Assembly (NCBI GenBank): GCA_002686595.1
Contig: NYXZ01000014.1
Location: 1-36,536 of the forward strand
Source of the DNA: Planctomycetota bacterium
GTDB lineage: Bacteria; Planctomycetota; UBA1135; GCA-002686595
Direction: 5' to 3'
DNA: 36,536 nt
A model generated the notes under the pieces. The model was not told the DNA's origin. It saw nothing but the letters and a program-made list of their open reading frames with translations, and did not search any database. This document shows, in pieces, positions 1 through 36,536 of the stretch (positions within the stretch are counted from its first letter, which is position 1; each line of letters opens with the position of its first letter). The translations under genes were made by a program, and so were the position numbers.

Positions 1-690
1 GCCAACTCGGCCCTGGAACGCCTTGCCGGCCACGCCTTCAAGCCCTCCATGGGTGGAGTTGCTTTGGCGAATATGCTCCAGCGCTCCGGATTGTTCTACG
101 AGGCGCTCCTGGGGCGCCTACCCGGGGGACGCGGAAGCGCGAGTGGATCCGCCCCGGCCCTCGAGTCGGCGGGGGATTTGAAGGGCCTCCTGCTCGGTTT
201 GCTCACCGAGACAGGTTCGCCGAGGGAGGGCGTTGAACGCCTCTTGGCGGGCAAGGAACTGGAGCAAATGGTCAATCTTGCGCGCAGGCAATCCGGGGAG
301 GGCTTTCATTGGAGTTTGCCCGTTGCGGACGGCAGCGGCTGGACCACTGCAACCTTGTTGGTGCATGAAGAACAGGAGCAGGGGCAGGCCGGGGGCGACA
401 AGGAAGCGACACGCATCACAGTGGGCGTGTCCTTCTCACGCTTGGGGCCCGTGCGTGCTGACTTGCTGCTGGTGGGCGGGGAACTGACCGTCCGTGTGGC
501 GGCCAGCCGCGGGGCGACTCTGCGCAAGCTCGTGGAGCGACGCGAGGAACTCAGCGCGGTCCTGGCCAACTCGGGACTGGCGGTTCATCTGGCCATTGTC
601 CCCGGTGCGGAAGAGGATGTGTCCATGGACCGCGAGGTCCTCGACGTGTCCTTGCTGAGGGATAATCACCTACTCGATGTGCGCGGCTGA
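1..690 (+). CDS. Flagellar hook-length control protein (FliK) C-terminal-like, 5' truncated by window edge
   Basis: Frame is open from base 1 (ANSALERLAGHAFKPSMGG...). The C-terminal half (WSLPVADGSG...TATLLVHEEQE...ITVGVSFSRLGPVRADLLLVGGELTVRVAASRGATLRKLVERREELSAVLANSGL) has the FliK-C pattern. The next gene is FhlB-like. Confidence 0.55.
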   Translation, partial: ANSALERLAGHAFKPSMGGVALANMLQRSGLFYEALLGRLPGGRGSASGSAPALESAGDLKGLLLGLLTETGSPREGVERLLAGKELEQMVNLARRQSGEGFHWSLPVADGSGWTTATLLVHEEQEQGQAGGDKEATRITVGVSFSRLGPVRADLLLVGGELTVRVAASRGATLRKLVERREELSAVLANSGLAVHLAIVPGAEEDVSMDREVLDVSLLRDNHLLDVRG

Positions 691-691
691 G

Positions 692-991
692 ATGACCGGC
701 AAAAAACAGCCCGAGGAGCCCGTGCGCGCCGTTGCCCTACGCCATGACCGCAGCGTCCCTGCGGCCCCGGAGGTCTTGGCCCAGGGAACCGGCGAGGTGG
801 CCAAGCGCATTTTGGAACTGGCCGCCGAAGAAGGCATTCCCGTGCGCCAGGATCCCGACCTTGTGGAGCTCCTAGCGGCGGTGGAGATCGGGCAGGAGAT
901 TCCGGTCGAGCTTTATGAGGCCGTGGCGGCTCTGTTGGCTTTCCTCTACCAGCTCAGTAGCGCCGGAGAGGCCGGAGACTGCGAGCATTAA
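692..991 (+). CDS. FlhB C-terminal-domain homolog (FhlB/YlqH-like, EscU/YscU switch family)
   Basis: VRAVALRHDRSVPAAPEVLAQGTGEVAKRILELAAEEGIPVRQDPDLVELLAAVEIGQEIPVELYEAVAALLAFLYQL matches the FlhB cytoplasmic-domain pattern without the transmembrane part. The gene starts 1 nt after the upstream stop. Confidence 0.75.
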   Translation: MTGKKQPEEPVRAVALRHDRSVPAAPEVLAQGTGEVAKRILELAAEEGIPVRQDPDLVELLAAVEIGQEIPVELYEAVAALLAFLYQLSSAGEAGDCEH

Positions 992-994
992 GAA

Positions 995-1022
995 GCCGTG
1001 CGACCCCGAAGGTCCGCACGGC
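995..1022 (+). terminator. Putative intrinsic terminator of the flagellar genes
   Basis: GCCGTGCGACC-CCGAA-GGTCCGCACGGC hairpin (one bulge) 3 nt after the stop, followed by the T-rich stretch GTCTTGTTC. Confidence 0.5.
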
Positions 1023-1048
1023 GTCTTGTTCATTTGGTGTTGCCTGGG

Positions 1049-1294
1049 CTAGGCCTCACCAGATGCATCTCCTGGGCGAGCATCGCGGCGGAAAAGGGCT
1101 AGGAACAGCAGCAGGGCGATCATGCCCGCCAGGCCTTGTTCCGAGAACTGTCCCACGAGAGTGCCGATGGAGGCCATTACGCCGGTGGTGCCAGGGAAGA
1201 GGATGTCCACCACCAGGAAGGTGATGATCAGGCCGATCCCGAACTGGGTGAAGTCACGCATCCAGCCGTTGATGGTGTTGAGTGAGTTCCGCAT
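1049..1294 (-). CDS. Small hydrophobic membrane protein (81 aa), paralog of the next gene
   Basis: MRNSLNTINGWMRDFTQFGIGLIITFLVVDILFPGTTGVMASIGTLVGQFSEQGLAGMIALLLFLALFRRDARPGDASGEA; two hydrophobic segments. The LFPG and FRR motifs are shared with 1398..1634. Confidence 0.7.
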   Translation of the reverse strand: MRNSLNTINGWMRDFTQFGIGLIITFLVVDILFPGTTGVMASIGTLVGQFSEQGLAGMIALLLFLALFRRDARPGDASGEA

Positions 1295-1354
1295 TGGGCT
1301 TCGTTTCCTTGTGCTAACTAGATGGATATGGGAGAACCGCCGGACCAGGGAATG

Positions 1355-1389
1355 GCCGGGTGCCACCGTCCGGCACGGTGGCACCCGGC
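1355..1389 (-). repeat. Perfect 15-bp inverted repeat (hairpin) between the two small membrane protein genes
   Basis: GCCGGGTGCCACCGT-CCGGC-ACGGTGGCACCCGGC: 15-bp arms and 5-nt loop, beginning 8 nt downstream of the stop of the upstream gene on the minus strand. Confidence 0.85.
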
Positions 1390-1397
1390 GTATTCAC

Positions 1398-1634
1398 TTA
1401 GCGGCGGAAGATGGCCACGAAGACCATCAAGGTGATCAGCCCCGTGAGACCCGCGCCGGTGAAGCTGTTCACCAGGTTGGAGACATTGCCGACTATGTCG
1501 CCCGAGGCGAACAAGGCGGAACCGGGGAAGAGCACCTGCACCACGAGGGCGACGCAGGCCAGTGTCAGACCGAGGGCGACGACATCACCGAGCCAGTCGT
1601 TGACCGTTGACATCGCTTCTTTGAAACCAGACAT
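1398..1634 (-). CDS. Small hydrophobic membrane protein (78 aa)
   Basis: MSGFKEAMSTVNDWLGDVVALGLTLACVALVVQVLFPGSALFASGDIVGNVSNLVNSFTGAGLTGLITLMVFVAIFRR; strong GGAGG Shine-Dalgarno 6 nt from the ATG; paralogous to 1049..1294. Confidence 0.75.
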   Translation of the reverse strand: MSGFKEAMSTVNDWLGDVVALGLTLACVALVVQVLFPGSALFASGDIVGNVSNLVNSFTGAGLTGLITLMVFVAIFRR

Positions 1635-2088
1635 GAGATACCTCCAGGAGGATGAGCCGCCAGAACCAGTGGTCCCTTGCCGGCGCAGGGAAGCGACCGG
1701 CGGATCTTGGACAGCCAGAACATCGTTCGTAGGTTGGGAGTGAGGCCGCAGACTATTGCCGCGGCCAACCACGGGGGGACCATCGGTGCGAGGCACGCCT
1801 GCCCGACCCGCAATCTGGCGGCTAAAGCGCGGCCGGTGGTCCTAACTGCTTGCTCTGAAAGCTCTTTGGGCGATCCTTGTGGGCCAGTCCGAGGTGGCGT
1901 CTGAAAAAGCCCCTCTGGCGTGCTTATAGAAGGCGCTAGAGGTCCAGGAATATGCGAATAGGAAGTGAAGGGGCGGGCACGTATTCCCATATTCAGGAAA
2001 GTGCAAAAGGCGGGGCGAATGTCTGGCCAGCTCCGCCATTTGTCAGTTGCCCGAGCCGCGAACTAGGCCACAACTAAGGAAAGCGCAA

Positions 2089-3198
2089 ATGTCTAGAAAA
2101 AATGGGGCCGACGGCGAGATCAGCCGGGTGGAGCTGGCCTTTTGTGGTCTCGTTCCTAGACTCAAGCGGTCCATGGGAGCGCGCCTAAAGAAGCGCCCGC
2201 GGTTAGCCTTGACCGTGGGAGATGTGGCCGGGATCGGGCCGGAGGTTACGCGCTCTGTGCTGGGAGAAGAGCGTCTCTTGAAGACGGCCGATTTGATGGT
2301 GTTTGGGCCCGCGGCGGCCTGTCCAGAGGGTGTCGAGGTGCATGCCGGGAGCTGGAGAGACTGCCCGGAAGGGGCTGCCCAGTGGGTGGACACCGGGGAT
2401 CCCGGTGAGTTCAGTTTGGGGCGGGCCAGTGCTGGATGCGGGCGTGCTGCGCTAGCTGCCCTGGAGGCTGCCCACGAGGCCGCCCTCGCGGGGGCGGTGG
2501 ACGCTCTTGTCACGGGCCCCGTGTCGAAGACTGCCCTGCACCTGGCGGGGGAGCCGGTGGAGGGGCAGACCGAGTTGTTTCAGCGTTGGTGTGGCTTGGA
2601 GCGGGTTCAGATGGTGGCCCTGGCCGGGCCGTTGAGGGTGGGCCTGGTCACGCGGCATCTGGCCCTGAGGGATGCTATTGAGGCTTTGAATGGGCCCTTG
2701 GTCATGGCGCACTTGGAGCTGTTGGCGTCCTTCCTGGGGACGTTGGGCCTGGGGAAACCGCGCATCGGATTGGCGGGCCTCAATCCCCATGCCGGAGAGG
2801 GTGGGCGCTTTGGACATGAGGAGCTCGATTTCCTGAATGACGCGGTTGTCTGGGCGCGTGGACAGGGCGTGGATGTGCGCGGCCCGCTCTCACCGGATGC
2901 CGTCTTCCGGGACGCCCTGGAAGGCCGTTTGGATGGGGTTCTGGCGCTCTACCACGATCAGGCCTTTATTCCCCTGAAGCTCATCGGAGGCGAGCGTGCT
3001 GTTACGGCCTTGGCTGGCATGCCCTACCTGCGCCTGAGCCCGGTCCACGGGACCGCCTTCGATATCGCCGGGCGCGGCCTGGCCTCCCATGAAAACCTCC
3101 TGGAGACCCTGTTGTTGGCCGCCGATTGGGCGGGCCCTCAAGCAGGCGGCGCTACTCCGGCAGCCGGGGCTTCTGAAATGAGCGCGGCCGGCCGATGA
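2089..3198 (+). CDS. pdxA: 4-hydroxythreonine-4-phosphate dehydrogenase
   Basis: PdxA motifs: LTVGDVAGIGPEV, DALVTGPVSKTAL, GLAGLNPHAGEGGRFGHEE, GVLALYHDQAFIPLKL, SPVHGTAFDIAGRGLA. Start uncertain (2047, 2089 or 2173). Confidence 0.92.
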   Translation: MSRKNGADGEISRVELAFCGLVPRLKRSMGARLKKRPRLALTVGDVAGIGPEVTRSVLGEERLLKTADLMVFGPAAACPEGVEVHAGSWRDCPEGAAQWVDTGDPGEFSLGRASAGCGRAALAALEAAHEAALAGAVDALVTGPVSKTALHLAGEPVEGQTELFQRWCGLERVQMVALAGPLRVGLVTRHLALRDAIEALNGPLVMAHLELLASFLGTLGLGKPRIGLAGLNPHAGEGGRFGHEELDFLNDAVVWARGQGVDVRGPLSPDAVFRDALEGRLDGVLALYHDQAFIPLKLIGGERAVTALAGMPYLRLSPVHGTAFDIAGRGLASHENLLETLLLAADWAGPQAGGATPAAGASEMSAAGR

Positions 3199-3294
3199 GA
3201 GATGTTCTCTCCCCGCACCGACCCCTGATCCAAGTCGATGGTGCTACGCTGCGGTCAAGTCCGGACCGCCTTCGGCCTCTCCACTGACCTACCC

Positions 3295-4941
3295 ATGATT
3301 CAAGCGCAGAAGAGGATCGTCCTCTACCAACCGCAGCAGGTGAACGAGTCCCTTGGCCTGCCGTCCAGCAAGGACATGCTGCCCCTGGAGATGCTGGCCA
3401 TCGCCGCCTGGCCCCTGGAGGACGGCTATGAGGTGCAGATCATTGATGGCAGCCTTTACAGTCCGGAGGAAGCCCAGCGGCGCGTGGTGGAGGCCTGTGC
3501 CGGTGCTTTGCTCTACGGCACGACGGGGATTCTGGGATACATGATCAACGATGGACTGGCTTGCACCCGGGCGGTCAAGGCTGCCCATCCCCATTTGCCT
3601 TCGTTCATCGGTGGCTGGTTCGCCTCCGTGCGGCCCGAGTTGCAGTTGGGGACGGGGCTCTACGATGCTGTTGTCCTGGGCCAGGGGGAGCTGACCTTCC
3701 GCGATGTGGTGCGGGCCGTTGACTGCGGGGAAGCGCTAGATGGCATCCCCGGACTGGCCCTCTGGCGCGAGGGCGAGATGATTCGCACGGAACGCCGGCC
3801 CGTGGTTGGCTGGGACAAGTTGCTCAACATGCCTTGGCATTTGATCGACATCGCTCCCTACCGTGACCATCAAATGCGCGCCACAAGTTGTGGCGATGTG
3901 CTGCGCATGCCGGCGCCTTTTTCCATGGGGGAACGCAAGCCCTACTTCGGCATCACGTACTTCTCGAGCTTCGGTTGCCCAGAGCCATGCACATTCTGCT
4001 GTTCACCGGAGGTCACCAGTCGGCGCTGGAAGGCCATGCCGGCCGATCGCATGCTCGATGACCTGGAGGATCTGAAGCAACGCTGGGGTTTCGATGTGGT
4101 GCGTTTTCACGACGCCAATTGGGGGGTGATGGAAAAACGCTCGCGCGCCTTCGCCGCGGGCATGTTGGAGCGCGGACTGGACTTTTCCTGGAACGCATTT
4201 ATGGAGACCCACTCCATCCTGCGCTACGACCCGAGCACGTTGGACCTGATTGCCGAATCAGGCATGTATGTGGCGGAGATCGGCGCCGAGGCAGGGACCG
4301 ACGAGATGATGCGCAAGATCGGGAAACCTATTAATGGTGATGACAACATCACTGCGGCCATTGAAATGGATCGCCGCGGCATCCAGGGCTCGATCACCTA
4401 TATCATCGGCTATCCCGGCGAGGAACCCGCCTCGATGATGGCAACGCTGGATCAGTGTCGGCGCTTGCATGTGGCCTGCCCTCTGGCGCGCCCCACGGTT
4501 TGGCCCTATCGGCCTATCCCCGGCACCGTCATGTGGGATGAAGCCCTGGAGCTAGGTTACCAACCGCCGCGCAAGCTAGAGGAGTTTGGCTCCATCGGCG
4601 AGTACCACATGGAGGAGACCTGGCCCGGCAAGATTCCTCCCCATGTGGCCACGGCGCGCAAGATGTACCAGCACTATGTGACCTTGGACTACGGATTGGC
4701 CCGCGGCATGATCGGGTTCTGGGAAAAGCGTGCGGGAAAACGGCTAGAGAGAGGCGACTACCATTCCAACGGAGCGCGGGTGGAGGCCAAGGCCTTTGAC
4801 CTGTGCAATCGACTGGCGCGCAAGCTGCGCCCGCGGGCGGAGCTGTCGCGTTCCTGGGTGGATCCGGGGCACAAGACGGGTTCGTCTTCCCGCAACGATC
4901 GGGATTCCACCGATGCCACAGAGCCGGCGAGCCGTGCCTGA
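3295..4941 (+). CDS. Cobalamin-binding-domain radical SAM protein
   Basis: N-terminal B12-binding-like region (VLYQPQQVNESLGLPSSKDMLPLEMLAIAAWPLEDGYEVQIIDG) and radical SAM CX3CX2C (GCPEPCTFC) with downstream TIM-barrel motifs (AEIGAEAGTDEMMRKIGKP, YIIGYPGE). Confidence 0.9.
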   Translation: MIQAQKRIVLYQPQQVNESLGLPSSKDMLPLEMLAIAAWPLEDGYEVQIIDGSLYSPEEAQRRVVEACAGALLYGTTGILGYMINDGLACTRAVKAAHPHLPSFIGGWFASVRPELQLGTGLYDAVVLGQGELTFRDVVRAVDCGEALDGIPGLALWREGEMIRTERRPVVGWDKLLNMPWHLIDIAPYRDHQMRATSCGDVLRMPAPFSMGERKPYFGITYFSSFGCPEPCTFCCSPEVTSRRWKAMPADRMLDDLEDLKQRWGFDVVRFHDANWGVMEKRSRAFAAGMLERGLDFSWNAFMETHSILRYDPSTLDLIAESGMYVAEIGAEAGTDEMMRKIGKPINGDDNITAAIEMDRRGIQGSITYIIGYPGEEPASMMATLDQCRRLHVACPLARPTVWPYRPIPGTVMWDEALELGYQPPRKLEEFGSIGEYHMEETWPGKIPPHVATARKMYQHYVTLDYGLARGMIGFWEKRAGKRLERGDYHSNGARVEAKAFDLCNRLARKLRPRAELSRSWVDPGHKTGSSSRNDRDSTDATEPASRA

Positions 4942-5551
4942 CTGTTGTTGCGGTAGTGAGCCGGATTGGGCGGCGCGCTATCGCGACGGAGAAACCCCGT
5001 GGGACTTGGGCTGCGCCCACCCTGAACTGCGGCGGCGAATTGATGCGGGAGAGTTGCAACCCAGGGGTAGCGGTCGCGCCTGGGTGCCTGGGTGCGGGCG
5101 TGGTCACGATCTACGTCAACTGTCCCACGCCGGTTGGCAGGTGACGGGCCTGGACATCGTGGAAAGCCTGCGCGGAGAAGTGGCTTCCTACTGTGAAGCC
5201 AGTGGCGGCGCGTTTCTGCTAGGCGATGCCCTGGCCTGCGGAGCGCCGGAGCCCGTGGACTTGATCTTCGACCACACCTTCTTCTGCGCCCTGCCGCCAA
5301 CTCGGCGTGCGGAGTTCGGTGCTTGGGTGCGCTCCGTATTGGCCCCAGGAGGGCGGGTCTGTTCCCTGGTGTTTCCCGTCGATCGTCCCCCCGACCTGGG
5401 GGGGCCGCCGTTTCCCATGACCACCGGGGACCTGTCCGAGGCACTTGGCCAGGACTTCCTTTTGCTCCTCGACGAGGCTGTCAAGCGGCCCGGAGAAGGA
5501 CGTGCTTGGGGCGAGCGTTGGGCTGTTTTTGAGCGCCGGGATCAGGGCTGA
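4913..5551 (+). CDS. Thiopurine S-methyltransferase-like SAM-dependent methyltransferase
   Basis: DWAARYRDGETPWDLGCAHPEL...AWVPGCGRGHDLRQLSHAGWQVTGLDIVESL...DLIFDHTFFCALPPTRRAEFGAWVRSVLAPGGRV is TPMT-like. Its start overlaps the end of the radical SAM gene by 29 nt. Confidence 0.8.
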   Translation: MPQSRRAVPDCCCGSEPDWAARYRDGETPWDLGCAHPELRRRIDAGELQPRGSGRAWVPGCGRGHDLRQLSHAGWQVTGLDIVESLRGEVASYCEASGGAFLLGDALACGAPEPVDLIFDHTFFCALPPTRRAEFGAWVRSVLAPGGRVCSLVFPVDRPPDLGGPPFPMTTGDLSEALGQDFLLLLDEAVKRPGEGRAWGERWAVFERRDQG

Positions 5552-5806
5552 CGGATAGTCCGCCGCCTTCCCGATTCGCTGAGGTGAGTGCCGCGTCGGC
5601 GGAGACCTCGGGACATGAAGGTGCAGAGGTGCTGACTGTAATGCCCACTCACAGCCCCTAGAGGCCCGTATTGTTGGCGCTCTCCTAGAGGGGCTTTACG
5701 GATTGTGGGTTCTGTGGGATACAAGGGCACGCGTGCGCGGGTGTCCAGTGCCGAGCCCGGGCGCCTGTTTCCATCCCCAGTCCCGCCACCGCAAGAGGCA
5801 AGACAT

Positions 5807-7288
5807 ATGAGTTGTGCCGGTGTTCTCCTCCTGACCGCCCTTCTGTTTCCCGCGCCCCAGCAATCCTCCCGCATCCAGGTTGAAGGTGAATTCGCCTACG
5901 GCGAGCTGCTGAGCAATCCCACCACCGACAGCATCATGCTCAGCGTGATGCCGCGCCTAGACCTCGAAGTCTATGTGGAATACGGCCGCGCCGCGGGTGA
6001 GATAAACCGTCGCACGCGAGTCTACAACGCCCCGCCCAATAAGCGCTGTAGCATTGGCATCAAGAGTCTGGAACAGGGTCGTCGCTACAACTACCGCCTG
6101 CGCTATCGCGCAGTGGGCGCAGCATCCTTCAAGTTCGGTGAACAACACAGTTTCAGGACCTTGCGTGGGCCTGGACGCACCGTGAGGTTCGCCTTCGGCG
6201 CCGACAGCCACTTGTATAAGAACTGGGCCAATGATGTTTGCAGCCCGCGCCCCACGGGCTCCACCGCCTACTTCCGCCAGACCATTAGGAACATCATGTC
6301 ATGGGAGCCGGATTTCTTTGTAACCGCCGGCGACGAGGCCATGACCCATTGTTTGGGCTGCGCCCCTTGCACGGTGGACGGCAGCTACTCCGGCGCGAAT
6401 ACCGTGCAGAGTATCGAGCAGGCCCGCTTGCGCTATCGCCGAATCATGCAACGCGATCTCTACGGCGCCATGACACACTCAGTCCCGTTTTTCATGGCTT
6501 TGGGAAACCACGATGGGGAGATGACCTGGGGTGGCGTCAATGGATTCTGCGAACACTTTGCCACCACCGATCCACAGAGCGAGTCGGCGCGATTGGATGT
6601 CATGCCGAATCCCTTTTTTACCTACTCAGGCAGCCCGACCGGCAACTACTACTCCTTTGAGACCGGGGACATGTTGATGGTCGTAATCGACTCCCATAAG
6701 ACCATCGCCGACTTCCCCATGGTGGTAGAGGATTGGACTCTGGGCCAGGAGCAGCTGGCCTGGCTCGACCAGACTCTGGCGAACAGTGATAAACATTGGA
6801 AGGTGATCGTCTCGCCTCACATCATCGGCGGCCAGGATGGAGCCAACTGCTATTACTACGGGCGCGGGGGCGTGCGCTCCACGGTGGATGGCACGCCGCG
6901 CAGCGCCTTCCTCGGTGAGCAAGAGACCATTCACCAGATGATGAAGCAGCACGGTGTGCAGGCTTTCCTCTACGGACACGATCATGTGGCGGTGGCGGGG
7001 GAGAAGCAGAACGCAGCGGGGGAAGGCGAGGGTGTGCATTACATCCTCGGCGGACAGCTGGCCCTGAATGCCAGTCCCTGGCGCGGGGAACCCTGGTTCC
7101 AAAACGAAATGGACTGGGACGAGGATGGCGTGGCCGACTATGACAACGGCTACAGCGGCAGTCGTTCAGTGGGCTTCTACCGCGTCACCGTTTTTGACAA
7201 GGAGGCCATGGTCTTCGAGTACATCTGTTCGGACCCGGATGACCCCACGGCCAACAATGTCGTGGAGTTCACCTACACAATTATGTGA
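5807..7288 (+). CDS. Secreted metallophosphoesterase, purple-acid-phosphatase-like, with N-terminal Fn3-like domain
   Basis: Signal peptide MSCAGVLLLTALLFPAPQQ. Metallophosphoesterase motifs: FGADSH, TAGDEA, ALGNHDGE, VSPHIIGG, LYGHDHV. Confidence 0.9.
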   Translation: MSCAGVLLLTALLFPAPQQSSRIQVEGEFAYGELLSNPTTDSIMLSVMPRLDLEVYVEYGRAAGEINRRTRVYNAPPNKRCSIGIKSLEQGRRYNYRLRYRAVGAASFKFGEQHSFRTLRGPGRTVRFAFGADSHLYKNWANDVCSPRPTGSTAYFRQTIRNIMSWEPDFFVTAGDEAMTHCLGCAPCTVDGSYSGANTVQSIEQARLRYRRIMQRDLYGAMTHSVPFFMALGNHDGEMTWGGVNGFCEHFATTDPQSESARLDVMPNPFFTYSGSPTGNYYSFETGDMLMVVIDSHKTIADFPMVVEDWTLGQEQLAWLDQTLANSDKHWKVIVSPHIIGGQDGANCYYYGRGGVRSTVDGTPRSAFLGEQETIHQMMKQHGVQAFLYGHDHVAVAGEKQNAAGEGEGVHYILGGQLALNASPWRGEPWFQNEMDWDEDGVADYDNGYSGSRSVGFYRVTVFDKEAMVFEYICSDPDDPTANNVVEFTYTIM

Positions 7289-7300
7289 GCGCGGCGGCCG

Positions 7301-9724
7301 TCAACGGTCGATGAAAACGCCGTGTTCAGGCTGTAGGCGTTCCTGATTGTTGCGGTCCTCGCCGGCGTAGGCATCGTCGTCGCCGCCCTCCTCAAGAAAG
7401 ATGGAGAGGCTGGTGCCCCCGTGGTAGTCGTTGCCGCCGGCGCGCGCCTCTCCTTCACGCAGGTAGGTGTCGCGCCCGTTGCGTTCGTGGAAGACGCAAA
7501 TTCCGTTGTGAGCCGAGGCCCCCAAGGAGAAGCCGCCGCCTCGGTAACGGTCGTCGCCTCGTTCATCTATGAAGAAGGAAACGGATTCGTCCCAGGCCAA
7601 GCCGTGGGCCACGGAGTTGCGCGTTTCGTAGTTGTCGTCGCCCCCTTCCTCCAGGAAGAAGCCGGCGGCCTGGTGAGCCGAAAAGGCCTGGTTGTAGCGG
7701 GATCCGATGTAGAGGTCATCATCTCTGCCACGATCGAATAGGGCGCCAAAGCCGAAGTAGTAGCCGCCGCCCTGGGCGAAGTTCCCGGCCTCATAGATGT
7801 CCTTCCCGGCGCCATCGATGAGCAGGCCCACGCCGCCGGAAGCGTTGCCGCGGAAGCCAATCCCACAACCTTGGCCCCAACCTTCAAAAACACCTGGGGT
7901 GCCGTAACCGGTGGGCCAACGCCCCTTGCAGTAGTACTCGTCGGCTCCGGCTCGATCCGCCAACACACCCGTACCCCCGGCCAAGCCGACGGCCTGTCCG
8001 TAGCGCAGGGCGCGATAGGAATCCTGGCCAGAGCTGTCCACCAACAATCCCAGGCCCCAAGCGCCAATGCCCTGGGCCAGGGTTTGGGCGTTGAAACGAT
8101 CGTCCCCCCCTTCGTCCAACAGGATTCCGACTCCCATCCAGCCGGCGCCCTGGCACCAACGCCCGGCGGTATAGCGGTCGTCCCCGGCCAGGTCGCGCAC
8201 CACTCCCAGGCCCAGAACCCCGGCCCCCTGGGATCCGTCCTGGGTCCCTTCGTAGGCATCGTTTCCGGCCAGGTCGATCAGGATGCTGGCGGGCAGAACC
8301 GGGCGCCCCAGGGCGTTGGTCGTGGTCCCTCCGGCGGTGTGCAAGTCATCGCCACCCAAGTCAATCAGGAGTGCATCCAAATCGGCTGCCGCTGCATCGG
8401 TGAACTGGTCTCCCCGCCGGTGGAAATCGTCCCCGGTGCCGGCGATGCGGATGCGGCCCAGGGATGTCTGGCGTTCGAGCACCGTGGCCAAACTCGTGTC
8501 GAGGCCGGCTGCTTCGAGGTCAGCCTGCAGGCTATCCAGCCAGTCCCCCATGACCAGCGGTAGGGCGGCGACCGCTGTCGCCAGCATCCCTTGTCGATCC
8601 ACTTTTTCACCGATGCGCAGGGTTTGCTCGTTGCGCGCTGCCCGTTCCGAGTCGGCGTCGTTGTAGAGATAGATGTCATCTTCGAAGCGGTCGATGACAG
8701 AGCGCCAGTGGGTTTCCCCATGGGTGCGTTCGGTCGCGGACAGCCGGGCGAGGCTGGCCTCCCGTAGGGCGGCGATGTATTCGAGATGCTGTTCGAGGAT
8801 GTCGAGCAAAGCCTCCGGCGCCAGGCCGGGGACCGGTGGCGGCGGAGCGCCGTCTTGAACTGGCAGGGGAGCGAGTCCTTCAGTGGCGGCGGCGTGTTCG
8901 AGGAGTCGGCCCAGGCCGGCTCCTGAGCGCCGGGCGAGGTCCCTTTCCTCAAAGCCACGGGCGAGATAATCAGCCAGCTGCGGCAGGGCGAAGGGGCGCC
9001 GGTGAATGTGCGTCATGGCGTGCGAGCGGGAGGCGTCGCCCCGTTCCGCCAAGCGCGCCAGGCGGGCGAGCAGGTCTTGTTGATCCTCTTCCAGGGCGGC
9101 CGTGGCCAGGCGCTTTTCCACTAGGGCGACATGGGGCCAGGAGCGCAGTTGGCCGCCGGGAAACAGGTCTGCGGTTTCGCTGAGGCGCGCACCAGATGTG
9201 CCCGGGCGCTGCCCGATGGTGGCCACCAGGAGTAGGGGGTGCCATTTCTTGGAGGCGCTTACGGCCAGGGAGCTGCCCGGCGGTAGGCCATCCAGGATCT
9301 TGCTGAAATGACGGGCGGTTTCGGCGGCGTCGTCCGTCTCCTCCCCGTTGCGAGTTCCAGAGAAGATCACGGTCGGGCGCAGTATTTCCAGGGCCAAACG
9401 GTCACCCACCGCGCTCTTCCCCAGGCGTTCCATGAACCCCGCCAGAGCGCCCTCCGGCGTATTCCCAAAGGGAACCGTGTCGAGGGCCAGCAGGATGTCT
9501 CCCGTGGCGAAGCCGCTGCGGTGGCAGGGGCCACCGTTGACGACCCGGACCAGATGCACGCCTGCGCGCCGGCCCGAGATGGCGGCCGCGGAATCGTCGA
9601 GAGCTACTCCCGCCAGCTGGGCGCCGAACCAGACCTGTTCATCAGGCCCCGGTTGCGGCTGGAGCGGAGGGGCTGATGCTATGGTCAGGAGCGGGGCCAG
9701 GAGCGGGAGAAGGCGGATATCCAT
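7301..9724 (-). CDS. Exported PDZ-domain protein with C-terminal GxDxY repeat array
   Basis: Signal peptide MDIRLLPLLAPLLTIASAPP; PDZ-like segment GVHLVRVVNGGPCHRSGFATGDILLALDTVPFGNTPEGAL; C-terminal half made of repeats such as LLDEGGDDRFNAQTLAQGIGAWGLGL. Confidence 0.85.
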   Translation of the reverse strand: MDIRLLPLLAPLLTIASAPPLQPQPGPDEQVWFGAQLAGVALDDSAAAISGRRAGVHLVRVVNGGPCHRSGFATGDILLALDTVPFGNTPEGALAGFMERLGKSAVGDRLALEILRPTVIFSGTRNGEETDDAAETARHFSKILDGLPPGSSLAVSASKKWHPLLLVATIGQRPGTSGARLSETADLFPGGQLRSWPHVALVEKRLATAALEEDQQDLLARLARLAERGDASRSHAMTHIHRRPFALPQLADYLARGFEERDLARRSGAGLGRLLEHAAATEGLAPLPVQDGAPPPPVPGLAPEALLDILEQHLEYIAALREASLARLSATERTHGETHWRSVIDRFEDDIYLYNDADSERAARNEQTLRIGEKVDRQGMLATAVAALPLVMGDWLDSLQADLEAAGLDTSLATVLERQTSLGRIRIAGTGDDFHRRGDQFTDAAAADLDALLIDLGGDDLHTAGGTTTNALGRPVLPASILIDLAGNDAYEGTQDGSQGAGVLGLGVVRDLAGDDRYTAGRWCQGAGWMGVGILLDEGGDDRFNAQTLAQGIGAWGLGLLVDSSGQDSYRALRYGQAVGLAGGTGVLADRAGADEYYCKGRWPTGYGTPGVFEGWGQGCGIGFRGNASGGVGLLIDGAGKDIYEAGNFAQGGGYYFGFGALFDRGRDDDLYIGSRYNQAFSAHQAAGFFLEEGGDDNYETRNSVAHGLAWDESVSFFIDERGDDRYRGGGFSLGASAHNGICVFHERNGRDTYLREGEARAGGNDYHGGTSLSIFLEEGGDDDAYAGEDRNNQERLQPEHGVFIDR
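7304..8368 (-). repeat. About 12 degenerate protein repeats, roughly 26-28 aa each ([LF]xDxxGxDxY...QGxGxxGxG)
   Basis: Read in translation: LIDLAGNDAYEGTQDGSQGAGVLGLGV / VRDLAGDDRYTAGRWCQGAGWMGVGI / LLDEGGDDRFNAQTLAQGIGAWGLGL / LVDSSGQDSYRALRYGQAVGLAGGTGV / LIDGAGKDIYEAGNFAQGGGYYFGFGA / FLEEGGDDNYETRNSVAHGLAWDESVSF / FIDERGDDRYRGGGFSLGASAHNGIC and others. Confidence 0.8.
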
Positions 9725-9850
9725 GCACCCATTCTGTGCGTTGGCTCTAGGTCAAGCCAGGATGCCGTGGCCCGTGGCCCGTGAACTGGTTGAGGGTTCG
9801 CTGCAAGGCTGGGCCAGCTTCCCTTGGCCGCACTCTGTGGATGCGGTGGG

Positions 9851-10726
9851 CTAGTTCGCGCTGCCCGCCCGCTTCCGCAGGGCCGTCGTTCTCTTATCTC
9901 GCCTCGCCAGCCGCCCTTGGCGCGCGTGAAGTTCCCCGGATTCCAGATCGCGCAGCAGCTCGCGGGTCTGCTGCGGCGTGAGTCCCCTGGGGCGCAGCAA
10001 GCTCCTGTGGCGCCTGTGGCGCCGGCTGCGCTCCTCCAGGCTGCGCAGGTGGCGTGTGCGGGACCTGGCCTTGGTGCGCGTCCCCACCAAGGTAAAGGCA
10101 GTGCCAAGCGTTTCTCCAGACCTTGTGAACTGGGCCAGGGCGCGGCCGCGTTCTGCGGTGGCGTGGCCGAGTTGTGTCAGGCGCATGGTCTCGCGCGTGG
10201 GAGTAATGGTCGTGAAGCCGGCCTGTTCGACAGATACGCCCCAGGCTTCCAGGCGGCGGGAGAGGTTTTCGGTCAGCAGCCGGTCGAGGGCCGGGCCGCC
10301 GCGGGCTTCCCGTTGGCTCGCCGAGCGCAATACTTCCTGGACACCCAGTCCCAGCATCTGCCCCATGCCCTTCTCCAAATCGTCGATCTCAACCAGCGCC
10401 CGGCGCAGGTCGCTGATTCGATAGACCAGGTTGGCATCGACGGTGAAGACGAAACCAGCCAGGGTCGTAACCCGTTGGGCGGGCAGATCGAGAGTGCGCG
10501 AACGGGTGGGCAGGGGCTTGGCCACTTGCAAAAACGGAATCAACCAGTGGAAGCCGGGGTCGAGCACGGCCCCGGCGCGACCGCCGGGGAAACGCAGGGC
10601 CCGTTGCCCGCTCTGAACCGTGATTCCCATGGCGCGCACGATAGTGCCCCCCAAGGCGAAGAGCGCCATCATCAGGTCCCGCCGGTGCTCCTCGAAGAGC
10701 TCCTGCAGCCACGCGAAATCCATCAA
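9851..10726 (-). CDS. SPFH/band-7 domain protein with Arg-rich C-terminal tail
   Basis: VQSGQRALRFPGGRAGAVLDPGFHWLIPFLQVAKPLPTRSRTLDLPAQRVTTLAGFVFTVDANLVYRISDLRRALVEIDDLEKGMGQM; same architecture as the adjacent paralog. Confidence 0.8.
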   Translation of the reverse strand: MMDFAWLQELFEEHRRDLMMALFALGGTIVRAMGITVQSGQRALRFPGGRAGAVLDPGFHWLIPFLQVAKPLPTRSRTLDLPAQRVTTLAGFVFTVDANLVYRISDLRRALVEIDDLEKGMGQMLGLGVQEVLRSASQREARGGPALDRLLTENLSRRLEAWGVSVEQAGFTTITPTRETMRLTQLGHATAERGRALAQFTRSGETLGTAFTLVGTRTKARSRTRHLRSLEERSRRHRRHRSLLRPRGLTPQQTRELLRDLESGELHARQGRLARRDKRTTALRKRAGSAN

Positions 10727-10765
10727 GCACGCTTTCGGTGGAGTCCGAGGGAGGTGTCCGTGGCG

Positions 10766-10787
10766 CTAGCGCTACCCATGGCGCTAG
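10766..10787 (-). repeat. Short inverted repeat in the SPFH intergenic junction
   Basis: CTAGCGC-TACCCATG-GCGCTAG, perfect 7-bp arms, overlapping the stop codon of the upstream SPFH gene. Confidence 0.35.
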
Positions 10788-11542
10788 TCATCATCGGCAC
10801 TCTCTGAATCCTGTTCCCCAGCCTCGTTTTTCTGCTCCCGCTCTTGGCGCAGACGCTCCTCCTCCATGCCGTCGATGGAGCGCGAAAGGGCCTCTTCCTC
10901 GCGGCGCATCCCTGCTCGGGAGGGCGGGGACTCATCTGGCGCGAGGGATACCACCGCTCCAGCCAACAGAGCCACGGCCGCTTCCTCCCCCAGGCCGCCG
11001 GTGCGCATGGTGCCGAATAGGCGCAGTTTCTCCCGGGCGAGCAGCTCCATTTGGGTGATCTCCAACGTGGCCGGGGACGGCGAGATGTTTGAGAAGCCGA
11101 ACTGCAGGATGCGCACGCCCCACTGTTCTTCAACCGGTGCGAGGGCTTGTTGAATCTCCAGTGAGAGAGCCTGGGTGTCCTTGATGGACTCGCGGTCCTG
11201 GGCACGCAGAATGGTCTGTACCGCCAAGACCACGCGGTTCTGCAGCCCCGTGACCAGGTCATCGATTTCGATGATCGCCTTGCGCAGGTTGACGATCTGA
11301 TAAACGACCTTGGCGTCCACTTCGTAGACCAGGTCGTCCTTCAACTGGATCACCTGCGGTTCCAGGTCCAGAGTAGTGTGCTTGGTCTCCTCCGTGCGGA
11401 AGGTCTGCACGATGGGCAGCTTGAAATGGATGCCCGGGGGCACGACCGACTTGGCGCGGCCAAGGGTGAATTTGAGGGCATGCTGGCCGTCGTAGACAAC
11501 GACAAAGATGCCCGTGACGGCCTGGAGGAGTTCGAGGAACAT
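10784..11542 (-). CDS. SPFH/band-7 domain protein with acidic C-terminal tail
   Basis: VVVYDGQHALKFTLGRAKSVVPPGIHFKLPIVQTFRTEETKHTTLDLEPQVIQLKDDLVYEVDAKVVYQIVNLRKAIIEIDDLVTGLQNRV...QWGVRILQFGFSNISPSPATLEITQMELLAREK. Confidence 0.87.
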   Translation of the reverse strand: MFLELLQAVTGIFVVVYDGQHALKFTLGRAKSVVPPGIHFKLPIVQTFRTEETKHTTLDLEPQVIQLKDDLVYEVDAKVVYQIVNLRKAIIEIDDLVTGLQNRVVLAVQTILRAQDRESIKDTQALSLEIQQALAPVEEQWGVRILQFGFSNISPSPATLEITQMELLAREKLRLFGTMRTGGLGEEAAVALLAGAVVSLAPDESPPSRAGMRREEEALSRSIDGMEEERLRQEREQKNEAGEQDSESADDD

Positions 11543-11692
11543 GTGGTGGCGTGGATTGGGTGGTGGGCTGGGGGGGCTTCAGGCGGGCTAAATCGCAGCC
11601 ATAAAATGACGCGCTGGCGTCCCCGGCGCCGATGATAATAATGAAGATCCCGCAGGAACCCTTGACGGGGACATCAATATCCGTAGCCTTTT

Positions 11693-11717
11693 ACGGCTCG
11701 AAATCTTCCGGAGCCGT
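11693..11717 (+). promoter_or_regulatory. Hairpin in the leader region of fusA
   Basis: ACGGCTC-GAAATCTTCCG-GAGCCGT, perfect 7-bp arms in the fusA upstream region, downstream of a weak TTGACG -35-like element. No T-tract follows on either strand. Confidence 0.3.
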
Positions 11718-11823
11718 GCTGGGCCGGTAAAACGCCAGTGCCGCTGCTCTGGAGATCCGTTTCCGGCCCGCAGGCCACTTTCACTTCTCCTCCAGTTGGG
11801 GGAGCATTCCACTCCGATAGATC

Positions 11824-13932
11824 ATGACCGCCGTCCTCAAGACCGAATCCCCTCCCCGTACCAACTCCCAAAAGGGAGGCCACCTGCGCCGCAACATCGG
11901 CATCATGGCGCACATTGATGCGGGCAAGACGACCGTGACCGAGCGCGTCCTGTTCCTGACCCAGCGGATCCACCGCACGGGTGAGGTGCACGATGGTGCC
12001 GCCACCATGGACTATCTGGAGGAGGAGCAGAAGCGGGGCATTACGATCCAGTCCGCGGCGACCACCTGCGAATGGCTGGACCATACGGTTAGCATCATCG
12101 ATACTCCCGGGCACGTGGACTTCACCGCCGAGGTGGAGCGCTCGCTGCGTGTGCTCGATGGGGCGGTGGCCGTGTTCGATGCTGTCAGTGGCGTCGAGGC
12201 CCAGTCTGAAACAGTCTGGCGCCAAGCCGACCGCTATGAAGTGCCGCGCATCTGCTTCATCAATAAGATGGATCGCGTCGGGGCCGATTATTGGGCTGCC
12301 GTACAGTCGATTCGTGACCGCCTGGACGCCCGTCCGATTTCATTGCAGATGCCGGTGGGGTCTGAGAAGGACTTTCGGGGCTTCGTGGATCTGGTGCGCA
12401 TGAAATACATCGAGTTTCCGGATGATGGTGATGGCCACTCATACAATGAGAGCGAAGTGCCCGCTGAGTGTCTCGAGGAGGCCCGGGCTCGCCGCCATGA
12501 CTTGTTGGAAGCAGCCGCGGAGAATGATGAGGATTTGCTCGACATCTTCGTGGAGGATGGCGAGGTCAGTGAGCAACAACTCGTTGCCGCCCTGCGCAAG
12601 GCGACTCTTGAGCTGTCCCTGACGCCGGTCGTGTGTGGCTCTGCCCTCAAGCACAAGGGCGTGCGTTTCGTGCTGGACGCGGTCATCGATTACCTGCCTT
12701 CGCCCCTGGATATCAAGCCTTTGGAAGGGGACAACCCGGACCGCCCCGGCGAGACCGCCGTGCGCAGGCCTGATGAATCAGAGCCGGTCAGCCTGATGGC
12801 CTTCAAGACCATCGCAGAGCCCACCGGCGATTTGACCTTTGTGCGCGTGTACTCGGGCGTGCTGCGCAAGGGCGAGAAGCTGCTGAATCCGCGCACGGGC
12901 AAGACCGAGCGCGTGGGGCGCATCGTCCAGATGCACGCTGATAAGCGCGAGGCTCTCGATAGTGTGCCCGCCGGAGATATCGCCGCGGTGATTGGCCTCA
13001 AGCGCACTGTGACCGGCGACACCCTCTGCGACCAGGACCAGCCCATTGCGCTGTCTAAGATCGAGTTTCCAGACTCAGTGATTTCCATGTCCATGGAGCC
13101 CAAGCGCTCCGAGGATCGTGACAAGCTCTCTGAAATTATCGGGCGCATGATGCGCGAAGACCCGACCTTCCGCGCCACCACCAACGAGGAAACCGGCGAG
13201 CTGGTCATCTCGGGCATGGGCGAACTCCACCTGGAGGTTGTCGTGAACCGCATCCAGGGCGATTACAAGTGTGGTGTGCAGACCGGCAAGCCCAAGGTGG
13301 CCTACAAGCAACGCCTCAGGAAAATGCGCGAGGTCGAAACGCGCTATGTGCGCCAAAGTGGTGGCCGGGGCCAGTTCGCCGTCATCCATGTGCGCTATGA
13401 GCCCTTCGAGACGGAAGACGGCGGCCTGGAGTTCGAGGACAAGATCCGCGGAGGCAATGTGCCCCGCGAGTACATTCCGGCCGTGGAGGCCGGTCTGCGC
13501 GAGGCTTTCGCCGGTGGCGGCACCACGGGCTTCCCGTTTGTGAATGCCAAGGCGACCTTGTACGACGGCAAGTCCCACGACGTGGATTCCAGCGAAATGG
13601 CCTTCCACAGCGCCGGCGTCTTCTCATTCCGCGAGGCTACGGATCACAACACGGTTCTGCTCGAACCGGTCATGAAGGTGGAAGTGCGCGTGCCCGAGGA
13701 ATTCCTGGGTGCCGTGGTGGGGGACCTCAACTCGCGCCGGGGGGAAGTCTCGGAAGTAGATAGCCAAGGCAACCTGCGCATCGTGCGCTCGATGGTGCCG
13801 ATTGCGGAGATGTTCGCCTATTCGTCGTCCCTGCGTGGCGCGACCCAGGGGCGCGGCAACTATTCCATGGAGCTGGCCGAATACCGCGATGTGCCTGCGG
13901 CCATCGCGGAGAAGGTCCTCAAGGAAGAGTAG
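11824..13932 (+). CDS. fusA: Translation elongation factor G
   Basis: [96 protein letters not shown]-terminal [19 protein letters not shown]. Confidence 0.97.
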
Positions 13933-13998
13933 CCCCGGGAATCAGCCTTGGCTGAGAACTTGGTTGGCAGAGCTCCCGCCGGTGCCTAGGATTGGTCC

Positions 13999-15024
13999 AT
14001 GACCAGCACGGCCAGAAGGCGTTGGACGCGTGAAATCCGCAGCGAGGTGGATGGCATTGCCATTCACCCCCAGGGCCCCGTCCTGCTCCACGGCTATGAC
14101 CCGCCGGCCGGGGGCATGTGGTTGGACGATGTCATTCCTGGGAAGCTGGGAGCCCTCGATCGGAATACCGGGGAGACGCTTTGGTTGGCCCCCTGTGAGG
14201 TGGGCTATGGCCGCGGCTTCGGTGCTGGCTTCGGCGCGGAAAACGACTTGGTGGTGCTCGGACCCAGCGCCAATGGCCATCGCATCGTGCGCATGTCGCT
14301 GATCGATGGTCAGTTGATGAGCGCGGCTACCATCGAGCCCTTTGATGTGGCCGTGGTGGAGCAGGATGTCTGTATTTGCCTGACGCCCAACCGCATCTTC
14401 GGCCTCGCCACCGATTCCCTGACCGAGGTCTGGGAGTATTCACGAGAAGGGGAGCGTTTTCACCACATCGGCCGTTGGGGGCAGCTCGTCTTTGTCGTCT
14501 ATACGAACACCAACACCGGCAAGCAGGGAGTCCTGTGCCTCACGGCGGACAGCGGAGAGTTTTCCCATGTGCTCCTGAGCCCGGTGCAGGATGTGATCCA
14601 CGAGCTGGCCGTGGGGGCCGGAGGCCTGGTTGTCTCCTCGGCTGACATTCTCGGGTTATTGGCGCCGGATGACATGCAAGCCTATCTCTCGGCCCTGGCT
14701 GTCCACGACGAGAGCGCCACCGCCGACACCCTGTCGCTGGTGGCCTTGCGACATGACCACCAGAGCGGGGATGGCCCGCTCTGGCATGAGGTGCTCAGTT
14801 GCGCACCAGTTGATGAGCTGCCGGATCTGCGTGTCCACAGCAACAACGACAAGCTCTACCTGATGCGCGGGGCTTGGTTGGAGGTGCGAGACATCTTGAC
14901 CGGCAGGGCCCTGGGCGATTGGACCGTGCCGGGCTTGGATGAGAGTGTGGCCTGGACCGTCTGCGACGGTGCCGGGTTCCTGGCGGAGGAAACACGCGTC
15001 TCCATCTTCGAATTGCCGGCCTGA
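13999..15024 (+). CDS. Hypothetical PQQ-like/beta-propeller-type protein
   Basis: Blade-like motifs GKLGALDRNTGETLWLAPCEVG and GLATDSLTEVWEYSREGERF; no signal peptide apparent. Confidence 0.55.
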   Translation: MTSTARRRWTREIRSEVDGIAIHPQGPVLLHGYDPPAGGMWLDDVIPGKLGALDRNTGETLWLAPCEVGYGRGFGAGFGAENDLVVLGPSANGHRIVRMSLIDGQLMSAATIEPFDVAVVEQDVCICLTPNRIFGLATDSLTEVWEYSREGERFHHIGRWGQLVFVVYTNTNTGKQGVLCLTADSGEFSHVLLSPVQDVIHELAVGAGGLVVSSADILGLLAPDDMQAYLSALAVHDESATADTLSLVALRHDHQSGDGPLWHEVLSCAPVDELPDLRVHSNNDKLYLMRGAWLEVRDILTGRALGDWTVPGLDESVAWTVCDGAGFLAEETRVSIFELPA

Positions 15025-15099
15025 TCTCTGGCGGCGCCGGCGTCCGGCTTTTTCCAGGCGGGCTTGACGAATGCGGGATGCTGGGGGCAAGCTAATCCC

Positions 15100-15702
15100 A
15101 TGGCCAAATCCAAAGAGCAACCAGCGGACGACGCTCCCGCCGTGGACGCGGACGGGCTTCCCATCTTGGACTATCCCGCGTCGGTGCTGGTAATCGTTCC
15201 CCCGGAGGCCTTTGACGAACAGGTGCTGCGCCATGTGCGATCATCCCTGGAAATGCTGCATGTCTCCACGCGCTGCGTGTCTTCCCGCTCGGAGGAGGCC
15301 CTCAAGGGGAGCCTGCAGGACGAGTTCCTCGTGGATGGCTCCGTGGCTGACCAAGCTTTGGAGGGCTATGTGGGTTTGGTGTTGGCCGGTGGAGATTCCG
15401 CGGAGAACATGGCCTCTGACCCCGATGTGCTGCGCCTGCTGCGGGCCGCGGTCTCCGCATCCATGCCGGTGGGGGCCTGGGGACGCGCAGTGGCGGTCCT
15501 GGCCCGCAGCGGCCTCCTGGAAAAACGCCGCGTGGCGGGGGCTGCAGAGCTGGCTGGGGAAATCATGGCCGCCGGCGGACGCTACTCGTCGCGTCCACTC
15601 GTCATCGACGGGCAGCTGATCACAGGCAAGGACGAATCCGCCGGAATGCGCTTTGCAAAGGCCTTTTCCGGGGCCGTGCCGCTCTCCGCCAGGATTGCCT
15701 AG
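15100..15702 (+). CDS. DJ-1/PfpI-superfamily-like protein, probably lacking the nucleophilic Cys
   Basis: Fold-level pattern ASVLVIVPPEAFDEQVLRHVRSSLEML...LEGYVGLVLAGGDSAENMASDPDVLRLLRAAVSASMPVGAWGRAVAVLARSGLLEKRRVAG...PLVIDGQLITGKDESAGMRFAKAF. Confidence 0.7.
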   Translation: MAKSKEQPADDAPAVDADGLPILDYPASVLVIVPPEAFDEQVLRHVRSSLEMLHVSTRCVSSRSEEALKGSLQDEFLVDGSVADQALEGYVGLVLAGGDSAENMASDPDVLRLLRAAVSASMPVGAWGRAVAVLARSGLLEKRRVAGAAELAGEIMAAGGRYSSRPLVIDGQLITGKDESAGMRFAKAFSGAVPLSARIA

Positions 15703-15814
15703 CGGCGGCCGGGTAGCGCATGCCCTGCCATTCGGGGTAGGATTCCCCCAGCGCTTGGCGCCGGAGCCCAGGCCATCCCGATAACCCAAACACATTTCCT
15801 TTGGGGGATCTCCA

Positions 15815-18800
15815 GTGACTGCCACACACATTCTCGAAGCCCTTGCCAGGGAGTTTTCCTCTAGTCCCGAACGCGTCCATGCCGTTCTGGAGATGCTCGA
15901 TGCCGGCCTGACACCGCCCCTGATCGGGCGTTTTCGGCGCGCTGACACCGGGGAGCTGCCCGAGAGTGTGATCCGACGCATTCAGCGAGATCGCACGCAG
16001 CTCGAGGAAATGGATCGCCGGCGGGCGACGATCCTGCGCACGCTTGAAGGTTCGGAGGGCGTCGGAGAGAAGGATTTGGAAGGGGTACGCAAGAGTGTCG
16101 ACCGCTTCGAATTAGAGGATCTGCTCCTGCCCCATAGGAGGCCAGAGCCCGAGGTGCAGTTGGCCCTGGATCGTGGATTGGGCGAACTCGCTGATCTGCT
16201 CGTCGCTCCCTATCGCAAGAGCGGGGCCAAGGAGATGCCGGAGCCTGGGGACGTGCAGGCTGCACCCGAGGTACAGGCGCCGTCGGAAGCGGCGGCAGTT
16301 CCCGAGACCGGAACCGCTGGCCAGGCGGAGCCCGCTCAGGAAACGGATGGGGAAACTCAAGCCCAGGAACCGGGCGAGGAAGCTACTTCGCAGGACAGCG
16401 CCGACGGTACTCCGTCGCCAGCAACGGAGCCGGAATCCGCGCCCGTTGCCCCGGCGGGGCAGCCAACAGAAGAGGCGCGGGACACTCAGGATAAGCCGGC
16501 TACTTCCAGCGTGGCTCTCAAGACTGACGAGATTCTGACCCCTGAGCTGGCCCGTGCCTGCCAGGAGTTTGTGCGCCCGGACCGCGGCATTCACACAGAG
16601 GCCGAGGCCCTGGCCGGGGCCATGCGCATCCTGGCTGATCGCCTCTCCCGTGATCCTCGCCTGCGGGGGCTGATCCGCCGCATGCTGCGCAAGCGCGGCG
16701 TTTTGAGCGTGCGGTCCCTGGTGCCGGATAACAAGGCCGGCCGGCATCGCTCGCTGATGAAACTGCGCCAGCCCATGCGCCAACTCCAGGGCCATCGCCT
16801 CCTGGCCCTGCGCCAGGCCCAGAAGGAGCGCGTGCTCACCACGGCGATTTCCCTTGAGCGCGAGGTGGCCATGCCCAAGGTGCTGGCCGCCCTTTCGCGC
16901 CACCGCAATCCCGCCTTCGAGGGTGTCTTGGGCGAGGTGGCCCGCAGGGCCCTGGAGGTGCGCATTCTGCCCATGCTCGAAGGGGACATCCGCTTGGAGT
17001 TGAAGGAGCGGGGCGATGACGAAGCTCTGCGCTTTCTCGCCCAGCACCTGCGCCAGGTTCTGCTGACGCCACCCTGTGGACGTCACCCGGTGGCGGCCGT
17101 GGATGTCAGCGCCCGCGGCGACTGGCTACTCGTCACCGTGGATGAGTCAGGAGAGCCGGCGGGCTCCGGCACGTTGATCGAAATCGCCGACAAGGATGCT
17201 GCCGCCCTAGGAGCCGAGCTCAAGACAGCGCTCGGTGAGAGCCGAGCCCGCACCCTGGCCGTGGGCCATGGGAAGGTGCCGCGGGCCGCGGTCCCCGGTC
17301 TGCGGGCAGCCCTGGCCGCCGCCGGTCTGGACCTGGTCGTGCATGTCGTTTTTGACTCTGGCCTGACCCACTACGCGAATTCCGAAGGCGCCCGCAAGGA
17401 GCTCCCGGACGCCAGCGTGGCCGGGCGCGTGGCCTTGGCCCTAGCCCGTCGCCTCCAGGATCCTCTTCAGGAGTTGCTCAAGGTGGAGCCCCGTTACCTG
17501 GGCCTCGGCGTTGAACAGGGCTTTGTCAGCAAGGCCAATCTGAAACGAACCTACCGGGAAGTGATCGAGTCCTGCGCGGCCCTGGTGGGCTGCGATGTGA
17601 ACCGGGCTTCGGCCTTCTTCCTCGGTTTCATCCCCGGACTGACCAAGGAAGCCGCGGGCAAACTGGCGGAACGCGCCAAGCAGACGCCCTTCAAGAACCG
17701 TGAGGAATTGCGGGGCGAAGGCCTCCTCAGCGAAGCCGAGTGGGCCAATGCGGTGGCTTTCCTGCGCGTGCCTAACTCAGATGAACCCTTGGACCGGACG
17801 GGCCTTCACCCTGAACAGTATCCCCTGGCGCGGCGCCTGTTGGAGGCCGCCGGAGTGACTGCCCAGGAAGGCCTGGGGCGCTCGGGGCTGACCCGTGGCC
17901 TGCGGCGGGACGCCTTTGAGGTGGATGAATACACCTGGCGCGATCTGATGCGCGAGATCTCCCATCCCGGTCGCGATCCTCGGCCGCGTCTGCCCCTGGT
18001 GCGCCTCTTGGAGGGCCCGGTGGATCCTGTGCGCATGACCAAGGACCGTGTACTCGAAGGCGTGGTCACGAATGTGGCCAGCTTCGGTGCTTTTGTGGAT
18101 GTGGGCCTCGAACAGGACGCCATGGTGCACATCAGCGAAGTCTCGGGGCACTATGTCCGCGACGCCCGCGAGGTGCTCAGCGTCGGTCAGGTGGTGCGCG
18201 GGCGCATTCTCGAAAAGCCCGGGCCGCGCTTGGCCATTTCACTCAAGAACGTGCCCCATCCCTCCCGTGCCAGTTCCGGCGGCGGCGGCGGTGGCGGCAA
18301 GGGCGGTCGTTCCGCTGGCCGCGGTGAACGCGGTGAACGGGGCGAGCGTGGTGAGCGGGGTGCCGGTCGGGGACGGCGCGAACGCACGCCCCAGTCGAAT
18401 GTGCGCGCAGCCCAATCGCGCCGCGATGGTCTCGGGGGGGCGGGCCGCGGTGGTCGCGGCGGCGGCGGCGGCGGTCGCGGAGGCGGTGGCGGTGGTCGCG
18501 GCGGTGGCGGTGGATTCATTGGCCGCAAGGGCCGTGGCGGGCGCGAGGAGCGCGATGAACGCGTCGACCTGCGCAAGTTGGATGTGGCCGGTTCCCAGGC
18601 GGGTTCCTGGAGCCCCTTCGCCGCGTTCTTCGACGCCGATCAGAAGGCCGAGGCTCAGGCTCCCAAGGCAGTACCGGTGGCAAAGAAGCCGAAGAAGCCC
18701 AAGCAGTCGCCCGTGGCGGATGATGCGGCTCAAGCGGAAAAGCTTCAGGCTGCCGGTGAGTCTGCCGCTGCGCAGGTCACCGAGGTCGTCGCCCCGGCGG

Positions 18801-18937
18801 CAGCTGGTGAAGGAACAGCCCTGGAGACTGAAAAAACTGAAGTCGGTAAAGCGGCTGGTGCTGCCACTGGCTCAGAGCCTGAGACCCCGTCAGCGACGCC
18901 TGATTGTCAGGCGGAGGAAGGGGCAGCTTCCGAGTAG
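15815..18937 (+). CDS. tex: Tex-family S1 RNA-binding transcription accessory protein with extra low-complexity regions
   Basis: Tex N-terminal helices, YqgF-like core, helix-hairpin-helix (ALVGCDVNRASAFFLGFIPGLTKEAAGKLAERAKQTPFKNREELR), S1 domain (LEGVVTNVASFGAFVDVGLEQDAMVHISEVSGHYVRDAREVLSVGQVVRGRILE), then a Gly/Arg-rich tail. GTG start. Confidence 0.95.
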   Translation: MTATHILEALAREFSSSPERVHAVLEMLDAGLTPPLIGRFRRADTGELPESVIRRIQRDRTQLEEMDRRRATILRTLEGSEGVGEKDLEGVRKSVDRFELEDLLLPHRRPEPEVQLALDRGLGELADLLVAPYRKSGAKEMPEPGDVQAAPEVQAPSEAAAVPETGTAGQAEPAQETDGETQAQEPGEEATSQDSADGTPSPATEPESAPVAPAGQPTEEARDTQDKPATSSVALKTDEILTPELARACQEFVRPDRGIHTEAEALAGAMRILADRLSRDPRLRGLIRRMLRKRGVLSVRSLVPDNKAGRHRSLMKLRQPMRQLQGHRLLALRQAQKERVLTTAISLEREVAMPKVLAALSRHRNPAFEGVLGEVARRALEVRILPMLEGDIRLELKERGDDEALRFLAQHLRQVLLTPPCGRHPVAAVDVSARGDWLLVTVDESGEPAGSGTLIEIADKDAAALGAELKTALGESRARTLAVGHGKVPRAAVPGLRAALAAAGLDLVVHVVFDSGLTHYANSEGARKELPDASVAGRVALALARRLQDPLQELLKVEPRYLGLGVEQGFVSKANLKRTYREVIESCAALVGCDVNRASAFFLGFIPGLTKEAAGKLAERAKQTPFKNREELRGEGLLSEAEWANAVAFLRVPNSDEPLDRTGLHPEQYPLARRLLEAAGVTAQEGLGRSGLTRGLRRDAFEVDEYTWRDLMREISHPGRDPRPRLPLVRLLEGPVDPVRMTKDRVLEGVVTNVASFGAFVDVGLEQDAMVHISEVSGHYVRDAREVLSVGQVVRGRILEKPGPRLAISLKNVPHPSRASSGGGGGGGKGGRSAGRGERGERGERGERGAGRGRRERTPQSNVRAAQSRRDGLGGAGRGGRGGGGGGRGGGGGGRGGGGGFIGRKGRGGREERDERVDLRKLDVAGSQAGSWSPFAAFFDADQKAEAQAPKAVPVAKKPKKPKQSPVADDAAQAEKLQAAGESAAAQVTEVVAPAAAGEGTALETEKTEVGKAAGAATGSEPETPSATPDCQAEEGAASE

Positions 18938-18940
18938 GGC

Positions 18941-19108
18941 TCAGTTGGAACTGGGAGGAAGATCCTGATCTTCCTCGTCCAAATCCACGCTGATGACCCA
19001 ATCCTCGTCCTCCTCCTCTGGGGGAGCGGGGGGTATGTCCATGTCCCAGGAATCTGAAATGGGCCTCGGCAGCCAATCGAGGGGGGCTTGTTCCCGGGGG
19101 TGATTCAT
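18941..19108 (-). CDS. Possible small acidic protein (55 aa)
   Basis: MNHPREQAPLDWLPRPISDSWDMDIPPAPPEEEDEDWVISVDLDEEDQDLPPSSN; convergent with tex and divergent from ptsI. No homology recognised. Confidence 0.3.
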   Translation of the reverse strand: MNHPREQAPLDWLPRPISDSWDMDIPPAPPEEEDEDWVISVDLDEEDQDLPPSSN

Positions 19109-19198
19109 GGCCCTTCGTCGGGAGAATCCAAGCCTGTCCTTGAGCCCAATCGGTCTGTGGTGCGAAACAGCCCCCGAGGAGGTACTCTTACCAAAGCC

Positions 19199-20974
19199 AT
19201 GTTGACCAAGCGTCTCGTCAATGGAGTGGGCGTGGCCCCGGGCCTGGCCCTGGGGGCTGCCCATGTGGTGCGGAGCGGCTCAGGCTCCGTGCCGACCTGG
19301 TCCGTGGCGGCGGATGAAGTGGAGCCCGAGGTCCAGCGACTGCGGTTGGCGGTGGAGGAGGCGGCCCTTGAACTAACGCGCCAGCAGGAAGCAGTGGCCA
19401 GCGCCTCCGGTGAGCAGGAGGCTGGCATCTTCGGTGTGCATCGCGCTGTGCTGGAGGATCCCGGTGCCCTGAAGCGAGCCATGGAGACGATCCGCGAGGA
19501 ACGCATCAATGCCGAAGCGGCGGTGCAAAACCTGGTCAATCGCCTGCGCCAGACCATGCAGAGCATGGAGGGCGAGTCCTTGCGCAGTTTCAGCGCGGAC
19601 TTTACAGAACCCTGGGAAATCGTGCTCGACTATCTGATGCAGAAGAACCGCGAGAGAATTCTCTCCGGCGCGTCGGCTGTGATTCTCGCGGCGGAGGAAT
19701 TGACTCCCAAGCTCGTCACCTATTTGGCTCGGGAGAAAATCCTGGCAGTGGTGGCGGAGAAGGGAGGCCGCTTTTCACACGGCGCCGTTCTGGCGCGGTC
19801 GTTTGGTATTCCCTGCATCGTGGGCTTGCCCAATTTATTGGCGCGCCTGGAACAGGGCATGCAGTTGTGGGTTGATGGCGACGCGGGCACGGTGCAGCTC
19901 CGGCCCGGCAAAGAGGATGTGGACCTGTTTCTGGAGCGCCGCGCGCGGCGGGAAACGCGCCAGGCCTACTTGCAGCTGCACGCTGGCCTGCCGGCCGTCA
20001 CCACCGATGGAGAGGAACTTGAGGTGGAGGTCAATGTGGAGAGTGTCCGCGACCTGGAGACCTTCTCCAAGGAGCATTGCGATGGCGTGGGCCTGCTGCG
20101 CACGGAGTTCCTCTATATGGAGCGCAGCCAGTTTCCATCGGAGGAAGAGCAGTATCGGCTCTACCGCAGGGTCCTGGAACACATGGACGCCAGGCCCGTG
20201 ACCCTGCGCACGCTGGACATCGGTTGTGACAAACAACTGCCGTACTTCCAGACTCCCCAGGAGCCGAATCCGGCCCTGGGTTGGCGCGGCCTGCGCATCT
20301 CCCTTGAATGGCAGGATCTCCTGCGTGTTCAACTGCGGGCCGCCCTGCGGGCCAGCGTCCATGGATCCCTGCGCCTCCTGTTGCCCATGGTTACCTCTAT
20401 TGAGGAGATTCGCACGGTGCGCACCGTCTTCGACGAGGTGCGCGGACAGCTCCTGAATCAGGGCTATGATGTGGCCGAGAACATCCCCGTGGGCATCATG
20501 GTCGAGGTGCCGGCCACGGTCTTCACCCTGGAGACGATTCTGGCGGAAGTGGACTTCATCAGCGTGGGAAGCAATGACCTGGTCCAGTACATCCTGGCGG
20601 TGGATCGAGACAATTCACTGGTCGCCAAGCTCTACGACCCCTATCACCCGGCGGTCCTCAAGGCCCTGTCCCAAATAGCCCTCGCGGCGCGGGCAGCGGG
20701 CAAGCCGGCCAGCGTCTGTGGGGAGTTGGCCGGTGACTACGCCACTGCCCTGGCCCTGCTGGGCATGGGGTACAGCGGGGTCAGCGTGGCTCCCAACTTC
20801 CTCGGGGAGATCAAGGTGGCGGTGCGCGAGACAAGTTTCGCCGACGCCCGCAATCTCGCCGGAAGCCTTTGCCATGCAACGACTTCCGCAGATGCCTTGG
20901 AAGCCCTCCAGAGCCTGCGCCGCAGGCTTCACACGCGGCGCCTGGCCAGTGAAACGGAGACCGGCGGAGCCTAA
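19199..20974 (+). CDS. ptsI: PTS phosphoenolpyruvate-protein phosphotransferase (enzyme I)
   Basis: GVGVAPGLALGAAHVV, active-site region GGRFSHGAVLARSFGIPCIVG, GVGLLRTEFLYMER, RTLDIGCDKQLPYF, FISVGSNDLVQYILAVDRDN, SVCGELAGD. Confidence 0.95.
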   Translation: MLTKRLVNGVGVAPGLALGAAHVVRSGSGSVPTWSVAADEVEPEVQRLRLAVEEAALELTRQQEAVASASGEQEAGIFGVHRAVLEDPGALKRAMETIREERINAEAAVQNLVNRLRQTMQSMEGESLRSFSADFTEPWEIVLDYLMQKNRERILSGASAVILAAEELTPKLVTYLAREKILAVVAEKGGRFSHGAVLARSFGIPCIVGLPNLLARLEQGMQLWVDGDAGTVQLRPGKEDVDLFLERRARRETRQAYLQLHAGLPAVTTDGEELEVEVNVESVRDLETFSKEHCDGVGLLRTEFLYMERSQFPSEEEQYRLYRRVLEHMDARPVTLRTLDIGCDKQLPYFQTPQEPNPALGWRGLRISLEWQDLLRVQLRAALRASVHGSLRLLLPMVTSIEEIRTVRTVFDEVRGQLLNQGYDVAENIPVGIMVEVPATVFTLETILAEVDFISVGSNDLVQYILAVDRDNSLVAKLYDPYHPAVLKALSQIALAARAAGKPASVCGELAGDYATALALLGMGYSGVSVAPNFLGEIKVAVRETSFADARNLAGSLCHATTSADALEALQSLRRRLHTRRLASETETGGA

Positions 20975-21072
20975 ATATTCCGCCGTTTTACCCCCTGGGA
21001 TCAGCCACGCAGGGTAAAGGCGGCAATTTGCTGAGTTCTTGGTATAGTGTGGGCCAAGAAGAATGGAGTTCC

Positions 21073-21795
21073 GTGCAACACACAAACTGGGGCGGCGACA
21101 AGCCCTCTAAGCCGCGCCGGGGCCGTTGGTCCCAGGCGGAAATCGCCAGGTTCCGCGAGACCTATGGTCTGCGGGATGATGCTTCCGTAGCCCGGGAGCT
21201 GAATCGTTCCGTCAGCAGTGTTCGCAAGATGGCCGAGCAGGTCTTCAACGAACCCCTCCGCAGCGGGCCCTGGACACCCTTGGATGGGAAGCTGCTTAAG
21301 AAGTACCTGGGGGCCACCACTCCGGAGGTCATCGCCAAGATCATGGCCCGTCCGGTGGATCAAGTGCGGCGGCAAATCGAAGCCCTGGGCCAGGACCGCC
21401 TTGAGGGCTCCGCCACCTGGAGCCAGGAGGAGAGCGCTGAGCTCAAACGCGTGTTCGGCACGCGTACGGACGAGGATCTTTCGTTGATTTTTGGCCGGCC
21501 GGTGCAGTCCCTGCTAGATGAGGCTGAGCGCCTTTGCCTCGCAAAGGACAAGGCCTTTGTGCGTCGCGTCACCGGCGAGGCAACCACGCGCATGCCGCGC
21601 TGGAAAGATAGTGAGTTGGAGATTCTCAGGGAGCTCTATCCCCTGGAACCCAACCTGTCCATCGCCAAGAGTTTGGGGCGCTCGGTGAAGAGCGTGGTAT
21701 CCAAGGCCCATAACATGGGCCTGAAGAAGAACCCGGAACGCTTGCAGCAAATGGGTCAACAGAACGTCAGCCTGCGCTATAACCGCAAGGGTTAG
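21073..21795 (+). CDS. Putative DNA-binding protein with four Myb/SANT-like helical repeats
   Basis: Repeats of about 46 aa, each opening with a W-anchored helix (GRWSQAEIARFRETYG, GPWTPLDGKLLKKYLG, ATWSQEESAELKRVFG, PRWKDSELEILRELYP) and followed by an HTH-like segment (SVARELNRSVSSVRKMAE, SIAKSLGRSVKSVVSKAHNMGLKK). GTG start preceded by GGAG. Confidence 0.75.
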   Translation: MQHTNWGGDKPSKPRRGRWSQAEIARFRETYGLRDDASVARELNRSVSSVRKMAEQVFNEPLRSGPWTPLDGKLLKKYLGATTPEVIAKIMARPVDQVRRQIEALGQDRLEGSATWSQEESAELKRVFGTRTDEDLSLIFGRPVQSLLDEAERLCLAKDKAFVRRVTGEATTRMPRWKDSELEILRELYPLEPNLSIAKSLGRSVKSVVSKAHNMGLKKNPERLQQMGQQNVSLRYNRKG

Positions 21796-21903
21796 GCGCC
21801 TGCATTCTTCAGGTCAGTGCGTGGGTGACCCGCGGGCGATGTCTCGGATTCTCGAGGTTGAGCGGCCTCATCTTGCAGGTCTGAGCGCGGGAGAGCATCC
21901 AGC

Positions 21904-22806
21904 TCAGAACTGCAGTTTCATGCAGAACAGCGAGCCGCCGCCCTTGAGGAATTCAGAAGTGTCCAGCTCCCGCAGGGCGTAGTTCCAGGAACGCAGTCCC
22001 CGCGCAGATTCCGGGCAGTTAGACGGCAGCAGTACCGTGTGTCCATCGGGGCAGAGAAGATTGCAGGCCAGACGTCGGCGGGCCTCGTCTTCCGGGGCGA
22101 CCAGGCGTTTTGGGAAGGCGAGCTCCACCAACCCTCGCCCCGCTGCGTCGAAAGCCTCCGGGAACCAGAGACAGTGCTCTTCGTCCAGCAGCGCCAAGCA
22201 GGTGTCCAAGTGATAGAAGTCAGGGTCAGCCAGGTTCAGGAGGATGATTGGCAGGTCATAACGCTCGGCCAGCTCCGCCCAGGCGCGCTCGTCAGAACGG
22301 GGGCCAACGCCGGCCCACAACAGGCGGCGTCCGGGATGCCAGAGGCCGTCGCCGGTGCCTTCAAGGGGAGCGGCTGATTCAAGCGCGGGGGCGCAGGTGA
22401 CGCCCCGGGAACGCAGAAACTGCAGCATGTGGTGCACCTCGTCGGCTCGCTCTGAACTAGCCATTTGTGACGGCAGCACAGCCGCCTCCGGACCCTCCAG
22501 GCCCGGGGGCAGGGGCAGGGCCGGATTGGCGCAGAACACCAAGTCCGGGTGCTGTGCCAGGGGCGGCATCACCATCAGTTCGACATCCAATTCAGAGCAG
22601 GCCCGGTGCAGGGCCTGCCACTGTTCCCGGGCCAACTCCCGATCCACGACCTGCAGCTCGCCATCCTCATCCACCATGTGTGGATTGATCGCATAGTGCA
22701 CATCGTAGTCCCGGGGATCGGCCAGCAGGATGCGCTTCGGGCGGGGAGTGCGGGGCAGTTCAGTCGGGCTGAAATCGAGCTCGGTTGCCGTTCTGATCAG
22801 GGGCAT
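21904..22806 (-). CDS. Amidinotransferase/guanidino-group hydrolase family protein (DDAH / arginine dihydrolase-like)
   Basis: YAINPHM, MPPLAQHPDLVFCANPAL, EGTGDGLW, FYHLDTCLALL, and catalytic-Cys motif FLKGGGSLFCMKL. Confidence 0.9.
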   Translation of the reverse strand: MPLIRTATELDFSPTELPRTPRPKRILLADPRDYDVHYAINPHMVDEDGELQVVDRELAREQWQALHRACSELDVELMVMPPLAQHPDLVFCANPALPLPPGLEGPEAAVLPSQMASSERADEVHHMLQFLRSRGVTCAPALESAAPLEGTGDGLWHPGRRLLWAGVGPRSDERAWAELAERYDLPIILLNLADPDFYHLDTCLALLDEEHCLWFPEAFDAAGRGLVELAFPKRLVAPEDEARRRLACNLLCPDGHTVLLPSNCPESARGLRSWNYALRELDTSEFLKGGGSLFCMKLQF

Positions 22807-22815
22807 GTTCTCACC

Positions 22816-25800
22816 CTACCAGATCCGTTCAGCACGCAGGGTGTGTGCTCCGAGGTGTTCATCCACAACACCGGTGATGCACAGGGCACCGCGTTCCGCC
22901 AGGCGTTGACCGTCCCGGCGATAGACATCCGGGAAGAGCACCGCTTCCGCCACACCGGACTCGTCCTCCAGCGTCACGAAACGCATCCAGTCTCCCTGCT
23001 CTGTTTGCAGGCGCCGGGTGGCCGCCGGCCAACCGCGCAGGGTGATGCGCCCACCGCGAAACTTGGCCAGCCGGGCACAGGGCGTGGGGCGGGGCGGTCG
23101 GCGGCCGCTGGCGGCGGCTCGTTCGTCTGCTGGGCAAGGGAAGATCCGCAGGGGGTGGTCGGTGAGGGTGAAGCCGAGCAACTCGAACTCCAGTTGCCCC
23201 CTGGTTTGACGATCCGTATCAGGCAGCCCCGGGAGAACCACGGCGGAGAGTGGAGGGGCGGGAAACAGGGAGCGCGTTCCGTGTCTGGACGGGGGAGTGT
23301 CCCCAAACCCCAGCCCCGCCTGTCCCCAAGCGCCGCTCCGAGCCGCCTCAACTTTCTCCGTCCGGCGGCTTTTCGGCGTGGCGTTGCAGGAATCCAGGAC
23401 ACCCATGTCCAGGGGACCTGCCTCGTGGACCGCTGCCCCTTGGGGCAACCGTTGGCGCGGGGTGCGCAGCAGGTGCAGCCGCCAGAGGAGTTCCGGCCGC
23501 GTGCGGTCGAAGTCATCGAGGGCTCCGCACTGGATCAGGTTCTCGGCCTCGTCACCGTGGGCGCCGCTGCGTTCCATGAGGTCCGGCAGGGAAGTGAAAG
23601 CGCCGCCTGCGGCACGGGAAGTGAGTATGCGTTCGAGGGTCTGTTGGGAAAGACCTTTCACCTGGCTCAGTCCCGTACGCAGGGTGGGTTGTGGATCATC
23701 CTCGTTCGATTGCTGACCAGCTTTGGCGGTGTTCCATTCCACCGCGAAGCTGCGGGCACTGCGGTTCACACTGGGCCCGAGAATGGGGACGCCCAGGCGT
23801 CGAGCCTCTTCCACATAGACGCGGCGTGGGTAGTAGCCGGTTTCGCTGGCCAGGAAAGCGGTCATGAAAACCGCCGGGTAGTGGGCCTTCAACCAGGCTG
23901 TGCGGTAGGCGATGCGTCCGTAGGTGACCGCATGGGCTTTGCAGAAGGCGAAGGAGGCGAAGTTGGCGATCAGTTCCCAGGTGCCGCGCACTTCGCTCCA
24001 GGGCAGGCCCTCTTCCGTGCAACCGCGCTGAAACTGTGCGCGGAGATCGCCGGTATCCCGCCCACGCCTGTTTTGCAGGGCGCGTCGCAGGAGGTCGGCC
24101 TGGCCCAGGTCCATGCCGGTCAAGAGCGACACGGCCTGTAGCACATCCTCCTGGTAGAGCATGATGCCGTGGGTGTCCCAGAGCAGCTCGGTCAGGCGTG
24201 GATGGGGCGGTGTGGCCGGCTCTAGACCGCGGAAGCGGCGCACATAGGCGTCCTTCATGCCGGCGCCCGCCGGTCCGGGCCGAATCAGGGCAATGGCCTG
24301 GATGACATCATCCATGGTCTGGGCACCGCTCTGTTGGAGCAGGCCGCGCATACCCGGAGATTCGATTTGAAAGCACCCGATGGTGCTGCCCGTGGCGAGC
24401 AGACGCGCCGTGGCGGGATCGTTTTCGGGGATCGTTTCCAGTTCGAGCTGGCACTCCTGTTCGGCGAGCGTTGCGAGGGAGTCGGCGAGGACTGTCAGGG
24501 CTCGATTGCCCAGCAGATCCATCTTCACCAGGCCGACAGCTTCAACCGGGTCCTTGTCGAACTGCGTCACCACCATGCCCGCCGCGGCCCGCTGGCAGGG
24601 TGAGAAGTCGGTGATCGGTCCGGGGGAAACGACCACTCCTCCGGGGTGCAAACCGAAATGGCGCGGCGCGTCCAGCAGGCCCGCCGCCGCTACCAGGACC
24701 TTTCGCCAACGCTTGTCTTCGAACGGAAAGGCGCGGGCCTCCGGGGCGCTGGCCAGGGCGCCCGCCACGGGATTGTTCGCCAGTCCAGGTGCTGGGACAG
24801 CGAGGCCGGGGGACGATTCATGATGATAGTGGGGCAGGCGCTTAGCCCAACGGTTCACCAGGGCCGGGGGCTGTCCCAGGGCCAGGGCCGCCTCGCGGAA
24901 GGCGGAGCGCAAACCGAAGCGGTTCAAGGTGCAGATCATGGCCGTGCGCTCGGCGCCGAACAGTTCGTAGACATGTTCGAGCACCTCTTCCCGTCGCCGC
25001 CAACAAAAGTCGAGGTCGATATCCGGGCGGTCGCGGCGCTCGGGGTTCAGGAAGCGTTCGAAGGGCAGACGATAACGCAGGGGATCGGCGTCGGTCAGGT
25101 ACAGGCAGTGGGCCACCAAGCTGTCCGCCGCCGAACCGCGCCCGACACAGGGAATGCCACGCCCGCGGGCGAAGTCGGCGATGTCCTTGACCAGCAGGAA
25201 GTAGGGGGCAAAGCCCAGGTCGTTGATCGTGGAGAGTTCCTGGGCGAGGCGCCGCAGCACTTCCGGTCGCAGGGGGCGATAGCGTTTGCTGGCACCTGCG
25301 AAGGCCAGGGCTGACAGGCGCGAATAGGCGCTTTCACCGGCGGCCAGGGCGACTTGTGGAAAGTGGACACCGCCTAGGGGCGGCGTGTAGCGGCAACGCC
25401 GGGCCACGGCCAGGGTGCGCGCTAGGGCGCCCGGAAGCTGGCGCTCTTGCGGCGAGGCGTCGCTGGTGTGTGACCAGGGCCCAGCTATCTCTTCCAGCTC
25501 CGCGTAGAGGGCGACCATCTCCGCCGCGGAGAGCAGGTGCGCCGGGGCCTGTGCCAACCATTTGGCTGGTACCTGCTCGAGTAGGGAACGGGCGCCGATG
25601 GCCACGCGCAAACGATGTTGGGCGTGGTCCTCGGCCCGGGCGTGATATACATCTGGAACAGCCACCGTCGCCACGCCCGTGGCCCGGGCTGCCTCCAGCA
25701 TGACATGGGCGGCCACGGCCTGGCCTGGCCCGACGCGCTCTGGTTCGCTGGCAGTGGTGCCGCTGCCTTCATCCGCTCCCAGCGGCGCGCGCGGGTCGCG

Positions 25801-26343
25801 TTCAATGGGGTTCAGGTGCGCGTTGCGCGTGGTGCCCGTTCCGCGGCGTTGGCCCGTGTCCTTGGCCAGGGAGGCCGGCGAGATAGCGGCCAGGACATTG
25901 CGCGCCGGGACGCGCTCGTGGAGTTCGATGAGCAGGCGTGGATGATCGGCGAGAAAGATCAAACCCTCCTGGTACCGGGCCGCCTGTCGCGCCAGATCGA
26001 AGTCCTCCAAGGCCGGTAGGGTGTTCCCGTGGCTGCCGGGGTCGCCGCCCAGATGCCGCGCGGATAGCAAACGGCACAGGTTGCGATAGCCGGTTTCGCT
26101 CTCCACCAGGGCGATCAGGCGTCCGGGAGCGCCGTTCACCTCCGAGAGTTCCGCGGCGACGATGGGGCGTGGGCCTCCGTCGCCGGCGGCTTGCAGGAAC
26201 TCCACCAGACCCGCCAGGCTGTTCACATCAGCCAGGGCCAGGGCCGGCAGGCCCAGTTCCCGGGCCCGCTCCAGCAGGGCGGCTGGCCGATCGACGCCGC
26301 AGAGCAGGGAATGGTGCCCGTGGGTTCGCAGGGGGACATACAC
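22816..26343 (-). CDS. dnaE2: Error-prone DNA polymerase III alpha-like subunit (DnaE2)
   Basis: N-terminal PHP region YVPLRTHGHHSLLCGVDRPAALLERARELGLPALALADVNSLAGLVEF; polymerase motifs VGRGSAADSLVAHCL, RRDRPDIDLDFCWRRREEVLEHVYE, GIMLYQEDVLQ, FCKAHAVTYGRIAYRTAWLKAHYPAVFM; C-terminal OB fold. Confidence 0.92.
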   Translation of the reverse strand: MYVPLRTHGHHSLLCGVDRPAALLERARELGLPALALADVNSLAGLVEFLQAAGDGGPRPIVAAELSEVNGAPGRLIALVESETGYRNLCRLLSARHLGGDPGSHGNTLPALEDFDLARQAARYQEGLIFLADHPRLLIELHERVPARNVLAAISPASLAKDTGQRRGTGTTRNAHLNPIERDPRAPLGADEGSGTTASEPERVGPGQAVAAHVMLEAARATGVATVAVPDVYHARAEDHAQHRLRVAIGARSLLEQVPAKWLAQAPAHLLSAAEMVALYAELEEIAGPWSHTSDASPQERQLPGALARTLAVARRCRYTPPLGGVHFPQVALAAGESAYSRLSALAFAGASKRYRPLRPEVLRRLAQELSTINDLGFAPYFLLVKDIADFARGRGIPCVGRGSAADSLVAHCLYLTDADPLRYRLPFERFLNPERRDRPDIDLDFCWRRREEVLEHVYELFGAERTAMICTLNRFGLRSAFREAALALGQPPALVNRWAKRLPHYHHESSPGLAVPAPGLANNPVAGALASAPEARAFPFEDKRWRKVLVAAAGLLDAPRHFGLHPGGVVVSPGPITDFSPCQRAAAGMVVTQFDKDPVEAVGLVKMDLLGNRALTVLADSLATLAEQECQLELETIPENDPATARLLATGSTIGCFQIESPGMRGLLQQSGAQTMDDVIQAIALIRPGPAGAGMKDAYVRRFRGLEPATPPHPRLTELLWDTHGIMLYQEDVLQAVSLLTGMDLGQADLLRRALQNRRGRDTGDLRAQFQRGCTEEGLPWSEVRGTWELIANFASFAFCKAHAVTYGRIAYRTAWLKAHYPAVFMTAFLASETGYYPRRVYVEEARRLGVPILGPSVNRSARSFAVEWNTAKAGQQSNEDDPQPTLRTGLSQVKGLSQQTLERILTSRAAGGAFTSLPDLMERSGAHGDEAENLIQCGALDDFDRTRPELLWRLHLLRTPRQRLPQGAAVHEAGPLDMGVLDSCNATPKSRRTEKVEAARSGAWGQAGLGFGDTPPSRHGTRSLFPAPPLSAVVLPGLPDTDRQTRGQLEFELLGFTLTDHPLRIFPCPADERAAASGRRPPRPTPCARLAKFRGGRITLRGWPAATRRLQTEQGDWMRFVTLEDESGVAEAVLFPDVYRRDGQRLAERGALCITGVVDEHLGAHTLRAERIW

Positions 26344-26350
26344 GGGCCAG

Positions 26351-27880
26351 CTACTTGTTCAGGGAGGGTGTGCGCAGGCGGAAACCGTCGGCTTCCAGGG
26401 GCAGGGTGCCTAGGAGCTCCAAGCTCGGGCCGCGCAGGATGCGGCCAAACCCGTGACGGGCGCGCAGGGAGTCCACGGCCAGGTCCAGGGCCCGGTGATG
26501 TTTGGGACGCCCTGGGCCTTGGGGCTGTTCAGAAGTTCCGTCGCCGAAGAGTTGTCCCTGCCAACCGCCATTGGCGGTGAGCTTGAGCAAGGTGACGCCC
26601 ACGGTTTTCACGAGGGTGCGACGCTGATGTAGTTCGCGCAGCAGGGTACGAGCGTGCTGCCACAGTTCCGCTGTGCAGTCAGTTGGAGTGTTGAGCTTGC
26701 GCCGCTTGCGTTGGCGGCGCCCGCTGTCCGGCGGCACGCTTTCCCCGCTCGGCGACCGGGTGTCCACATGGGCCAGGTGCACCTCCAGGGAGCCGGCCCG
26801 CAGGTTGAACTCGCGCAGGCTTTGGGCCGCCCGTTCGATCAACCAGGCCAACATGGCCGCGACCCGTTCACGGCTGGCCTCCTCCGGCTCGAAGGTGCTG
26901 TCACGGCTGATCGAACGGGGGGCGCGGATACTGAGCAGTTCGCCGCCGTCCGCCTCGCGGGTCAGTTCATGGGTGGGTTCCACGGGACGGCGGTCGATGC
27001 CCCGGGCCCGTTCGTGGAGCACGAGCCCGAGGGAGCCAAAGCTGGCGAAGAGCACCTCCCGTGAGACCTGGGCCAGATCGCCCACGGTGCGCAGGGCGAA
27101 GCGTTCGAGGAGTTTTTGTGTCGCGTGTCCCACGCCGGGCAGGCGGGCGACGGGCAGGTTGCGCAGGAAGGCCGATTCGTGTCCCGGCAGGAGTTCAGCC
27201 AGGCCCCGGGGAGCGGAGCCGGCCGGGCGCGGCGAGGTTTCCTTGGCCACCTTGCCGATGATGCGGGCCAGGGGGATGTTGGTGGCGATGCCGATGGTGA
27301 GCGGCAGGTGCAGTTCCTCGTGGACGATGCGGGCCATGGCCAGGGCTGTGTCCCAGGCCGAACCGTGTAGGCGCGTGGTCCCCGAGAGATCCACCAGGAA
27401 GTCGTCGATGGAGGCCACTTCCACCCGTGGGCTGAAACTGAGCAGGCGCCGCAGAACCGCTTCCCGCAGGCGGCTGGCCGCCCGGGAGTCCCCGCGGCGA
27501 AAGACGGCCTCTGGGCAGCGGCGGGCGGCCTCGCCCAGGAACATGCCCGGCCACACGCCGCGTGTACGCGTCTCGTAGGAGCAGGACATGACCAGGTTGC
27601 GGTCGCCGGGCAGGCCGCCGACGATCACCGGCCGGCCGCGCAGTTCCGGGTGCAGGGCCTGTTCGACGGAGGCCAAAAAGGCGTCCACATCCAGGTGCAG
27701 GATGCGGCGGGTACGGGGTGAAAGGTGGCTGTCGCGGTGGGCACCACCGGCGGAGATGCGAGGAGAACCCGAGGAACTGATGTCGCAGCTTCCCGAGTCG
27801 CTTATCCGTTGCCGTGGCGCAGCAGCGGGGTCGTCTCGGCCGTCCCGTTCGAGGTGGTTTGATGTGGCGTCAAGGGGCAT
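26351..27880 (-). CDS. Y-family DNA polymerase (DinB/ImuB-like)
   Basis: RILHLDVDAFLASVEQ, SCSYETRTRGVWPGM, VEVASIDDFLVDLSGT, LTIGIATNIPLARIIGKVAKETSPRPAG, LPVARLPGVGHATQKLLERFALRTVGDLA. Immediately upstream of dnaE2. Start uncertain: a TTG at 27925 is also possible. Confidence 0.9.
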   Translation of the reverse strand: MPLDATSNHLERDGRDDPAAAPRQRISDSGSCDISSSGSPRISAGGAHRDSHLSPRTRRILHLDVDAFLASVEQALHPELRGRPVIVGGLPGDRNLVMSCSYETRTRGVWPGMFLGEAARRCPEAVFRRGDSRAASRLREAVLRRLLSFSPRVEVASIDDFLVDLSGTTRLHGSAWDTALAMARIVHEELHLPLTIGIATNIPLARIIGKVAKETSPRPAGSAPRGLAELLPGHESAFLRNLPVARLPGVGHATQKLLERFALRTVGDLAQVSREVLFASFGSLGLVLHERARGIDRRPVEPTHELTREADGGELLSIRAPRSISRDSTFEPEEASRERVAAMLAWLIERAAQSLREFNLRAGSLEVHLAHVDTRSPSGESVPPDSGRRQRKRRKLNTPTDCTAELWQHARTLLRELHQRRTLVKTVGVTLLKLTANGGWQGQLFGDGTSEQPQGPGRPKHHRALDLAVDSLRARHGFGRILRGPSLELLGTLPLEADGFRLRTPSLNK

Positions 27881-28023
27881 CTCGTCGGAGCTGGTCGGGT
27901 CTCCTTGCCCGCACAACCCTAACAAAGCCCTAACTGACGATCCAGTGGAGAACGCCCCGCGCCCGGGCTTTGGATCCCAGTTCCCAACCCCTTGCGCCGG
28001 CGCAACTTGGGTACAGTGCTCCG

Positions 28024-28566
28024 ATGGAAATCGTCCTTGTCCAACCTGAAATCCCCCACAACACCGGATGCGCCGCGCGTCTGGCGGCGGCCCTGGGGCT
28101 GACCCTGCACCTGGTGGAGCCCCTGGGGTTCTCCCTGGAGGACCGCTATCTGAAGCGGGCCGGCCTGGACTACTGGCCCCTGGTTGAGCTCGCGGTCCAC
28201 CGCAACTGGACGGCCGCCGCCGCCGCCCTAGGGGAGCTCAGCCAGCGTCCCCTGGCCCAGCGCCTGCACCTTTTCTCGGCCCGCGAGGGGACCTCCCTCT
28301 TCGAGACAGACTTCACATCTGACGCGGTGTTGGTCTTCGGCGCCGAGGGCAGTGGGCTGCCGGCGCAGCTCTTGGCTGAGTTCCCGCGGCGCCGCGTGCG
28401 CATCCCCATCCGTTCCGGCGTGCGCAGCCTGAACCTGGCCAATGCGGTGGCCGTCTCCGTCTACACGGCCCTGGACCGCAGCGGAGCCGGCTTTCCCGAT
28501 GGCGATGGAACCTACCACGCCCACCCGGACGCGGCGCGGGATGTGCGTCCCGCCGATCGGTCGTAG
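28024..28566 (+). CDS. trmL: tRNA (cytidine(34)-2'-O)-methyltransferase, SPOUT family
   Basis: MEIVLVQPEIPHNTGCAARLAAALGLTLHLVEPLGF, KRAGLDYW, LVFGAEGSGLP, RIPIRSGVRSLNLANAVAVSVYTAL. Confidence 0.92.
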   Translation: MEIVLVQPEIPHNTGCAARLAAALGLTLHLVEPLGFSLEDRYLKRAGLDYWPLVELAVHRNWTAAAAALGELSQRPLAQRLHLFSAREGTSLFETDFTSDAVLVFGAEGSGLPAQLLAEFPRRRVRIPIRSGVRSLNLANAVAVSVYTALDRSGAGFPDGDGTYHAHPDAARDVRPADRS

Positions 28567-28575
28567 GGAATCGCC

Positions 28576-30258
28576 TCAGGGACCGAAGCCGCGCCAGAAA
28601 TCACGGGCGACTTGTTTGTCGTCCGTGTGCTGCAAGAGGATCAGTGAAGAGCCTGCGGTGGACTGGCCCTCGGCTGGCAGGGGATAGGCCACGGCCTGGG
28701 TGCAGTCGAGCAGCGCCGCCTCGTTCCCGTCGGCGAACACGCGTCCGTGCAAGACCGCGGTTGCGCGGCGGAAAGCATCGAAGCGACCACCGGTAATTTC
28801 GTGGTCCACGAAGAGCACCTCGTACCAGGTCGGTTCGTCGGCGATAAAAAATGAACGCGGCACGCGCTTGTCATGTCCGGCGGAGCGCGTGTCAGTCACC
28901 TGGCCGTGGGCGACACGCCGTTCCACCAAGCCGTTGCGGTCCAGGATCCGGGCGCCGGAGTAGTAGCCCAGGGCGCCGATGGCGCCGGCCACCAGCGTGG
29001 CATCGCCGCGCTCGAGTTGGGCCAAGCCGCGTCCGATGCGGGTGAAGTTTTCCACATTGCGCTGGCCGGTTTGCCAGCGCTCCAGTTCGGACTGATAGCC
29101 CGTGCGGAAGGTGCGGAAGTTCATGGCCTCGCGCAGCTCCAGCGGGATCGGATGCAGGCCGAAGGCCGGTGCCAGGGACAGGCCGCAGGCGAACAGGCCC
29201 AGGGGCCAGGAGCCGAATCTGGCGCTGGATCCGGGCACGGCCGGGGAAGCCAGGGCCAGCGCCAGGATCAGGGCCAGGAAAGGACCGGCCGGGGCGAGGA
29301 AACGGAAAAACGGCATCCAGTCGCCGCCCACGAACACGGTCCAGGCGGCCAGGCCTCCGAGCAAGAGGCCGGCGGAGCGCGCCTGGGAGGCGCCGGGACC
29401 GCGCCAGGTCAGGGGCATGAGCAGCAAGATCAGGGGCACGGACAGGTGCACGAGCCCGAAGGAGGCCAGGGTGCGCAGGCCCCTCTGGAGAACTTCAAGG
29501 TTGAAGCCGGACTTGGCGTGGACCGTGTTGGGCAGGGCCTCGCCAAACCAATGGAGGCGGGCGGCGGTCAAGAGCACTCCGGACGCGATGGCAACCCACA
29601 GGAATGTGCGTCGGCGGCGGGCGGGCGGCGCGTCCCCGGCTGGGTTTGCGCGGATCGTCACGAGAAAGAGCCCCAGGGCCCAGGCCAGGCCTTCCACGCG
29701 CAGGCCCACGAGCAGGGCGGGCAGCAGTACCGCGAGCAGGCCGGCGCGGGTGGAGGGGAGTGCCAAGAGGCGCCAACTGGCGAAGAGCGTCAGGGAGAAG
29801 GCGGCGGTTTCCAGGCCGCCGGTGGCCCAGACGGCGGCGGGCGTGAAGGTGGCGAGGCACAGGGTTCCGAGGAAGAGGGCGCCGCCGCCGAGGTTCAGGT
29901 CTCGGCGCAAGGTGTGCCACAGGAGCACCAGGCTGCCCAGGGCGCAGGCGATCGAGAGGGCGAGGGAGGCGATTTCCGGGGCGCAGCCCAGGAGCTTGCC
30001 CAGGGCCAGGGCGGCGATCCAAAGGGGATCGCTGAAGCCTTCCACGGGCCGCGGGTTGTCCAGGTGATAGCGCAGGCCCTCGCCCGTGGCCCAATGGACC
30101 GCGTAGCGGAAGGCGATGAAGGCATCGTCGACCAGAAAGTTGAAGCGCCAGATGAGCCCCAGGAAAACCGCCAGGGGCACGAGTAGAGCCAGGGCTTGGC
30201 GCGCCCCGAAGGCATGGGTGCCTGGGGCTTGGGACCTGAGGGTGGGAGGGGAGGACAT
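28576..30258 (-). CDS. Polytopic GT-C-type membrane glycosyltransferase (arabinofuranosyltransferase-like)
   Basis: FLVDDAFIAFRYAVHWATGEGLRYHLDNPRPVEGFSDPLWIAALALGKLLG resembles the GT-C DD-containing first loop; multiple hydrophobic segments follow. Confidence 0.75.
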   Translation of the reverse strand: MSSPPTLRSQAPGTHAFGARQALALLVPLAVFLGLIWRFNFLVDDAFIAFRYAVHWATGEGLRYHLDNPRPVEGFSDPLWIAALALGKLLGCAPEIASLALSIACALGSLVLLWHTLRRDLNLGGGALFLGTLCLATFTPAAVWATGGLETAAFSLTLFASWRLLALPSTRAGLLAVLLPALLVGLRVEGLAWALGLFLVTIRANPAGDAPPARRRRTFLWVAIASGVLLTAARLHWFGEALPNTVHAKSGFNLEVLQRGLRTLASFGLVHLSVPLILLLMPLTWRGPGASQARSAGLLLGGLAAWTVFVGGDWMPFFRFLAPAGPFLALILALALASPAVPGSSARFGSWPLGLFACGLSLAPAFGLHPIPLELREAMNFRTFRTGYQSELERWQTGQRNVENFTRIGRGLAQLERGDATLVAGAIGALGYYSGARILDRNGLVERRVAHGQVTDTRSAGHDKRVPRSFFIADEPTWYEVLFVDHEITGGRFDAFRRATAVLHGRVFADGNEAALLDCTQAVAYPLPAEGQSTAGSSLILLQHTDDKQVARDFWRGFGP

Positions 30259-30327
30259 GGCCTAGCGTGTGAGTATGGCGAGCTCGTGGCGGTGGTGGAA
30301 GGAAGGGGGCCGCCACCTTGAGGGCTG

Positions 30328-30363
30328 CACCTGTTTCACTTGGCCCACCTGTTTCACTTGGCC
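30328..30363. repeat. Exact tandem duplication, 2 x 18 bp
   Basis: CACCTGTTTCACTTGGCC repeated twice head-to-tail in the intergenic region between dgt and the GT-C gene. Confidence 0.95.
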
Positions 30364-30415
30364 CAGGGCAAACCCCGCTGGCCCGGCCCTACTCCGCTGC
30401 CCCGGCGCTGGCCCA

Positions 30416-31591
30416 TTACTCCTGTTTCATCAGGCGCGCGTGCTCGAGCTCCGCGAAACGGTCCGTCATACCCGCCAGGTAGTCGCAGACGGCGCGCGTC
30501 ACGCCCACTTCATCGACCCAGGAGACATACCAGGGGGCCATTTCCGCGGGGTCGGCGACGTACTTCTCGAAGATGGCGGAGAGGGTGCTTTCCGCATGGA
30601 CGGAGAACTGCTGTAGGAACTCGTGGCGGTAGAAATGCGCCCAGAGGAAGGCCTGTAGTTCGGCTACGCGCGGCCCCATGGTCGCGCCGTGGGCCAGGGA
30701 AGGGCGGGCTGCGGAGCGCGCCGCATCCGCGTTGGTGATCTGCGCGGCGGCCAGGCGGGCTTGGGTCGTCTCGATCAGGTCGTTGATCGTGAGGCCGAAG
30801 AGTTGGTTGATGATGCGCTTGTTGCGCAGGTTCGTGTCCCTCGTCTGTTTCAGGAAACCCGGGTGGCGTTCTTCCACCTGGGAACGCGCTTCGCGCCATA
30901 GATCGACGCCGCCATACACATCTTCTTCAGTGAACATGCCGGCGAAGAGACCGTCCTCCAAGTCGTGCAGGTGGTAGGCCGTGGAGTCAGCCAGATCGAC
31001 GACCTGGGCCTCCAGCCAAGGCTGCGTGGGGGGCGAGCCGAACTCGGCGGGCCAGTCAACGCGTTTCTCGTGCTTCAACAGGGACTCGCGCAGTTCCCGT
31101 GTCAGGTTGAGGCCCGCGTAATCCGGGCTGCGTCGTTCCAGGAGGTCGACCACGCGCAGCACCTGGGCGTTGTGGCGGAAGCCTCCGTGATCCGCCATGA
31201 CATCGTTCAGGGCCGCCTCGCCGCGGTGTCCGAAGGGCGGGTGCCCGATGTCGTGGGCCAGGGCCAGGGCTTCGCAGAAGGTCTCGTTCAAGCCCAGGGC
31301 CGTGGCCACGCTGCGCGCCACTTGGCTTACCTCTAAACTGTGGGAGAGGCGCGTGCGCAGGTGGTCGCCCTGATGGTTGACGAAAACCTGCGTCTTGTAC
31401 ATCAGGCGCCGGAAGGCGGTGCAGTGCACGATGCGATCCCGGTCGCGTTCCCAGCAGGTGCGCAGGTCGTCTTCGGGCTCGGGGTGGCGCCGGCCCGAGC
31501 TACGCGCCGAGCGCAGGGCCCAGGGGGCCAGTTCCTGGTCTTCGCGCAGTTCACGGGTTGCGCGATCGAGGGGCATTGTAGTGTGTGACAT
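30416..31591 (-). CDS. dgt: dGTP triphosphohydrolase-family HD protein
   Basis: RDRIVHCTAFRRLMYKTQVFVNHQGDHLRTRLSHSLEVSQVARSVATALGLNETFCEALALAHDIGHPPFGHRGEAALN. Confidence 0.93.
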   Translation of the reverse strand: MSHTTMPLDRATRELREDQELAPWALRSARSSGRRHPEPEDDLRTCWERDRDRIVHCTAFRRLMYKTQVFVNHQGDHLRTRLSHSLEVSQVARSVATALGLNETFCEALALAHDIGHPPFGHRGEAALNDVMADHGGFRHNAQVLRVVDLLERRSPDYAGLNLTRELRESLLKHEKRVDWPAEFGSPPTQPWLEAQVVDLADSTAYHLHDLEDGLFAGMFTEEDVYGGVDLWREARSQVEERHPGFLKQTRDTNLRNKRIINQLFGLTINDLIETTQARLAAAQITNADAARSAARPSLAHGATMGPRVAELQAFLWAHFYRHEFLQQFSVHAESTLSAIFEKYVADPAEMAPWYVSWVDEVGVTRAVCDYLAGMTDRFAELEHARLMKQE

Positions 31592-31630
31592 GGTGTGGGA
31601 TCTCGGGCGAGGCCAGGATACTATGGCTTC

Positions 31631-32203
31631 ATGGAACAGACTCTTCGACCCCGCTTTGGTTTCACCTATTCCCTCCTGATCATCCTGGGCCTTGGCGGCC
31701 TAGGAGCCTGCGGCGATGCGCCCCAGCATTTGAGCGGACCACCGCCGGCGGCTCACCTCCCGGCCTCGCCCCATGGAGTAACCCCCACGGGAGCTGAAGA
31801 TCAGGTGGCCCTGGCCAATCCCCATGGGGGCACGGGCGAGGAGCCTGGCGAGCCCCTCTATGGGGGAACGCTGCTCCTTGAGGGCTCCCTGGCAACGGCG
31901 GAAACCGGCGGCATTTTTATTATCGGGCGCCAGGTGGAGAGCGGCGTGCTGACACTGGTGCGCAAGTACGAAATCGCCGAGGCGCTTCCCAGCGAAGATG
32001 GCACGGTGCGCATGTTGGAGTTCAGCCTCGACAACACCCACGGCATGGGAGGGGCGAGTGCCGCCCTGGCCCAGGAGATTCAACTGGTCGTGCGCTTCGA
32101 TCCGGATGGCCTGGTGGAGAGCAAGGAGGGCCAAGTGGAAGAGAGTCAGGTGGTGGCCACGGGCACCCTCGACCTTGAAATGACGCTCTCCGCCGGCGAC
32201 TGA
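31631..32203 (+). CDS. Putative lipoprotein
   Basis: Hydrophobic N-terminus with lipobox-like LGAC (YSLLIILGLGGLGACGD); C-terminal domain GGTLLLEGSLATAETGGIFIIGRQVESGVLTLVRKYEI. Confidence 0.65.
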   Translation: MEQTLRPRFGFTYSLLIILGLGGLGACGDAPQHLSGPPPAAHLPASPHGVTPTGAEDQVALANPHGGTGEEPGEPLYGGTLLLEGSLATAETGGIFIIGRQVESGVLTLVRKYEIAEALPSEDGTVRMLEFSLDNTHGMGGASAALAQEIQLVVRFDPDGLVESKEGQVEESQVVATGTLDLEMTLSAGD

Positions 32204-32988
32204 TGGGGGCGGCGCGGGCGCCCTGGTTTGTGGAGGCTTTCCGCGCCTCCTACCGGGCCGTTTATCCGCACCGCGACCTGCAGGCGGCGCGCCGCGAGGT
32301 GGCGCACTTGTGTGGCCGTGGATTGAGTGGGCGCGTGCTGGATGCGGGCTGTGGATTTGGGCGCCACGCCATCGCCATGGCGGAACAGGGGTTGGATCCT
32401 TGGGGCCTGGATCTCTCGGAGGAGTTGCTGGCGGAGGCGCCGGGGGAGGAGGGCGGAGAGCGCCTGGTTGGCCGCTTGTTGCGGGGCGACCTGCGGCGCT
32501 TGCCCTGCGCCCACGATGCCTTTGATGGGATGACCCTGCTCTTTTCCTCTTTTGGCTACTTCTCGGATGATGAGAACTGGCAGGTGTTGGAGGAGGCGGC
32601 GCGCGTCCTGCGACCCGGAGGCCTGCTCTTTTTGGACCTCATGAATCCCCAGTTGGTGCGCGGCACGCTCGTGCCCCACAGCGAACGGCACCGGGCCGGC
32701 TGGACGATTACCGAACGGCGCAGCCTCAGCTCCGATGGGCGCCGCGTGCGCAAGCAGGTCAGGCTGCGGGACGCCGAGGGCTTGGAGCGAAGCTGGCGGG
32801 AGGATGTGCGCCTCTACGGGACGGAGGAACTCCTGGAGCTGGCCGAGGCCGCTGGCCTGGAGCTGGTGGGCGTCGAGGGGGACTACCTGGGGGGCATCTT
32901 CGACGCTCAGGCGGAGCGCCAGATCGTGTGCCTGCGCTCCGGACGCTATACTGATCGGGACCGAGCCGCGCCGACTATCATCCAATAA
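32203..32988 (+). CDS. Class I SAM-dependent methyltransferase
   Basis: GRVLDAGCGFGRHAIAMAEQGLDPWGLDLSEELLAEA, RLPCAHDAFDGMTLLFSSFGYF, VLRPGGLLFLDLMNP. TGATG overlap with the upstream stop. Confidence 0.87.
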   Translation: MGAARAPWFVEAFRASYRAVYPHRDLQAARREVAHLCGRGLSGRVLDAGCGFGRHAIAMAEQGLDPWGLDLSEELLAEAPGEEGGERLVGRLLRGDLRRLPCAHDAFDGMTLLFSSFGYFSDDENWQVLEEAARVLRPGGLLFLDLMNPQLVRGTLVPHSERHRAGWTITERRSLSSDGRRVRKQVRLRDAEGLERSWREDVRLYGTEELLELAEAAGLELVGVEGDYLGGIFDAQAERQIVCLRSGRYTDRDRAAPTIIQ

Positions 32989-33007
32989 ACCAGGCACCTC
33001 AAGAACC

Positions 33008-34246
33008 ATGCAGGACATTATCTTCAGTGAGAAGGCCCGTGAGCTGCGGGCCCTCGCCCGCCAAATCGCCGACGAACATGTGCGCCCCAAGGCCGCCCAG
33101 TACGACAAGGCCCAGGAGTACAACTGGGAAGCGAAGGAAGCGGTGGCCCAGGCTGGCCTGTTCCGGACCTGGATCCCGGAGGAGTACGGCGGGCACGGCG
33201 CCGGAGTGCTGGCCCTGGCCGGCGTGACCGAGGAACTGGCCAAGGCCGATTCCGGTTTTGGCGTGGCCTTTGCGGTGAATGCCCTGGGCTCCTTCCCGAT
33301 CATCCTCGGCGGCACGGAGGAGCAGAAGAAGAGATGGCTGCCCCAAGTGGCCTCTGGTGAGAAGATGGTGGCCTTTTGCCTCTCGGAGAAATTCGCCGGT
33401 TCCGATGCCAGTGGCTTGGCCGTGCGCGCCTATGAAGACGGCGACGAGTGGGTCATTTGCGGGGAGAAGAAGTGGACAACCAACGGGGGCGTGGCGGACA
33501 TCTACTCCGTTTTCTGTGTCACCGATCCGGACAGCAAATCGCGGCGCATCAGCGCCATTGTGGTGGAGAAGGGAACGCCGGGGTTTGAGGTAAAGAAGGT
33601 CGAAGACAAGATGGGGATTCGGACGGTGCCCGTGGTCGAGACGCACTTCGACAACGTGCGCGTACCCAAGGACAACCTGATCGGTGGGCGCGCGGGACTG
33701 GGCTTCCGGCATGCCATGGCGACCCTGGACTATGCCCGCCCGGGAGTAGCGGCCCAGGCGGTGGGGGCGGCCCAGGGCGCTCTCAACCTGGCCAACGTTT
33801 ACGCCAATCGCCGCCAGCAGTTCGGCAAGCCCATCTCCGGCCACCAAATGGTGACCAAGATGCTGGCGGACATGGCCATGAAAACCGAGGCGGCGCGTTG
33901 GCTGGTGTATGCAGCGGCGGCCTCCATCGACTCCACTGGTCCGGGTCCGACGGCGAGCAAGATGGCCGCCCTGGCCAAGTGCTATGCCACGGATGTGGCC
34001 ATGGATGTGGCCACGGATGCGGTGCAGGTCTTCGGGGGCTACGGCTTCATGGAGGACTATCCCATCGCCAAGTACTTCCGCGATGCGAAGATCCTCCAGA
34101 TCTACGAGGGCACCAACCAGGTGCAGCGCATGGTCATCGGGCGCCATCTGATACGTGAGGCAGCGGAGCTCGAGCCCCTGCAGGAGTTCATTCCCCAGGA
34201 GACGCAGGAGGAATACGCCCCCAAAGGGGTGGCGGCGGATGCCTGA
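33008..34246 (+). CDS. Acyl-CoA dehydrogenase
   Basis: FAGSDASGLAVRAYEDGDEWVICGEKKWTTNGG, NRRQQFGKPISGHQMV, DAVQVFGGYGFMEDYPIAKYFRDAKILQIYEGTNQVQ (catalytic Glu in YEGT). Confidence 0.95.
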   Translation: MQDIIFSEKARELRALARQIADEHVRPKAAQYDKAQEYNWEAKEAVAQAGLFRTWIPEEYGGHGAGVLALAGVTEELAKADSGFGVAFAVNALGSFPIILGGTEEQKKRWLPQVASGEKMVAFCLSEKFAGSDASGLAVRAYEDGDEWVICGEKKWTTNGGVADIYSVFCVTDPDSKSRRISAIVVEKGTPGFEVKKVEDKMGIRTVPVVETHFDNVRVPKDNLIGGRAGLGFRHAMATLDYARPGVAAQAVGAAQGALNLANVYANRRQQFGKPISGHQMVTKMLADMAMKTEAARWLVYAAAASIDSTGPGPTASKMAALAKCYATDVAMDVATDAVQVFGGYGFMEDYPIAKYFRDAKILQIYEGTNQVQRMVIGRHLIREAAELEPLQEFIPQETQEEYAPKGVAADA

Positions 34247-34376
34247 GGGCCGGCGCCCGGGCCGGGATTGGGCCGGGGCACCGGAGGTGGTGAGCGAGGC
34301 CAGCGGGCGCTAAAAGCCCCCGTGAGGGCCAAGGACCGATTATTAGGCCAGCAGGTTGCTTTCTTGGCCCCGTGTT

Positions 34377-34402
34377 GTACCCTTACGCAAGCGTAAGAGT
34401 AC
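34377..34402. promoter_or_regulatory. 26-bp near-perfect dyad, candidate operator (MerR-like layout)
   Basis: GTACCCTTACGC-AA-GCGTAAGAGTAC; 11 of 12 positions in the arms pair. Flanked by TTGTAC (34375..34380) and, after 19 nt, TACAGC (34400..34405). Confidence 0.6.
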
Positions 34403-34483
34403 AGCTGCGATGGGCTTTGCGGCGCGATGAGCGCGGCTCGAACTTGGGAATCTCAAAGTTCGGTCGGTGGGCATTTACGGCTC

Positions 34484-34506
34484 AGGCACGGTGCTGACCG
34501 GTGCCT
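34484..34506 (+). promoter_or_regulatory. Hairpin in the leader of the sigma factor gene
   Basis: AGGCACGGT-GCTG-ACC(G)GTGCCT, 9-bp stem with one bulge, about 65 nt before the preferred start codon. Confidence 0.4.
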
Positions 34507-34572
34507 CAGGATGCCCCCCCTCACCCCGGAAAGCTGGCCATGCGCAGGCGATTTTGCCGCGTGACCATCACC

Positions 34573-35748
34573 ATGAACTACGAGGGAAACAGTTTGAGAC
34601 AAACAGTCATCAGCCACGGGGACCTGGATGACAGGATTCGGGTCCTGGTCGAAAAAACCAGTGATGCAGGAGATGTTAGCTTGGCCGATCTGGCCAGGGA
34701 AATCGGCGCCGCGGGAGCGCAGTTAGAGGTGCGGGGGCATTGGCAGTGGCGCGACGAAGAGCGCAAGCAGCGTCCCTCGACCACGGCTTCAGTGGAGGAA
34801 CAGCTGCGCCAGGAAGTCGATCGCATCCGGCCCCTGTCACGGGAGGAAGAACAGGGTCTGGCCCGTCGCATGGAGGTCGCCCGCTTGCTCCTGGCCCAGG
34901 CCTTGGACAGTGAGAACCTCACCCACGAGGACCTGGAAGCGGCTTGGTGCTTTGTGCCCGAGCGCGGTTGGGAACAGTCCTGCGAGGAGTGCTCTGTGCC
35001 CCCCTTGGTTTGCCGCCGTTGGAAGGAGCTCCATGCCCTGCGCACGGAAATGGTGGAGCGCAACCTCTATCTCATTCTGCTCAATGTCGACCGCTATGCG
35101 CGCAATGCCGCCCAACGCTTGGATTTGATTCAGGAGGGTTCAATTGCCCTGTTCCGGGCAGCGGACGGTTTCGAATGGCGCCGGGGATTGCTTTTCCGCA
35201 CCTATGCTGTCCATTGGCTGAACCAGGCCTTCCGCAGCTTCTTGTACAACTTCGGGCGCACGATTCGAGTGCCGGTGTACTTGCAGAAGGCCAGCAAGCA
35301 TGTGCAGCGGGCCGCAGAGAAACTGGGTCCTGATCCCAGCGTCGATGCCATTGCCGAGTGCACTGGATTGACGGAGAGCGTGGTCGAATCGACGCTCAAG
35401 GCCCAACGCCCCACCTACTCTCTGGACCGTGCCCTGATCGATGGCGAAGAGGGTCACGACCTGGCCAATGCCATTGGGTATGAGGCCGAAGATGGGCCCT
35501 ATGACACATCCCTGGAAGACACCTCCCTGGAGGATGGGCTGCGCGGGGCCCTGGGCCGCTTGAATGAGCGTGAGCGCTTTGTGCTCGCCATGCGCTTCGG
35601 CTTGGAACGGGAACGGGATCACACCCTGGCGGAGGTGGCCCGGGAAATCGGTGTCAGCCTGGAGCGCGTGCGCCAAATCCAGATGCGCGCCATTGCCAAG
35701 CTGGACACGCCCTCCCTGCGCCGTGCCGTGGCCCCCTTTCTGAGTTAG
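34573..35748 (+). CDS. Divergent RpoD-like sigma-70 family RNA polymerase sigma factor
   Basis: Regions 1.2/2 (LSREEEQGLARRMEVA...EMVERNLYLILLNVDRYARNAAQRLDLIQEGSIALFRAADGFEWRRGLLFRTYAVHWLNQAFRSFLYNFGRTIRVPVYL), region 3, region 4 (LGRLNERERFVLAMRFGLERERDHTLAEVAREIGVSLERVRQIQMRAIAKL). Start uncertain (34501, 34540 or 34573). Confidence 0.9.
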   Translation: MNYEGNSLRQTVISHGDLDDRIRVLVEKTSDAGDVSLADLAREIGAAGAQLEVRGHWQWRDEERKQRPSTTASVEEQLRQEVDRIRPLSREEEQGLARRMEVARLLLAQALDSENLTHEDLEAAWCFVPERGWEQSCEECSVPPLVCRRWKELHALRTEMVERNLYLILLNVDRYARNAAQRLDLIQEGSIALFRAADGFEWRRGLLFRTYAVHWLNQAFRSFLYNFGRTIRVPVYLQKASKHVQRAAEKLGPDPSVDAIAECTGLTESVVESTLKAQRPTYSLDRALIDGEEGHDLANAIGYEAEDGPYDTSLEDTSLEDGLRGALGRLNERERFVLAMRFGLERERDHTLAEVAREIGVSLERVRQIQMRAIAKLDTPSLRRAVAPFLS

Positions 35749-35895
35749 CCAACGGAAGATGACCGGACGAGCGATCCGGCGGTGAAAGCAGACAAGCGGA
35801 GGGCGCTATCCACTTGTTTTCATGGGGGAAGATAGGGATCGGTGGGCAGACCACGGTAGCGTAGGCGTGCTATCCTGCTGCGCTGTTTTTCAGCC

Positions 35896-36536
35896 ATGGT
35901 CACACAGGAAGCAACAAACGAGAGCGTCGGCAGTGGGGAGCTCGGGCGCAAGCCCGCCTGGCTCAAGGTCCAGTTGCCCGCTGGCCAGGAGTACAAGAGG
36001 CTCAAGGATCTGGTGGCAGAGCTCGGTCTCAACACGGTCTGTGAAAAGGCACGCTGTCCCAACTTGGGAGAGTGTTGGCGTGGCTCCTCCGCCACCATGA
36101 CGCTCATGGTGCTCGGCGATGTGTGCACACGGCGCTGCCGCTTCTGTGCCGTGGAGACTGTCGAACGCGGCCGTGCCATTGACCCGCAGGAACCGAACAA
36201 TGTGGGCCGCGCCGTGGCGCGCCTGAACCTCTCCTATGTGGTCATTACCAGCGTTGATCGCGACGATCTGGTGGATGGCGGAGCCGCGCATTACGCGGCC
36301 TGCGTGGAGTCCGTGCGCGCCCACGCGCCGCGTACCGCCCACGCGCCGCGGACTATTGTGGAGACGCTGATCCCTGACTACCAGGGCGCGCAGCTGGAGA
36401 CGCTAATGGCTGCGCGACCGGCGGTCCTAGGGCACAATGTCGAGGTCGTCGATCGCCTGCAGCGCAAGGTGCGCGACGCGCGCTGTTCCCTAGAACGTTC
36501 GCTGGAAACCCTGCGCGGCGCCCGTGAACTGGCTCC
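35896..36536 (+). CDS. lipA: Lipoyl synthase, 3' truncated by window edge
   Basis: Open frame to window end: LNTVCEKARCPNLGECWRGSSATMTLMVLGDVCTRRCRFCAVETVERG...VVITSVDRDDLVDGGAAHYAACV...IVETLIPDYQG. Auxiliary-cluster Cys and radical SAM CX3CX2C motifs present. Confidence 0.95.
   Translation, partial: MVTQEATNESVGSGELGRKPAWLKVQLPAGQEYKRLKDLVAELGLNTVCEKARCPNLGECWRGSSATMTLMVLGDVCTRRCRFCAVETVERGRAIDPQEPNNVGRAVARLNLSYVVITSVDRDDLVDGGAAHYAACVESVRAHAPRTAHAPRTIVETLIPDYQGAQLETLMAARPAVLGHNVEVVDRLQRKVRDARCSLERSLETLRGARELA

Follow-up and report, generated by a model that had tools for sequence, protein, structure and literature searches.

Calcium-binding solenoids, HtrA-type PDZ proteins, and right-handed beta-helix enzymes

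In the beta-rolls of RTX proteins, the GGxGxD turn binds Ca2+ through two glycine carbonyls together with the aspartate carboxylates of successive turns; when Ca2+ is absent, the stacked aspartates repel one another (PMC6891781). A solved variant of this arrangement is 3p4g, the Ca2+-dependent beta-helical antifreeze segment (region IV) of Marinomonas primoryensis, which is built from RTX-like repeats of the form xGTGNDxuxuGGxuxGxux (PMC3492233). The HtrA/Deg family (DegP, DegQ, and DegS) provides a further point of comparison: the protein described here, P0001, resembles it in its PDZ domain, recognized by profile (1e-13) and by fold, and differs from it in lacking the trypsin-like protease domain. 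Right-handed beta-helix enzymes of the pectate-lyase type carry their active site on consecutive solenoid rungs of approximately 27 residues, with Arg, Asp, His, and Tyr clustered at one place.

P0001 is encoded on the minus strand of the window analysed here, which is the whole stretch of 36,536 nucleotides from a Planctomycetota genome, and it shares features with each of these systems while departing from all of them. Like 3p4g, it has a predicted solenoid whose strands are hydrophobic and whose rungs each contribute a single acidic G-x-D turn to one edge; unlike 3p4g, it has 26–31 residues per rung rather than 19–21, an Asp in place of Gly at the first turn position, a Tyr after the turn, and a conserved polar pocket and a PDZ domain, outside a giant adhesin context. 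As read from the alignment, neither P0001 nor its relatives show in register the outward Thr/Asx ice-binding array at turn positions 3 and 5 (PMC3492233). With the RTX nonapeptide roll it shares the G-x-D-x-hydrophobic turn geometry and, by implication, stacked Asp carboxylates. However, the family has one turn per approximately 27 residues and no tandem GGxGxDxUx nonapeptides, PF00353 is matched in none of 47 members at E up to 0.1 (PF08548 in two, at E 0.047), and P0001 bears an N-terminal signal rather than an uncleaved C-terminal type I secretion signal. On the grounds of repeat length, the missing PF00353 match, and the N-terminal export signal, we rejected RTX membership, in agreement with the preliminary description, which had considered the repeat distinct from RTX. 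The pectate-lyase-type enzymes offer the idea of an active site laid across consecutive rungs, but P0001 has no sequence match to them, and its fold matches are not significant; with no profile match in Pfam or the PDB, membership in that superfold was likewise not assigned.

Gene and domain organization

The repeat-bearing segment at 7301–8368 corresponds to residues 453–807, the C-terminal part of an 807-residue open reading frame (7301–9724, minus strand), which relatives match over nearly its full length at 47–50% identity. The features are as follows:

7301–9724, minus strand: whole gene of the 807-residue protein P0001, with ATG start and stop codon included (open reading frame and alignment)
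9671–9724, minus strand: signal peptide, approximately residues 1–18 (MDIRLLPLLAPLLTIASA; sequence reading)
9350–9637, minus strand: PDZ domain of HtrA type, residues 30–125 (Pfam, family profile, Foldseek)
8510–9175, minus strand: all-helical region without a family match, residues 184–405 (AlphaFold2 secondary structure)
7304–8485, minus strand: predicted beta-solenoid domain, residues 414–807 (AlphaFold2)
7307–8362, minus strand: twelve D-x-x-G-x-D-x-Y rungs, residues 455–806, forming a probable cation-binding edge (motif, autocorrelation, alignment)
7838–7933, minus strand: conserved insertion within the 47-residue rung, residues 598–629, with Y607, Q618, R625, and S629 (alignments A1 and A2)
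7409–7906, minus strand: putative pocket residues, between residues 607 and 772 (66-sequence alignment; codons checked)
7673–7675, minus strand: H684, 8 residues ahead of the rung-closing acid (66/66 in A2; 44/47 in A3)
7589–7591, minus strand: D712, at the matching corner of the next rung (66/66 in A2; 46/47 in A3)

When P0001 is searched as a single sequence, Pfam PDZ_2 is reached at E 1.4e-4, below the gathering score, and the family profile matches the HtrA-type PDZ domains of DegQ and DegP in the PDB at approximately 1e-13. Foldseek recovers HtrA-family chains and isolated PDZ domains, so that profile and fold both place the domain with the HtrA type. The linkage of a signal peptide and a PDZ-like domain to the repeats, proposed earlier, is borne out by the visible leader and by this profile match. 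For the helical region, we obtained a single sub-threshold Pfam match, to GfcC-N over residues 192–238.

Phyletic distribution and domain architectures

The gene is present in one copy in the source genome, and its nearest relatives come from Planctomycetota metagenome-assembled genomes (MAGs) of the same family or order. Protein searches turned up relatives in 22 of the 61 near genomes and, in a phylum-wide sample of 294 Planctomycetota genomes, in 129; the distribution within the family (22 of 81) and order (39 of 154) of the source genome is patchy. Scanning genome contigs with the single sequence found nothing, and an alignment-based scan found 103 relatives, of which 80 were kept. These belong to Planctomycetota, Eisenbacteria, SAR324, Deltaproteobacteria, Lentisphaerae, Verrucomicrobia, Calditrichaeota, Schekmanbacteria, and Beta- and Gammaproteobacteria, and individual placements may be wrong because most relatives are MAGs; a named strain, Amphritea balenae JAMM 1525, is among the relatives. 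The viral contigs, phages, and plasmids scanned yielded none.

The combination of PDZ and solenoid is a common architecture, and the rung layout is shared by most members. Variants include C-terminal HEAT repeats (L017, L025, and L027), an N-terminal FG-GAP/ASPIC module (L135), and, on sequence reading, an apparent second PDZ domain (L043). The repeat domain has no convincing family match in Pfam (47 members searched) or NCBIfam (56 members), and the solenoid profile has none among PDB sequences; hence, no already described repeat family in these libraries accounts for it. A text search of the literature with motif and peptide strings returned no relevant paper, although paywalled papers or other databases may hold one. 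By sequence comparison, P0001 represents a large, multi-phylum bacterial family without a description in the curated databases or literature searched.

A twelve-rung solenoid predicted from degenerate repeats

The preliminary description had proposed about 12 degenerate GxDxY repeats, and this number stands: we find twelve rungs, in order 29, 27, 26, 26, 27, 47, 27, 28, 28, 27, 31, and 28 residues long, that is, mostly 26–31 with one of 47. The pattern [DEH]xxGx[DN]x(1-2)[YFH] matches P0001 at 11 places, all within the repeat region (starts at 455, 484, 511, 537, 563, 590, 637, 692, 720, 747, and 778); 20,000 shuffled versions of that region contained 0.37 matches on average and never more than 5. 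Ten rungs align with one another at a mean score of 27.8 against 2.1 +/- 1.3 for shuffles; both tests are optimistic because the pattern and the rung borders were derived from P0001 itself. The twelfth rung, at 664, carries the variant DRGRDDDLY. Mean pairwise identity among the ten rungs (36%) is about that of the shuffled control (32%), and BLOSUM autocorrelation peaks at lags of 27 and 28. Conservation of the rungs across 66 relatives is independent of the motif and borders chosen from P0001. As to the repeat unit first described, its D-x-x-G-x-D-x-Y half occurs in nearly all rungs, whereas its QGxGxxGxG half is clean in only about five, with other, more conserved sequences standing in its place in the last six.

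AlphaFold2 models a solenoid both for the full-length protein with its 66 natural relatives (pLDDT 91.8, pTM 0.90) and for the domain alone (pLDDT 93.8, pTM 0.93), with approximately three short predicted strands per rung. The input alignment was deep, natural, and diverged, with a mean column identity of 29–43%. The solenoid fold of P0001 is, as a model, predicted with confidence, and the expectation of a beta-solenoid with periodic acidic positions is upheld at that level. A search of the PDB with the solenoid gave no significant match; the top hits were chains of 3p4g (E 0.46, probability 0.33, TM 0.31–0.37), which are weak. Nothing significant emerged from a library of viral folds, and the search with the full-length model was dominated by the PDZ domain.

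Overlaid on the RTX turn G-G-x-G-x-D-x-U, the D-x-x-G-x-D-x-Y turn retains the second Gly and the Asp but has an Asp where the first Gly would be. Between 9 and 11 of the 11 rung aspartates are present in every one of 47 diverse members. With two aspartates in each rung and many rungs stacked, counter-ions would be required, and cation binding by the acidic edge is therefore strongly implied. By analogy, this edge may work as in RTX proteins, and the RTX-like turn, along with a weak best fold match that is itself a Ca2+ solenoid, makes Ca2+ a plausible ligand.

A conserved residue set in the C-terminal rungs

The solenoid is not uniform. Near-invariant residues outside the repeat consensus (R625, Y655, R676, H684, W711-D712, N740, N765, and Y767-H768) are found in the six C-terminal rungs 6–11 and in none of the five rungs that precede them. 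In the 66-sequence alignment (A2), identities of 95–100% are reached by Y607, Q618, R625, Q651, Y655, R676, Y677, H684, W711, D712, N740, N765, Y767, H768, and S772; R625, Q651, R676, H684, W711, and D712 are invariant in all 66 sequences, and Y655, Y677, N740, N765, Y767, H768, and S772 are kept in at least 95%. Among positions that lie outside the turn motif and are neither Gly nor Gln, the 95% level is reached by none of 47 in rungs 1–5 and by 16 of 76 in rungs 6–11 (Fisher p = 0.0005, to be read as descriptive since the sequences are kin). S629, Y656, H684, D712, and H739 each lie 8 residues ahead of the rung-closing acid in consecutive rungs, and H768 lies 10 ahead, so that their placement at the same corner is one of sequence register. 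The rung aspartates together with R625, Y655, H684, and D712, by which we define the family, are all present in P0001.

This pattern extends to a wider set (A3, n = 47) that includes members without PDZ and members with HEAT or FG-GAP partners, where H684 is kept in 44 and D712 in 46. Two members, L020 and L028, retain 11 of 11 rung aspartates, but of the pocket residues tested hardly any remain in them, L028 keeping an Asp at 712; in L027, part of the set is gone. The pocket is therefore separable from the fold, and loss of such a residue set without loss of the solenoid pattern is what would be expected of a binding or active site rather than of a folding requirement. The earlier view of the protein as a scaffold was incomplete in this respect, having overlooked near-invariant polar residues in rungs 6–11 that point to a ligand or active site. 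The conservation suggests that a cation-stabilized solenoid bears a pocket for binding or catalysis, whose composition of His, Asp, Arg, Tyr, and Asn makes a catalytic role plausible. Because the PDB yields no sequence relative of the solenoid and no significant fold match, the predicted pocket is without a link to known chemistry.

Genomic context

Applying a simple rule rather than SignalP to 76 relatives, we scored 18 as carrying a lipobox and a further 44 as beginning like a signal peptide, 62 of 76 in all, and family members are on this basis likely to be exported. Two SPFH/Band 7 genes lie in tandem upstream of the solenoid gene on the same minus strand (10784–11542 and 9851–10726), and it possibly forms one operon with them; a metallophosphoesterase gene on the plus strand (5705–7288) converges on it. 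None of these adjoining genes is a shared feature of the relatives. The SPFH genes do not recur in clusters of at least three loci among the relatives' neighborhoods, and no widely recurring partner that might hint at a substrate was seen there. The neighbors encode, among others, VanZ-like and BrkB membrane proteins, LolA-like proteins, sulfatases, Tricorn, S9 peptidases, and M16.

Some local arrangements are worth recording. In three gammaproteobacterial loci, a gene for a VanZ-like membrane protein overlaps the solenoid gene by approximately 3–15 bases or abuts it (L121, 3855–4706; L126, 4970–5857; L127, 7347–8213), suggesting a coupled pair in those loci. A gene related to LolA, the outer-membrane lipoprotein sorting factor, lies immediately upstream of the solenoid gene at L110 (2156–3001) and L113 (2541–3308). 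At L078, genes for a Tricorn-type S41 peptidase and an S9 prolyl oligopeptidase (8601–14127) follow the solenoid gene; related Tricorn genes occur at L082 and L122, and S9 genes at L082 and L134. Elsewhere in the window, on the minus strand, a DnaE-type polymerase III alpha subunit gene (22816–26343) adjoins a Y-family polymerase gene (26351–27925) and an unassigned 300-residue open reading frame, a set spanning 21904–27925 that looks like an ImuA/ImuB/DnaE2-type mutagenesis cassette. A further 560-residue open reading frame (28576–30258, minus strand) has no Pfam match at E 1e-4.

Proposed function and alternative explanations

Computation establishes the repeats, the family, and the conservation pattern and predicts the fold with confidence; we infer export, bound cations, a function and substrate for the pocket, and a partner for the PDZ domain, in the following model. 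The signal peptide would export the protein to the envelope, as a lipoprotein in several relatives; the PDZ domain would dock the C-terminal peptide tail of a partner and so bring the solenoid to it, with the helical region serving as a spacer between the two. Each D-x-x-G-x-D-x-Y turn would set two carboxylates on one edge, and a row of cations, most likely Ca2+, would sit between the stacked carboxylates as in RTX rolls, as these would otherwise repel one another. At another corner, six consecutive C-terminal rungs would present S/Y, H684, W711-D712, H/N739–740, and Y767-H768 in equivalent or nearly equivalent positions, and R625, R676, and the conserved insertion would lie near that corner. 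The most likely role of the pocket so formed is to bind a glycan or peptide substrate in the envelope or outside the cell, which it probably also processes. To this reading—an exported envelope protein combining PDZ, helical spacer, and a cation-edged twelve-rung beta-solenoid with one conserved pocket—we assign a probability of roughly one half. Its more specific form can be put forward only tentatively: an exported enzyme of a new class that is common in Planctomycetota and also occurs in several other phyla, with an active site of His684-Asp712 together with Arg625, Arg676, Tyr655, and His768 across six rungs of a Ca2+-edged beta-solenoid, having no significant PDB fold match and no curated family.

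The main rival to the pocket is a passive calcium-stiffened scaffold or adhesin, a solenoid rod whose conserved C-terminal residues serve folding or capping only. We regard it as rather unlikely, even though the closest, if weak, solved fold is the RTX-derived adhesin segment 3p4g (PMC3492233), Pfam and NCBIfam give no enzyme family match, and the gene neighbors are not conserved. The invariant H, D, R, W, N, and Y residues are spread over six rungs and not just the end, and L020 and L028 retain their rungs without them. Moreover, rod-like adhesins usually have uniform repeats in variable rung number, unlike the layout common to most members here.

That P0001 is a divergent but true RTX protein, secreted by the type I route, seems improbable: the overlay of the two turns, the two Pfam Peptidase_M10_C (serralysin C-terminal) matches at E 0.047, and the weak match to RTX-derived 3p4g favor it, but they have to be set against 47 members devoid of PF00353, a spacing of approximately 27 residues per turn rather than 9 (RTX) or 19–21 (MpAFP), and a signal peptide or lipobox at the N-terminus instead of a C-terminal secretion signal. 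Just as little credence attaches to a lyase, esterase, or hydrolase acting on carbohydrates and built as a right-handed beta-helix of the pectate-lyase superfold, for which the likeness in rung length and in the Arg/Asp/His/Tyr cluster is a lead only; P22 tailspike does appear among the fold matches, but at E 4–10 and probability 0.02–0.03, and no such Pfam family is found in any of the 47 members. Finally, the solenoid itself might be an artefact, the region being disordered or otherwise folded, as there is a report of AlphaFold2 confidently predicting solenoids that are not real, including ones with stacked charges, negative ones among them (PMC11795689). That study worked on perfect repeats of random sequence and named Ca2+ solenoids as the exception (PMC11795689), while here degenerate repeats and a natural alignment reduce the concern without removing it altogether. 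With periodic hydrophobic strands conserved in a fixed register, we give the artefact a very slight chance.

Implications

The domain occurs in 129 of the 294 sampled Planctomycetota genomes and in other phyla, and yet it has no family model in the libraries searched. The P0001 family offers a concrete test case for whether the confident acidic solenoids of AlphaFold2 are real when calcium is present. Should the pocket prove not to be catalytic, the family would still represent a new solenoid of the calcium type, for which the pocket-less members L020 and L028 provide natural controls. If the pocket is catalytic, it would mean a new enzyme fold and a handle on the poorly understood envelope biology of planctomycetes.
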